DNA from: a bacterium | GTDB taxonomy: Bacteria; Actinomycetota; Acidimicrobiia; Acidimicrobiales; Bin134 | DNA length: 64,000 nt | Assembly (NCBI GenBank): GCA_026705465.1 | Contig: JAPPAP010000024.1 | Location: 45,895 to 109,894, forward strand | Direction of reading: 5' to 3' | In this document: piece by piece, positions 1 through 64,000 of the stretch | Layout: each line of letters begins with the position of its first letter | Position numbering within the stretch: position 1 is the first letter of the stretch | Position numbers and translations under genes: made by a program | The notes under the pieces: model-generated | Told to the model about the DNA's origin: nothing | The model's database searches: none | Seen by the model: the letters and a program-made list of their open reading frames with translations, nothing else

Positions 1-39
1 AGCAGCAACAAGACGAACTGCTGGACCGGTTCTACTCCG

Positions 40-690
40 ATGTCTGACCTCTCGGGGCGGCCGGACGCCTCACCATCGCCCGATCCGGTGCGGATCGTGC
101 TGGCTGAGGACGAGGCCATCATCCGCCTGGACTTGCGGGAGACCTTGGAGGAGGAGGGCTACCTCGTCGTGGGGGAGACCAGTCGGGGCGACCAGGTGCT
201 GGAACTGGTGCGGGAGAAGCGCCCCGACGTGGCCATCTTGGACGTGAAGATGCCGGGCACCGACGGGATCACCGCCGCGGCCCAGATACGCGACGAGCGA
301 CTGTGTGCGGTGCTGCTGCTCACCGCCTTCAGCCAGCGGGACCTCATCGCCCGGGCCGCTGACGCCGGGGCGCTGGCCTATCTGGTCAAGCCGTTTGAGC
401 GGGCTGAACTGGTGCCCGCGGTAGAAGTGGCCCTGGTGCGGTTCCGGGAGCTGGTGGCGCTTAACCACCAGGTGGAGCGGGCCGAGGCCCGATTAGAGGC
501 TCGCAAGGCCATCGACCGGGCCAAAGGGCGTCTCATGGACGTGAACGCCATGTCGGAGGCCGACGCCTACAGCCATATTCAGCACCAGGCCATGAGCGAT
601 CGCCGGTCTATGGCTGAGGTGGCTGCTGAGATCATCGAGATGGAGGACGACCAGCTGAAGGCCCTGAGTGGGGACCGGGCCGATGGCTAA
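40..690 (+). CDS. pdtaR: ANTAR-domain response regulator (PdtaR-like)
   Basis: Receiver motifs (LAEDEAIIRLDL, AILDVKMPGTDG, LVKPFE) followed by an ANTAR-like C-terminus (AKGRLMDVNAMSEADAYSHIQHQAMSDRRSMAEVA); located next to polA as in other actinobacteria. Confidence 0.88.
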   Translation: MSDLSGRPDASPSPDPVRIVLAEDEAIIRLDLRETLEEEGYLVVGETSRGDQVLELVREKRPDVAILDVKMPGTDGITAAAQIRDERLCAVLLLTAFSQRDLIARAADAGALAYLVKPFERAELVPAVEVALVRFRELVALNHQVERAEARLEARKAIDRAKGRLMDVNAMSEADAYSHIQHQAMSDRRSMAEVAAEIIEMEDDQLKALSGDRADG

Positions 691-3418
691 CTCGGGCGCC
701 GCCCAGCAGGACATCGGCACCGTGATGCTGGTGGACGGGAACTCGCTGGTCTATCGGGCCTTTTTCGCGGTGCCCGAGGACATGACCACCGCCAGCGGGC
801 AAGTGACCAATGCCGTGTACGGCTTCACCAGGATGCTGTTGACCCTGTTGAGGGACCACCAGCCCAACCGGGTGGGGGTGGCTTTCGACCGGCGTGAGCC
901 GACCTTTCGCCACGAACGGGTGTCCAGCTACAAGGCCAACCGCGAGGAGACTCCCGAGGCGCTGCGCCAGCAGATGGGCTTGGTCCGCCAGTTGATTGAC
1001 ACGCTGGGCATCGCTGCGGTGGACCACGTTGGAGTGGAGGCTGACGACGTCATCGCCACGCTGGCCACCCAAGCCCGCGACCGGGGTGAGAATGTGATCG
1101 TGGTCACCGGCGACCGCGACGCCTATCAGCTGGTGGAAGACCCCCATATCCGGGTGCTCTACAACAAGCGGGGGGTGTCGGACTACGCCCTGTACGACGA
1201 GGCCGGCATCGAGGAGCGCACCGGGGTGAAGCCGTCCGACTACGTGTCCTACGCCGCTCTGCGTGGCGATCCCTCCGACAACCTGCCCGGCGTCAATGGG
1301 GTGGGGGAGAAGACGGCGGCCAAGCTCATCAATGCCTACGGCACCATCGAGGAGCTGTACCAGCACGTAGCCGACCAGACCCCGAAGCTTCAAGAGAACT
1401 TGGGGGAGGCCGAAGACCGGGTGAAGCTCAATTTGGAGTTGATGGAGCTGTTGCGAGACGTCCCCCTCGATTTGGGAGTGGATGATCTGGACTTGGCACC
1501 GCCGAAGGCCGCCGAAATCGAGGAGCTGTTCGACTTCTTGGAGTTCAGGAGCCTCCGGGACTTTGCTGCCGAGGTGCTGGATATGGACTTGGGCGGTGCT
1601 GGCCACGGCGCTGGGGTCTTGGAGGCAACGGTAGAGGCGGTGTCCAGCGCAGACACCGCGGTCGACGCGCTGAGCCGGCTGGTCGACAGCGCTGAGCCGG
1701 TCGCCCTGGCCGCGGGCTGGGGCGACCCAATCGATGCCCGCCAGCCTCATCGTCGCCGGCTACTGGGCTTGGCCCTGGTTGCCGACCTCGACGCCGGTCG
1801 AGCCGTGTGGCTGCCTGCCGACCTGCTGGAATCGTCGGCACACGAAGCCGTGGCCGCGTTCTTCGGCTCAGGCACTCGGTTTATGGCCCACGACGTCAAG
1901 CCGCTGGTCTTGTGGCTCCTCTCGCAGGGGATCGACGCTGCTGGCCTGACCTTGGATGCCCAGATCGCGGCGTACCTGCTGGACCCGGCCAGCGGTCGCT
2001 ATGACCTAGACGACCTCATGAAGACCCACACCTCGATGGAGATGCCGGGTATCGACCAGCCCGACGAGGGCCGCTTGTTCGACGACGACTCCGGTGATTC
2101 GATTGATCCATCGATGCAGGCTGGGCTCTGTGCCTTGGCCGTGGCCCATCTGGCTGATCCGTTGCTGGAGGCGTTGGACGCCCAGGGCCTGCGGGATCTC
2201 AACGACGGCATGGAGGTTCCCCTGGTTCGGGTGCTGGCCCGGATGGAGCACATGGGCATCGGAGTGGATGTGGCGGGACTGACCGGCCTGCGCGACCAGT
2301 TGGCCGCCGACGCCGAGCGGCTTCGGGCGCTGGTGCTTGAAGCGGCGGGCGAGGGGAGCTTCAACGTGAACTCCTCCAAGCAGGTGGGGGAGCTGCTGTT
2401 CGACAAGCTGGGCCTTCCCCCCCAGAAGAAGACCCGGACCGGGGCCTACAGCACCGACGCCGCCACCTTGGAGAAGCTGCGGGGCGAGCATCCGGTGGTG
2501 GATGCGCTGCTGGACTACCGAGAGGTGGAGAAGCTGCGATCCACTTATGGGGAAGGCTTGGTGGCCGCGGTGGCGCTCGAGCCCGACAACCGCATCCGGG
2601 CCACGTTCAACCAGACGGTGGCCCGCACCGGGCGGCTCAGTTCCGACGCCCCCAACCTGCACAACATCCCAGTTCGCACCGAGACCGGCCGGGTGTTCCG
2701 AGAGGTGTTCGTGGCCGCCGAGGGCTGCGAGTTGTTGGTGGCCGACTACAACCAGATCGAGCTGCGCTGCATCGCCCACTTAGCCGAGGACCCCGGGCTG
2801 ATCCAGGCCTTCGAGTCCGGCCAAGACGTCCACACCTCCGTTGCCGCTCAGGTATTCGGCATCGATCCCGGGGCGGTCGGCATCGAGGAGCGGTCCACCG
2901 CCAAGATGGTCTCGTATGGCCTGGCCTACGGCATGGAGTCCTACGGCCTGGGACAGCGGCTGAACATTCCCACCGGAGAGGCGGCGGTAATCCTCGACGC
3001 CTATTTCGGGGCATTCCCCGCGCTGCGGGAGTACATGGACCGAACGGTGGCCGAAGCCCGGGACCGGGGCTTTACCGAAACCCTGTTCGGGCGGAGGCGT
3101 CGGATTCCCGAGATCAACTCTTCCAACTACCGGCTTCGCCAGGCGGCCGAGCGCCAGGCCATGAATGCCGGCATTCAGGGATTGGCCGCCGACATCTTCA
3201 AGGTGGCTTTGGTGCGGTTGGATGCTGCACTCGAAGACCGGGGGTTCGCCAGCCGCATCATCCTCCAAGTGCACGATGAGGTGATCCTGGAAGTGCCCGA
3301 GGGCGAACATGACGGCGTAGCTGAGCTCACCGCGGACACGATGGCCGAGGCCTACGACCTGAGGGTTCCCCTTGAGGTACACCTCTCCTCGGGCCGCACT
3401 TGGGCCGACGCCAAATAG
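683..3418 (+). CDS. polA: DNA polymerase I
   Basis: 5' nuclease domain (VDGNSLVYRAFFA, VTGDRDAYQLV, DPSDNLPGVNGVGEKTA) and family A polymerase motifs (VADYNQIELR, GRRRRIPEI, LQVHDEVILEVP). The ORF opens at 668; ATG at 683 is a plausible start overlapping the upstream stop. Confidence 0.97.
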   Translation: MANSGAAQQDIGTVMLVDGNSLVYRAFFAVPEDMTTASGQVTNAVYGFTRMLLTLLRDHQPNRVGVAFDRREPTFRHERVSSYKANREETPEALRQQMGLVRQLIDTLGIAAVDHVGVEADDVIATLATQARDRGENVIVVTGDRDAYQLVEDPHIRVLYNKRGVSDYALYDEAGIEERTGVKPSDYVSYAALRGDPSDNLPGVNGVGEKTAAKLINAYGTIEELYQHVADQTPKLQENLGEAEDRVKLNLELMELLRDVPLDLGVDDLDLAPPKAAEIEELFDFLEFRSLRDFAAEVLDMDLGGAGHGAGVLEATVEAVSSADTAVDALSRLVDSAEPVALAAGWGDPIDARQPHRRRLLGLALVADLDAGRAVWLPADLLESSAHEAVAAFFGSGTRFMAHDVKPLVLWLLSQGIDAAGLTLDAQIAAYLLDPASGRYDLDDLMKTHTSMEMPGIDQPDEGRLFDDDSGDSIDPSMQAGLCALAVAHLADPLLEALDAQGLRDLNDGMEVPLVRVLARMEHMGIGVDVAGLTGLRDQLAADAERLRALVLEAAGEGSFNVNSSKQVGELLFDKLGLPPQKKTRTGAYSTDAATLEKLRGEHPVVDALLDYREVEKLRSTYGEGLVAAVALEPDNRIRATFNQTVARTGRLSSDAPNLHNIPVRTETGRVFREVFVAAEGCELLVADYNQIELRCIAHLAEDPGLIQAFESGQDVHTSVAAQVFGIDPGAVGIEERSTAKMVSYGLAYGMESYGLGQRLNIPTGEAAVILDAYFGAFPALREYMDRTVAEARDRGFTETLFGRRRRIPEINSSNYRLRQAAERQAMNAGIQGLAADIFKVALVRLDAALEDRGFASRIILQVHDEVILEVPEGEHDGVAELTADTMAEAYDLRVPLEVHLSSGRTWADAK

Positions 3419-3546
3419 CTGGACGGTTTACAGCTCGTGGGCAAATAGCCAACAACAGGGGTGGCTGTTAGCATCGACGGGCCGGTTCAGGCTGCTGCGC
3501 CGCGCCCATTGTCCTATCCATTTCCTCCTGTGAGGCTCAACTCAAC

Positions 3547-5025
3547 GTGTCCGAAACCGATACCGCCCCATCTTCCCCACCCTCCCCGCCAGCCGCAACA
3601 GCGGTGCTCGACTCCCCCGACGGAGTGGGGACATTCGATGCCGAGGGCAACTACATCCCCCGCCAAATCACCGACCAGGACATCGAAGACCAGTTCTTGG
3701 ACGACGCCTATACCGCCACCATGGTCCAAGTTGAAGACGGACAGATCGTGTCCGGCAAGGTAGTGAAAGTTGACCGCGACGAGGTGCTGCTGGACATCGG
3801 CTACAAGTCCGAAGGGATCATCCCCGCCCGCGAGTTGTCCATCCGCAATGTGATCGACCCTGGCGAGATCGTCGCCCTCGGCGAGGAGATCGAGGCCCTA
3901 GTGCTCCAGAAGGAGGACAAGGACGGCCACCTGATCCTGTCCAAGAAGCGGGCCCAGTACGAGCGGGCCTGGGGCAACATCGAAGAAGTCAAGGAGAACG
4001 AGGGCACCGTCTCGGGCCCGGTAATCGAAGTGGTCAAAGGCGGCCTGATCCTGGACATCGGCCTGCGGGGCTTTCTACCCGCATCGCTGGTGGAGCTGCG
4101 TCGGGTGCGCGACCTCCAGCCCTATATCGGCCAGACCCTGGAAGCCAAGATCATCGAGCTGGACAAGAACCGCAACAACGTGGTGCTGTCGCGCCGAGCG
4201 TGGCTGGAGGAGACCGAGAAGGAGCAGCGCGAGGCGTTCCTGGACAATCTCAAGCCCGGCGAGCGCCGCAGCGGTGTGGTGTCGTCGGTGGTGAACTTCG
4301 GGGCGTTCGTCGACCTAGGCGGCATGGACGGCCTGGTGCACGTGTCCGAGCTGTCGTGGAAGCACGTCGACCACCCCAGCGCGGTGGTGCAGGTGGGCGA
4401 CGAGATCGAGGTGCAGGTGCTGGAGGTGGACCTCGACCGCGAGCGCATCAGCTTGTCGCTCAAGGCCACCCAGCAGGACCCCTGGCAGGAGTTCGCCACC
4501 AGCCACCAGGTGGGCGAGTTGGTGTACGGCCGGGTCACCAAGCTGGTGCCGTTCGGCGCCTTTGTGCAGGTGGGCGAGAGCATCGAGGGCTTGGTGCACA
4601 TCTCGGAGATTTCCTCCCACCACATCGACCTGCCCGAGCAGGTAGTGACCCCCGGCGAGGAGCTGTGGGTGAAGATCATCGACCTCGACATCAACCGTCG
4701 TCGCATCAGCCTGTCGATCAAGCAGGCCGCCGAGGGCGGCGTGGTAGCCGCCGAGTTCCAAGAGCACTTCGGCGAGCACGCTTACGACGCTGAGGGCAAC
4801 TACATCGGGGCGGCAACCGAGGATGTGGCCGCCGACGAAGACCAGGCGTGGGCCGAGTACTACTCCGAATCCGGCGAGGCCCTCGAAGCCGCTCCCGCCG
4901 AGCATGAGGGTGCCGACGACGGCGCTGAAGTTCTCGAAGCGGCCGTCGAGCATGAGGGTGCCGACGAAAACGGTTCAGAGGTTCTCGAAACGGCCGTCGA
5001 GGAGCCGGTCGAAGAACCGATCTAG
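3547..5025 (+). CDS. rpsA: 30S ribosomal protein S1
   Basis: Four S1 domains (e.g. GVVSSVVNFGAFVDLGGMDGLVHVSELSWKH); GTG start; acidic C-terminal tail. Confidence 0.97.
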   Translation: MSETDTAPSSPPSPPAATAVLDSPDGVGTFDAEGNYIPRQITDQDIEDQFLDDAYTATMVQVEDGQIVSGKVVKVDRDEVLLDIGYKSEGIIPARELSIRNVIDPGEIVALGEEIEALVLQKEDKDGHLILSKKRAQYERAWGNIEEVKENEGTVSGPVIEVVKGGLILDIGLRGFLPASLVELRRVRDLQPYIGQTLEAKIIELDKNRNNVVLSRRAWLEETEKEQREAFLDNLKPGERRSGVVSSVVNFGAFVDLGGMDGLVHVSELSWKHVDHPSAVVQVGDEIEVQVLEVDLDRERISLSLKATQQDPWQEFATSHQVGELVYGRVTKLVPFGAFVQVGESIEGLVHISEISSHHIDLPEQVVTPGEELWVKIIDLDINRRRISLSIKQAAEGGVVAAEFQEHFGEHAYDAEGNYIGAATEDVAADEDQAWAEYYSESGEALEAAPAEHEGADDGAEVLEAAVEHEGADENGSEVLETAVEEPVEEPI

Positions 5026-5165
5026 TTGCTGGCCGCTCCGCGGCACACCAGGCTGAGAGACTCGGAGTCGAAACCCAGCGCGTCTACGCGGGGCATCCAC
5101 AAATTGCCCGCGACTGTTGTTTAGCCTCGATTCGTCATGTTTCTGGAGAGTGCCAGGAGGATCCC

Positions 5166-7751
5166 TTGCTAGCGCCTGCTCGTTCGTTGCCCGCTCGCTC
5201 TCGCCGTAGCTGTCGTGGCTCCTTCGGGCGGTCGGCCGTTGGCCGAATCGGCCTCGCCGTAGTCGCGGTCGTATCCATTTTTGCCTCGCTCTGGTCTTTG
5301 CCAGCGAGTGCCGACGAACACGGGGACGAAGATGGCTCTGCCCGCGATCGACGGGCGCTGGTTGCCCTGTACGAGGCCGCCGGTGGGGACGACTGGAGCA
5401 ATTCCGGGGGATGGCTGAGCGATGCCCCTCTGGGCAACTGGTATGGCGTGACTGCGGACGATGAAGATCGGGTTACCGGGCTGTCAATGGCGTCCAACGG
5501 CTTGGTGGGGGAGCTGCCCGCTGAGATCGGCAACCTCGAGAACCTGGAGTACCTGGACTTGGGCAATAACGAACTCGTGGGGGAGCTGCCCGTTGAGATG
5601 GGAGGCCTTGTCAGCCTCGTCGAACTGGATCTTCAGAACAACCGCTTGGAGCGCGGCATTCCCGTTGAATTCGGAGAGCTTTCTCAGCTGACGGTGCTCG
5701 ATCTCAAGTACAACGGCCTGTGGGGGGCGATTCCCCCTGAGCTCGGCCAGCTCGGCGAGCTTCGTATCTTGGATTTGCGGGGCAACGTGTTATCGGGAGA
5801 GATTCCTGCCGAATTGGGCAGCCTGTCAAAACTGACCCACCTGATGCTGAGGTTCAACGGTTTGTCGGGGGAGATCCCAGTGGAACTGGGGGAGTTGGAC
5901 CGCCTTGAGTGGCTGGATCTCAGCAATAACGGTTTGTCGGGGGAGATCCCGGCCGAGTTGGGCGGTCTGCGCAGGCTCGTGTGGTTGGATTTCAACAATA
6001 ACGGTTTGTCGGGGGAGATCCCGGCCGAGCTCTCCAGCCTTTCCCAGTTGCGGCGCCTCAACTTGACGGGCAACGGATTGTCAGGGGGAATCCCCGCGGA
6101 TCTCGGTCGTCTGACTGAGCTCCGGTACTTGTCGCTGTCGGCCAACGACCTGGATGGGAGGATCCCCTATCAACTGGGCCGTCTCGAGAATCTCCAAGTG
6201 CTTCGGCTTGGGCACAACAGGCTCTCGGGGCAAGTTTCTACCGAGTTGGGCAGACTGGGGCGGCTCACCCTGCTGTGGCTGGAGGACAACAACCTCTCGG
6301 GGGCGATTCCCTCGCAGTTGGGCAAGTTGACGCAGCTCAGGGAGCTGGATCTCAGCGAGAACGGATTGTCGGGGGAGATTCCTGCCGAGTTGGGCAATCT
6401 GGGGGGGTTGACGCGGCTGTCCCTCCAAGACAACGGATTGTCGGGGGAGATTCCTGCCGAGTTGGGCAATCTGGCCGAACTGGAACACATCGACCTCAGC
6501 AACAACTGGCTTTCGGGAACCATTCCAGAGGGGATTGGGTCGATGGCCGGACTCAAGAGCCTGTTGCTCCACGACAATCTGTTGTCCGGCGATATCCTGG
6601 CGGGGATTGGCGAGTTGGGCCGGTTGGGGGTGTTGGATCTCTCCAACAACCGGCTGTCGGGGGATATCCCGACGGAGATCGGCGGTTTGAGCAAGTTGGG
6701 GGTGTTGGATCTTTCCAACAACCGGCTGTCGGGCGAGATACCGGAGGAGATCGGCAAGCTGTCGAGCCTTGTGTACCTGGACCTGCGCAGCAACCGGCTC
6801 ACGGGAGAGATCCCCGCCCACCTCGCTGAGCTCCAGGCGCTCACCCACCTGCTGCTGCGGGACAACCAATTGTCCGGGGAGGTCCCTGCCGAGCTTGGTG
6901 GATTGGCCAACCTGATATGGCTTGATCTGAGCATCAACTTCTTGTCGGGAGAGATCCCCGAGGAACTAGGCCAGCTAGAAAACCTTCAAGCGCTTTATCT
7001 GAGCTACAACGGCCTGACCGGCAAGCTGCCCTCAGAGTTAGGCGAGCTGGCGAACCTGAAGCACCTGATGATTCGCCGCAACCAGTTGGAGGGAGAGATC
7101 CCCGCCGAGTTGGGCCAGTTGGTTAATTTGGAACGGCTCAACCTGTGGGCGAACCAATTGTCAGGGGAGATTCCCGTTGAGTTGGGCAATCTCACCAATC
7201 TGACGAGGCTGGACCTCGACAACAATGAACTGTCGGGAGAGATCCCTGCTGCGTTAGGCAGGCTCATCAATCTGCGAGAGCTGTGGCTGAACGACAATCT
7301 GCTAAGTGGAGAGATTCCCGCCGAATTGAGCAGCATGATCAATTTGAGGCGTCTGTACTTAGACGGCAATCAGTTGACCGGTGGGATTCCCGCCGAATTG
7401 GGCGAACTCAGGAGCCTCACGCGCCTGTGGGTGAATGGCAATCAGTTGACTGGTGGGATTCCCGCCGAATTGGGCGAACTCAGCGAGCTGACCTATTTGT
7501 ACATTGGCAACAACCTCCTGAGCGGGGAGATCCCCGCGGCGCTGGGCAAACTGGGCAACTTAACGCATGTATATATCGGCGACAATCAGCTCACCGGCGA
7601 AGTGCCCGCCGAACTGGGCAACCTCGGCAAACTCGTCCGGCTGTACATCAGCGGCAACCAGCTCACCGGTTGCCTACCCGCGGCCTGGGAAACAGCCAAC
7701 CTCAAGGGCAGCGACTTGGAGTCGCTCGGTCTGGCCTTCTGCGAGGAGTGA
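5166..7751 (+). CDS. Secreted leucine-rich-repeat protein, plant-type (LxxLxLxxNxLSGxIPxELGx) repeats
   Basis: Signal-peptide-like N-terminus (IGLAVVAVVSIFASLWSLPASADE), LRR N-cap (RRALVALYEAAGGDDWSNSGGWLSDAPLGNWYGV), about 30 consecutive 24-aa repeats, C-cap ending GLAFCEE. TTG start. Confidence 0.9.
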   Translation: MLAPARSLPARSRRSCRGSFGRSAVGRIGLAVVAVVSIFASLWSLPASADEHGDEDGSARDRRALVALYEAAGGDDWSNSGGWLSDAPLGNWYGVTADDEDRVTGLSMASNGLVGELPAEIGNLENLEYLDLGNNELVGELPVEMGGLVSLVELDLQNNRLERGIPVEFGELSQLTVLDLKYNGLWGAIPPELGQLGELRILDLRGNVLSGEIPAELGSLSKLTHLMLRFNGLSGEIPVELGELDRLEWLDLSNNGLSGEIPAELGGLRRLVWLDFNNNGLSGEIPAELSSLSQLRRLNLTGNGLSGGIPADLGRLTELRYLSLSANDLDGRIPYQLGRLENLQVLRLGHNRLSGQVSTELGRLGRLTLLWLEDNNLSGAIPSQLGKLTQLRELDLSENGLSGEIPAELGNLGGLTRLSLQDNGLSGEIPAELGNLAELEHIDLSNNWLSGTIPEGIGSMAGLKSLLLHDNLLSGDILAGIGELGRLGVLDLSNNRLSGDIPTEIGGLSKLGVLDLSNNRLSGEIPEEIGKLSSLVYLDLRSNRLTGEIPAHLAELQALTHLLLRDNQLSGEVPAELGGLANLIWLDLSINFLSGEIPEELGQLENLQALYLSYNGLTGKLPSELGELANLKHLMIRRNQLEGEIPAELGQLVNLERLNLWANQLSGEIPVELGNLTNLTRLDLDNNELSGEIPAALGRLINLRELWLNDNLLSGEIPAELSSMINLRRLYLDGNQLTGGIPAELGELRSLTRLWVNGNQLTGGIPAELGELSELTYLYIGNNLLSGEIPAALGKLGNLTHVYIGDNQLTGEVPAELGNLGKLVRLYISGNQLTGCLPAAWETANLKGSDLESLGLAFCEE

Positions 7752-7764
7752 ATTCAAAATTTCC

Positions 7765-8772
7765 CTAATCGAGGGCGGGTTCGTCGCAGGGAATGGAAGC
7801 TGGGTGCGGGTTGAAAGTGCGCGGCATTTGGATGAATCCTGAACCGGGACGTTCGGAGTGCAAGTAGGCGTTGATGGCATCGGCGGTGGCTTGGGCGGCG
7901 ACGCGGATGTACTCGTCGGTGGCAAACAGCTCAGCCTCAGAAGGGTTTGAGAGGTACCCGTACTCGATAAGCGCGGCAGGAACATTCGGGCGGCGCAGCA
8001 TTCCGTAGGTGTCCTCGCCACTGGGAAGCAAGACCCGCAGCACACCAGCGTCGGGCAGGCTGCTCCATGAGACATCGTCGAAGGTGGCGAGCGCGGCGGT
8101 GATCTCCTCATGGAGCAACCCGCCGAGACGGGCGGAGGCGGGATGGGCCTGCTGGGCCGTGACCGATTGCACGAACACCTCCGTGCCGGGGTGGCTGCTG
8201 CGGTTCCAGGTAGGGGCGTTGTGGTGGATCGAAACCAATGCGTCGGCACCGAGGGCATCGGCAAAGGCGGCGCGGACCGAAAGCAGGACGTCGTAGTCGC
8301 CTGTGCGGGTGGTTATGGCGGGGATGCCGCGTTGGGAAAGCTCCTCGACCACGGCGCGGCTGAGCTTCAGGTTCAAGTCGCGCTCAATCAGGCCGTTGGG
8401 TCCGACGGCGCCAGTGTCCCATTTTCCACCGTGTCCTGGATCGATGACGACCTGTGCTCCGTCAATCGACACACCGGCAGAAACCACCGCGGTGTTGCCG
8501 CACGGAGTCCGTACCACGTATCCGTCGTCGGATCTTCCGAGTACTGCGACCGGGATTCCCAACGGGGTAAGCACCGCCGACGGGACGCCGCTATCGGCAC
8601 CCGCTGGCGGTGCTTTCTCCTCTGGGGAAGTCACTGCCGTCGGTGAAATCGTCGGAGCGGAGGTCTCCACCGCGTCTTCGCGGGTCAACCGAGTTGATTC
8701 CGGGCCGTCAATATTGATTCCGCACGCAGCGATGAGCACGAGTCCGCCAAGGACGGCGCAAAAGCCCTTCAC
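7765..8772 (-). CDS. N-acetylmuramoyl-L-alanine amidase (Amidase_3), lipoprotein
   Basis: Lipobox LIAAC; VVIDPGHGG, SIHHNAP and IEYGYLSNPSE motifs of zinc amidases. Confidence 0.9.
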   Translation of the reverse strand: MKGFCAVLGGLVLIAACGINIDGPESTRLTREDAVETSAPTISPTAVTSPEEKAPPAGADSGVPSAVLTPLGIPVAVLGRSDDGYVVRTPCGNTAVVSAGVSIDGAQVVIDPGHGGKWDTGAVGPNGLIERDLNLKLSRAVVEELSQRGIPAITTRTGDYDVLLSVRAAFADALGADALVSIHHNAPTWNRSSHPGTEVFVQSVTAQQAHPASARLGGLLHEEITAALATFDDVSWSSLPDAGVLRVLLPSGEDTYGMLRRPNVPAALIEYGYLSNPSEAELFATDEYIRVAAQATADAINAYLHSERPGSGFIQMPRTFNPHPASIPCDEPALD

Positions 8773-8805
8773 GAGTCACTCCTACGTTGGCCTGGCAGTG
8801 TTTGG

Positions 8806-9312
8806 TCAGGAAGTGCTGTGGTGCCCGTGGTCGTCGCCGTCGATGTGGTTGTGGCCATCGGTATGGGGGTCGTCGTCGCCGTGGTCGTGATCGTCGTCGT
8901 GGCCGTCTTCGGCGTGATCGTCGTCGTCGCCGTTGCAGTCGGAGTCGTGGTCGGTTTCTGGGGTGCTGTGGTTGGCAGCACAGTCGGCGTCGTGAGCTGG
9001 GCCTTCAGCGGTGTGGTGTTCGGTGCCTTCGGGGTGGTCGTGAATTTGGCCGTTGGTGTGATCGTCAGCTGTTTCGGTAGCAGTTTCCTCAACCACCGGA
9101 GCCAAGGAGGTCGTCTTCTGGGCTACCGGGGTCACAGTGTCTTGGCCGCTGGCCAGCCCCACCGGCAAGAGCAGGGATACGGCCAGCGAGATAGCGGCCA
9201 TGGCTCCGGTAGCAGAGATGACTGCAAGCCATTTGCGCAGCCCGCTCGTTGCCGGTCTGGTGCTGGCATGACCAGCGTCTTCCGGGTGGTTCCGTATCTG
9301 TGCAGCGCTCAT
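8806..9312 (-). CDS. Membrane-anchored/secreted His/Asp-rich protein, putative metal-binding tail
   Basis: One hydrophobic segment (WLAVISATGAMAAISLAVSLLLPVGLASG), then a His/Asp tail (DDDDHAEDGHDDDHDHGDDDPHTDGHNHIDGDDHGHH). Confidence 0.7.
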   Translation of the reverse strand: MSAAQIRNHPEDAGHASTRPATSGLRKWLAVISATGAMAAISLAVSLLLPVGLASGQDTVTPVAQKTTSLAPVVEETATETADDHTNGQIHDHPEGTEHHTAEGPAHDADCAANHSTPETDHDSDCNGDDDDHAEDGHDDDHDHGDDDPHTDGHNHIDGDDHGHHSTS

Positions 9313-9404
9313 TGGTTCCGCCTTTCTGGGGGTTGTCGGTATCTGAGCGCGGCCAGAATCTCGGACGAGTGTGAGCAGACCGTTAAGTCCAGGTCAGCGT
9401 CGCG

Positions 9405-10766
9405 CTAGGAAGAGGCAGGAATTTCCACGGTGAACCGGGTGCCTGAAGGCTGGCGGGCAGTCACACTTACCTTGCCCTCCATGGCCTCAGTCAGCTCGGC
9501 CACGATGGCCAAGCCCAATCCTGAGCCTGCCTCCTTGGGTTGGGGAGTGTGCCGGGCTACGTACAGGCGCTCGAACACATAGGGCTGGTCTTCCTCGCTG
9601 ATGCCCGGTCCATCATCCTCCACGGTGATGACGGCCCAGGCCCCATCTCCCCGGTATTCCAGCTGGAATTCAACCTGCACGAGCGAGTCAGCAAACTTGA
9701 TCGCGTTCTGAACCAGGTTGGCGATGATTTGGGCTACTCGTCCGGGGTCACACCGGGCTGCGACCGGCTCTTCATAGATCACCTGCAAGTCGATCTCTCG
9801 GTCGGCTGTGCCCTGGGCGAAACCCGCACAAACCTCTTGCCCCACGATGCCCACGTCGGTGTGGCGGTATTCCAGAGGGAACTCCTTGGCGTCTAGTCGA
9901 GCTAGGTCCAGCAGATCGCCCACTAGACGCTCCAGTCGGATGGCCTCGGAGACGATGACATCGGCGGCCTGCTCTTGATTGTCGGCGGTGCCGTCGGAGA
10001 TGGCTTCGCCGTAGCCCCTGATGGAAGTAAGCGGCGTGCGCAGGTCATGGGAGATGGACATCAGGAACCGGCGCTCCAGGTTCTGAGAGCGCTCCAGCGA
10101 TGCGGCCATTTCGTTGATAGAGGTGGACAGATCCTTGATCTCGTCTTGGCGGCGCTCGTCCACCGGAACTCGGGCGCTGAGGTCGCCGCCGGCGATCTGC
10201 TGGGTGGCGTCGCGGGCCTGGCTGAGGGGTCCGGCCAGTCGACGGCTCAGCACTACTGCTACCCCTGCTCCCAGAGCCAGCGATAACGCCGCCGACACTC
10301 CGAGCCAAAGCAAGACCGCGTCCAGGAGCTGATTGGCGGTATCGGTCAGGACAACGGCAATGGTCAGCGAACCCGTTTGTTCGGCGGCGGCTGCCCACGC
10401 GGTAGATCCTCGGATCCCGCTGATTGATTGTTCTGCCCCTGAGGCCAGAGGCCGGAGGTCTTGGGGCAGTACGTGCTCCGGCAATCTGCCTGTGAATGCT
10501 CCGTTGTCCAAAACCAGGACGACGACATCCTTCCGATCAAGGTTTTCGGCTGCCTGAATGAGGTGGGAGTTGAGATGAGAACTGTCGCCGTCTTCGTCGA
10601 AGTGGACCGTGGCCATCAGGCTGGCCAGCACGTCGGCTTCTTGCTCCAGCACTTGTCGGGTGGCCTGGTGATCGGCCCGCCGCACGAGCACCAGGGTGAC
10701 GATGCTGGCCAGGAGCAGAGCCACGGCCACGGTCCCCACTACGGCAATGGTCAGCCGACGCTGCAC
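9405..10766 (-). CDS. Sensor histidine kinase (HAMP-HisKA-HATPase)
   Basis: HAMP region, H-box SISHDLRTPLTSIRGYGE, N-box IIANLVQNAIKFA, G-boxes DDGPGI and GSGLGLAI. GTG start at 10766 just after the upstream regulator ORF. Confidence 0.92.
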   Translation of the reverse strand: MQRRLTIAVVGTVAVALLLASIVTLVLVRRADHQATRQVLEQEADVLASLMATVHFDEDGDSSHLNSHLIQAAENLDRKDVVVLVLDNGAFTGRLPEHVLPQDLRPLASGAEQSISGIRGSTAWAAAAEQTGSLTIAVVLTDTANQLLDAVLLWLGVSAALSLALGAGVAVVLSRRLAGPLSQARDATQQIAGGDLSARVPVDERRQDEIKDLSTSINEMAASLERSQNLERRFLMSISHDLRTPLTSIRGYGEAISDGTADNQEQAADVIVSEAIRLERLVGDLLDLARLDAKEFPLEYRHTDVGIVGQEVCAGFAQGTADREIDLQVIYEEPVAARCDPGRVAQIIANLVQNAIKFADSLVQVEFQLEYRGDGAWAVITVEDDGPGISEEDQPYVFERLYVARHTPQPKEAGSGLGLAIVAELTEAMEGKVSVTARQPSGTRFTVEIPASS

Positions 10767-10777
10767 ACTGGCTCCTC

Positions 10778-11482
10778 TCAGTCCAGCCGGTAGCCCACGC
10801 CCCGCACCGTGGCGAGGTTCAGGGCATCGCCCAGTTTCTTGCGGAGTTGGAGCACATGGACATCCACGGTGCGCTCGTCGCCCACCCAGTCGTAACCCCA
10901 CACGCCGTCCAATAGCTGTCGGCGACTGAGGGCCAGCCCCTGGTTCTCGGCCAGGTATTGGAGCAGGTCGAACTCCCGAGCAGTGATCGACACTGGGTCG
11001 CCGCTCAGCCGGACTTCGCGGCGGGCGACGTCAACCTCGATGTCTCCGATGTCCAGGACCGGGGGCAGAGCGACATGGGCTGCGCTATCGGTTCGCCGCA
11101 GGACGGCCCGAATTCTGGCCACCAGCTCGCGGGGGGAGAACGGCTAGGTCACGTAGTCGTCTGCCCCCAGCTCCAGCCCCAGGATCCGGTCGATCTCGCT
11201 GTCGCGGGCGGTGAGCATGATGATCGGGATATCAGAGGCGGCCCGCAGCTGGCGGCACATCTCGATGCCGTCGAGTTCGCCGGACAGCCCAATATCGAGG
11301 ATCACCAGCTTGGGCCGATGCTGCGTGATGCGATCTAAACCGGTTTCACCGTCCACCGCCTGATAGACGCGGTAGCCCTCTTGACGCAGATACATGTCCA
11401 CCAAGCTGGCGATATTGGGGTCGTCCTCCACCAGCACCACGACTGGATCTCCTGCTCCCGTCACCACCGCCCATGCTCCCAC
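10778..11482 (-). pseudogene. OmpR/PhoB-family response regulator interrupted by one in-frame TAG
   Basis: Receiver ORF (11144..11482) ends ...GADDYVT-TAG; same-frame continuation PFSPRELVARIRAVLRR then winged-helix DNA-binding domain (10778..11122). The stop (11144-11146) sits where the conserved receiver Lys is expected. Confidence 0.85.
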
Positions 11483-11544
11483 GGAATTATGAGGATTTGG
11501 TTAAGGGCCCCAAGGCTGGGGTTTGGTCCGAATAGGGTGGGTCC

Positions 11545-11847
11545 GTGACATTCGATGCCGACGCGCCCGCTAACTCAGTGTTTCGGGTCGAGGCCGTTCG
11601 GGTTCCCCGGTTGAAGAATGTCTTTCGAGTCACGGGCGCTCTCATCTTCGGCCTGGTAGTCGGAGATCCAGCAACTGCGCCAGCGAGTCGCAGGTTCCAG
11701 GTGCGTATGGTCGAGTCGGGAGAGGTCCTCAAGGAAGTGGGTTGGGGATCGGGCAAGGCACTCCTCCAAGACCTGGAAGCCCTGACGGCCGGCGAGTTCG
11801 CCGAACTGTGGCTGCCCCAAGAAGAGGCCGTCCTGGAAGATAGCTGA
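11545..11847 (+). CDS. Small hypothetical protein
   Basis: 100-aa ORF in the intergenic space between the two-component system and uvrB; no family recognised. Confidence 0.5.
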   Translation: MTFDADAPANSVFRVEAVRVPRLKNVFRVTGALIFGLVVGDPATAPASRRFQVRMVESGEVLKEVGWGSGKALLQDLEALTAGEFAELWLPQEEAVLEDS

Positions 11848-11901
11848 ACTCAGGGTGGCCTAGGAGCGGATCACCGGAAAGCGGCCGGTAGCATCCCATA
11901 G

Positions 11902-13941
11902 GTGAGCAGTTTGGGGGACGCGGCCTTTCGGATGGTGTCGTCGTTCGATCCGGCGGGGGACCAGCCCAAGGCCATCGGCCAGCTCTCCGAGGGGTTGAAT
12001 CGCGGTGACCGATTCCAGACGCTGCTGGGCATCACCGGGTCGGGCAAGAGTGCCACGGTGGCGTGGACTATCGAGCAGGTGCAGCGGCCCACGCTGGTGC
12101 TGGCCCCCAACAAGTCGCTGGCCGCCCAGCTGGCCAACGAGATGCGGGAGTTCTTCCCCGACAACCGGGTGGAGTACTTCGTGTCGTACTACGACTACTA
12201 CCAGCCCGAGGCCTACATGCCGGCCTCTGACACCTACATCGAGAAGGACTCGTCGGTCAACGACGAGATCGACCGCCTGCGCCACTCCACCACCGAAGCG
12301 CTGTTGACCCGCCGGGATGTGATTGTGGTGGCCTCTGTGTCATGCATCTACGGGTTGGGCGGGCCCGACGAGTACAAGAACCTGCTGTGCATCTCCAAGG
12401 TGGGCCAAAGCTACGACCAACGCGACCTGTTGCGGCGGCTGGTGGACATGCAGTACGAGCGCAACGACACCAACCTGGTGCGGGGCCGGTTCCGGGTGCG
12501 GGGCGATGTGATCGAAGTCCACCCCGCCTACGAGGAGTATGTGGTTCGCATCCAGCTGTTCGGCGACGAAGTAGAGCAGATCACCACCATCGACCCGGTG
12601 ACCGGGGAGCGTCTCCACTCGTTGAGTGAGATCGTGGTGTTCCCGGCCACCCACTATGTGGCCGGAGAAGAGCGGATGCGGCAGGCCATGGAGGGCATCG
12701 AGGCCGAGCTCCAGGAGCGGCTGGCCTACTTCGAGAAGGAGGGCAAGCTGCTTGAGGCCCAGCGGCTCCGGATGCGCACCACCTACGACTTGGAGATGAT
12801 GCAGGAAATCGGGTTCTGCAACGGCATCGAGAACTACTCCCGCCACATCGACGGACGAGCCCCTGGGGAAAGGCCGTACACGCTGTTGGACTACTTTCCC
12901 GACGACTTCATCACCGTGATCGACGAGTCCCACGTGGCCGTGCCCCAGCTTCACGGCCAGTACGAGGGCGACCGGAGCCGCAAGAACACCCTGGTGGACC
13001 ACGGCTTCCGGCTTCCCTCCGCGGTGGACAACCGGCCGCTGCGGTTCGAAGAGGTCATGGAGCGGGTGGGCCAGGTGGTGTTTCTGTCGGCCACTCCTAG
13101 CGATTATGAGATCGGCGTTTCCGCCCAGGTGGTGGAGCAGATTGTGCGGCCCACCGGCTTGGTGGACCCCGAGGTGCAAGTGCGCCCCACCAAGGGCCAG
13201 ATCGACGACCTAATGAAGCTCATCGAAGACCGCACCGAGCGAGGGCAGCGGGTGCTGGTTACCACCTTGACCAAGAAGATGGCCGAGGACCTCACCGAGT
13301 ATCTGCTGGAACTGGGGGTGCAGGTCCGCTACCTGCACAGCGAGGTGGACACCATCGAGCGGATCGAGATCCTGCGGGACCTGCGGCTGGGCGAGTTCGA
13401 CGTCTTGGTGGGCATCAATCTGCTGCGGGAGGGGCTCGACCTGCCCGAAGTGTCGCTGGTGGCGATTCTGGATGCCGACAAGGAGGGGTTCTTGCGCAGC
13501 GAGACCTCGCTGATCCAGACCATCGGCCGGGCCGCCCGCAACGTAGACGGCCAGGTGATCATGTACGCCGACATGGTGACCGACTCCATGAGACGGGCCA
13601 TCTCTGAGACCCATCGGCGGCGGGGATTGCAGCAGGCGTTCAACGAGCAGCACGGCATCAACCCCCAGACCATCCGCAAGGCGGTCAGCGACATCCTTGC
13701 TGAGCTGCGTCCAGCTGAGGACGGGGTGCCCATCCCCGGGGGCGGCCAGCGTTCTCGCTCGATGGATCAGTCGCGGCGGCGCCCCGATGTGATCGACCTG
13801 GACTCCGGAGGCATCGAGCGCCTTATCCACACCCTCACCGAGGAGATGAACGAGGCCGCCACCGACCTGAAGTTTGAATATGCCGCCCGTCTGCGCGACG
13901 AGATCAAGGACTTGCAGCGCGACCTTCGGGCGATGGCCTGA
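11902..13941 (+). CDS. uvrB: UvrABC excinuclease subunit B
   Basis: [13 protein letters not shown] Walker [19 protein letters not shown]-terminal UVR motif ([20 protein letters not shown]). Confidence 0.98.
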
Positions 13942-13953
13942 GGTCGTCTGGGT

Positions 13954-14931
13954 TTGACCGCGATGGGATTCCATAGGGCTTGCTGCCGGAGGCAATCTTC
14001 GCTACGACGGGTTGCGGTCGTGGCAGCAGCCGTGGTGCTGGCTGTGGGCTGTGCTTCGAGCGATTCGCCTTCCGCAGCGCCTGCGCCGACGGCGGTCGTC
14101 GAGCCCACCGCGACGACAGTACCGACCAGCGCCCCGACTCCGACCACAACTCCGGCTCCTACGGCGACCGCAACTCCCACTCCTGCTCCGACCGCAACTC
14201 CGGCTCCTACGGCGACCGCAACCGCCGCACCGACGCCGTCGCCTGGGCCCACCCCATCTGCTGATCCTTCGCCGTCGCCTGGGCCCACCGCGATGCCCGT
14301 GCGTCTCATGGAGTTCGTCTTCACCTTCGGGAGCGACGCCGAGGGCTGGGCGGCCGGCTTTGCCGACTTGCCGGTGGACTACGACCAGGCGATCTACGAA
14401 CTCGGCAGCGAGCACCGAGCCCTTCCTGATGGCCTGGAGGGCTCAGGCATCTATATCCAGGGACACAACCGCAGCGACGACCTCTTCATGTACCTCAAGA
14501 CACAGATCGAGGGCTTGGAGCCGTCAGCGATTTACACCGTTTCGGCATCCATTGACTTGGCCACAAATGTTCCGCTGGCAATGGTCGGTATCGGTGGTTC
14601 ACCTGGTGAAAGCGTGTTTGTGAAGGCGGGGGCTTCCACCGTTGAGCCCGCAGGAGCGACCGGTTCCAACAACCACTGGCGAATGAACATCGACAAGGGC
14701 AACCAGTCCCGGGGTGGTTCGGCAATGAAGGTGATCGGGGACGTGGCCAACCCCGATGTTGTCGGCGACGAATACCGGATCAAGACGCTGGCCAGCAGAC
14801 CGGATTTTCTCAGCGTTGAGACTGACAGCGAGGGCCGGGCGTGGCTGATCGTGGGAACCGACTCGGGTTTCGAGGGCCTCACCAGGCTCTACTACGACCA
14901 GATCTCCTTCACGCTGACGCTGTCCGATTGA
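13954..14931 (+). CDS. Secreted lipoprotein with Pro/Thr/Ala-rich linker and a C-terminal domain of unknown function
   Basis: Lipobox LAVGC, low-complexity PT/AT linker of about 75 aa, globular C-terminus (EFVFTFGSDAEGWAAGFADLP...YYDQISFTLTLSD). Confidence 0.7.
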   Translation: MTAMGFHRACCRRQSSLRRVAVVAAAVVLAVGCASSDSPSAAPAPTAVVEPTATTVPTSAPTPTTTPAPTATATPTPAPTATPAPTATATAAPTPSPGPTPSADPSPSPGPTAMPVRLMEFVFTFGSDAEGWAAGFADLPVDYDQAIYELGSEHRALPDGLEGSGIYIQGHNRSDDLFMYLKTQIEGLEPSAIYTVSASIDLATNVPLAMVGIGGSPGESVFVKAGASTVEPAGATGSNNHWRMNIDKGNQSRGGSAMKVIGDVANPDVVGDEYRIKTLASRPDFLSVETDSEGRAWLIVGTDSGFEGLTRLYYDQISFTLTLSD

Positions 14932-14940
14932 TTTGCTGGG

Positions 14941-16920
14941 TTAGACCTCGCGGCCGACCCGGGTGCCGGCGTGGATGGCGGCCATGATGCTGTTGGTGCC
15001 GTTCACGTCGCCCACCAAATGCAGGTTGAACGGTGGAGTGTCGGGCTGACCAGACATCTCGGTGCGCAGGTAATCGGCCAGTTCGCTGTTGCAGTCGTGG
15101 TAGCTGACGATCACCACAGTGTCGGCCTCGAAGCTTCGCTCGGTGTAGGTGCCCAGGTCGCGGGTCACAACCGATTCTGAGGTGATCTCCCGCAGCGCCA
15201 CTGCGGGGGTGAACGAGAACGGCCCGGCGAACAGCCGTTCCCGGCTGGCCTCGACGGTGGCGGCTGGATATAGGATCGTCGCCCCCAGCTGCTCGTGGCG
15301 GCTGAGAAATGTCACCTCCGCGCCTGCGGCCATCAGGGCGTCGCACACCGCGATGGCCTCGAAGGTGCCGGTGTCGTCGTACACCACTGCCTTTTGGCCG
15401 ATAGCGGCCCGACCGCCGTACCCCAGCACCTCCCAGCTGGTGAACACGTGGGGCAGGTCGGCACCGGGGACCGGAATCGACGGCGCGGAGATCTGAAAGC
15501 CTCGCCGGGGGGTGGTGCCGGTAGCGATGATCAACTCGTCGGGCCGCTCATCGGCCACCACGTCGGGATCGACGGGGGAGCGGAGCTTCACCGTCACCCC
15601 CAGGCGGTCGAGCTCGTCGGCCAGGAACGCGGTGATCGCCCCCAAGTCGGAACGGGGCGGCACCGAGGCGGCCATGCGCACCTGGCCGCCCAATTCGCCG
15701 GTCATCTCATAGAGCACCACCTTGTGGCCCCGCAGGGCCGCGGTGCGAGCCGCCTCCAGTCCCGCCGGACCGCCCCCGGCCACCAGCACTCGCTTGGGGT
15801 GGGCCACCCGGTCGATTGGCTCGAACGGTACCGATGTCTCCTGGCCCGCGGCGGCATTGACCACGCAGCGCATCTTTCCCGCCACCATGAACCGGGCTAC
15901 GCAGCCCACCGACGTGCCGATGCACGGGCGGATCTCGCTCTCGCGGCCATCGCGGGCCTTGGCCACCAGATCGGGGTCGGCGATCATCCCCCGCACGATG
16001 GACACCAGATCGGCCACCCCGCTCTTGATGAGGTGCTCGGCGTGGTCGAGGGTGGTGATGCGGCCGGTCACGATCGTGGGCACATCCACCGCGGTGGTCA
16101 CCACCTCGCTGGTGGGTATCTCGTACCCCAGTCCCTCGTCCAGGGTGGACAGCAGGCGGTGGAAGCGCCAGTACGACGAGAGCGACACGTCTAGGAAGTC
16201 GATGTCGGGTTCCACCAGCTTGGCGATGACGGCGGATTCCTCCGGCTCGACCCCGCCTTCGATCTGGTCGTCGGCCGAGATGCGCAGGCCCACCGGGAAG
16301 CCGGGGCTGGTCTCGGCCCGGATGGCGGCCAGGATCTCCCGCAGAAATCGGGTGCGGTTCTCCAGGATGCCGCCGTAGCCGTCATCTCGCAGGTTGGTGG
16401 CGGGGGAGAGGAACTGGCCGATCAGATATCCGTGAGCGCCGTGGAGCTCCACGCCGTCGAGCCCGCCCTCTTCGCACCGACGGGCCGCGATGGCGAACGC
16501 GCCTACCAACTCGTCGATCATGGATTGGGTCAGCTCCTGGGGGACCACGCCCACCATCGGGCTGGGAATGGCGCTGGGGGCCAGGGGCTGTTGGAAGTTC
16601 TGAAGTGACCGCTGCTCGATGGCAGCCCCGCCATGCCAAAGCTGCTGGAAAACCTTGCCCCCGGCGGCATGGAGGCGAGCGGACATCTCCTCGTAAAACG
16701 GCAGCACCTTGTCGGTGAACACCGGGATGTCGGTGGGCGAGGACGGGTGGACGCCGGCGATCTGGAGGATGGTGAGGGCCGCGCCTCCCCTGGCCCGGGC
16801 CTCGTGATAGGCGATCAGGTCTTCGCCCACCGCGCCGGTGCTGTGAGCGGCCCGGACGATGCGGTTGGGCAGCGTGCAGCCGCCGATGTCGAGCGGCTGA
16901 AACACGTTTGGGTAGGTCAT
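14941..16920 (-). CDS. NADH:flavin oxidoreductase / 2,4-dienoyl-CoA reductase-like (OYE family plus pyridine-nucleotide-disulfide oxidoreductase domain)
   Basis: OYE TIM-barrel motifs (ELHGAHGYLIGQFLSPATNLRDDGYGG, RGMIADPDLVAKA), Cys cluster region, GGGPAGLEAARTAALRGHKVVLYE. Confidence 0.9.
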   Translation of the reverse strand: MTYPNVFQPLDIGGCTLPNRIVRAAHSTGAVGEDLIAYHEARARGGAALTILQIAGVHPSSPTDIPVFTDKVLPFYEEMSARLHAAGGKVFQQLWHGGAAIEQRSLQNFQQPLAPSAIPSPMVGVVPQELTQSMIDELVGAFAIAARRCEEGGLDGVELHGAHGYLIGQFLSPATNLRDDGYGGILENRTRFLREILAAIRAETSPGFPVGLRISADDQIEGGVEPEESAVIAKLVEPDIDFLDVSLSSYWRFHRLLSTLDEGLGYEIPTSEVVTTAVDVPTIVTGRITTLDHAEHLIKSGVADLVSIVRGMIADPDLVAKARDGRESEIRPCIGTSVGCVARFMVAGKMRCVVNAAAGQETSVPFEPIDRVAHPKRVLVAGGGPAGLEAARTAALRGHKVVLYEMTGELGGQVRMAASVPPRSDLGAITAFLADELDRLGVTVKLRSPVDPDVVADERPDELIIATGTTPRRGFQISAPSIPVPGADLPHVFTSWEVLGYGGRAAIGQKAVVYDDTGTFEAIAVCDALMAAGAEVTFLSRHEQLGATILYPAATVEASRERLFAGPFSFTPAVALREITSESVVTRDLGTYTERSFEADTVVIVSYHDCNSELADYLRTEMSGQPDTPPFNLHLVGDVNGTNSIMAAIHAGTRVGREV

Positions 16921-17001
16921 GGGGCTATTCAGGTCCCTTTTTCTCCGACTCTTTCCATCTCTCCTGTCTCAATTGTCAGCGCGGGCCGATAAGTTCACTG
17001 C

Positions 17002-19860
<2,859 letters not shown>

Positions 19861-19879
19861 CCGCGAATCTGGCTCGCCG

Positions 19880-20335
19880 CTACTGGAATCGGGCCGACTG
19901 CTCGCCGAAGACCACGTTCTCGGGATCGAAGTCGGGGTTGGCCACCAGCACTTCGCACTCCATCCGGTCGGGATCGCGGAAGAACATGCTGAGCTTGCGC
20001 CCGAACACGGTAACGATGCCGTCGGTGGCCCCCGCTGCCATCAGCCGAGTCCTGATCTCGGAAAAGTCCTCCAGGTTGGCGGCCAGCAGCCCGATGTGAT
20101 CGATCCGCCCCCGGCCATACATCGGAGTCTGGTTGTCGGCCTCGGTGTTCCCCTCGATCTCGAAGACGTTGAATTCGCAGCTCGGCCCGATGTTGATGAT
20201 CGTCATCCGCGGCCCACCGGGAAACTCCGGCCCGTCGAACTCAATCGACGCCCCAAAGTTCTCCACATAGAACCGCTGAAGCCGATCCGAGTCCTTCGTG
20301 ATCGTCGCAACATGATCAATCCCCGCCGTCAGCAT
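19880..20335 (-). CDS. VOC/glyoxalase-family protein
   Basis: IDHVATITKDSDRLQRFYVENFG and RIDHIGLLA...FFRDPDRMECEVL motifs. Confidence 0.8.
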   Translation of the reverse strand: MLTAGIDHVATITKDSDRLQRFYVENFGASIEFDGPEFPGGPRMTIINIGPSCEFNVFEIEGNTEADNQTPMYGRGRIDHIGLLAANLEDFSEIRTRLMAAGATDGIVTVFGRKLSMFFRDPDRMECEVLVANPDFDPENVVFGEQSARFQ

Positions 20336-20511
20336 GGTCGAACCCTACGAGGCAGAAATTCCGATTGGGTTATCCGAACCATCAAATGCGCTACCTACTC
20401 CACTTTGACGTTACCAGTTGCATTGAAATATATGGATGTATATTATAAGAATATAATCTATCGCACCCGGTGATTAGGGCGCCCAGGCAGTTCAGACAAT
20501 GAGGAAGACGC

Positions 20512-20886
20512 ATGATGGGCGGGATATTGACGGGGGTGACGATCGGCTGCTTCGGGTTGATGATGCTCAACCTGGGGTTGTGCTTCCCGATCCTTAGGAA
20601 TAAGTGGTACCGGCGGAAGTTGGCGAAGGTTCGTGCGGTTGGCCCAGACGGGACGGCGGTGACCAAGGACGACATCCGCCGTGAGCTGATGCGGGATCCA
20701 GTTGCGGCCGACCTGTTTGCCGACGACGACACGCCGGAAGACGTGGCCCGGTACCTGTTTCTGGAGGCTGAGCGGCGGGCGATGCTGCGCAAGTGCAACC
20801 GGCTCGACGATGACGAGAATGACTTCTTCGCCCCGCCTCGCCGCTCCGGTCCCGATCCGGGGTTTCGGGGCTGCAACGAGATGTGA
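20512..20886 (+). CDS. Small single-TM hypothetical protein
   Basis: N-terminal hydrophobic segment then charged cytoplasmic-like region; coding-like composition; no recognised family. Confidence 0.6.
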   Translation: MMGGILTGVTIGCFGLMMLNLGLCFPILRNKWYRRKLAKVRAVGPDGTAVTKDDIRRELMRDPVAADLFADDDTPEDVARYLFLEAERRAMLRKCNRLDDDENDFFAPPRRSGPDPGFRGCNEM

Positions 20887-20952
20887 CCGGCCTGTTTCTC
20901 TAGCAGGCCGCTAATCTCCCTCCGGCAAAGACCGCGGAGGAGTAGGCCACGC

Positions 20953-22497
20953 ATGTACCCGGGGGAACACGCCCGCACCACGCCGGACAAGGCGGCGCAG
21001 ATCATGGCCAGCACCGGGGAGGTCACCACCTACCGCGAGCTGGATGAGGGGGCCAACCGCTTGGCCCAATTGCTCTACGACCGAGGGCTACGGGAGGGCG
21101 ACCACATCTCGATTCTCGCCGAGAACAACCAGCGTTACTTCGAGGCGTTTTGGGCCGCGATGACCTCGGGCCTCTACTTCACCGCCATCAACCGGTACCT
21201 GTCGCCCGAGGAGGCGGCCTACCTGGTGAACGACAGCGGCTCGAACGTGCTGATCACCACCTCGGCGATGGAAAACACCGCGGCCCAGATGCTCGACCTC
21301 ATCCCCGGCTGTCGGCACCGGCTGATGACGGACGGCGCCGTGGAGGGCTTCGAGAGCTATGAGGACGCGGTCGCCCCCATGCCGTCGGATCCCTTGCCTC
21401 GACTGCCCAAGGGGGCGGTGATGCTGTACTCCTCCGGTACCACCGGCCAGCCCAAGGGGATCCTGCGGCCTCTACCTGGCGTCGAAGTACACGATGACAG
21501 CCTCTCGGGCATCAGCATGCTTGAACGCCACTTGCTGGGGATGGACGAGAACTCCGTGTATCTGTCTCCGGCGCCCCTCTACCACTCGGCGCCATTGATG
21601 TGGAGCGCCGGCCTGCACGAGCTGGGGGGCACTCTGGTGATTATGGATCGCTTCGATCCCGAGCGCTTCTTGGCCTATGTGGAGCAGTATTCGGTGACCG
21701 ACTCGCAGCTAGTGCCTACCATGTTCATCCGAATGCTCAAGCTGCCCGAAGAAGTCCGCAATCGCTACGACCTGTCGTCATTGAAGATGGCGGTCCACGC
21801 CGCCGCGCCCTGTCCGGTGGCGGTCAAAGAGCAGATGATCGAGTGGTGGGGCCCGATTATCCAGGAGTACTACGCCGCCACCGAGGGCAGCGGCCTGTGC
21901 TTCATCGGCCCCGAGGATTGGCTGGCCCACAAGGGGTCGGTGGGCAAGGCCATGGTGGGAACCCTCCACATCTGCGATGACGATGGCCAAGAACTCCCTA
22001 CCGGGGAGCCAGGCCTCGTCTATTTCGACCAAGAGACCCCGCCATTCGAGTATCACGGCGATCCGGAGAAGACCAAGGATTCCCGCCACCCCGAGAACAG
22101 CAGTTGGACCACGGTGGGCGACATCGGTTACGTCGACGACGAGGGCTACCTGCACCTCACCGATAGGGCCACGTTCATGATCATCAGCGGCGGGGTCAAC
22201 ATCTACCCCCAGGAGATCGAGGCCTGCTTCGCCCTGCACCCCAAGGTGGCCGATGTGGCCGTGTTCGGGCTGCCCGACGAGGAGATGGGGGAGTATGTCC
22301 ACGCCGTGGTGCAGCTTGAGGGTGGCATCGAGCCAACCGACTCCCTGGCTGAGGAACTGCGGACCTATGCCCGTGAGCGCCTGGCTGGCTACAAGGTGCC
22401 TCGGAGTGTGGATTTTCGGGCCGACTTTCCCCGCCTGCCCACCGGCAAGCTCTATAAGAAGCCCTTGCGGGAGGAATATCTGGCCCGCCAGTCGTAG
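20953..22497 (+). CDS. AMP-dependent acyl-CoA synthetase/ligase
   Basis: YSSGTTGQPKG, YAATEGSG, GGVNIYPQEIE, PTGKLYKKPLRE motifs. Confidence 0.93.
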   Translation: MYPGEHARTTPDKAAQIMASTGEVTTYRELDEGANRLAQLLYDRGLREGDHISILAENNQRYFEAFWAAMTSGLYFTAINRYLSPEEAAYLVNDSGSNVLITTSAMENTAAQMLDLIPGCRHRLMTDGAVEGFESYEDAVAPMPSDPLPRLPKGAVMLYSSGTTGQPKGILRPLPGVEVHDDSLSGISMLERHLLGMDENSVYLSPAPLYHSAPLMWSAGLHELGGTLVIMDRFDPERFLAYVEQYSVTDSQLVPTMFIRMLKLPEEVRNRYDLSSLKMAVHAAAPCPVAVKEQMIEWWGPIIQEYYAATEGSGLCFIGPEDWLAHKGSVGKAMVGTLHICDDDGQELPTGEPGLVYFDQETPPFEYHGDPEKTKDSRHPENSSWTTVGDIGYVDDEGYLHLTDRATFMIISGGVNIYPQEIEACFALHPKVADVAVFGLPDEEMGEYVHAVVQLEGGIEPTDSLAEELRTYARERLAGYKVPRSVDFRADFPRLPTGKLYKKPLREEYLARQS

Positions 22498-22563
22498 GTG
22501 CCCTCTTGGAGCTACCGCGTCGCCGGTTCCAGACGTAATTGCCCCGAAAGTTAGAGTTGAGCG

Positions 22564-23730
22564 ATGGCCTACACCGACGACGCGATCCGGGACTTGACCC
22601 GCCGGGTCTTCGATCTGTGGCAGGACAACACCACCGACCTGGCGCCCGACGTGATGCGCCAGACGGTCGACGCCTACCTCGACCAGCCCCGCTTCGAATA
22701 TGAGGTCGAGCGGATCTTCAAGCATCTGCCTCTGGCGCTGGCCCTGAGCTCTGAGCTTCCCGCCCCGGACACCTACAAGGCCATGGACGTCATGGGCGTT
22801 CCGGTGCTGCTCACCCGTGGCGCCGATGGAGCGGCCCGGGCCTTTCTGAACGTCTGCCGCCACCGGGGGTCACCGCTGTGCGAGGCCGGGTCGGGGTCGG
22901 CCCAGCGGCTGACCTGTCCCTACCACGCCTGGTCCTACGACACCGCAGGCGACCTCGTGGGCATGTTCGGCGCCCACACGTTCGGCGACGTCGACCGCGA
23001 CCACCTCTCGCTCACCCCACTGGCCTGCGCCGAGAAAGCCGGCCTCGTGTTCGCCTGCCTCACCCCCGGGGTCACCTTCGACATCGACACCTTCCTTGGC
23101 GACTTCGCCCCCTACGTCGCCGCCCTCGACCTCGACCAGTGGCACATCTTCGACCAGCGCACCCTCGACGGCCCGGGCTGGAAGGTGGCATGGGACGGTT
23201 ATCTGGAGGGGTACCACCAGGAGCGGCTCCACCCCAAGACTGTTGGACTGAACACCATCGGCAACCTCATGGCCCACGACACCTGGGGGCCGCACCAGCG
23301 CATCGTGTTCGGACGTAAGTCGCTGCCCAAGCTGGTCGACCAGCCCGAGGAGGAGTGGGACCTCGACGAGCACATCCGGCTGATCCACTCCATCTTCCCC
23401 AATGTCTCGATCTCGGGGATCCTGGGCGACTACTGCCTGGTCAGCCAGCTGTTCCCGGGCCCAACTGTCGACACCAGTCTCACCATCCAAACGGTGTTGT
23501 GCCGCCAAGAGCCGATCACCGACGAGGAGCGGCAAGTGGCCGAGCAGTTCAGCGCCCTGGTGCTTCAGGCGGTGCGCGATGAGGACTACTGGGTGGGCTT
23601 CCAGATCCAGAACGCCCTCAAGAGCGGGGCCACCTCAGAGGTCCTGTTCGGGCGCAACGAGCCCAGTTTGCAGCACTACCACCACGCAGTGGAGCGCTAC
23701 GCCGAGCTGAGCGTGGACCGAGACAGCTAG
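22564..23730 (+). CDS. Rieske [2Fe-2S] aromatic ring-hydroxylating oxygenase alpha subunit
   Basis: CRHRGSPLCE...CPYHAWSYD Rieske ligands; catalytic-domain motif DGYLEGYHQERLH. Confidence 0.9.
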   Translation: MAYTDDAIRDLTRRVFDLWQDNTTDLAPDVMRQTVDAYLDQPRFEYEVERIFKHLPLALALSSELPAPDTYKAMDVMGVPVLLTRGADGAARAFLNVCRHRGSPLCEAGSGSAQRLTCPYHAWSYDTAGDLVGMFGAHTFGDVDRDHLSLTPLACAEKAGLVFACLTPGVTFDIDTFLGDFAPYVAALDLDQWHIFDQRTLDGPGWKVAWDGYLEGYHQERLHPKTVGLNTIGNLMAHDTWGPHQRIVFGRKSLPKLVDQPEEEWDLDEHIRLIHSIFPNVSISGILGDYCLVSQLFPGPTVDTSLTIQTVLCRQEPITDEERQVAEQFSALVLQAVRDEDYWVGFQIQNALKSGATSEVLFGRNEPSLQHYHHAVERYAELSVDRDS

Positions 23731-24821
23731 GTAATACTCAGCATCCGGTCGAGGGCGACGCGGGCGTCGGCGGCAATATCAGGCTCAACGGTGATGCGGT
23801 TGCGGACCTTGCCCTCCACCAGGCCCTCCAGCGTCCAGGCCAGGTGGGCGGCGTCGATGCGGAACATCGTCGAACACGGGCAGATCAGCGGGTCGAGAGA
23901 AACCACCGTCTTGTCCGGGGTCTCGTCGTTCAGCCGGTTCACCAGATGGATCTCAGTGCCCACGCCGATGACCGAGCCGGCTGGAGCGGCGGCCACCGCC
24001 TTGATGATGAAGTCGGTGGAGCCCACCTGGTCGGCCAAAGCGCATACCTCGCGGCTGCACTCGGGGTGGACCACCACGATCCCCTCGGGGTGCTCGGCCC
24101 GGAAGGCGGCCACATGGTCGGGCTGGAACCTCTGGTGCACCGAGCAGTGCCCCCTCCACAGCAGCAGCACCGACTCCTTGCACTCGGCCTCGGTCAGCCC
24201 GCCCAAATCGAAGCGAGGGTTCCACACCGCCATGTCGCTCTCGTCGTAGCCCATGTCGAACCCGGTATTGCGCCCCAGGTGCTGGTCGGGGAAGAACAGC
24301 ACCTGGTCGCCCCGCTCCAGCGCCCAGGTCAAAACGGCCCGGGCGTTGGACGACGTACATACCGCGCCGCCGTGACGGGCCACGAACGCCTTCAAGTTGG
24401 CGGCCGAGTTCATGTAGGTGATGGGCACCACCCGGTCGATGTCCACCACTCGGGCTAGCTCTTCCCAGGCCTCTTCCACCTGGTCGATGTCGGCCATGTC
24501 GGCCATCGAGCAGCCCGCGTTCAAATCAGGGAGCACCACCTGCTGGTGATCGCCGGTCAAGATGTCGGCCGACTCGGCCATGAAGTGCACCCCGCAAAAC
24601 ACGATGTACTCGGCTTGGGGGCGCTGCTGGGCCAACACCGAGAGCCGGAAGGAATCACCTCGCGCATCGGCCCACTCCATGACCTCGTCGCGTTGGTAGT
24701 GATGCCCGAGAATGAACAGCCGGTCGCCCAGGACGTTTTTCGCGTCGCCGATCCAACCCGCCAATTGCTGGGGCGATGCCGTTGTGTACCGCTCGGGGAG
24801 CGGCCGCTGAACGCGCAACAT
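23727..24821 (-). CDS. nadA: Quinolinate synthase A
   Basis: ILGHHYQRDEV, DILTGDHQQVVLPDLNAGCSMADM, VHPECSREVCALAD, CPCSTMFRID. ATG at 24821 preceded by GGAGG. Confidence 0.93.
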   Translation of the reverse strand: MLRVQRPLPERYTTASPQQLAGWIGDAKNVLGDRLFILGHHYQRDEVMEWADARGDSFRLSVLAQQRPQAEYIVFCGVHFMAESADILTGDHQQVVLPDLNAGCSMADMADIDQVEEAWEELARVVDIDRVVPITYMNSAANLKAFVARHGGAVCTSSNARAVLTWALERGDQVLFFPDQHLGRNTGFDMGYDESDMAVWNPRFDLGGLTEAECKESVLLLWRGHCSVHQRFQPDHVAAFRAEHPEGIVVVHPECSREVCALADQVGSTDFIIKAVAAAPAGSVIGVGTEIHLVNRLNDETPDKTVVSLDPLICPCSTMFRIDAAHLAWTLEGLVEGKVRNRITVEPDIAADARVALDRMLSIT

Positions 24822-25045
24822 ATTTTGGGAACCTCCAGGAGGTACGGGAACTCTGATTAGCAGCCGGTGGGGACAGCCGGGTCGCCTCGCCACGGGGATG
24901 TCGGCCTCAGAGTTCGATATGTCGCCGGATACCCGGCCGGCGTGGTTAGAAATCATATCCGCGCCAATCCCTCAAAGAAAAGGAGAAGTCGAGCCCCCGG
25001 CGAGAAGGCAGCCGACGGCCATTTGACTCCTAGGATGGAACGAGC

Positions 25046-26905
25046 ATGTTGAAGCGCCCGCCCGCCGGCACCATTCCCGATGCCGCGGGTTCATACCAAT
25101 TCAAAGACCGCCACGGACGGCTCATCTACGTGGGCAAGGCCAAGAGCCTGCGGTCTCGGCTGGGGAGCTACTTCCAGAACCCGGCCCACCTGCCGCCCCG
25201 CACCTCCCAGATGGTGGCCGAGGCCGACTCGGTGGAGTGGATCCAGGTGGACAACGAGGTGGAGGCGCTGATGCTGGAGTACAGCCTCATCCAGCAGCAT
25301 CAGCCCCGGTTCAACGTCCGCTACCGGGACGACAAGAGCTACCCGTTCTTATGCGTGACCATGGTGGACGAGTGGCCCCGGGCCATGGTCATCCGGGGCC
25401 GCAAGAAGAAGGGCAACCGCTATTTCGGCCCCTACGGCCACGCCTATGCCATCCGGGAGACTCTCGACCAACTGCTGCGCACTTTTCCCATCCGCACATG
25501 CAGCGACAACAAGTTCAACCACCACGCCCGTCTCGGACGCCCATGTCTGCTGTACCACATCGAGAAGTGCGCGGGACCGTGCGTGGGCGAGGTGGAGCGG
25601 GAGCGCTACGACGAGATGGTGGACGACCTGCTGGCCTTTTTAGGCGGCGATACCGACGAAGTGGTGAAGAGGCTGGACGACGACATGGCTCGCGCCTCTG
25701 CCGCCCTGGAGTTCGAGCAGGCCGCCCGCTGCCGGGACCGGCTGGCCAGCGTGCGCAAGGCCATCGAGGGCCAGCAGATGGTGGGGGCCCGCTCGGAGGA
25801 CTACGACGTGGTTGGTCTCGTGGACGACGAGCTGGAGGCGGCCTGCCAGGTGTTCTACGTCCGCAAAGGCCGAGTGATGGGCCGCCGGGGGTTCATCGTC
25901 GACAAAGCGGGCGACCTTGGCCGTGACGAGCTGGTGAGCCGGGTGCTCGAGCGGCTGTATTTCGAGGAGAACCCGCTGGGCAGCCCCAAGCAGGTGCTGG
26001 TTCCCGACCTGCCTGACAACCGAAGCCTCTACGAGGAGTGGTTGAGGGAGCAGCGGGGGTCGAAGGTGGCCATTGCAGTGCCCCAACGGGGGGCCAAGCG
26101 CAAGCTCCAGGAGACGGTGGCCCGCAACGCGGCCGACGCCTTCGCCCGCCACCGGCTCAAGCGCAGCACCGACCACAACAGTCGAGCCCGGGCTCTCAAC
26201 GATCTCCAAGAATGTTTGGGCCTGCCCGAGGCCCCCTTGCGCATCGAGTGCTACGACATGAGCCACCTTCAGGGATCGGACTACGTGGGGTCGATGGTGG
26301 TGATGGAGGACGGCTTGCCCCGCAAGTCGGAATACCGCCGGTTCAAAGTGCGAACCGTGGGTGGAAATGACGACTACGCCGCCATGGAAGAGGTGCTTAC
26401 CCGACGCCTGACCAACTATCTGGACGAGCGGGACCGCCCGGTGGAGGAGCGGGGGAAGTTCGCCTACCCGCCCCAGTTGCTCGTGGTGGACGGCGGAAAG
26501 GGCCAACTGGGGGTGGCCGAGCGGGTGCTGGCCGAGCTGGGCCTCGACGGAGAGATCTTCCCCGCTGGTCTGGCCAAGGAGTTCGAGCAGGTCTACGTGC
26601 CGGGCCGAGCCGACCCCGTGGAGATCCCGAGACCGTCGGAGAGCCTGTACCTGCTCCAGCGCATCAGAGACGAGAGCCACCGGTTCGCCAACGACTACCA
26701 CCGACAGCTTCGGGGTAAGCGGATGACCCGGTCCTCGTTGGACGGCATAGCCGGCCTCGGTCCCACCCGGAGAGCCCGGCTGGTGAAGGAGCTGGGCGGA
26801 GTACGGGCGGTGGAGCGGGCCACGCTCGACGACCTGCTGGCCCTCAGCTGGCTCCCTGATGCCGTGGCCTATTCCATCTACGAGAAGCTCCACGGCCCCG
26901 GCTAA
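25046..26905 (+). CDS. uvrC: UvrABC excinuclease subunit C
   Basis: GIY-YIG-type N-terminus (GSYQFKDRHGRLIYVGKAKSLRSRL), UVR motif, RNase H-like domain (IECYDMSHLQGSDYVGSMVV), HhH C-terminus. Confidence 0.97.
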   Translation: MLKRPPAGTIPDAAGSYQFKDRHGRLIYVGKAKSLRSRLGSYFQNPAHLPPRTSQMVAEADSVEWIQVDNEVEALMLEYSLIQQHQPRFNVRYRDDKSYPFLCVTMVDEWPRAMVIRGRKKKGNRYFGPYGHAYAIRETLDQLLRTFPIRTCSDNKFNHHARLGRPCLLYHIEKCAGPCVGEVERERYDEMVDDLLAFLGGDTDEVVKRLDDDMARASAALEFEQAARCRDRLASVRKAIEGQQMVGARSEDYDVVGLVDDELEAACQVFYVRKGRVMGRRGFIVDKAGDLGRDELVSRVLERLYFEENPLGSPKQVLVPDLPDNRSLYEEWLREQRGSKVAIAVPQRGAKRKLQETVARNAADAFARHRLKRSTDHNSRARALNDLQECLGLPEAPLRIECYDMSHLQGSDYVGSMVVMEDGLPRKSEYRRFKVRTVGGNDDYAAMEEVLTRRLTNYLDERDRPVEERGKFAYPPQLLVVDGGKGQLGVAERVLAELGLDGEIFPAGLAKEFEQVYVPGRADPVEIPRPSESLYLLQRIRDESHRFANDYHRQLRGKRMTRSSLDGIAGLGPTRRARLVKELGGVRAVERATLDDLLALSWLPDAVAYSIYEKLHGPG

Positions 26906-26943
26906 AGAGCACAGCGGCTTCATCTGGCCATTACCCTGAAGGC

Positions 26944-27816
26944 GTGGCCGAGTTCGTGGTGATCACTGGGATGTCAGGAGCGGGCCGGTCCCAGGCTGCC
27001 AATCACTTCGAGGATATGGGCTGGTACGTGGTGGACAATCTGCCCCCGGCGTTGGTGTCCAAAGTCCGGGAGTTCGCCGATGCTCCCGACAGCAGCATCT
27101 CCCAAGTAGGCCTGGTGCTGGGCCTGAACCATTACCTGGAAGAGGTAGCCCCCGCTCTGGTCGAGCTCAAAGAATCAGCCGAAGGATCGGTGCGCATACT
27201 CTTCCTCGACGCTTCCACCCCAGAACTGGTGAAGAGGTTTGAGAGCACCAAGCGCCGCCATCCGTTCGCCAGCATCCCGCCCATGGGGGTGTCCGACGCC
27301 ATCGAGGCCGAGCGGGAGGCGCTGGGCTATCTCCGGAGTGAGGCCGATGTGGTAGTGGACACTTCCGAATACAGCATCTACCAGCTCAACCGGTTCATCG
27401 ATGAGGTATTCGGGCTGGATGCCGGACCGGAGTCGGTGACCACCCGGATCATGTCGTTCGGCTTCAAGCACGGTATCCCGCTCGATGCTGACCTGGTGCT
27501 GGACTGCCGCTTTCTTCCCAATCCCCACTGGGTAGAGGAGCTTCGGCCTCTCACCGGCCAAGACGATGCGGTGAAGGACTTCTTGCTGAACGGCCAGCCC
27601 GTGGCCGAGGCCTTCCTGCAAAAGACCGAGGACCTGCTCAAAATGCTGGTGCCCGCCTATGTGAGGGAGGGTAAGTCATACCTCACCATCGCCTTCGGCT
27701 GCACCGGGGGCCGCCATCGCTCGGTGTTTGTGGCCGAGGACATCAACCGCCGCCTCATCGAAGACCCCGATCTCGGTGTTCGTCCCCTCATCACCCACCG
27801 GGATCTCGACAGCTAG
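26944..27816 (+). CDS. rapZ: RapZ/YvcJ-family nucleotide-binding protein
   Basis: VITGMSGAGRSQAANHFEDMGWYVVDNLPP, SFGFKHGIPLDADLVLDCRFLPNPHW, IAFGCTGGRHRSV. Confidence 0.95.
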   Translation: MAEFVVITGMSGAGRSQAANHFEDMGWYVVDNLPPALVSKVREFADAPDSSISQVGLVLGLNHYLEEVAPALVELKESAEGSVRILFLDASTPELVKRFESTKRRHPFASIPPMGVSDAIEAEREALGYLRSEADVVVDTSEYSIYQLNRFIDEVFGLDAGPESVTTRIMSFGFKHGIPLDADLVLDCRFLPNPHWVEELRPLTGQDDAVKDFLLNGQPVAEAFLQKTEDLLKMLVPAYVREGKSYLTIAFGCTGGRHRSVFVAEDINRRLIEDPDLGVRPLITHRDLDS

Positions 27817-27839
27817 TCAAACAAGTGGCTGAGCAGCGC

Positions 27840-28862
27840 TCAGGCGAGGTCCCGAAATTTCGTCACCATGGCTTGGCTAGCGTCCCACAGCCTGGCGCCG
27901 TTGACGGGGTCGGCCGCGCTCTCCGATACCGGCTTGCGATTCATTAAGTGGAGGTACATCCCGGTGGATGTGCCCGGCTCCTCGGCGCAGCAGAGGTGGA
28001 TGATCGGTGCGATGGCCTTCTCGGGTGACCGGAAGAACAATCGCAACACAGAGTTGGCAATCGGCTTAAGCAGCGCCGGAGCATCACGGGCAATGTTTGT
28101 GGCCACGCCTCCGGGGCACAAGGCGTGCACGGCCACCTCAGTGTCTTCATTCGGATTCAGGCGGCGCGATAGCTCAGTGGCGTACGTACACAGCACCAGC
28201 TTGCTGAGTCCGTAGTGCTGCATGCTCTCCTTCATCCCGTATTCGGTGTATTCACCAAGGCGGTCGAAATCGATGACATCGGCGGATCGGTGCGATTCCG
28301 ACGAGACGAACACAATCCGGGGAAGCTCGCCGTCTGACGTCGTAGGGCGCATGACTCCGTCGGCCAGCCATCTGTCGATCATCACCCGGTTGGCCAAAAA
28401 GTGAACCGAGAACATGATGTCGAACCCCTGCGCCGACTGTCTGGAGGTGGGTGCCATAAGACCGGCGTTCAGCAGGGCGACGTCGATGCTGACGCCGCTT
28501 TGCTTCAGTTGATCGCAGCAGCGGTGTACCGAGCGGAGATCAGCTAGGTCTACCTCCACCATCTCGATGGTGTTGGATCCTGATGCCTGCTTGATCTCGT
28601 CGCGGACTTCAGCACGGCCGGGGCGACAGGCGAGGATCATGTTGCCACCCCGCCGGGCCAAATCGATCGCAGCGGCTCGGCCCAGGCCGCTGTTGGCTCC
28701 GGTTACCAGACAAGTCTTGCCGTCGATCCGCACGTCATCGGGAACCGGTTCGATATCGGGAGTCTTCGAGTTACGGAGATCGCGCACCGCGGTAATCAGG
28801 GCACCGACAACATTGCTCATTGGAGCTTTTTGGCTCATGGCAGAAAGTACCCCGCTGTCCAT
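27840..28862 (-). CDS. Short-chain dehydrogenase/reductase (retinol dehydrogenase-like)
   Basis: CLVTGANSGLGRAAAIDLARRG; LNAGLM; YGLSKL. Confidence 0.88.
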   Translation of the reverse strand: MDSGVLSAMSQKAPMSNVVGALITAVRDLRNSKTPDIEPVPDDVRIDGKTCLVTGANSGLGRAAAIDLARRGGNMILACRPGRAEVRDEIKQASGSNTIEMVEVDLADLRSVHRCCDQLKQSGVSIDVALLNAGLMAPTSRQSAQGFDIMFSVHFLANRVMIDRWLADGVMRPTTSDGELPRIVFVSSESHRSADVIDFDRLGEYTEYGMKESMQHYGLSKLVLCTYATELSRRLNPNEDTEVAVHALCPGGVATNIARDAPALLKPIANSVLRLFFRSPEKAIAPIIHLCCAEEPGTSTGMYLHLMNRKPVSESAADPVNGARLWDASQAMVTKFRDLA

Positions 28863-28895
28863 TGAGGAATGGGAACTCGGCGAGTTGTGCTCGGC

Positions 28896-30116
28896 CTATT
28901 CAAGCGGGATCGCATAGGTCTCTCGGTACGCCGCGAAGGCCTCGTCCATGACCTGCTCGCTCAATCCGAAGTGTTCAAGCTGATAGTGATGCTTGCCGAA
29001 GCGGTTCTTCGGGTTGGCGGCCACGTACTGGTCGGCCAGTTTCTTGGCGTCATCGCCGAAGTCGATTCCCGCTACCTCGTAGATCCGCCAAAGCTGGGCA
29101 ATCGGGTCGCGGATCAGGTCGTAGTACGAAATGTCGACGAATCGACCTTCCGGCGTTTCTGTTCGGATTTTCATCGCCCACTCCACCATCCGACGCGTCT
29201 TGTCGCACCAGTGACGTCCGATTTCCACGGGGTCGACATGATCGCTGAACATGCCCCGGCCGTGGGCCACCATGCTGCAAAAGGAGGTGACAGCCACGCG
29301 AGGATCGCGGTGGGTTTGCACCACCGTCGCGCCATCGAACACTTTGAGCAACACGTCGAGGTATTCCAGGTGGTGCGGGGTCTTGAGCACCCAGGCGCGG
29401 CCTGGTTGCTGCCAAGTAAGCACCTTCAAGACCCGGTGAAAGTACTGGTAGGTCTGGGTGTGGTCCTGGTTCTCCAGCCAGCGGGAATAGCTGGGAACGT
29501 GCAAGATGGCCTCGGCTGACTGGCTCATGAAGTTGAGGTCGAGCAGCAGAACGTCTTCTTCGGGTTGCTGGCGATCGATGGGGTGGACGGCCATGAAGTC
29601 GGGGGCCAGGTAGGAGATCGTCCGCTCGGCCAGAACCGCGTGCCGCCTGCGAGATCGCTCCGCTCGGTCGGCGGCATCGGTCGCTGCCACTGGCATCAGT
29701 GCTTCTTCCCCGGAGATGCCCCGGATCTCCGGGTGGGAATAGAGGAGGCGGTGCAGGAGCGTGGTGCCAGTGCGCTGTAGCCCGGTAATCGCGATGACCG
29801 TACCGAGGTCGATGTCATCGATCTCAGGATGTCGCTTGAGAAGATCCTGGATGCGCAAGCGCTGAACCAGCGCGCCAGCAAGCCGGGACTTCTGAATCAG
29901 TAGGCCAGTTGGAGTCAGTCGAGCTTCATCGTTGATCGACTCCACAAGCACGTGCAGGGCCGCCAGGTGCCCGTCGTGGCCGAAGTCCGAGAGCCCGGTC
30001 TTGCGCTTGGCCTGCTTGATGAGGGCGTTGACGTCGAGGCGGCCAGCGCGGGCTAACCGGTTGAAGGCCCGAACTGGAGTCGGCCGATAGGGTCTCTCGT
30101 AGTCCGTAGAGGTCAA
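28896..30116 (-). CDS. Sulfotransferase family protein
   Basis: PAPS 5'-phosphosulfate-loop-like GLQRTGTTLLHRLL, later KTPHHLEYLDVLLKVFDGATVVQTHRDP. Confidence 0.85.
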   Translation of the reverse strand: MTSTDYERPYRPTPVRAFNRLARAGRLDVNALIKQAKRKTGLSDFGHDGHLAALHVLVESINDEARLTPTGLLIQKSRLAGALVQRLRIQDLLKRHPEIDDIDLGTVIAITGLQRTGTTLLHRLLYSHPEIRGISGEEALMPVAATDAADRAERSRRRHAVLAERTISYLAPDFMAVHPIDRQQPEEDVLLLDLNFMSQSAEAILHVPSYSRWLENQDHTQTYQYFHRVLKVLTWQQPGRAWVLKTPHHLEYLDVLLKVFDGATVVQTHRDPRVAVTSFCSMVAHGRGMFSDHVDPVEIGRHWCDKTRRMVEWAMKIRTETPEGRFVDISYYDLIRDPIAQLWRIYEVAGIDFGDDAKKLADQYVAANPKNRFGKHHYQLEHFGLSEQVMDEAFAAYRETYAIPLE

Positions 30117-30120
30117 ATTG

Positions 30121-31305
30121 CTAATCCCGCAGACTGCTCAGCGGCACGACGCGGCACTGCGGCTGCGGGTGTTCAGCAGCCCGTACCCAGCGGAACGACA
30201 TGGTGCCGAGCGAATGGCCTGCGGTTTGGATCCAGTTGGGCAGGCCGGGATCCTCGTGGGCCACGATCAGACGCACTGACCCATCGGCTTCGTAGTGGGC
30301 GAGATGGCTGTTGGTGTGGATCGTGTAGTGGCGGTAGTCGAGCGATTCCAACCAGTAGTTGCTGAGCTGAAAGTTCCAGTACTCGCAGTCCGGGGGAGTG
30401 GCTTCGATCACCAGGGCCTCGTCGGACTCGAGGGCCCAATGGCTGTGGTAGTAGGTGATGTTGGGGTCGCCGCCGGCTGCCAGTGAAACGTCTGGGTCGA
30501 ACGGCGGCAGCTGGTTGCTGTGCTTGGAGAAGTCTCGGGCCCACTTGGTGAACAGCAGGGGTGCGCCCATAACCAGGGCTCCGACGTTTTTCAGTCCCTC
30601 GTCCAAGGCCCTCGCGGTGAGGTGCGAGGGCTGGCGCTCCTCGGGAGTGCAGTTGATGCGCTCGATGGTCAGCTCGGCGGGGATTTCCGTCTGGCGGTCG
30701 GCGAAGGTCTGCCGCACCACCAACGTGCCGGTCTCGGGCGTCATCGGGAGCCAGTTTCCGTCTTGTGGAGTGCTGCTGAGGATCAGTTCGAAGCAGCCGT
30801 CGGCGTCCATCTCGATCTGATCGGCTTCAATGTGACCGGTGGGGGGCAGTCCGCCGCCTTGGCCGTAGTTGCCCGATTGGGTCCCGATGCTCAGATAGGC
30901 GATGTTGTTGCGCCTCCCGGTGATCTTGTAGTCGTAACTCCCGTCCAAGGCGGCGGTGTAGTAGTAGTTGTCGGGGTTGTCGGCCCCCAGCTTGGTGGTC
31001 TCGTTGGCCACTCGGTGCATGACGGGCGCCTTTGGATCGGCGTGCTCGACGAATGCCATCAATCCGGCCCGGGCCAGACGGCTCAAGTGCCGGTAGCCCT
31101 CCGCCTGGCTGAACGGATCGCGCGGCGCGCCGGGAAAGTTCATCGCCGCTCCCGCCGCCTTCAAGGAGTCGCAGAACTCTTCCCAGGCCTTGCCACTGAC
31201 CACCCGCTGCTCGGCCACGTCGTCGAGCGTCTTGCCCCGCATTTTCCGAACCAAAAGGGAGATCCGTCGAAATGCACCAAGTAGTCGTATGGCAAGCCGT
31301 CGCAT
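30121..31305 (-). CDS. DUF1214-like domain protein
   Basis: Similarity by eye to DUF1214 proteins (NYYYTAALDGSYDYKITGRRNNIAYLSIGTQSG; WNFQLSNYWLESLDYRH). Confidence 0.65.
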   Translation of the reverse strand: MRRLAIRLLGAFRRISLLVRKMRGKTLDDVAEQRVVSGKAWEEFCDSLKAAGAAMNFPGAPRDPFSQAEGYRHLSRLARAGLMAFVEHADPKAPVMHRVANETTKLGADNPDNYYYTAALDGSYDYKITGRRNNIAYLSIGTQSGNYGQGGGLPPTGHIEADQIEMDADGCFELILSSTPQDGNWLPMTPETGTLVVRQTFADRQTEIPAELTIERINCTPEERQPSHLTARALDEGLKNVGALVMGAPLLFTKWARDFSKHSNQLPPFDPDVSLAAGGDPNITYYHSHWALESDEALVIEATPPDCEYWNFQLSNYWLESLDYRHYTIHTNSHLAHYEADGSVRLIVAHEDPGLPNWIQTAGHSLGTMSFRWVRAAEHPQPQCRVVPLSSLRD

Positions 31306-31417
31306 GGCGATTGTCTAGCGATGGGCACAGACCGGCGGCAACACAAGTCAAGTGATTCGCCGCCGAGGTGATCCCGCTATTGTCCGGCTCAAAGCTTGAT
31401 CGGAGGAAGCAGGGCCT

Positions 31418-32353
31418 ATGGTTTCGGACATGTCGTCGTATCGCGTCCCGCTGATCGGCCTGTGCCTGCCCTACGAGGGCACAGCGACGGCACAAGACAT
31501 TGTCGACGTGGCCCAAGCAGCGGAAGTGGCCGGATTGGACTCGGTGTGGGTCGGCGACCACATCGCTTTTCCGGTGGAGTTCACCTCGCAGAACCCGACC
31601 ATGGCTGACGGGAAGTACCCGTATCCCACCGACAACCCCCGGATGGAGGCACTCACCACCCTGGCTTTTGTGGCCGGGGCAACGTCCGCTATCAGGCTTA
31701 TGGTCAATGCCTGCGTGCTTCCCCAGCGCAACCCGGTGATCGTCGGCAAAGCCGTGGCCACGCTCGACTACCTGTCGGGAGGGAGGGTGATCTTCGGGGC
31801 AACCCTCGGGTGGCTGCGAGAAGAGTTCGATGCCCTTGGTGCCGACTACCCCCGCCGTCGGCAGGCGTTAGAGGACGGTATCGAGATTCTGCGCACGCTG
31901 TGGGAGCAAGACCAGCCCTCCTATGAGGGGGAGACCTACTCGTTCTTGCCCCTCAACATGTTTCCCAAACCAGTCCAATCGCCTCTGCCGATCTACCTGG
32001 GTGGCCACTCCCGACCTGCGCTCCGCCGGGCTGCGGCGATGGGAGACGGTTGGTTGGCCGCTCGCATGACTCCGGACGACCTGCGAGATCATGTGGACTT
32101 CTTGCGGGAGGAGCGCAAACGATCGCCGCGAGCTGACCAGCCATTCACCGTGGCCACAAACTGTCCAGCGGCGGTCGGTGCCGGTGCCCCTGGCGTGCTC
32201 GATCTCACCGACGGCGACGCCACGCGGAGCATGTTGGAGACCCTGAGCGAAGCTGGGGCCGATGTGGTCAATGTGGTGGTCGTGTCCTATGACCCCGCCG
32301 AGACCCGGGAAGCGGCCGTAGCCCTCGGCCAGCACTGCGGGCTGACCTCCTGA
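31418..32353 (+). CDS. LLM-class (probably F420-dependent) flavin oxidoreductase
   Basis: GLDSVWVGDHIAFP, LDYLSGGRVIFGATLGWLREEFDALG, PLPIYLGGHSRPALRRAA. Confidence 0.88.
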   Translation: MVSDMSSYRVPLIGLCLPYEGTATAQDIVDVAQAAEVAGLDSVWVGDHIAFPVEFTSQNPTMADGKYPYPTDNPRMEALTTLAFVAGATSAIRLMVNACVLPQRNPVIVGKAVATLDYLSGGRVIFGATLGWLREEFDALGADYPRRRQALEDGIEILRTLWEQDQPSYEGETYSFLPLNMFPKPVQSPLPIYLGGHSRPALRRAAAMGDGWLAARMTPDDLRDHVDFLREERKRSPRADQPFTVATNCPAAVGAGAPGVLDLTDGDATRSMLETLSEAGADVVNVVVVSYDPAETREAAVALGQHCGLTS

Positions 32354-32358
32354 TCCGG

Positions 32359-33861
32359 TCAGCCTGAGGCGAGGTGCTCTCGGAGCTCGACCTTGCGAAT
32401 TTTGCCGGTGGCGGTGCGGGGGAAGCTGTCGACAGCGATGAACTCGTCGGGGACCTTGATCTTGGCCAGGCGCTGTCGGCACCAATCAAGGAGTCCGTCG
32501 AGCGACTCATCTGGTTGGAGTTCGACGAATGCCACCGGGCGCTCGCCCCATTCGGGGTTTGGGCGCCCCACCACCGCCACCTCGGCAACAGCCGGGTGGT
32601 CATAGAGCACGGCCTCGATCTCGCTGGGGTAGATGTTGACCCCGCCGCTGATCAGCATGTCCTTGGACCGGCCCACGATGTAGAGGTAGCCGTCGTCATC
32701 AAATCGGCCCAGGTCGCCAGTTCGCAGCCATCCTTCGACGATGGCCTCAGCGGTTTGGTCGGGGTCGCGCCAGTAGCCGGCCATCACCTTCTCGCTCTTC
32801 ACCCAGATCTCGCCTATCTCTCCCGGAGCCGCGAGAGCGCCAGTCTCGTCGTGGAGTTCGATCCTGACGCCAGGTACGACCCGTCCACACGAGTCCAACA
32901 ACTCGGGGCGGCCGGCCATGGCCAGATCGTGGTCTTCGGGCAACAAGCCGGCGATGTTGGAAACGCCTTCGGTAATGCCGTAGGCCTGGTACAGGCCGCA
33001 CCCGAAGCGCTCATGGGCCTGTCGGATGAGTGGCCCGGCGGTGGGCGCCGCGCCGTAGACGATGAGGCGAAGGTTGGTGAGGTCGGCCTCCTCGAAGCCG
33101 GGATGGTTGAGGAGACGACGAATCTGGGTGGGGACCAATATCGAGATGGTCACCCGGTGCTCGGCGACCGCGGCGAAGAACGATTCGGGCGAGAAGGAGC
33201 GCAACACAACGTGGGTCTGGCCGTCGGCCAGCATGGAGCACACCCGAGTTCCGCTGGCCACGTGGTACAGCGGCGTGGTCGACAAGTACACGTCGTCGGG
33301 TCGAAACCGCTGCACCACTGCCATGGTCATCCCGTTGAAGGCCAGCCCCCGCTGGGTGAGGCATGCCCCTTTGGGTCGCCCGGTGGTGCCGCTGGTGTAG
33401 ATGATCAACGCGGTGTCATCTTCAAAGGCGCGATCCAGATCGGTGAACGGCTCCGACGCAAGCATCTCTGCGTAGGCATCGCCGTCGGCATCGACCACCG
33501 GGCCCGTGGAGCCGAAGGCCTCTAGACGTTCGGTGAATTCGCTTGTGGCCACGGTGAGGGAGGGCTCGGCGTTCGACAGGATAAAGGCCAGCTCAGGATC
33601 GGCAAGCTGGGTGTTCAGCGGCACAGCCGCCGCGCCCAGATAGGCCACCGCCAGGTAGACGTCGAAATAGACAAGACCGTTGTCGGCCATGAGCGCCACC
33701 CGGTCGCCCGGTCCCACCCCGGCGATTTCGAGCCCGGTCGCCAGCCGGCGAACCCGGTCCCGCAACTCAGCGAAGGTAACCGACGGTCCTCCGTCGACCG
33801 CTACCGCAATCCGCCGGGGATAGAGCGCCGCATCCCGCTCCAATAAGTCAACAATCCGCAT
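32359..33861 (-). CDS. AMP-dependent acyl-CoA synthetase/ligase
   Basis: IYTSGTTGRPKGACLT, GGVNIYPSEIE, TATGKIRKVELRE. Confidence 0.92.
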   Translation of the reverse strand: MRIVDLLERDAALYPRRIAVAVDGGPSVTFAELRDRVRRLATGLEIAGVGPGDRVALMADNGLVYFDVYLAVAYLGAAAVPLNTQLADPELAFILSNAEPSLTVATSEFTERLEAFGSTGPVVDADGDAYAEMLASEPFTDLDRAFEDDTALIIYTSGTTGRPKGACLTQRGLAFNGMTMAVVQRFRPDDVYLSTTPLYHVASGTRVCSMLADGQTHVVLRSFSPESFFAAVAEHRVTISILVPTQIRRLLNHPGFEEADLTNLRLIVYGAAPTAGPLIRQAHERFGCGLYQAYGITEGVSNIAGLLPEDHDLAMAGRPELLDSCGRVVPGVRIELHDETGALAAPGEIGEIWVKSEKVMAGYWRDPDQTAEAIVEGWLRTGDLGRFDDDGYLYIVGRSKDMLISGGVNIYPSEIEAVLYDHPAVAEVAVVGRPNPEWGERPVAFVELQPDESLDGLLDWCRQRLAKIKVPDEFIAVDSFPRTATGKIRKVELREHLASG

Positions 33862-35501
33862 CAGGAGGTGTATTCCGCTCGGTCGTGGGTGGTGGCGGTC
33901 ACGCCCTGCTCGCGGAGCTTAATTTTCTGGACCCGTTCTGAGGGGGTTTTGGGGAGATCGTCGACGATCTCGATGAACCTAGGGACGGCGAACGCCGGCA
34001 TGCGGGTCTCGGCCCAGGCCCATAGCTTGTTCAGATCGATGGGTGCCGAGACGATGATCCAGGCCATCACCTCGTCTTCGCCGGCTTCGATATCGGCTTT
34101 GACGGCCACCACTGCGCACTCGGTGATGTCGGGGTGGCCGAGCAGGGCCTGCTCCACCTCGTAGGAGGAGATGTTCTCGCCCCGTCGGCGCAGGGCGTCC
34201 TTGAGGCGGTCGACGAAGTAGTACCAGCCTTCGGCGTCGCGGCGCAGGCCGTCGCCGGTGTGAAACCAGAGATTGCGCCAGGCTTCGGCCGTCTTATCGG
34301 GCATGGCGTAGTAGCCCATGGAGCACGTCCAGGGGACTTTGGTCCGAATGGCCAGCTCCCCGAGCTCGCCGACGCCCACTTCTTCGTCGGTCTCGGGGTC
34401 CACCAGTCGCACATCGAACCAGTCGGAAGCCGCTAGACCCGCAGCGCCCGCGGGGCGGTCTTCACCATACGGCGACAAGATCGGCATCGACGTTTCGGTG
34501 AGGCCGAACACCTCGACGAAGGCGTCGACGCCGAATCGAGCCTTGAACTCATCGAGGATCGAATAGGCCGTGGGGGCGGCGAAAATACAGCGCAGGTCAT
34601 TGTCGGCGTCGTCGGGGCGGGTCTCCTGTTTCCACACGAAGTCCATCATCACGCCCAAGAAGTTGGTGACCGTGGCCTTGGAGTCGCGGATCTGGTCGAT
34701 CCAGCGGCTGGCCGAGAAGTGGCTATGGAGCACGAACCGGGCTCCGGCCACCAATGCGGGATAGGCGGCCAAGAATTGGGCGTTGCCGTGGAACAGGGGC
34801 GTGGTCACCATGTAGGTGTCGGCGTCGGTGAGGCGGGTGAGAGATACGCACTCGTCGGCGAAGAAGTACATCTGCGCCTGGGGCATCATCACCCCCTTCG
34901 ATGGCCCAGTGGTGCCCGAGGTGAAGAAGATCGAAGCGAGATCGTGGGAAGCGACCCCGACAGGCTCGGCCGGCTCGGAGGCTTCGAGGGTGTCCCACGG
35001 CTCAGCCTCCCAACCGGCATCTCGCAAAACGTCGATCCCCGCGTCGGCGTCGGGGCCGGCCACCCAGAATTGCTCAATCGACTCACAGGCCGATTTCGAC
35101 TCCACAAAGCGCTCGGCGTAGGAACCGTCGATAACCGCCAGTTTCGGTTGAACGGTTGAGGCTTGATGCTCCAGGAACTGGCCTCGGTAGGCGGTGTTGA
35201 TGGGGACTTCGACCATCCCGGCTACCTGAGAGCCGAGCCAGGTCCGGATGAACATCGACGAGTTTGGCAGCATCACCAGCAGTCGATCACCGGGAGCGCC
35301 GCCGGATTCGATCAGGGTTCCTGCCACCCGGCGGGCCGATTCGTATATCTCCGCATAAGTCCAGGTCAAGCCCTCTTCAGGGCAGTCCAGATACACGGCT
35401 TCGCCATGGCTGGTTGCCCGATGGGCTAGTACCTGCGGCGTCGTCCAAGTGCTGCGGTCGGGAAACGTGGGACGGATGTCCCTATAGGTGCGCATTGTCA
35501 C
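33861..35501 (-). CDS. AMP-dependent acyl-CoA synthetase/ligase (paralogue of 58509..60170)
   Basis: FFTSGTTGPSKGVMMPQAQMY, VFGLTETSMPILSPYG, RRGENISSYEVEQAL. Confidence 0.92.
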   Translation of the reverse strand: MTMRTYRDIRPTFPDRSTWTTPQVLAHRATSHGEAVYLDCPEEGLTWTYAEIYESARRVAGTLIESGGAPGDRLLVMLPNSSMFIRTWLGSQVAGMVEVPINTAYRGQFLEHQASTVQPKLAVIDGSYAERFVESKSACESIEQFWVAGPDADAGIDVLRDAGWEAEPWDTLEASEPAEPVGVASHDLASIFFTSGTTGPSKGVMMPQAQMYFFADECVSLTRLTDADTYMVTTPLFHGNAQFLAAYPALVAGARFVLHSHFSASRWIDQIRDSKATVTNFLGVMMDFVWKQETRPDDADNDLRCIFAAPTAYSILDEFKARFGVDAFVEVFGLTETSMPILSPYGEDRPAGAAGLAASDWFDVRLVDPETDEEVGVGELGELAIRTKVPWTCSMGYYAMPDKTAEAWRNLWFHTGDGLRRDAEGWYYFVDRLKDALRRRGENISSYEVEQALLGHPDITECAVVAVKADIEAGEDEVMAWIIVSAPIDLNKLWAWAETRMPAFAVPRFIEIVDDLPKTPSERVQKIKLREQGVTATTHDRAEYTS

Positions 35502-35527
35502 AGCGGGCCTACGTTAGTCTCAGCCGC

Positions 35528-36538
35528 ATGAGCATTCGCGTGGGCATCAACGGCTTCGGACGCATCGGGCGGAACTTCTTCAGAGCGGCCCGACAGGCTG
35601 GCGCCGATCTGGAATTCGTGGCCGTCAACGACTTGGGCAGCCTGGAGACCATGGCCCATCTACTGCAGTACGACTCGGTGATGGGTCGGTTCACCGACCC
35701 GGTTGCGGTGGTCGACGGCGGGTTGGACATCGGCGGCAGCATCCTGCAAGTGCTCTCAGAGCGCAACCCGGCCGATTTGCCCTGGAAGGACTTGGGCGTG
35801 GACGTCGTGGTGGAGTCCACCGGGTTCTTCACCGCCCGGGACAAGGCGGCAGCCCATCTTGATGCCGGTGCCCCAAGAGTGATCGTGTCAGCCCCCGCAT
35901 CGGGGGCCGATGCCACCTTTGTGGTGGGGGTGAACGACGGCGACTTCGATCCCGCCAACCACCTGGTGGTGTCCAACGCCTCGTGTACCACCAACTGCTT
36001 CGTGCCCATGGTGAAGGTGCTCGACGACGCGTTCGGGGTAGAGCGGGGTCTGATGACTACTGTCCACGCCTATACCGGCGACCAGGCGCTGGTGGATGGT
36101 CCGCACTCCGACCTGCGGCGGGCTCGGGCCGCGGCGGCGAACATCGTGCCCACCTCCACCGGGGCCGCTCGGGCTACCGGATTGGTCCTTCAGGCCATGA
36201 ACGGCCTACTGGACGGCATTGCTCTGCGGGTGCCTATCCCCAACGGTTCCCTCACCGACTTCACCGCTGTGGTGCAGGGCGAGCCGTCGGCTGACGACGT
36301 CAACGCCGCCTTTGCTGCTGCGGCCGCAAACGGACCGCTGTCCGGGGTGCTGGACTACAGCGAAGCCCCGTTGGTGTCGGCCGACATCCTCGGCTCTCCT
36401 GCCTCCTGCACCCTTGACTCCGGGTTGACCATGGCCCTAGGCAACCTGGTCAAGGTCTCCGGCTGGTACGACAACGAGTGGGGATACTCCAACCGCCTGG
36501 TCGACCTGGTGTCCATCGTGGGCGCGGCGGGCGGCTGA
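35528..36538 (+). CDS. gap: Glyceraldehyde-3-phosphate dehydrogenase, type I
   Basis: MSIRVGINGFGRIGRNFFRA, active site SNASCTTNC, WYDNEWGYSNRLVDL. The listed ORF opens at 35264 but the native start is ATG 35528. Confidence 0.97.
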   Translation: MSIRVGINGFGRIGRNFFRAARQAGADLEFVAVNDLGSLETMAHLLQYDSVMGRFTDPVAVVDGGLDIGGSILQVLSERNPADLPWKDLGVDVVVESTGFFTARDKAAAHLDAGAPRVIVSAPASGADATFVVGVNDGDFDPANHLVVSNASCTTNCFVPMVKVLDDAFGVERGLMTTVHAYTGDQALVDGPHSDLRRARAAAANIVPTSTGAARATGLVLQAMNGLLDGIALRVPIPNGSLTDFTAVVQGEPSADDVNAAFAAAAANGPLSGVLDYSEAPLVSADILGSPASCTLDSGLTMALGNLVKVSGWYDNEWGYSNRLVDLVSIVGAAGG

Positions 36539-36546
36539 GCACCGGG

Positions 36547-37677
36547 GTGCTTCCCACACTCGAATCGCTGAGCGAGGCCCTCGGCGGGCTGAACAGCTGC
36601 CGAATCCTGCTGCGAGCCGACTTCAACGTCCCGCTCGGTGACGATGGCCAGATTGCCGATGATTTCCGCATCAAAGCCGCACTGCCCACCATCCGTTGGC
36701 TGACAGGCCAGGGGGCCGAGGTGGTGGCGTGCAGCCATCTGGGCCGCCCAGACGGCCAGGCCGACCCTCGATATTCATTGGCTCCAATTCAGGCCCGGCT
36801 GCGGGAACTGGCCCCCGGCGTCGAACTGCTGGAGAACCTGCGCTTCGATTCGGGTGAAACTGGAAACGACGACCGCCTAGTACAGCAACTAGTCGACGGC
36901 TGCCACGGGTATGTGAACGACGCCTTTGGGGCATCGCACCGAGCCCATGCTTCCATCGTGGGACCGCCTCAGTATCGGCCCAGCGCCGCTGGGCGCCTGT
37001 TGGCCAAGGAAGTGGAAGTACTGCTTGGGCTGCGGACCAAGCCCAAGCGGCCGTTTGTGGCTGTGTTGGGTGGAGCCAAGGTCAGCGACAAGCTGGGGGT
37101 TATCGACGCGCTGCTGGAAACCGCCGATGAAGTGATGATCGGCGGGGGGATGTGCTTTACGTTTTTGGCCGCCCGAGGCCACGGCGTTGGCGACTCACTG
37201 CTCCAACCCGATCAGATCGAGGCCTGCGGTCGGCTGCTGCAATCGGGGGCGCCCATCCGGCTGCCCTCCGACATCACCGCGCTGGCGCCGGGGGAGAGGG
37301 TGGTGCAGGCCGGCGTGGATCTGCGACCCGATTGGCGGGGACTGGACATCGGCCCCGGCACCGCAGCCGAGTTCAGCGACCTCATCGCCGAGGCCGGGAC
37401 CGTGCTGTGGAACGGTCCCATGGGGCTGTTTGAAGACCCAAGATTCGCGGCGGGGACCAAGGTGGTGGCCCAAGCTCTGGCCGAGAGTCGGGCATTCACC
37501 GTGGTGGGCGGGGGCGACAGCGCGGCGGCGGTTCGCCAATTCGGGCTCGATCGGGAGATGGATCACGTGTCCACCGGCGGTGGGGCGTCGTTGGAGCTGA
37601 TCGAACAAGGCGACCTGCCTGGCCTAAAAGCACTGAGAGAATCCGTTGGCACCCAAGAGGAGAACCGCAATGCCTGA
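36547..37677 (+). CDS. pgk: Phosphoglycerate kinase
   Basis: RADFNVPLGDDGQI, RPFVAVLGGAKVSDKLGVI, VVGGGDSAAAVRQFG, HVSTGGGASLELIE. GTG 36547 is the likely start. Confidence 0.96.
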   Translation: MLPTLESLSEALGGLNSCRILLRADFNVPLGDDGQIADDFRIKAALPTIRWLTGQGAEVVACSHLGRPDGQADPRYSLAPIQARLRELAPGVELLENLRFDSGETGNDDRLVQQLVDGCHGYVNDAFGASHRAHASIVGPPQYRPSAAGRLLAKEVEVLLGLRTKPKRPFVAVLGGAKVSDKLGVIDALLETADEVMIGGGMCFTFLAARGHGVGDSLLQPDQIEACGRLLQSGAPIRLPSDITALAPGERVVQAGVDLRPDWRGLDIGPGTAAEFSDLIAEAGTVLWNGPMGLFEDPRFAAGTKVVAQALAESRAFTVVGGGDSAAAVRQFGLDREMDHVSTGGGASLELIEQGDLPGLKALRESVGTQEENRNA

Positions 37678-38446
37678 GCGCAAGCCGCTGATCAGCGGCA
37701 ACTGGAAGATGCACATGAACCATCTGGAGGCCATTCAGCTCATCCAGAAGCTCTCGTATGCGCTCGACCATGCTGATTACGCCGCTACCGATGTATCCAT
37801 CCACCCGCCGTTCACCAACCTGCGCTCGGCCCAGACGGTGATTGATGCCGACAGCATTCCCATCGCCCTAGGAGCCCAGCACTGCCATTGGGAGGAGAGC
37901 GGGGCGTTCACCGGCGAGGTATCGCCAGCCATGTTGGCCAAGCTGGCGGTGAGCTATGTGATCGCGGGCCACTCCGAGCGCCGTCAGCTCTTCGGCGAAA
38001 CCGACGAGAATGTGAACCGGCGGCTCAAGGCCATATTGGCCGCGGGCATGATCCCGATCATGTGCTGCGGAGAGACCCTGGATGAGCGGGAGGCCGATCA
38101 GACCGAGACCCGCATCACCACCCAGGTCGATGCCGGTCTGGCCGGTTTGAAACGGGATCAAGTTGGGGCCATGGTTATCGCCTACGAGCCGGTTTGGGCC
38201 ATCGGCACCGGCCACACCGCTACCCCCGCCGATGCCCAAGCGGGCTGCGCTCTGATCCGAGATCGGGTGCGGGCCAACTTTGGGGCCGATGCCGCCGCAA
38301 GCGTCCGCGTCCAGTACGGCGGTTCGGTCAAACCTGTGAACGTCGCCGAGCTCATGGCCCAGACCGATATCGACGGCGCCCTCGTCGGCGGCGCCTCACT
38401 CGAAGTCGACAGCTTCTCCCGCATCGTCCGCTTCCGCCTCCAGTAG
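37670..38446 (+). CDS. tpiA: Triosephosphate isomerase
   Basis: GNWKMHMN, YVIAGHSERRQLFGETDENVNRR, VIAYEPVWAIGTG, VQYGGSVKPVN. ATG at 37670 overlaps the pgk stop. Confidence 0.97.
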   Translation: MPERKPLISGNWKMHMNHLEAIQLIQKLSYALDHADYAATDVSIHPPFTNLRSAQTVIDADSIPIALGAQHCHWEESGAFTGEVSPAMLAKLAVSYVIAGHSERRQLFGETDENVNRRLKAILAAGMIPIMCCGETLDEREADQTETRITTQVDAGLAGLKRDQVGAMVIAYEPVWAIGTGHTATPADAQAGCALIRDRVRANFGADAAASVRVQYGGSVKPVNVAELMAQTDIDGALVGGASLEVDSFSRIVRFRLQ

Positions 38447-38461
38447 AGGCGCAACGAACGT

Positions 38462-40366
38462 CTAGGTGATCTCCAGGTCGTCCCATTCGACTTCGGTGCA
38501 GAGGCGGTGGTACTCCGGGCCGTACCAGGGGGCGCTCATCTGAAGCCGTTTGTGGGTCTGGTTGAGGTAGTAGTTCTTGTCCGGGGCCCCTTCGTCGTGC
38601 ATGAGCAGGAGCTTGGAGGCCTCCTTGTCCAGCGCCTCGTTGTAGCGCTCGTAGGCGTCCATGGTCACCTCGACGCTGGTCTTGCCCTCCTCAATCATTC
38701 GCACGATCAACTGGCCTGCGTATCCCGACCACACCTGGTACCAGATGGGGAGGCCCGTGCCACCCGACAGTGGCTGGGAGTTCGGGCCGTAGAGCATGAA
38801 CATGTTCGGATAGTTCGGCACCATCATGCTCAGGTAGGCGCGGGGTCCGTCTTTCGACCAGAAGTCGTGCACACTCTGGCCATCTCGGCCGATCCACTCA
38901 GCCGGCCACAGGTATTGGACGATGTCGAAACCGATCGCGGTGACGATGGCGTCCACCTCTCGAACGGTTCCATCGGCGGTTTCGACGCCAGCTGGCGTCA
39001 TTCGGGCGATCGGGTCGGTCACCAGCTCGACGTTGTCGCGGGTAAGGGCCCGATACCAGCCGTTGTCCACCACGGGACGCCGGGAGAACGGGGCGTAGTC
39101 GGGGACCAGCCGATCGACGAGATCCGGGTCGTTGTCGGTTTGCTCGTGGATGTAGTTGGTGAGGAAGTCGCGCAGCTGGTCGTTCATCTCATTCCAGTGG
39201 CCACCGGCCGCCTGCCACTCCTCGTCGGCGTAGAGGTAGTTGTGAGTGGCAAACAATGCCGCGATGGCCATGTAGCGCCACCAATTCCAATAGCCCGGGA
39301 AGTTGTCGAGCAGCCAGCGAACCTCTGGTTCGATGGGCTGGCCGTATTTGGGCCGGGGGCTGATCCACTGTTTGGAACGCTGGAAGACGTAGACCTGCTC
39401 TGATTCCTCGGCGATGGGGGAAAGCAGCTGCACGCCGGTCGAGCCGTTGCCGATGACTGCGATCCGCTGACCGCGGTAGTCGTAGTCCTCCGGCCATTGC
39501 GAAGGATGGATGACCGGACCGGGGAAGTCCTCCAAGCCCTCGAAATTCGGGGTTCTCTGGTTGGCGAAGGAACCCACCGCGTTGATCACTACGTTGGCCT
39601 CGATCGTCTCGATGCCGTTGGGGGTTTCGGCTTCGAGGACCCAGACGTCGCGGTCCTCGTCGAAAGTGGCCCGCGCCAGGTCGTGGTCGAAACGGGTGTT
39701 GTCGTACATGCCGTACTTGCGCGAGATGTGGAGCAGGTATTCCCGCACGTACTGGCCCTTCCCGAAGTACTCGGGCCACGGGTAGTTCTTCTCGAAAGCG
39801 AACTCATAGGTGATCGAGATCGTGTCCACCCGGATATCGGGGTAGCGGTGCCGGCTCCAAGTTCCGCCGGGCTCGGATCGGCGCTCCAGAATCACGTAGG
39901 GGAGCCCCAGAAGTTCCATTTGGATGCCCGCAGCCAGCCCGCTGAAGCCGCTGCCGATAATCGCCACCTGGAATCCCTCGGGCAGCTCGGGTTTGCCGTC
40001 GGTCCAGTCCACTGTCCAGGGAAAGGGCTTGAAGGCCATCAGCTCGCGCCGCGACTCGAACTCCAAGTCGCCCATCTCCTCCTTGGTGGCGAAGTTCATC
40101 AGTTGACGGAGGCGGGGTTGCGGCGGCTCCTCGGGCATCCCGGGCCCGGCGTTGTCCATGAGCCAAGCCACAGTCTTGGCAACCAGCAATTCACGCTGAT
40201 CGTCGTCGAGTTCGAGCATTCGGGGCAGGGCCTCGATCTCAGGGTCATCGGTGTGGTGGAACAGCGCCACTCGTACCGCGTCCAAATCAGCCAGCTCCAC
40301 GGCGCGGCGGATGAATTCCGGGCTCACCGATTCCGCGGTCGTCTCAGGGGAAGATGCGACAGTCAC
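38462..40366 (-). CDS. Flavin-containing (Baeyer-Villiger-type) monooxygenase
   Basis: GSGFSGLAAGIQ Rossmann motif; type I BVMO fingerprint FPGPVIHPSQWP; second GNGSTG motif. Confidence 0.9.
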   Translation of the reverse strand: MTVASSPETTAESVSPEFIRRAVELADLDAVRVALFHHTDDPEIEALPRMLELDDDQRELLVAKTVAWLMDNAGPGMPEEPPQPRLRQLMNFATKEEMGDLEFESRRELMAFKPFPWTVDWTDGKPELPEGFQVAIIGSGFSGLAAGIQMELLGLPYVILERRSEPGGTWSRHRYPDIRVDTISITYEFAFEKNYPWPEYFGKGQYVREYLLHISRKYGMYDNTRFDHDLARATFDEDRDVWVLEAETPNGIETIEANVVINAVGSFANQRTPNFEGLEDFPGPVIHPSQWPEDYDYRGQRIAVIGNGSTGVQLLSPIAEESEQVYVFQRSKQWISPRPKYGQPIEPEVRWLLDNFPGYWNWWRYMAIAALFATHNYLYADEEWQAAGGHWNEMNDQLRDFLTNYIHEQTDNDPDLVDRLVPDYAPFSRRPVVDNGWYRALTRDNVELVTDPIARMTPAGVETADGTVREVDAIVTAIGFDIVQYLWPAEWIGRDGQSVHDFWSKDGPRAYLSMMVPNYPNMFMLYGPNSQPLSGGTGLPIWYQVWSGYAGQLIVRMIEEGKTSVEVTMDAYERYNEALDKEASKLLLMHDEGAPDKNYYLNQTHKRLQMSAPWYGPEYHRLCTEVEWDDLEIT

Positions 40367-40440
40367 GCCCTAAAGGTTCTCAGAATCAGCGGGGCAGTGC
40401 TGAGTTCTAGTGGCACAACGCCGAAACAGGCCCGCGCCGT

Positions 40441-41655
40441 TCAGGCCGCTGGGTCGACGGTGAGGGGGACCGATCTGTAGCCCCGCACCGTCGAAGTGTG
40501 GATCCATTCGAGATGATCGTCGTCGACTTCCCAGTCGCGGTAGCGGCGGAGCATCTGTTCAAGCCCGATGCGGCCCTCCAGTCGGGCCAGCGCCGCGCCG
40601 ATGCAGAAATGGGCGCCGTATCCAAAAGAGAGATGGCGGTCGATGTTTCTGTGGATGTCAAAGCGGTCGGCCTCGGGGAAGTGACGCTCATCGCGGTTTC
40701 CGCTGCCATTGATGAGCAGCATGTTGGCCCCGGCGGGGACCACTTGGCCGTGCAGCACGACGTCTTGCATGACCCGCCGCCCCTGCACTGGAGATGGAGC
40801 CTCGTAGCGGAGGATCTCCTCCAGGGCATCGGGTACGAGGGAGGGGTCCTCCCAGAGTTCGGCCCGCTGGTCGGGGTGTTCGGCCAGCAGCACCACAGCC
40901 CAGGCCAGAAAGCGGGCTACCGTCTCGGCTCCGGCCCCGCCGATCAGAGCCACATAGGAGGTGATCTCCTCGAGGGTGAGAGGACGGGTGGATCCATCCA
41001 AGAGCTCTCGCTCGTGAGTGGCCAGGATGGTCAACAAGTCGTCGGTCGGCTCCTTCCGCTTCTGCTCGCACAGTTCGGGAACCAGGGCGTAGACCTCATG
41101 GGAGAGGTTGCCGGTTTGGTCGACGAGCTCGCGCTTGCTGCCCGCGGTGGCCGACTCCTCGATGTGCAGTCCCCGATCCATGGACTGCCGCAGACCCTGT
41201 TCGAGTCCTTCGGGAAATCCCAACAGCGCCAAGATCACCGTGGGAGGCATCAATGCGGAGAAACGGTCGACGAAGTCGAACACGGTCAGGCCCTCGAGCG
41301 GGTCCAGCAGGCTGTTGCAGATGGACTCGATCCGGCTCTCCAAGCCGTTGATGGCCTTGGGAGTGAAGGCCCGGCTCACCAGTTTGCGCAACAGCGTCTG
41401 CTCTGGTGGGTCGCGGAAGATGAACAGCGGCGCGGTCCACTCCTCGTCGCCCATGAGATCGAGCGATGTGGCATATCGAGACGAGTAGGTCTCCACGTCC
41501 AGCAGTCCGGTGAGCACGTCGTCGTATCGGGTCAGTGCCCAGAAGTTGTGCTGGTCGTTGTGATAGAGCGGAGCCTCGTCGCGCATCCGCCGCCACACGT
41601 CATGGGCTCGAATGTCGATGTCGTAATCGAACGGGTTGTAGTCGATCGAGCTCAT
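40441..41655 (-). CDS. Cytochrome P450
   Basis: I-helix LIGGAGAETVARFL, ExxR EEILRYEAP, heme loop FGYGAHFCIGAALARLEG. Confidence 0.93.
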   Translation of the reverse strand: MSSIDYNPFDYDIDIRAHDVWRRMRDEAPLYHNDQHNFWALTRYDDVLTGLLDVETYSSRYATSLDLMGDEEWTAPLFIFRDPPEQTLLRKLVSRAFTPKAINGLESRIESICNSLLDPLEGLTVFDFVDRFSALMPPTVILALLGFPEGLEQGLRQSMDRGLHIEESATAGSKRELVDQTGNLSHEVYALVPELCEQKRKEPTDDLLTILATHERELLDGSTRPLTLEEITSYVALIGGAGAETVARFLAWAVVLLAEHPDQRAELWEDPSLVPDALEEILRYEAPSPVQGRRVMQDVVLHGQVVPAGANMLLINGSGNRDERHFPEADRFDIHRNIDRHLSFGYGAHFCIGAALARLEGRIGLEQMLRRYRDWEVDDDHLEWIHTSTVRGYRSVPLTVDPAA

Positions 41656-41691
41656 GTCGATGTTCTAGCCCGAGTCGCGGTAGCTGTCAGG

Positions 41692-42828
41692 TCAAGAAGC
41701 TGCGGAGAACAGAACCGTGTACACGTTGCGGGTTTCCTCAGCCGACAGACCAGCGCCCAGATATTGATTGTCGATGTGGAGTTCCCAGTGAAGATGGGGG
41801 TCGGTGTAGAAGTCGCCGTTGGCAGCGGCGTGGGTTCCCCGGTTGCCGATTTCACCCACGTGCTGACCAGCCTGAACTATCTCACCCACTTGGATGTCGG
41901 GGTCGACATTTTCCAAGTGGGCATAGATGGTCACCACGTGGCCGACTTCGGGGATGATGCCATGGTCTATCACTACATAGTTCCCGTACAGCGTCAAAAG
42001 GGTGTAGGGCGGCGTGGCATCGAGCTCCGCGGCGACATCTAATAGGCGGTCCCGATTGTCGGATTTCGGGTCTTCATAATTGCCGATGACCAGGACTGTT
42101 CGCCCGTCCATCGCGGCCACTGCTGAGTGGCCCCGGGCAAAACATCGAAAGTCAACGCCCTGGTGTATTCCCGAACGGTAGGCACGGGGCGCGTTGGGAA
42201 GCAGGTCGGGGTGGGACAGGGGCGACATGCAGCCGCTGGGCCAGACAATGTCAACCGACAATCGGGCGGCGTCATCCAGCGCTTCTTGGTATGTCTGCGG
42301 CTCTTGGTCCAGGACTATGAAGACGGGGGTGGGGGCGGGCACAGGGTCGGCGTCGCCGCCTGGAGGATCGCTGGGCGATGTTCCACCGCTCGGGTCTGAG
42401 ACGGCGGCAGTTGCCTCCGGGATTGTCGGCGGATCGTTGGAGGATGGCTCGTCAACCGGCTCTGAGGGGGGGGAAGTCGGTTCAGAGTCGCCATCGAAAG
42501 TGCCAGCGGACGACGCTGGGGCATCGTCGGAACCGTCCGATGACCATGTCTGGGAAACCACGATTCCGATCACAAAGGCCACGGCCACGGCGGCAATGGA
42601 GACCAGGACTCGGCCCGATTTGAGGCTCCGCAGGCCTTGGCCGATCCACTTCCAGCACCAGCGGATGACGGAAGTGGTACCGCGCCCGAGGCCCTTGGCG
42701 GCCTTGCTGGCATTTTGCCAGCACCAGCGGAGAGGCGTGTTGACGCCGCGCCCGAGGCTCTTCAGCGCCTTCGCTGTTGTCCTTCCACACCAGCGGCAGG
42801 CCGCGGCGGCACTCCGAAGCGGCCTCAT
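41692..42828 (-). CDS. Membrane-anchored M23/LytM-like peptidase with Trp/Cys-rich cationic N-terminal repeats
   Basis: HQGVDF...YGNYVVIDHG...IYAHLENVDPDIQVGEIVQAGQHVGEIGNRG...DPHLHWELHI; TM after repeated RWCW segments. Confidence 0.78.
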   Translation of the reverse strand: MRPLRSAAAACRWCGRTTAKALKSLGRGVNTPLRWCWQNASKAAKGLGRGTTSVIRWCWKWIGQGLRSLKSGRVLVSIAAVAVAFVIGIVVSQTWSSDGSDDAPASSAGTFDGDSEPTSPPSEPVDEPSSNDPPTIPEATAAVSDPSGGTSPSDPPGGDADPVPAPTPVFIVLDQEPQTYQEALDDAARLSVDIVWPSGCMSPLSHPDLLPNAPRAYRSGIHQGVDFRCFARGHSAVAAMDGRTVLVIGNYEDPKSDNRDRLLDVAAELDATPPYTLLTLYGNYVVIDHGIIPEVGHVVTIYAHLENVDPDIQVGEIVQAGQHVGEIGNRGTHAAANGDFYTDPHLHWELHIDNQYLGAGLSAEETRNVYTVLFSAAS

Positions 42829-43024
42829 GTCCGTTTCCGTGCGGCAATCAAAGCTGCGGACAAGTGTTCTCCCCTGGTGCCGGAAACTCCAGACCCAGCA
42901 CGTTCATGCAGAGCAGCCGGTGTTTCAGGAGGGTAATGGGTAGGGAAGCAGGATTTGCGGACCCCGCCATCATCGGGGTGTCGGGTGGGTCAGCGGGGCA
43001 GGTTACCGGGTAGAATTGGCCGCT

Positions 43025-43258
43025 GTGACCATTGCGCTCGTGGTGATCGACGTGTTTTCTGCGTTGGCATTGCTGTTCTTGGTGCTGCTGCACAGTGGCC
43101 GAGGCGGCGGCCTGTCCGACATGTTCGGCGGCGGCCTCGGAACTCAGGCCGCGGGGTCGACGGTCATTGAGAAGAACCTCGACCGGCTCACCATCGTGGC
43201 TGCGCTGGTCTTCGCCTTCTCTACTCTGGCGCTGGCTCTGCTGCTGGACTCCAGCTAG
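43025..43258 (+). CDS. secG: Preprotein translocase subunit SecG
   Basis: Two TM helices with SGRGGGLSDMFGGG loop; downstream of tpiA. The ORF opens at 43016; GTG 43025 is a plausible start. Confidence 0.88.
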   Translation: MTIALVVIDVFSALALLFLVLLHSGRGGGLSDMFGGGLGTQAAGSTVIEKNLDRLTIVAALVFAFSTLALALLLDSS

Positions 43259-43279
43259 CGGCGGGCCGCTAGCCGTCAG

Positions 43280-44386
43280 TTGGACTTCGCGCTCAGCCCA
43301 GAGTTGCTGGCACTGCGCGACCGGGCGCGGGCGGTCGCTGCTGATGGGGTAGCCCGATTCGGGCGGCACAACGACTCATGGATCAACGGGTACTCCAAGG
43401 AGTTCGCCCGGGTGATGGCCGACGAAGGCTGGATCGGCATGGGATGGCCCACTGAGTACGGGGGCAGGGGTCGGCCGCCCATCGAGCGGCTGATCGTGGC
43501 CGAGGAGATGATCAGCGCAGGAGCCCCGGTGGCGGCCATGTGGTTCGCCGACCGCCAGATGGGTCCGACGCTGATCGCCTACGGCACCGAGCAGCAAAGA
43601 GCGGAGTTCTTGCCCCGGATGCTATCGGGGGAGAGCACTTGGTGCATCGGAATGAGCGAGCCTGACGCCGGCTCGGATTTGGCCTCTATCTCCACACGGG
43701 CGGATAGGGACGGCAACCAATTTGTGATCGACGGCCAAAAGATCTGGACCAGCTTCGGGCATGTGGCCGACTACTGCTATCTGATCTGCCGAACCAGCGA
43801 CGAGGGCCCGCCTCATCGGGGAGTCAGCGAGATCATTGTGCCCATGGACACGCCGGGCATCGAAGTGCGCCCGATAACAGACATGATCGCCAATCGGCAC
43901 TTCTGCGAGATCTATTTCACCGGAGTTCGAGTGCCGGCCGCCAACCTGGTCGGCACCGAGGGCGACGCCTTCAAGCAGACCATGGCGCAACTGGCCCACG
44001 AGCGCGGCGGGATCGACCGCCTGGTGTCCAACCGAGCACTATTCGTGCACGCCCGCACGCAAGCCAACCGTGCCGATCCCCGGGTTCGCCAAGAGATCGC
44101 GCGGCTGGAGACCGAGTACCAGGTGGGGCGGTTGCTGGTGTATCGGGAGGTCCTCGGTCAGGCCCCTGCCGGGTTCAGCGCAGCCACCAAGGCGTTCTGC
44201 ACTGAGCACGAGCAGCGAGTGGCCCAATTCGCAGCTGCGAGTCTTGGGCCAGCAGCCCTGATCGACGATCAGTGGACCAAGGGGATCTGCTACGCCTCCT
44301 CGTACACCATCGCCGGCGGCACCTCCAACGTCATGCGCAACATCCTGGGGGAAAGGGTGCTCGGCCTGCCCCGTGAGCCCCGCTAA
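43280..44386 (+). CDS. Acyl-CoA dehydrogenase
   Basis: MSEPDAGSDLASISTRADRDG, GQKIWTSFGHVADYCYLICRT, YTIAGGTSNVMRNILGERVLGLPR. Confidence 0.93.
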   Translation: MDFALSPELLALRDRARAVAADGVARFGRHNDSWINGYSKEFARVMADEGWIGMGWPTEYGGRGRPPIERLIVAEEMISAGAPVAAMWFADRQMGPTLIAYGTEQQRAEFLPRMLSGESTWCIGMSEPDAGSDLASISTRADRDGNQFVIDGQKIWTSFGHVADYCYLICRTSDEGPPHRGVSEIIVPMDTPGIEVRPITDMIANRHFCEIYFTGVRVPAANLVGTEGDAFKQTMAQLAHERGGIDRLVSNRALFVHARTQANRADPRVRQEIARLETEYQVGRLLVYREVLGQAPAGFSAATKAFCTEHEQRVAQFAAASLGPAALIDDQWTKGICYASSYTIAGGTSNVMRNILGERVLGLPREPR

Positions 44387-44393
44387 TCGGATT

Positions 44394-44449
44394 CCGGAGG
44401 GCGGTAGGGCCGCTTGGCAGGGGAGTGGCCGATGCCGGAGGGCGGTAGG
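44394..44449. repeat. Two 15-bp direct repeats (ccggagggcggtagg) with a 41-bp period
   Basis: Exact copies at 44394-44408 and 44435-44449. Confidence 0.8.
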
Positions 44450-44498
44450 CTGAGCGCCTGTGGTGCCATGTCGGCGAAGTGAGTGAGAGGTGGCCAAG

Positions 44499-45452
44499 AT
44501 GTCTGAGAACCTGAACATCGAAGAGGTCTCCTTCCAAGTCGAGGGAACCACTGTCCGAGGCGATTTGTATACGCCGGTCGGGGAAGCGGATGCATGACCG
44601 GTGGTTGTGATGGCTGGGGGCTGGTGCTATGTGAAGGAACTCCGCCAACCGGACTACGCCAAGGAGTTCGTCGCCAACGGTTTGGCCGCGTTGATCATTG
44701 ACTATCGGAACTTTGGCGCCAGTGACGGCGAGCCGCGCCAGCACCTCGACCCGTGGCGACAGATCGAGGATTACCGGAGTGCCATCAGCTATGCGGCATC
44801 TCGCCCCGACCTCGACGAGGAGCGGATTGGCGTGTGGGGAATCTCATATAGCGGCGGACACGTGGTCATCCTCTCCGCTGTAGACCACCGGGTGAAGGCA
44901 GCGGTCTCGAACGTCCCGGTGATCGACGGTTGGCAGAACATGTGGAGGGTGCACGGCTCCGAACGCTTCAGAGTTCTCAAGCAAGCGGTGGACGAAGATC
45001 GTCAGAAGCGAATCCAGACGGGCGAATTCGGCCCCATCGCAATGTCTGGCCCTCCGTCGGAAGGCCTCGCCGCATGGCCGTTCGAGGAAGTCCGGACGGT
45101 TTTCGAGGAGTTACAGAGGACAGAGGCCCCGGCCCACGAACACTGGTCGACGATGGCTTCGGTGGACCTTCTGATGCAGTACAACGCATTGCCGTATGCA
45201 TCCCGGATCGTCGACACGCCGTTCATGATGATCACGGCATCAGGCGACGACATCACGCCTGAGGATTGGGAGGTTGAGGCCTTCCATGCGATCAGGTGCC
45301 CGACCAAAAGACTCGTGAGGCTCCCGGAGACAACCCACATGAGGCTCTACAGCGACCTAAACCGGCTGGAGATGGCGGCCAAAGCGGCAGCCAGCTGGTT
45401 TGTGGATCACCTGGTGGCTCCGATCACCATGGAAACCCTGCTCGGCAGGTAG
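44499..45452 (+). pseudogene. Alpha/beta hydrolase (dienelactone-hydrolase-like) with one in-frame TGA
   Basis: MSENLNIEEVSFQVEGTTVRGDLYTPVGEADA-TGA(44595-44597)-PVVVMAGGWCYVKEL...WGISYSGGHVVILSA: the reading frame is continuous across the stop. Confidence 0.8.
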
Positions 45453-45501
45453 GGCCCTTAGTCGATAGTAGCTGTCTACCTATTTTGATATATTGGTACC
45501 T

Positions 45502-45744
45502 ATGGTGCTGAGCATCAAGAGTGAGAAAGCCGACCAATTGGCCCGCGATCTGGCGGAGTTGACGGGAACGTCCATCACCGATGCGGTTACTGCGTCGCTT
45601 GAGGCCCAATTGGAACTGGAGAGACGACGCCGGCGCCGTCCGGCTCTGGGCGACATTGTGGAGAGGTTTCGTGAGTTGCCCGTACTTGACGAGCGTTCGT
45701 CCGAAGAGATCATCGGATTTGGCGAGCACGGTCAACCCGCATGA
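45502..45744 (+). CDS. vapB: VapB-type antitoxin (Rv0623-like)
   Basis: MVLSIKSEKADQLARDLAELTGTSITDAVTASLEAQLELERRRR; overlaps the downstream PIN gene. Confidence 0.88.
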   Translation: MVLSIKSEKADQLARDLAELTGTSITDAVTASLEAQLELERRRRRRPALGDIVERFRELPVLDERSSEEIIGFGEHGQPA

Positions 45745-46127
45745 ATGTGGTCGACACCTCGGCCATCGTTGCGGTTCTGTTCGGTGAGCCGGGCAGCGAA
45801 GATGTCGAGCGCAAGTTGATGGGCGCCCCGTGCGTGATGTCGGCCGCCACCCGAGTTGAGCTCGGAATCGTGGTGGAGGCCAAGACCGGGGCGGCCGGCG
45901 TACTGCTCCTCGAAGAGCTCTTGGCCCGCATCGAGATTCAGATTGAACCGGTAGATGCCGGTCTGGCCGAAGAAGCACTGGCTTGCTGGCGCCGGTTCGG
46001 CCGAGGACGGCATCCCGCAGCTCTCAACTATGGAGACGTCTTCTCGTACGCCCTCGCCCGGCGCCTGGGCCAGCCCCTGTTGTTTGTGGGTGACGACTTC
46101 TCTCAGACCGACGCGCTGGTCGGCTGA
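45741..46127 (+). CDS. vapC: VapC-type PIN-domain toxin
   Basis: MNVVDTSAIVAVLFGEPG, SAATRVELGIV, NYGDVFSYALARRLGQPLLFVGDDFSQTD. Confidence 0.93.
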   Translation: MNVVDTSAIVAVLFGEPGSEDVERKLMGAPCVMSAATRVELGIVVEAKTGAAGVLLLEELLARIEIQIEPVDAGLAEEALACWRRFGRGRHPAALNYGDVFSYALARRLGQPLLFVGDDFSQTDALVG

Positions 46128-46213
46128 GAGCAGATGCTGGTAAGGATTCCACTCCAGCGTTGTTGCCTGCCGCGACCTCAAGATTCGAGTGAAGTTCTGG
46201 TTACGCTGGCGCA

Positions 46214-47086
46214 ATGCTCCAGCGGATCAAGCGTCGGCCGATCCTCTGGTCGGTGGTGGCGGTCGCCCTTGTCTTGCTCGTATTGCTGGCCATCGGGCTG
46301 TGGTGGTGGCTGAGGGATGATGCTCCGGCAAGAGTCAACCTTGGTGCGGCCGTTTCCACGGTGGAAGAAGATTTGGTCGAAGCAACCGAGACGCCCACAG
46401 CGGCTCCTACGGCAATTCCAACTCCTCCCGAAGCGGCCGACGACTCCACCACGGAGCCAACTCCAACCGCGGCGCAAACCGCAGCTGAACCTGAGGCTCA
46501 GCTCACCGAAGACATCGACGCCCAGGGGGTGGATGGTAAGTGGGTCATCGACACGTCCGTGGCCGGGTTCGACTACGACGAGTCAACCGGCACTTTCGTC
46601 GGCTTCCGTGTCGAAGAAGAGCTGGCCAGCATCGGCTCGACTACCGCGGTGGGCCGCACCCCGCTGGTCAGCGGATCGATCACCATTGATGGTGAAACGG
46701 TGACCTCGGTGACGGTCGAAGCGGACATGACCGGGGTCATAACTGATGACAGCCGCCGTGATCGCGCCATCCAGTCCGCGCTCAGCACCCGCAATTTCCC
46801 CACGGCAGTCTTCTCGCTCACCGAGCCCATCGACCTGGGTGATGACCCTGGCTCCGGCGACCCCATCACCACGACCGCCGTTGGCGAGCTCACCGTCAAA
46901 GACATCACTCGCATCGTCGAGATCGCGTTAGAGGCCCAACTGGTGGATGACACCGTCGTTGTCGTCGGCTCCACCGAGGTGGTCTTTGCCGACTATGACG
47001 TATCTGTCCCCCAAGTCCCCATCGTGTTGTCAGCCGAAGACCACGGCACCGTCGAACTCCAACTGTTCTTCACTCGGAGCCCCTGA
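46214..47086 (+). CDS. Membrane-anchored YceI-family protein
   Basis: N-terminal TM, PT-rich linker, YceI-like domain (GKWVIDTSVAGFDYDESTGTFVGFRVEEEL...TTAVGELTVKDITRIVEIALEAQ). Confidence 0.85.
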   Translation: MLQRIKRRPILWSVVAVALVLLVLLAIGLWWWLRDDAPARVNLGAAVSTVEEDLVEATETPTAAPTAIPTPPEAADDSTTEPTPTAAQTAAEPEAQLTEDIDAQGVDGKWVIDTSVAGFDYDESTGTFVGFRVEEELASIGSTTAVGRTPLVSGSITIDGETVTSVTVEADMTGVITDDSRRDRAIQSALSTRNFPTAVFSLTEPIDLGDDPGSGDPITTTAVGELTVKDITRIVEIALEAQLVDDTVVVVGSTEVVFADYDVSVPQVPIVLSAEDHGTVELQLFFTRSP

Positions 47087-47255
47087 GGGCTGGGAGGCCG
47101 CCTATCTCATAGTGATCCGGGAACTTGGCGCGATAGGGTGCCCTCTGCGCCGGAATGCGGCGCCCACGTCGGAGTGGCGGAATTGGCAGACGCGCTAGCT
47201 TGAGGGGCTAGTGCCCAATACGGGCGTGGGGGTTCAAGTCCCCCCTCCGACACCA
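46964..47255 (+). repeat. Left copy of a 292-bp direct repeat (yceI 3' end, spacer, tRNA-Leu)
   Basis: Aligns without gaps to 55638..55929 (offset 8674); 47013..47255 (243 bp) is identical by eye. Confidence 0.95.
47168..47255 (+). tRNA. tRNA-Leu (anticodon GAG), CCA encoded
   Basis: Acceptor GTCGGAG/CTCCGAC, anticodon arm CTAGC-TTGAGGG-GCTAG, T-arm GGGGGTTCAAGTCCCCC, long variable arm, 3' ACCA. Confidence 0.96.
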
Positions 47256-47462
47256 TCGAACTCCCTGGTCAGAGCGTGTGCCGAGGCTCCCAGGGGTGTA
47301 GTTCTGAGTATAGATCTGATCATGGTGAAGCTGGCACGCTGGTGAGCTCCGGCACGGCAGCCGACGCAACGACATTAAAGACCATCAGAGCGCGAGGCGG
47401 AGGTCAGCGGCCCCCGAATCTGTTCATCGTGCTTCTCCCGGTCTGGTGGCGGCCTTGTTTGA

Positions 47463-47786
47463 TCAGTCGATGGTCAGCTCACCCATTCGGCTCCAGTCGT
47501 TCTCGCCTTCGATCACAGTGTTGATGATGTGAGGGGTCTCGGCCAGAGCATGAGGCATGTCCTGCATGGCTTGTTTGAAGTGGTCGCTCTCGACGTGCGG
47601 CCCTGCGCCGTCGTCCTCGAACGCCTCGCAGAGGACGAACTCGTTGGGATCCTCGACGCTGCGGGACCAGTCGAACCAGAGGTTCTTGGGCTCGGCGCGA
47701 GTGGCCGCAGTGAAGTCTGCGACCATGCCCAGCCAGCGATCGGACCACTCGGGCTTGGTCTTGAACTTGACGACGATGAGGATCAC
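47463..47786 (-). CDS. ABM/YgiN-type quinol monooxygenase-like protein
   Basis: Small ferredoxin-like-fold pattern: VVKFKTKPEWSDRWLGMVADFTAATRAEPKNLWFDWSRSVEDPNEFVLCEAFEDDGA...HVESDHFKQAM. Confidence 0.85.
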   Translation of the reverse strand: MILIVVKFKTKPEWSDRWLGMVADFTAATRAEPKNLWFDWSRSVEDPNEFVLCEAFEDDGAGPHVESDHFKQAMQDMPHALAETPHIINTVIEGENDWSRMGELTID

Positions 47787-47789
47787 GGG

Positions 47790-48902
47790 TCAGCCCGTTG
47801 CGTCGCTGCCCAGCGGAGCCCACGCAAGCAGCGATGCGTCACCCTCGAACACATTCGCCACCAGCGGAGTGCCCGCGGCCTCAGCGATTGCCTTGTACTG
47901 CATCCACGACAGCACCATGGCGATGGGGGTGCCAGCGCCTTCGTCGAACTGCACCGGCCCATAGACGCAGGCGGTGTAGATGAGGTCTTCGTCGCCGAGC
48001 TGCTGGGTGGCCTCGTGACGGGCCCCGGCGGGCTCGTAGAACCACATCCCGGCTCCGAAGCCCTCGGGTGGGCCGGCCCGGTAGCCGATGCGGCCGGAGA
48101 TCACCAAGAAGTCGGCGGCACCGAGGTGATAGTGGGGCCCGGCAACGCCGTTGTGCTTGAAGATCATCGACACGTGGCCGGTCTCCTCACTCACGCGCAG
48201 GATCTTGTAGCCGAACTCGGGCACCTCCGGGTCGACGAAGAAGTCGAAGGCAGTGGTGTCGACGAAGTGCGGATGTGTCGGCGCGTCGGACGCCACGGAC
48301 TTGGCGGCCACCAGGGTTTGTGACGCTGCCTGCTCGGCGATGGCCAGCGGGGTGGGTTCGGCAGTGGCCACCTCGGGCCGGGGCACCATGCACTCGGCCA
48401 AGCTGTTGGGGACCAAGGACAGCCCATTCGCGTGAGCCGCAGCCTCGATGTCGAGCGCAGTCAGGATGCTCGTGATGCTGTGGCCGTCCGTGTCCAAGAA
48501 CGCAACCGGGCCATGGGAGTTCAGCAGAATCTCTACGTCCTCGTCGACCTCGAGCCCCTCGACGCGGGAGTTGGCCGGGATGTAGCCCCAGGTCCCGGTC
48601 TCGATCGTGGCCGCCAACGGTTCCTGGGTGTAGCGCATACGCCCTGAAAGCACGAAGAGGTCGGCGGCGCCCAGGTGCACGGTCATCCGCAACGCCACCC
48701 CGGCGTCGAGCCCCAGGATCATCGAGAACACGCCGGATTCGTTCGAGGCCCGCAACGGCTTGATGCGCCACCCCGGCGCCTGTGGCGACTCGATCCAGGG
48801 CAGCGCGTTGGTGTCTGCACCACCCTCGATACCAGTGGGAACGATGTCTGGTGAATAGCCGGTCGTTGCGGTCATTGTGGGCCTCTTCTCTGACTGTTCC
48901 AC
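47790..48902 (-). CDS. Bicupin protein
   Basis: Two internally similar cupin cores (MTVHLGAADLFVLSGRMRYT...ATIETGTWGYIPANSRVE and HYHLGAADFLVISGRIGYRAGPPEGFGAGMWFYEPAGARHE). Confidence 0.82.
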   Translation of the reverse strand: MEQSEKRPTMTATTGYSPDIVPTGIEGGADTNALPWIESPQAPGWRIKPLRASNESGVFSMILGLDAGVALRMTVHLGAADLFVLSGRMRYTQEPLAATIETGTWGYIPANSRVEGLEVDEDVEILLNSHGPVAFLDTDGHSITSILTALDIEAAAHANGLSLVPNSLAECMVPRPEVATAEPTPLAIAEQAASQTLVAAKSVASDAPTHPHFVDTTAFDFFVDPEVPEFGYKILRVSEETGHVSMIFKHNGVAGPHYHLGAADFLVISGRIGYRAGPPEGFGAGMWFYEPAGARHEATQQLGDEDLIYTACVYGPVQFDEGAGTPIAMVLSWMQYKAIAEAAGTPLVANVFEGDASLLAWAPLGSDATG

Positions 48903-50170
48903 TAGCTGGTGGGCGTGAAGGTCAACGGGAATGTCCTGGGGGCCCGAACGAAGCTGCCCTCCTGCTTGGGTGGCACACCATCAGCAAAAGCGATGTCGTC
49001 CATCGCATCCAACAGATGGTTGGCGGCGGTTTCGGCCTCGAGTGCCGCCAACCGGGTGCCGATACAGAAATGACGGCCGAGCGCGAACGTTGTGTGGCTG
49101 GCCGCGCCGGTGAGCTCCCTCTCGGCGTCGAGCTCGTCGCGGAAGATGTCGAACCTCTCGGGATCCTTGAACTTGCGGGGGTCGCGGTTGGCTGCGGCCA
49201 ACATCAACGTGACCGTCGACCCCGCAGGCACGACGGTGCCGTGGAACTCGACGTCCTCGCCGGCCTGGCGCATGATCATCAGTACCGCCGGTGTGTGACG
49301 CAGTGCTTCAGCGAACGCGGAGTTGATCAGGCTGCGGTCCTCACGGACCGCCTGCAGCTGATCGGGGTTCTCCAGCAGCCGCAGCCACATGTTGGCCATC
49401 TGCAGGTCGGTCGACTCGCTCCCGGCCACCAACAAGAAGCTGACGAACGACTTGATCTCCATGTCGCTCATCTGCTCGCCGTTGATCTCGGCGTGCAGGA
49501 TCTGGCTGATCAGGTCCTCGCCGGGGTGCTCCCGTCGCTCGGCGATCAACGGCAGCATGTACTCCTGCAGCTCGCCCTTGACCCGTAGCCCGGCCGCGGC
49601 GACCTCTTCGTCACCCGAGATGTTGGTGAAGTAGTCGTGGATGGCGTTGTACCAGACGTGGAACATCGGCTTGTCGGCCGGATCGAGCCCCAGAATGTCG
49701 AGAATCACGCTCAGCGGCAGCTTCTGCGTGAACTGCTTCACTAGATCGACGTGACCGTCGCGACGCCACTCGTCGATGAGCGAGATGGTGTTGTTCACGA
49801 CGACGGACTCGAAGTTCGCCCGCAACAGATCGCCGCGTAGCGCCGGTGTGATGATCCTCCGAGTGCGTCGATGATCGGAGCCCTCTTTCTGCAGGATAGT
49901 GGGGCCGTGCACGGGCTCGAGCTGCCAGGCGTAGTTCTCCGTCGTGAACGCCGGGGACTTCAACGCCAGCTCGACGTCCTCGTGCCGCGAGATGATCCAA
50001 CTGTCCAATCCCTCATGGAATGTGATCGGGTAGTTCTCGCGCAGATCGTCGAGAATGGGGTTCGGATCGGCCTCGTACTCGGGTGACATGATGTCCGGTG
50101 CGCTCAACGCCGTTCTCCCTTGGTGGCCCACAGCGAGCGGCGCTCGCAGCCAATCAGTCGGACAAGACAA
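48902..50170 (-). CDS. Cytochrome P450
   Basis: I-helix LLVAGSESTDLQ, K-helix EALRHTP, heme loop FALGRHFCIGTRLAALEAE. Confidence 0.92.
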   Translation of the reverse strand: MSCPTDWLRAPLAVGHQGRTALSAPDIMSPEYEADPNPILDDLRENYPITFHEGLDSWIISRHEDVELALKSPAFTTENYAWQLEPVHGPTILQKEGSDHRRTRRIITPALRGDLLRANFESVVVNNTISLIDEWRRDGHVDLVKQFTQKLPLSVILDILGLDPADKPMFHVWYNAIHDYFTNISGDEEVAAAGLRVKGELQEYMLPLIAERREHPGEDLISQILHAEINGEQMSDMEIKSFVSFLLVAGSESTDLQMANMWLRLLENPDQLQAVREDRSLINSAFAEALRHTPAVLMIMRQAGEDVEFHGTVVPAGSTVTLMLAAANRDPRKFKDPERFDIFRDELDAERELTGAASHTTFALGRHFCIGTRLAALEAETAANHLLDAMDDIAFADGVPPKQEGSFVRAPRTFPLTFTPTS

Positions 50171-50421
50171 TACGCAGGAATTCGCGGTGTGGCAACCAGA
50201 TCCGGATGTAGCGGCGAATGAGGAGGAGTCCGGAGGGAGTTCTCGGCGCGGGCGGTGGCTGGTCGGTGTCGTCGATCTGCACCGCCTTTGCGATCATCCC
50301 ACCGGGCGCCTAAGGTCTGACATATTCATGATCATGGTGGTCATCAATTCACCCGAAGGGTTCCGATGCCCTTACACAAGGTGAAAGTGGTCTGAATCAC
50401 CAAACGCCAGGGAGGAAAACG

Positions 50422-51573
50422 TTGATGCGACGCGTGGGTCTGGTAAGGGTATTGGGAATCCTGTTGATGATCGCTTTGATCGCCGCCGCCTGCGGTGACG
50501 ACTCGGATGACACCGCCGTCCCGGAGCCCGCTGCAGAGCAACCAGCGGAGGAGTCGACCGAAGAGCCGCCTGGGGCGCCCGAAGATGAGCAAGCCGATGG
50601 ACTGCCCGATACGGCGTTCGGTGCAGTGCCTGAGGGCGCCACGGTGGTCGAGCTTCCCGATCCCGACTTCTCGGTGTTCGAGGGGACGACGCTCGGCATC
50701 ATTAGTGTCGTAACGACGCCGGGGACCCTGCGGCTGACCGACCGGCTTACCGCATGCGTGGAGTCGAACGGCGGCTCCGTCGACTATCAGGACATTGGCG
50801 GAATCAACTTTGACCAGGTCCAGCCGATACTCGAGGGCTTCCAAGCTGCTGGCGTCGACGTGGTGTTCAACCTCGGCATCGACATGGTCGGCCGTGAGGC
50901 TATTGCTAACGAATTCGCGAATGCTGGGGTCCCGTTCCTCATGTTCGGCGCAGTGGCTATTCCCGAGGTCGTGGCCTTCGATGCCAACCAAAAAGAGAAT
51001 GGACGCATTCTTGCCAGCCTCGTCGCGAAGGAGATCGGCGGAAGCGGTGACGTGCTTATCGTAAACTCCGGCCCGCTCAATGGAGCGCTGGCTGATCGGG
51101 AAACTGGCATGGAGGAAGTGTTCGCCAACTTCCCAGATATCACGACGACCACGGTCGATCCACAGGACTTCACGATCGAGACCGCCCAAGCCGTGACTGA
51201 GACTGCATTCCAAGCCAACCCCGGTTATGCAGCAGTGATCGGTGGCTTTTCCAATTACGGTATCGGCGTATCGTTGGCGCTCGACACTCTCGACACCGAC
51301 GCCTTCGTCGTTACGGCCGATGGGTCGGACGAAGAGTACGATCAGATGCAAGCGACGGACAACTTCCTCGCCACCATGGATGACCCCCACCGCTACGTCG
51401 CCGATCCGGCTGCCTGTACCGTCGCAGCGAGCATGCTTGCCGGCAACCCGCCCCCTGGAGCGCCTGGTATACCTATAATCGGCAGCTCTATTCTGGTCAC
51501 TAACGACGAGGTTCCGGCCGAGGGCGACTTCTTGGAATCGACCCCCCGTACCTGGTATCAACTCAGTGGGTAA
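50422..51573 (+). CDS. Sugar-type ABC transporter substrate-binding lipoprotein (Peripla_BP_4-like)
   Basis: Lipobox IAAAC, acidic/Pro linker, periplasmic-binding-protein fold sequence (GIISVVTTPG...GVDVVFNLGIDMVGREAIANEFANAGVPFLMFG). Confidence 0.88.
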   Translation: MMRRVGLVRVLGILLMIALIAAACGDDSDDTAVPEPAAEQPAEESTEEPPGAPEDEQADGLPDTAFGAVPEGATVVELPDPDFSVFEGTTLGIISVVTTPGTLRLTDRLTACVESNGGSVDYQDIGGINFDQVQPILEGFQAAGVDVVFNLGIDMVGREAIANEFANAGVPFLMFGAVAIPEVVAFDANQKENGRILASLVAKEIGGSGDVLIVNSGPLNGALADRETGMEEVFANFPDITTTTVDPQDFTIETAQAVTETAFQANPGYAAVIGGFSNYGIGVSLALDTLDTDAFVVTADGSDEEYDQMQATDNFLATMDDPHRYVADPAACTVAASMLAGNPPPGAPGIPIIGSSILVTNDEVPAEGDFLESTPRTWYQLSG

Positions 51574-51707
51574 TGCTCGGCCGCATTGATGCCGACATTG
51601 TCCCGTCAGCTGACACCAGTTCCATAAACCCCATCACCGCAGCCGGGTCCCGCCTGCCCGCTCGGCTCCGAAGCGCCCGCTATCCAGATATTTGCGTCCA
51701 GATACGG

Positions 51708-53237
51708 TCACAACCGAAGATCCGGCCCTGCAGCGCCAGGGGTTGCATAACAATGCTCGAGGACCTCGGCCTCCGTCACCGGGCCGTCGAGCTCTGCGAC
51801 AATACGGCCCTCCTGAAGCACGAGCACTCGGTGTGATACTGCAGCCACTTCCTCAAGATCCGAAGAAGCGAGGATGACTGCGACACCCGTCGCCGCGAGC
51901 TGAGCTACGAGATTCAGGATCTCTGCCTTTGCGCCGACATCGACGCCCTTGGTCGGTTCGTCGAGCAGCAAGACTTTCGACTGCTTGCCGATCAGCCAGC
52001 GGGATACCAAACATTTCTGTTGATTTCCACCAGACAATGTAGCGATCGTCTGTTCGGTGCTATTCGTAGCAATGTGCAAACGGTCGATTTCGCTCCTCGT
52101 CGCTGATCGCTCGGAGGACCGGTCGGGAAAGGGGAGCCGTGGCTTCCGGCGGAAGTTGTCCAAGTGTGCCAGCACAATGTTTTCGCGAACCGTCCGTCTC
52201 GACAAGAGGCCCTGGTCGCGCCGGTCCTCCGGCACGAGCGCGATGCCTGCGCGGATCGCATCGGCAGGCGAGCGCAACTTCAACATGCGCCCGTTGACCG
52301 CCACAGTGCCCGACGACGCTTGGTGGTGCCCGAAGATCGTCAGGAGCAATGAGCTGCGACCCGACCCGACCAGGCCACCGAGCCCGAGGATCTCGCCGGG
52401 GCGCACACTGAGGTTCACATCCTTGACCGGACCCGAGGTCAGCCCTTGTATCTCAAGGACTGGTTGCTGGGCCGCACTGAGACGTGGGGGAGATACGTTG
52501 GTTGATCCTCCCTCCACTCCGATGATGTGGGTGGCGAGCGTGGATTTGTCTGTTTCTTTGACCTCGAGGACCGTTACCGTTCGCCCGTCTTTCATGACCG
52601 TGACACGGTCGGCGATGTCCAGCACCTCGTTGAGCCGATGGGAGACGAACAGCACCGCAATGCCCTGCTCACGGAGCCTTCGAACAACGCTGAGGACGTG
52701 TTCCACCTCGGCGTCGGAGAGCGCGACAGTCGGCTCATCCATGACCACAAGCTGTGGGTCTGCTGTACACGCCCGTGCTATTGCCACCATCCAGCGCTCA
52801 GCAATGGTTAAGCTACCGACCTTCCGCTCTGGGTCGACGTCTACGTAGCCCTCGAGACGAGCCCGGGTTTCTTTAACCGCTCGACGTCTGGAGACAAAGA
52901 AGCCGGCCCGGCGAGGGAGCTTTCGACCCAGGAACATGTTTTCGGCCACGGTCATCCTGGGAATAAGTGCGACGTCCTGGTGAATGAAGTGGAGCCCGAG
53001 TTCGTCAGCTTCGTGCTCGGTGGCGATCTCTACCTCTTCGCCGCCAACTCGAATCACCCCGCGATGGCGGCGCTCGGCTCCGGCGAGAATCTTGATCATT
53101 GTCGACTTGCCAGCGCCATTCTCGCCGACGAGCCCATGGACCTCTCCCCGCAGCACTGTTAGCGCTGCCTGATCGAGTGCCTGGACCCCCGGGTATCGCT
53201 TGTCCAAGCCGACGATCTCGACGATCGGTTCTCCCAT
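51708..53237 (-). CDS. Sugar-type ABC transporter ATP-binding protein (tandem ABC, RbsA/MglA-like)
   Basis: VGENGAGKSTMIKILAGA, LLLDEPTKGVDVGAKAEI, LSGGNQQKCLVSRWL. Start placed at ATG 53237 (MGEPIVEIVGLDKRYPG); the listed ORF extends to 53567. Confidence 0.93.
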   Translation of the reverse strand: MGEPIVEIVGLDKRYPGVQALDQAALTVLRGEVHGLVGENGAGKSTMIKILAGAERRHRGVIRVGGEEVEIATEHEADELGLHFIHQDVALIPRMTVAENMFLGRKLPRRAGFFVSRRRAVKETRARLEGYVDVDPERKVGSLTIAERWMVAIARACTADPQLVVMDEPTVALSDAEVEHVLSVVRRLREQGIAVLFVSHRLNEVLDIADRVTVMKDGRTVTVLEVKETDKSTLATHIIGVEGGSTNVSPPRLSAAQQPVLEIQGLTSGPVKDVNLSVRPGEILGLGGLVGSGRSSLLLTIFGHHQASSGTVAVNGRMLKLRSPADAIRAGIALVPEDRRDQGLLSRRTVRENIVLAHLDNFRRKPRLPFPDRSSERSATRSEIDRLHIATNSTEQTIATLSGGNQQKCLVSRWLIGKQSKVLLLDEPTKGVDVGAKAEILNLVAQLAATGVAVILASSDLEEVAAVSHRVLVLQEGRIVAELDGPVTEAEVLEHCYATPGAAGPDLRL

Positions 53238-53445
53238 TGTCTCCAATGATCCTGCCTTGCCCAGTCCTGCAGCAGCAATAATAGGCGTAGCGGCCGCGTC
53301 GCCACCTGTGTTGCGTCTGATCTCGCGCGACGTTTTCCCGGCTCTTTCAGATCGCATGTGGAAGGGTTGCTGGCCTTGACATTGGAGGCCTTCAGCGACG
53401 AGTTCTGGCGAGCGAAGACCGAAGAGGGATCTGTCTGCGGAGCAG

Positions 53446-53727
53446 GTGTACGACTTGTGGATGAGGATGCTGTCTGGGCAGGTCACCCAGGCGCAGGATG
53501 CGGCGGAGGCCGGGGTGGATCGGTCGGTGATCTCGCGGTTGAGGGCGGTGGCCCGCGACGGGGCCATCGCCGCGTTGCAGGCTTCGAACCCGGGGCGGCA
53601 GGGTCAGTCTCGTCAGGAGGCGTCGGAGGCGGCGGCTTTGCGGGTCGAGGCGGGGCGGCTCCAGGCGACGGTGGTCGAGCAGGCGGTGGAGCTGGCGGTG
53701 CTGCGGAGAAAATCGCGTTGGGGATGA
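53446..53727 (+). mobile_element. Helix-turn-helix/transposase OrfA-like fragment
   Basis: Open frame reads ...SSGERRPKRDLSAEQVYDLWMRMLSGQVTQAQDAAEAGVDRSVISRLRAVARDGAIAALQAS...VVEQAVELAVLRRKSRWG; no catalytic partner ORF downstream. Confidence 0.55.
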
Positions 53728-53988
53728 GCGGCCTGGTCCTCGCCCGCGTCGACGGGGTCGCCAAAGCCGTGCTGTTGGGCCTTGTCGGCGACGCCGATCA
53801 AAAACGACGGGCCTGGCACCGGAGCCAGAAATGACCCCGGCAGCTACACTCGACAACCACAACCCGGCAGCGACCACCCGATGCTGCTTGAAACCCAGCC
53901 CAAAAAGTCGCGAAGAGTCAGACACACCTCACACCCGAGTTAGTACGGTCGGCACCGGTCGTAGCGCGAATGCGGGAGGTTCTCGACA

Positions 53989-55188
53989 GTGAAATCAGGC
54001 CCAGCTGCCCCGGCGGGCCACGGCGGCACGCTACCCCCCTCGGGGGGCTCCCGAATCGCAGGCAAATCGGACACATCATCGCCCGTTCGGCTGACAGCGC
54101 GACTGCTGCCAGTTGTCGCCCGCTATGGGACCCTCATCGTTCTCGTTGGTTTGTTGATCCTATTCTCCATCCTGAGCCTGGTCGAGCTCGGTGAGCAGCG
54201 GTTCCTTACGGGTACGAACCTCACCCTGATCCTCCGTCAGGCGGCGGTGCTGAGCATCCTGGCAGGTGGTGTGACCGTCGTGCTCGTCATGGGTGAGTTC
54301 GATCTCTCGATCACGGGCGGGCTTACCCTCGGTGGGGCGATCTTCGCACTGGCACTCGAGGGGAGCTACGTGCTCACGTGGCCGACGATCCCAGGGACCG
54401 ACGTCGGTGGCGGAGCCATCCTTCCAGACTCACTTCAGGCGAGTGTGGGCTTCGCGATTTTGCTCGGGATCGTGTTCGGAATCGTCGTCGGGCTGCTCAA
54501 CGGTTTCGTTGTCGCGCACCTGAGGGTCTCAGCCTTCATCGGCACCTTGGGGATGGCGGGCCTCATCGAGGGCTACCTGCTCCGACTGGGTGGGGGAGGG
54601 GTGTCGATTCCGGTTCGGTCTGACGTTGTTGACTTCGCTCGCGGCTCGCTGTTCGGATGGGAGTCCGGAGACCACTGGGAGATCGGCCCGCTCGACCTAG
54701 CGGGGCTCACCGTGCCCCTCATCGCCGTGCTCGCGGTTGGAGTTCTCAGCGCTTTGTGGGTTTTCCTGAACCTTACCGAGGCGGGCCGGCGAATTGATGC
54801 CGTGGGCGGCAACGCCGAAGCGGCACGGCTTGCCGGAATCAACGTCTCTCGCTATCGCATGTTGGCTTTCGTCATCACGGGCGCCACGGCTGCCGTGGCT
54901 GGCCTGGCGCTTGCTGGGGGCCGGTCTGGCTTCGCCTCGACCCTGGCGGCCAATCAGGGCTCGTTCCTGCTCCAAGCGTATACAGCCTGTTTCCTCGGGG
55001 CCGTAACCCTCCGCGAAGGAGAATTCCATATCGTTGGTACAGGTGTAGGTGCCCTGCTGATGACGACGACGACGTCGGGGCTCATCATCATCGGTGTTCC
55101 CGGCTACGGCCAGATCCTCGCTACCGGAGGCATCCTGATCGTTGCGCTCGCGGTCTCCGGCGTGGCGCGTCGTCACCAGACGCTCTGA
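53989..55188 (+). CDS. Sugar-type ABC transporter permease (RbsC-like)
   Basis: Polytopic; LSILAGGVTVVLVMGEFDLSITGGLTLGGAIFAL, GGNAEAARLAGINVSRYRMLAFVITGATAAVAGLALAGG. Confidence 0.92.
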   Translation: MKSGPAAPAGHGGTLPPSGGSRIAGKSDTSSPVRLTARLLPVVARYGTLIVLVGLLILFSILSLVELGEQRFLTGTNLTLILRQAAVLSILAGGVTVVLVMGEFDLSITGGLTLGGAIFALALEGSYVLTWPTIPGTDVGGGAILPDSLQASVGFAILLGIVFGIVVGLLNGFVVAHLRVSAFIGTLGMAGLIEGYLLRLGGGGVSIPVRSDVVDFARGSLFGWESGDHWEIGPLDLAGLTVPLIAVLAVGVLSALWVFLNLTEAGRRIDAVGGNAEAARLAGINVSRYRMLAFVITGATAAVAGLALAGGRSGFASTLAANQGSFLLQAYTACFLGAVTLREGEFHIVGTGVGALLMTTTTSGLIIIGVPGYGQILATGGILIVALAVSGVARRHQTL

Positions 55189-55205
55189 TCGCTGGCAAGG
55201 ACTCG

Positions 55206-55375
55206 ATGCGCCCGTCGGTCGGTCGTTGCGAGATCAGACCAGACGGCAAGGAGTATCAAGTCACGGCGGGCGATCTGTCGCTTGCGCACACACTGGCCGA
55301 GTTGCTGCATGACCAGGTCGGCAAGGCGGGACGCCGGGCGTGTGGAGAGGGCGGGTGCGGGGCGTGCGCCGTGAT
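55206..55375 (+). pseudogene. Truncated [2Fe-2S] domain (xanthine/aldehyde oxidoreductase small-subunit-like)
   Basis: YQVTAGDLSLAHTLAELLHDQVGKAGRRACGEGGCGACAVIV then homology ends. Confidence 0.6.
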
Positions 55376-55377
55376 CG

Positions 55378-55635
55378 TCACTCGTCCGCGCGCCAGTCGG
55401 TTGGGGTCATCCCTGTTGCGTCTCGGAACGTTCGGCTGAAGTGGGCGGTGTCGGCGAACCCGGTGGCGTACCCGATGTCTCCGACCGTCATCGACGTGGT
55501 GCGGACAAGGTGTCGAGCCTCGTCGATACGGAGGCCTGTGTGGAGTCGTGAGAAGGACGTCGCTTCGTCGCGGAGCTTGCGTGTGCGGACAGATGGAGTG
55601 CCGCGGCGAGGTCGTTGACTCTCCAGGATCTGCTG
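55378..55635 (-). pseudogene. 3' fragment of an AraC-family regulator, with an apparent frameshift
   Basis: Minus-strand reading VNDLAAALHLS then, in another frame, RTRKLRDEATSFSRLHTGLRIDEARHLVRTTSMTVGDIGYATGFADTAHFSRTFRDATGMTPTDWRADE-stop (TGA at 55378-55380). Confidence 0.75.
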
Positions 55636-55637
55636 AG

Positions 55638-55760
55638 GTCGGCGCCACCGAAGTGGTCTTTGCCGATTACGACGTCTCGGTCCCCGAAGTCCCCATCGTG
55701 TTGTCAGCCGAAGACCACGGCACCGTCGAACTCCAACTGTTCTTCACTCGGAGCCCCTGA
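55638..55760 (+). pseudogene. Truncated YceI C-terminus (duplicate of the yceI 3' end)
   Basis: VGATEVVFADYDVSVPEVPIVLSAEDHGTVELQLFFTRSP-stop matches the last about 40 residues of 46214..47086 with one Q/E difference after the junction. Confidence 0.9.
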
Positions 55761-55841
55761 GGGCTGGGAGGCCGCCTATCTCATAGTGATCCGGGAACTT
55801 GGCGCGATAGGGTGCCCTCTGCGCCGGAATGCGGCGCCCAC

Positions 55842-55929
55842 GTCGGAGTGGCGGAATTGGCAGACGCGCTAGCTTGAGGGGCTAGTGCCCAATACGGGCG
55901 TGGGGGTTCAAGTCCCCCCTCCGACACCA
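55842..55929 (+). tRNA. tRNA-Leu (anticodon GAG), second copy, CCA encoded
   Basis: Identical 88-nt sequence to 47168..47255. Confidence 0.96.
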
Positions 55930-56148
55930 CCGCTGACCTTCGATGCGACCAGGAGTTGCGCTCGGGGGCTCTCAGGGTCGCGGAGGATCTCGAGATCGAC
56001 AGCTTTGCAGACGCGTTGCCAATCCTCCGGTGAGGCGGCGGCGTCCGGGCCTTCCCTGTCGTCAGGCCGTCGCTTCCCCCGGCAAGCCCAACACCTCCGG
56101 ACCTCGGCCCAAGCGAAGCACTATGTTCGGGGCCGGCGAGGAGGCGAC

Positions 56149-56661
56149 ATGGACAGCGAGTTGGCACAGCGCATTAGGGCTTTGGAGGTCCGCGACGAGA
56201 TTGCGCGGTTGGTGGCCCGCTATGGACCGGCCGTGGACGATCACGATTACGAGGCGCTTGCAGACCTGTACACGTCGGACGCGGTGTTCGACACTGTCGG
56301 CGGGCGAATCGTGGGGCGCGACGGGGTCATCGACTACTACCGCTTCCGCGCCGCCGAGTTCGGCGCCACTTATCACTTTCCACACAGCATCGAGCTCTAC
56401 CTCGACGGACCCACCGATGCCCACGGCGTGGTCTGCGCGCATGCGGAGCTGTCGATCGACGGCGAGACCCACGTCGTCGCGCTGCGCTACGAGGACACTT
56501 ACCGGCACGAGGACGGCGCGTGGAGGTTCCACGTCCGTCATGTGAAGCTGCTGTACGTGCTCTCTGTCGATGATCTCGGGGCCGGGCTCGCTCAACGCGA
56601 TCGGGTCCGGTGGCCGGGCAGGCCTCGGGCGGATGCGTCGCTCGGGTCTGACCTCGGCTGA
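56149..56661 (+). CDS. SnoaL-like / nuclear transport factor 2 family protein
   Basis: ALEVRDEIARLVARYGPAVDDHDYEALADLYTSDAVFDTVGGRIVGRDGVIDYYR...YEDTYRHEDGAWRFHVRHVKLLYV. Confidence 0.85.
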   Translation: MDSELAQRIRALEVRDEIARLVARYGPAVDDHDYEALADLYTSDAVFDTVGGRIVGRDGVIDYYRFRAAEFGATYHFPHSIELYLDGPTDAHGVVCAHAELSIDGETHVVALRYEDTYRHEDGAWRFHVRHVKLLYVLSVDDLGAGLAQRDRVRWPGRPRADASLGSDLG

Positions 56662-56733
56662 ATCCCGCGCCGTGACCAGCGGAGCGGCAGCGCAGTACCA
56701 CAACGTGATGATCCTCGGTTCGGACCTGCCCTA

Positions 56734-57618
56734 ATGGCTCGCGCATTGGTGGGCGAACAGCCTGATGCGAAGGTGGTTCGAGCCGGTGCTGCAGCTACCG
56801 CACTGGGCTTCTGGTTCGTGTCGTTGGCGCCGGTCATCGTGGCCAGCGCGGAGCTGCACGGGGTCGTCATCGCATTCTGGAGATCGTGGATCGGTTTCTT
56901 GATGTTCGGTGCTGTGGTCGTTGCTCGGCGGCAGTTGAGCTGGTCGGTGGTCTGGCGTTGCGCTCCGGCCGGCATCTGTTTCGGCGCGAGCGTCGGGCTG
57001 TTCTTCTGGGCGTCCCAGCTGACGAGCATTGCGAACGCGAGCCTGCTCACGACGCTGCAACCCGTCGTGCTACTGATCGCCGGCGTGATCATCTTCGCCG
57101 AACGGGTCAACGGGACGGACCTCTTCTGGGCCGGTCTCGCAATCGCCGGCGCCATCGTGTTGGTCCTGGCCGGCGGCTCCGAGGGTACGGGTGACCTCAA
57201 AGGCGATGTGCTCGCGACGGCGTCGGTCATCATCGGTGCCGGTTACTTCATCTTCGGCAAACGGGTGCTCGTAACGGTCGGAATCACTTCGTTCATGGCC
57301 GGCATGTTCATATGGGCGGGGGTGCTGCTCGGCTTCGCGGTGTTGATCTCGGGCGAGTCGATCGTGGCGTCGACGCAGGGCGACTGGGTCCGAGTTCTTG
57401 CCGTCGCCTTCGGCTCAGGCTTCGGGCATTACCTGCTCAACTATGCGCAGAACAAGGCGTCGCTGAACCTGATGGGCGTGATCCAGCTCCTGGTTCCTGT
57501 CAACGCGACCCTTATGGCGTTCTTGTTCCTCGACCAATCTGTCAGAGCGTTCCAGGTGATCGGTATGGCCTTGGTCATCAGCGCGCTGGGCATCCAGACG
57601 GTGCGGAGGTCCAGATGA
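56734..57618 (+). CDS. DMT-superfamily (EamA) transporter
   Basis: Ten hydrophobic segments in two EamA halves (SLLTTLQPVVLLIAGVIIFAERVNGTDLFWAGLAIAGAIVLV; LLVPVNATLMAFLFLDQSVRAFQVIGMALVISALGI). Confidence 0.9.
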   Translation: MARALVGEQPDAKVVRAGAAATALGFWFVSLAPVIVASAELHGVVIAFWRSWIGFLMFGAVVVARRQLSWSVVWRCAPAGICFGASVGLFFWASQLTSIANASLLTTLQPVVLLIAGVIIFAERVNGTDLFWAGLAIAGAIVLVLAGGSEGTGDLKGDVLATASVIIGAGYFIFGKRVLVTVGITSFMAGMFIWAGVLLGFAVLISGESIVASTQGDWVRVLAVAFGSGFGHYLLNYAQNKASLNLMGVIQLLVPVNATLMAFLFLDQSVRAFQVIGMALVISALGIQTVRRSR

Positions 57619-57703
57619 GTGAGAGAGTCCCAACCGCCAATCGAGGAGCAAACGTGGAGAAATACGATGTCGTCGACGCCCCGCCTCGGCAGCACAAGCT
57701 GGG

Positions 57704-58186
57704 TCAGTGGACCACGGGGCACTCGTTGGCGATGTCGAGGACTGATGAAACCCGGCCGACGCCCATTGAGAACGCAACGATGCCAGCGAGCTCGACGATC
57801 TCGGCGTCTTTGAACTCGCTCCTCATCCGGTCGAACAGCCCCGCGTCCATCTCGCGGTGCTCGAGCGCGAATCGCTCGGCGAACTCGATGGCCAGCTTCT
57901 CCCGGGCCGAGAACTCGTCGCACTCGTCGTATCGGTCGACGTGCGCGTATTCGTCCTCAGTGAGCCCTCGCTGCGTTCCCGACGCAGCCCGAGTATCGAG
58001 TCAAATGTCGCACTCGTTGATCTGAGCCACCCGCATCCGCGCTGCCTCGACCTCACGAATGGTCAGAGTGCGGTGGGTATACATGGCTTCGCGAAAGGCG
58101 CCTATGGCCTCATTCATCGGGGGCACCATCTGCCACATCCGAATTCGTTCGGGCTCATCGCCCGGTGGTATGTCGATGTGAGCCAT
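57704..58186 (-). CDS. Candidate selenoprotein: carboxymuconolactone decarboxylase/AhpD-like protein with CxxU motif (UGA codon 62)
   Basis: Continuous 161-codon frame: MAHIDIPPGDEPERIRMWQMVPPMNEAIGAFREAMYTHRTLTIREVEAARMRVAQINECDI-(UGA 58003..58001)-LDTRAASGTQRGLTEDEYAHVDRYDECDEFSAREKLAIEFAERFALEHREMDAGLFDRMRSEFKDAEIVELAGIVAFSMGVGRVSSVLDIANECPVVH-TGA. Absent from the ORF track because of the internal UGA. Confidence 0.75.
57967..57993 (-). promoter_or_regulatory. Putative bacterial SECIS stem-loop
   Basis: mRNA CUCG-GG-CUGCGU-[CGGGA]-ACGCAG-CGAG: 4-bp lower stem, 2-nt bulge, 6-bp upper stem, 5-nt loop; loop begins 20 nt after the UGA. Confidence 0.6.
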
Positions 58187-58316
58187 ACGTACACCCCGTG
58201 TCAGATCTCGGGCTCCACGGTACCCGAGTCCTGCTCGCGCGAGTCGAGCCACCTTCCGAGAGCTCCGAAGGGTCCGGCGACCGAGACCACGTGGACATGA
58301 GTAGCCTTTGGGCACC

Positions 58317-58472
58317 ATGAGTCGTTCCATTCTGGTCACGGGGGGAGCCCGAGGCATCGGTCGGGCAATCGTCGAGCGGGCGGCCCGCGACGGGTTCCGG
58401 GTCGGTGTGCTCGACATCGCCGTCGATGGCGGCATCATCCGGACCGCGATCTCAAATCTTCCGCGCAGCTAG
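58317..58472 (+). pseudogene. SDR with large internal deletion (N-terminal Rossmann motif fused to a C-terminal VDGG-like tail)
   Basis: 51-aa ORF MSRSILVTGGARGIGRAIVERAARDGFRVGVLDIA + VDGGIIRTAISNLPRS. Confidence 0.6.
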
Positions 58473-58508
58473 CCGACCCAGTCACGGCCAACGATCAAAG
58501 GAGTCTGC

Positions 58509-60170
58509 ATGACGCTGTACTACGACGAGTACCGACCCACGTTCGCTGACCGCAACGAGTGGAGCTCGCCAGCAGTTCTCCGCGCTCGAGCCGCCCTGCA
58601 CCCCGAAAAGGTCTATCTGGAGGTTCCCTGGGCCGACGAGGCGTACACGTACGCAGAGACCCTGGCGATTGCCGAGCGCGTGGGGTCGGGGATGCTCGGG
58701 GCCGGCGCCGAGCCCGGCGACCGCGTGTTGATCATGATCCCGAACTGCTCCGCATACATCTTCGGTTGGCTCGGTTCCTCCATGGCCGGTCTCGTCGAGG
58801 TGCCCATCAATACCGCATACCGGGGCACGTTCCTGGCCCACCAGGTGGCCACGACGGAGCCCACCTTGGCCGTCATCGATCCCGGCTACGTCGAACGGAT
58901 CCTCGACGTACCCGACGCCATCGGGTCGATACGGCATTTCTTCGTCGTTGGCAACACCGACGCGGTCGCCGACGCCTTGGCCACTCTCCGCGACGCCGGG
59001 CATGCGGCCTCTTCCTGGGTGGATCTGCTCGGCTCGGCGCCGGCGCCCCTGCCGACGGTCGCTGCGCGAGACCTCGGCTCGATCTTCTTCACATCGGGAA
59101 CCACCGGCCTGTCGAAGGGCGTCATGATGCCGCACGCGCACATGTACTTGTTCGCGGACGAGTGCGTATCGCTGACCCGGCTGACCGGCGAGGACACGTA
59201 CATGTCCGTCGGCCCGCTCTTCCACGGCAACTCGCAGTTCCTGGCCGCCTACCCGGCGCTCATTGCCGGCAGTCGATATGTGCTCCACGAGCGGTTCAGC
59301 GCGTCGGAGTGGATCGACCAGATCCGGGCTGCCCGCGCCACGGTCACGAACTTCGTCGGCGTCATGATGGACTTCGTCTGGCAGCAGGACGTGCGCCCCG
59401 ACGATGCCGACAACCAGCTGCGCTGCGTCTTCGCCGCTCCCACCGCCAGCTCGATCCTCGACGGCTTCAAAGAGCGATTCGGCGTCGACGCGTTCGTCGA
59501 GGTGTTCGGCCTCACCGAGACGTGCATGCCCATCCTCACGCCCTATGGCGTAGCGCGGCCGCCGGGTGCAGCCGGCCTCTTGAACCGCGACTGGTTCGAC
59601 ATCCGGCTTGTGGACTCCGAAACCGACGAGGAGGTACCCGTCGGCGAGGTAGGGGAACTCGTCGTTCGCGCCCGCTATCCATGGACTACTTGCCAGGGGT
59701 ACTTCGCAATGCCGGACAAGACGGCTGAGGCGTTTCGGAACCTGTGGTTCCACACGGGCGATGGACTCCGTCGCGATGAGGACGGCTGGTATTACTTCGT
59801 CGATCGGCTCAAGGACGCCATACGACGGCGCGGCGAGAACATCTCGTCCTACGAGGTCGAGCAGGGACTGGTGTCGCACGTCGAGGTTGCCGAGGTTGCC
59901 GCCATCGGCGTGCCTGCCGACCAGGAAGCCGGAGAGGACGAGGTGATGGTCTTCGTCGTACCCGAGCCTGGTCACAGCGTGTCGGCCGAGCAGCTGTGGG
60001 CGTACGCGGACAGGCAGCTGCCGGCCTTCGCAGTTCCGCGCTATGTGCGCATCATCGACGAGCTGCCGAAGACCCCGTCGGAGAAAGTGCGAAAGATCGA
60101 GCTCCGCGAGCACGGCTTCGATGCCGACACGGCCGACCGCGGCCCGCAGCCCCGCCGGAGGAAGCGGTGA
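58509..60170 (+). CDS. AMP-dependent acyl-CoA synthetase/ligase
   Basis: FFTSGTTGLSKGVMMPHAHMY, VFGLTETCMPILTPYG, RRGENISSYEVEQGL, KTPSEKVRKIELREHG. Confidence 0.94.
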   Translation: MTLYYDEYRPTFADRNEWSSPAVLRARAALHPEKVYLEVPWADEAYTYAETLAIAERVGSGMLGAGAEPGDRVLIMIPNCSAYIFGWLGSSMAGLVEVPINTAYRGTFLAHQVATTEPTLAVIDPGYVERILDVPDAIGSIRHFFVVGNTDAVADALATLRDAGHAASSWVDLLGSAPAPLPTVAARDLGSIFFTSGTTGLSKGVMMPHAHMYLFADECVSLTRLTGEDTYMSVGPLFHGNSQFLAAYPALIAGSRYVLHERFSASEWIDQIRAARATVTNFVGVMMDFVWQQDVRPDDADNQLRCVFAAPTASSILDGFKERFGVDAFVEVFGLTETCMPILTPYGVARPPGAAGLLNRDWFDIRLVDSETDEEVPVGEVGELVVRARYPWTTCQGYFAMPDKTAEAFRNLWFHTGDGLRRDEDGWYYFVDRLKDAIRRRGENISSYEVEQGLVSHVEVAEVAAIGVPADQEAGEDEVMVFVVPEPGHSVSAEQLWAYADRQLPAFAVPRYVRIIDELPKTPSEKVRKIELREHGFDADTADRGPQPRRRKR

Positions 60171-60283
60171 CCGCACGACCACACGGGGGGCGCTGGGCGC
60201 TGGAGCCGGCATTCCAGGATGGTGGCGGCTTTGGGCGTTTCCTGCCTATTATCATTTGAGAACTCGCACAGAGGAGTTCCTGC

Positions 60284-61012
60284 ATGGCCGTCACTGATCT
60301 TGCACCACCGAAGGCTGAGCTCGGGGAGATGACTCCAGCAGAGTTAGTCAACCTCATCCGAGCCGAGTGCTCCCGGCCCGGGATGGGCATGTATGACCAC
60401 CCGATAGTGAACGAGATGGAAGCAGGGACCGTCACGATCCCCCAGCTCCATCTGTTCACGGAGCAGTTCTATCTCCACATCTCACGGATGCTGCCGTGGA
60501 TCGGCGCCATCTACGTGCGCTGTCCTCACGAAGACGTCCGGACAACGCTCGTGAAGAACCTCGCCGAGGAATGCACCGGCAGCTACACCGACACCGATGC
60601 CCACCCCACCCTGTTGCTCGAGTTCGCAAAGGCGCTCGGCTCTGACACCGATCAGATCGTCCAGGCCGAGCAGCTTCCCGAAGGTCGGCGCGTCACCGAC
60701 TACTTCGAGTTCATGGGTCTGTGCCGCGAATGGTTCGTGCCCCTCTCCGCAATCGGCATCGGTCTCGAGTCGTTCGTACCCGAGACGTTCACGAGGATCG
60801 TTGCCGCGATGCGCGAGAACTACGACATGACCGACGAACAGCTGATCTTCTGGACGATGCACATCATCGCCGACGAGGAGCACGGCGATGAGGGCATCGA
60901 GATGGTCAGCGAATACGCATTGACACCCGACGCTCGCAAGCAGGTTTTCGACTGCACGGTCGAGACCAGCCGCCTGTTCCACGACCTGTGGAACATCTAT
61001 AAAGCTGCTTAG
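60284..61012 (+). CDS. TenA/PqqC-like (heme-oxygenase-like fold) protein
   Basis: FTEQFYLHISRMLPW, LAEECTG...AHPTLLLEFAKALG, MHIIADEEHGDEGIEMV; SD GAGGAG upstream of ATG. Confidence 0.75.
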   Translation: MAVTDLAPPKAELGEMTPAELVNLIRAECSRPGMGMYDHPIVNEMEAGTVTIPQLHLFTEQFYLHISRMLPWIGAIYVRCPHEDVRTTLVKNLAEECTGSYTDTDAHPTLLLEFAKALGSDTDQIVQAEQLPEGRRVTDYFEFMGLCREWFVPLSAIGIGLESFVPETFTRIVAAMRENYDMTDEQLIFWTMHIIADEEHGDEGIEMVSEYALTPDARKQVFDCTVETSRLFHDLWNIYKAA

Positions 61013-61133
61013 ACAAACGGCCGGACAGGCAGCCGCGAGTTCTTACTAGGCGTCAAAGGTTGGTCAACAACACGGGGAAGCGGCCATAGGCGTCTTGCGG
61101 CGGATGTTCAGCTGAGCATTCCGGCGCCGAGGG

Positions 61134-62375
61134 TCACGTTCGGAATTGACGGAAAAACTCGCGAACCTCGCTCGCGACGAGCCCCGGCTCCTCCGCGGCG
61201 GCGAAGTGACCGCCAGCCGGTTGCAACGTCCAACGGGCGATGTTGGCTACTCGTTCGCACGTTCGCCTTGGAGTGAAAATCAGATCGCCTGGAAAGACGG
61301 CCAGCGCCGTCGGCGCCTCGACGATCGGTGAGCGACGGTGGGCCGGCTGCCACGGCACCGAAAAACGGCCGTAGTAGATGCGCAGGCAGCTCCAGAAGCT
61401 GTCGGTGTGCCAATACAGCGAGGTCAGAGTCAGCAATTCGTCCTTGCTGAACCGTCGCTCGACATCGCGGTTGCCCTCGGCGTCTTCGCAATCGCTCCAG
61501 TTCCGCCTCCGCTCGACCAGCCATGCCAGCAATCCTGAAGGGGAGTCGTGCATCGCGTATGCCAGTGATTGCGGATCGGTGCCTTGCACCGCGGAGTGGG
61601 CCTTGGCATGCGCCAGCCGAGCTCGAGTCCGGGCCTCGTAATCCTCTTCGCCGGGTCCGCAATCGGCAGGATCGATGTTCTCGCGGTCGATGCCGTTGAA
61701 CGCTGGCATGGTGACCTGGATGCCATGGATGCGATCGGCGAACGCGTGGGCGAGCTCGGTACAGACGTGTGCACCCCAGTCGCCACCTTGGGCACAGAAC
61801 GTGCCGTAGCCGAGGACGTCCTGCATCAGCTTGACCCACAGGCCGGCGACGTCACGGGTGCTGAAGTGTCCGACCGGCAAAGGGGTCGAGAATGTGAAGC
61901 CGGGGAGCGACGGAATCACCACGTCGAAGGAATCGGTGCTGTCGAATCCATGGGCTACTGGATCGGTCAGCGGTCCGATGAGGCCGCGGAGATCCCAGAA
62001 GCTCCATGGCCATCCGTGAGTGCACACGATGGGCAAGGGGTTGGGCCCCTTGCCCCGTACGTGAATGAAATGGATGGGAAAGCCGTCGATCTCGGTCCGG
62101 AAGTGCGGCAACTCGTTCATCGCCGCTTCGTGGGATCGCCAGTCGTACTGGTGACGCCAGTGGTCGACGAGCTCTTCGAGATAGGCCCGGGGCGTGCCGT
62201 AGCGCCAGGCGTCGTTGTCCACGTCCCCCGGCCATCGAATCGATGCCAACCGTCGATCGAGATCGTCGAGAGAGGCCTGGGGAACTTCGACCCGAAACGA
62301 TTCGACTGTCCTTGCTTCCATCTGACTCACTTCCGCCCCTGCACCTCGAACGGCAACTGTCGGCCAACCCGCCAA
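61134..62375 (-). CDS. Epoxide hydrolase (EHN-type N-terminus, alpha/beta hydrolase)
   Basis: FRVEVPQASLDDLDRRLASIRWPGDVDNDAWRYGTPRAYLEELVDHWRHQYDWR; HGWPWSFWDLRGLIGPL; CAQGGDWGAHV; GGHFAAAEEPGLVASEVREFFRQF. Actual start may be the MEARTVESFRVEV Met. Confidence 0.92.
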   Translation of the reverse strand: MAGWPTVAVRGAGAEVSQMEARTVESFRVEVPQASLDDLDRRLASIRWPGDVDNDAWRYGTPRAYLEELVDHWRHQYDWRSHEAAMNELPHFRTEIDGFPIHFIHVRGKGPNPLPIVCTHGWPWSFWDLRGLIGPLTDPVAHGFDSTDSFDVVIPSLPGFTFSTPLPVGHFSTRDVAGLWVKLMQDVLGYGTFCAQGGDWGAHVCTELAHAFADRIHGIQVTMPAFNGIDRENIDPADCGPGEEDYEARTRARLAHAKAHSAVQGTDPQSLAYAMHDSPSGLLAWLVERRRNWSDCEDAEGNRDVERRFSKDELLTLTSLYWHTDSFWSCLRIYYGRFSVPWQPAHRRSPIVEAPTALAVFPGDLIFTPRRTCERVANIARWTLQPAGGHFAAAEEPGLVASEVREFFRQFRT

Positions 62376-62478
62376 CCGGGCTCCCCGAGTTGCTCAGTCT
62401 TGCACGCTCACCGCGATACGCGGGCCGGGGAGCAGGCGGCACGCTCGCTCCTCCCACCGCGCTCATTAGGGCCAGTCG

Positions 62479-62649
62479 ATGGTGGCCAGCCGACGCTTCG
62501 CGGATCCCCGCGAGGTGGCGGCCGCTGTGGCCTGGCTTCCGAGCGACGCGTCGAGCTACGTCAACGGCCAGAACCTCGAAGTGGGCGGCAGGATGATGCA
62601 AGTTCTGCTGGGGAGGCTTCCCCGCCCCGGAACCCCGCCTCTGCGATAA
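62479..62649 (+). pseudogene. C-terminal fragment of an SDR oxidoreductase
   Basis: 56-aa ORF MVASRRFADPREVAAAVAWLPSDASSYVNGQNLEVGGRMMQVLLGRL..., typical SDR C-terminus without a Rossmann domain upstream. Confidence 0.7.
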
Positions 62650-62668
62650 CGGGGCTGCATTGGCATCG

Positions 62669-62691
62669 GGAATGGGAACCATTACCATTCC
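62669..62691 (+). promoter_or_regulatory. Inverted repeat GGAATGG-N9-CCATTCC just upstream of the CobW-family gene
   Basis: Exact 7-bp inverted repeat, 3 bp before ATG 62695. Confidence 0.5.
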
Positions 62692-62694
62692 GTT

Positions 62695-63675
62695 ATGGTT
62701 GATGAGCGAGTTCCTGTAACGGTGCTGACGGGGTTTTTGGGTGCGGGTAAGACCACGTTGTTGAACCACATTCTCACCGAGCAGCACGGGAAGCGGATTG
62801 CGGTAATCGAGAACGAGTTCGGCGAGGTCGGCATCGACGATGCGATCGTGCTCGATGCCGAGGAAGAAATCTTCGAGATGAACAACGGCTGCATCTGCTG
62901 CACCGTGCGAGGCGATCTAATCCGCATCCTCGGCAATCTGATGCGACGCAAAGACCGGTTCGACCAGATCCTCATTGAGACGACCGGGCTCGCTGACCCT
63001 GCGCCGGTGGCCCAGACGTTCTTCGTTGACGACGAGATGGCTGACCAGTTGCGGCTCGACGCCATCGTCACCGTGGTTGACGCCAAGCACCTGCTTCCCC
63101 ATCTGGACGAAGAGAAGCCCGAAGGCGTGGAGAACGAAGCTGTCGAGCAACTGGCCTTTGCCGATCGGATTGTGCTCAACAAGATTGACCTCGCCGACGA
63201 TAGCGAGCTTGACGAGGTCGAGTCCCGGATCCGTGAGGTCAATGCGCTTGCTCCGATCATCCGAACCCAGCACGGAAAGGTGGACCTGGATGCGATCCTC
63301 GAGGTCGGCGCCTTTTCGCTCGACCGAGTGTTGGCAGAAGATCCGGAGTTCCTGGATCCCGATGCCGAGCACCAGCACGACCTGACGGTCACATCGGTTG
63401 GCATCGAGGTGGATGGCGACCTCGACATCGACCGGCTCAACGAATGGCTGGGCGAACTCCTGCAAACGAAGGGCACTGACATATTCCGCTCGAAGGGCAT
63501 CTTGTCCATCGCCGGGTGGGAGGAGAGGTATGTGTTCCAGGGCGTGCACATGCTCCTCGATGGCCAGCCATACGGGACATGGGGTGGCGAAGAGCGGCGC
63601 AATCGCCTCGTGTTCATCGGGCGCAACCTCGACCGGGCGTCGCTTGAGGCAAGCTTCCGGTCCTGCCTCGTATGA
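62695..63675 (+). CDS. CobW/COG0523-family GTPase (putative zinc metallochaperone)
   Basis: VLTGFLGAGKTTLLNHIL, NGCICCTVRGDL (CxCC motif), IETTGLADPAPV, LNKIDLAD; CobW_C domain. Confidence 0.94.
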   Translation: MVDERVPVTVLTGFLGAGKTTLLNHILTEQHGKRIAVIENEFGEVGIDDAIVLDAEEEIFEMNNGCICCTVRGDLIRILGNLMRRKDRFDQILIETTGLADPAPVAQTFFVDDEMADQLRLDAIVTVVDAKHLLPHLDEEKPEGVENEAVEQLAFADRIVLNKIDLADDSELDEVESRIREVNALAPIIRTQHGKVDLDAILEVGAFSLDRVLAEDPEFLDPDAEHQHDLTVTSVGIEVDGDLDIDRLNEWLGELLQTKGTDIFRSKGILSIAGWEERYVFQGVHMLLDGQPYGTWGGEERRNRLVFIGRNLDRASLEASFRSCLV

Positions 63676-64000
63676 CCGACACGTCGCCCGCCGCGCAATG
63701 GCAGGTGGACCTCGAAGACTATTTGAGCGTGCTCGAAGTCTCGCCGTCCCGCTGCCAGGCTGTAGCTGGATCCTTGGGCGGCGATGTGGTCCTTATCGAC
63801 ACAGCTGACGGCTCGGCCGCGGCGTTGGGACGCCATGAAATGGGTGCTCTGAGCGCGGCGTGGTCTTCTAATGGGGACCGCTTCGCGGTCGGAGGCCAGG
63901 ACGGACATGTCCGCATCTACGACCACGCAGGGGCCCCATCGGGGGTCGTCGCTGGGTCTGAGTGGGCGACGGCGCTGGCCTGGTCGCCAGATGCCCCTCT
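63672..64000 (+). CDS. WD40-repeat protein (partial, runs off window)
   Basis: ATGA overlap with the upstream stop; MTDTSPAAQWQVDLEDYLSVLEVSPSRCQAVAGSLGGDVVLIDTADGSAAALGRHEMGALSAAWSSNGDRFAVGGQDGHVRIYDHAG, no stop before window end. Confidence 0.75.
   Translation, partial: MTDTSPAAQWQVDLEDYLSVLEVSPSRCQAVAGSLGGDVVLIDTADGSAAALGRHEMGALSAAWSSNGDRFAVGGQDGHVRIYDHAGAPSGVVAGSEWATALAWSPDAP

Follow-up and report, generated by a model that had tools for sequence, protein, structure and literature searches.

Here, we describe a stretch of 64,000 nucleotides (the window) in which a direct repeat, spanning the end of a yceI-like gene and a complete tRNA-Leu(GAG) gene, changes abruptly from diverged to identical sequence within its right copy. 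A recombination breakpoint near position 55687 is well supported by comparison of the copies with each other and with related genomes. We give about even odds to the fuller reading, in which the right copy arose as a recombination mosaic at a tRNA-Leu(GAG) insertion hotspot through homologous recombination in the yceI-tRNA stretch. The window offers a clear, small case of diverged DNA stitched in beside a tRNA gene, with 49 nt of another allele left at the seam.

The repeat is 295 nt long, with copies at 46964-47258 (left) and 55638-55932 (right), a spacing of 8674 nt and 287 of 295 positions identical, and it is the only near-perfect long repeat in the window. The right copy starts within yceI and holds a second tRNA-Leu(GAG). 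Its parts and their counterparts on the left are as follows.

46214..47086, + strand: intact yceI-like gene of 290 aa (Pfam YceI, PF04264, E 4e-16; homologues in congeners), its 3' end forming part of the left repeat copy
46964..47255, + strand: left repeat copy by repeat alignment, comprising the yceI 3' end, an 81-nt intergenic spacer and tRNA-Leu
47168..47255, + strand: tRNA-Leu(GAG) of the left copy, with encoded CCA (ARAGORN)
55638..55686, + strand: diverged left edge of the right copy, 49 nt from another yceI copy, with 7 differences from the left copy (copy alignment)
55687..55929, + strand: identical part of 243 nt, comprising the yceI end, intergenic stretch and tRNA-Leu, matching 47013-47255 (copy alignment)
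55842..55929, + strand: tRNA-Leu(GAG) of the right copy, with the same sequence as the left copy (ARAGORN)

Seven differences are crowded into the left edge, at right-copy positions 55644, 55652, 55667, 55670, 55676, 55679 and 55686, after which 55687-55929 equals 47013-47255 over 243 nt without any difference; the identical stretch stops at the CCA of tRNA-Leu(GAG), and the eighth difference, at 55930, lies immediately beyond it. The preliminary description had given these coordinates, the seven differences and the length of identity correctly. It had also called the differences almost all synonymous plus one Q/E change, and five of the seven are indeed silent (GAG/GAA, GAC/GAT, TAT/TAC, GTA/GTC and TCT/TCG), but the non-silent ones number two, since the S/A change at 55644 (TCC/GCC) was missing from its list beside the Q/E change at 55686 (CAA/GAA).

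The sharp border had been taken as the mark of a recombination or gene-conversion breakpoint, and the comparisons bear this out. Differences number 7 in 49 nt to the left of the border against 0 in 243 nt to the right, and among 295 sites all seven would fall by chance within the first 49 with a probability of 2.4e-6. This rises to 1.4e-4 once the 128 positions conserved across other species are excluded; since the border was picked post hoc, both values serve as a guide only. In related species, divergence from the left copy is 10-18% to the left of the border and 9-21% to the right of it within yceI, so the identity of the two window copies on the right does not stem from conservation; since relatives vary equally on either side, a hypervariable 49 nt was ruled out as well. 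Further, seven yceI sequences from congeners were used to place private states. Both window copies have common states at 47049, 47062 and 47074 that occur in none of the seven, all to the right of the border, while to the left the copies share no private state and the right copy carries five private states of its own against one in the left copy. It is this combination of private states shared on one side and peculiar to the right copy on the other, together with significant clustering at a sharp border, that is characteristic of a recombination or gene-conversion mosaic, and the proposed test for a breakpoint near 55687 thus turned out in its favour on both clustering statistics and private states. 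By their shared private states the 243 nt are of the local lineage, and the comparison supports a source of the 49 nt in another yceI copy that had long been separate from the local one.

With regard to that source, the preliminary description had argued that the silent pattern pointed to a functional, diverged yceI allele of a different strain and not to decay of the local copy. Under neutrality, at least five silent changes among seven are expected with P = 0.02, and together with the five private states this speaks for a separate, diverged yceI copy that was probably once functional. When the changes are polarised, however, those private to the right copy comprise 3 silent and 2 non-silent ones (P about 0.13, by hand from the neutral rate), which weakens the argument from the silent pattern and leaves room for partial drift after truncation. 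The strain origin fared less well, as the proposed search for the donor allele found no match to the 49-nt edge, and no donor arrangement either, in the species genomes of GTDB r220, in IMG/VR or in 21 congeners (a donor yceI would be expected to end in ...VGATEVVFADYDVSVPEVPIV), and the tandem units of genome G014, described below, provide an alternative. An allele of a different strain is thus one option among others. The 49 nt differ from the left (a-type) yceI at 7 positions and from the b-type unit of genomes G013, G006 and G014 at 8-9, a length too short for a reliable tree, and V257 and a TTT codon are common to the edge and the left copy; the b-type paralogue of these three genomes is accordingly disfavoured as the source.

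The segment between the copies and the DNA directly to the right hold the following features.

47256..55637, no single strand: inter-repeat segment with ABM monooxygenase, cupin, P450, sugar-type ABC transporter and AraC relic (gene annotation)
47463..48902, - strand: ABM monooxygenase and ChrR-cupin pair, with 76-77% DNA identity to its counterpart on the right side of this tRNA in G013, G014 and G006
48902..50170, - strand: cytochrome P450 (Pfam PF00067)
50422..55188, mixed strands: ABC substrate-binding protein (+), ATPase (-) and permease (+) (domain and relative searches)
55378..55637, - strand: remnant of the C-terminal part of an AraC-family regulator, with a frameshift and severed at the start of the yceI stump (translation; HTH_18)
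55911..56042, - strand: probable C-terminal relic of a large serine recombinase, 44 aa, with its stop inside the tRNA 3' end (...VGGGT*) and 66% identity to an ORF of G019

The AraC fragment, translated through its frameshift, matches HTH_18 with E 4e-18. The closest relative of the ABC permease among 249 genomes of the order is just 41% identical, which suggests that the ABC transporter genes are probably foreign to the genus. Domain annotation recognised no integrase among the genes of 47256-55637, and the regions compared gave no compositional sign of foreign DNA, with G+C of 0.625-0.645 throughout. Between the ABC genes, 53307-53932 is 83-92% identical to sites in several congeners and contains a small HTH-like ORF; it is probably an insertion-sequence remnant.

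To the left of the yceI-tRNA unit, the window follows a genus-wide order of conserved genes including flavoprotein and acyl-CoA dehydrogenase, with genes that resemble pgk and tpi in sequence in the same run. To the right, the recombinase relic is followed by acyl-CoA ligase and then CobW; relic and CobW both occur in this order in G013, and CobW only in G006 and G014. The genes next in line in G013, G014 and G006, metallophosphatase, epimerase and KatG, sit close to the end of contig C21, and we infer that this end and the end of the window contig are neighbours. The window relic matches a C-terminal ORF adjoining the same tRNA in G019 at 66% over 44 aa (E 8e-13, and 8e-10 in a second search). 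It keeps just these 44 C-terminal residues, while a full-length relative in G045, an ORF of 618 aa with Resolvase, Recombinase and Zn-ribbon domains, likewise has its stop codon within tRNA-Leu(GAG). Three genomes, G013, G019 and that of the window, have recombinase relics next to the tRNA. Members of this recombinase family, which occurs across the order and whose frames end antisense in tRNA-Leu(GAG) with ...VGGGT*, are found at L123 9585-9989, L116 9422-9988, L172 12-392 and L174 31-1887 and in L176, L177 and L179; they are relics in the window's genus and full length in G045. The preliminary description, right on the breakpoint, had overlooked this recombinase relic, the AraC relic at the junction and the tRNA-Leu hotspot itself.

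Related genomes provide precedents at the locus. In the congeners examined, sequence diverges directly past the tRNA 3' end. In G014 the yceI-tRNA-Leu unit occurs twice in tandem, both times complete, and the two units have diverged from each other. The second lies within a block with 96-99% identity to G006 over the first kilobases and mostly 92-97% to G013, whereas core genes reach about 86%. The block runs from L119 17445 to about L120 13490, roughly 15 kb, mostly at 92-99% identity to G006 or G013. Judged by its identity, it is a recent between-species transfer beside tRNA-Leu, and as the block exceeds the core level and brings its own yceI-tRNA unit, cross-species transfer yielding tandem copies does occur at this locus. 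Additionally, tRNA-Leu-like relics of 80-82% identity, which ARAGORN did not call, precede the second yceI of G014 (L119 17807-17894) and the yceI of G006 (L118 14162-14249). In G012, a pair of tRNA-Leu(GAG) genes is separated by 5 kb (L125 9097-9191 and 14137-14223), the first differing in its 3' half. Across the order, we tentatively suggest, at somewhat less than even odds, that large serine recombinases have their attachment site at the 3' end of tRNA-Leu(GAG), with the integrase gene ending in the tRNA, and that repeated capture and decay together with homologous transfer of whole yceI-tRNA units shuffle the locus genus-wide.

For the window itself, the recombination reading would start from an incoming segment that ended in an AraC remnant fused to a diverged yceI tail. 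Pairing would have involved the tRNA for one of its arms and the yceI tail for the other, in the simplest case with the two arms on different sister chromosomes. About 8.4 kb of new DNA would then have come to be flanked on each side by the resident 243 nt, through duplication or copying over, and 49 nt of the yceI arm that came in would have stayed at the seam. A circular donor integrating through a single crossover may have led to an identical arrangement, with gene conversion homogenising the copies afterwards. The cut of AraC at the start of the yceI stump, the permease lacking a close relative in the genus and the G014 precedent count in favour of an incoming segment; its limits are the diverged arm of only 49 nt, an assembly of 40 contigs, the flat G+C and a competence or phage route that is not evident.

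An older tandem paralogue could account for much of this, and we regard it as possible though rather unlikely: a second yceI would have been eroded by a deletion that fused the remainder to AraC, and gene conversion would have evened out the 243 nt, leaving the edge of homology unconverted. Such unconverted ends are expected near the limit of homology, the polarised changes are compatible with partial drift, the complete tandem units of G014 and the tRNA-like relics upstream of yceI in G006 and G014 are of the right kind, and the flank of the right tRNA resembles the G013 order, that of G006 and G014 sharing CobW only. The 49 nt are nevertheless nearer to the left a-type gene than to the b-type and share V257 and TTT with it, so that the copy was probably not the old paralogue of G014. 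Sister-paired duplication, circle with conversion and old paralogue with conversion all lead to the same end state and are inseparable from one genome.

Alternatively, the assembly may have joined reads of two strains over the identical 243 nt, in which case the copies would belong to different chromosomes or be arranged in another order. Such a chimera is unlikely, although the assembly comprises 40 contigs, the named congeners are metagenome-assembled, the perfect repeat is longer than usual short reads and the window holds no second repeat of this kind, for the left flank agrees with the gene order of the genus on that side, the recombinase relic and CobW of the right flank both have counterparts to the right of this tRNA in G013, as CobW does in G006 and G014, the genes next in that order lie near the C21 end, and G+C is uniform. 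If a mobile element had integrated site-specifically at the 3' end of the tRNA gene in the classical way, making the repeat an att duplication, this would explain why identity terminates precisely at the tRNA CCA and why a serine-recombinase relic adjoins the right tRNA. We rejected this scenario as very improbable: the 292-nt repeat including the yceI tail is too long, the duplicated DNA starting within yceI, 204 nt ahead of the tRNA, and going well past an att core, the recombinase relic sits to the right and outside the insert, in which no integrase was recognised, and the diverged 49 nt are left unexplained. A search of the window for a further att copy matched only the two tRNAs.

Overall, the right copy is an ordinary recombination mosaic of a known kind. 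In the transformation of Streptococcus pneumoniae, a small donor pairing with two sister chromatids gives tandem duplications (PMC3784515), and as proposed here, two donor parts in these merodiploids paired at separate sites on sister chromosomes, yielding a direct duplication of resident DNA with a new chimeric joint (PMC3784515). One duplication studied there was laboratory-made and spanned 107.4 kb (PMC3784515), whereas that of the window spans 243 nt and is deduced from sequence. Gene conversion between direct repeats, as in concerted evolution, likewise leaves a mosaic of identical and diverged parts with a sharp border, although one event and a two-step history are here not separable with one genome. 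The locus also resembles tRNA-gene hotspots of genomic islands in the divergence of congeners right past the tRNA and in the recombinase relics beside it, but its repeat consists of the whole tRNA with upstream DNA and not of the 3' end alone.

These comparisons indicate a tRNA-Leu hotspot in sponge-associated Acidimicrobiales, together with a serine-recombinase family ending in the tRNA. The source bacterium is akin to sponge symbionts, and the block transfer in G014 offers a case for direct study. Elsewhere in the window, 5496-7699 holds an array of 72-nt repeats within one coding region, leucine-rich-repeat-like in character.
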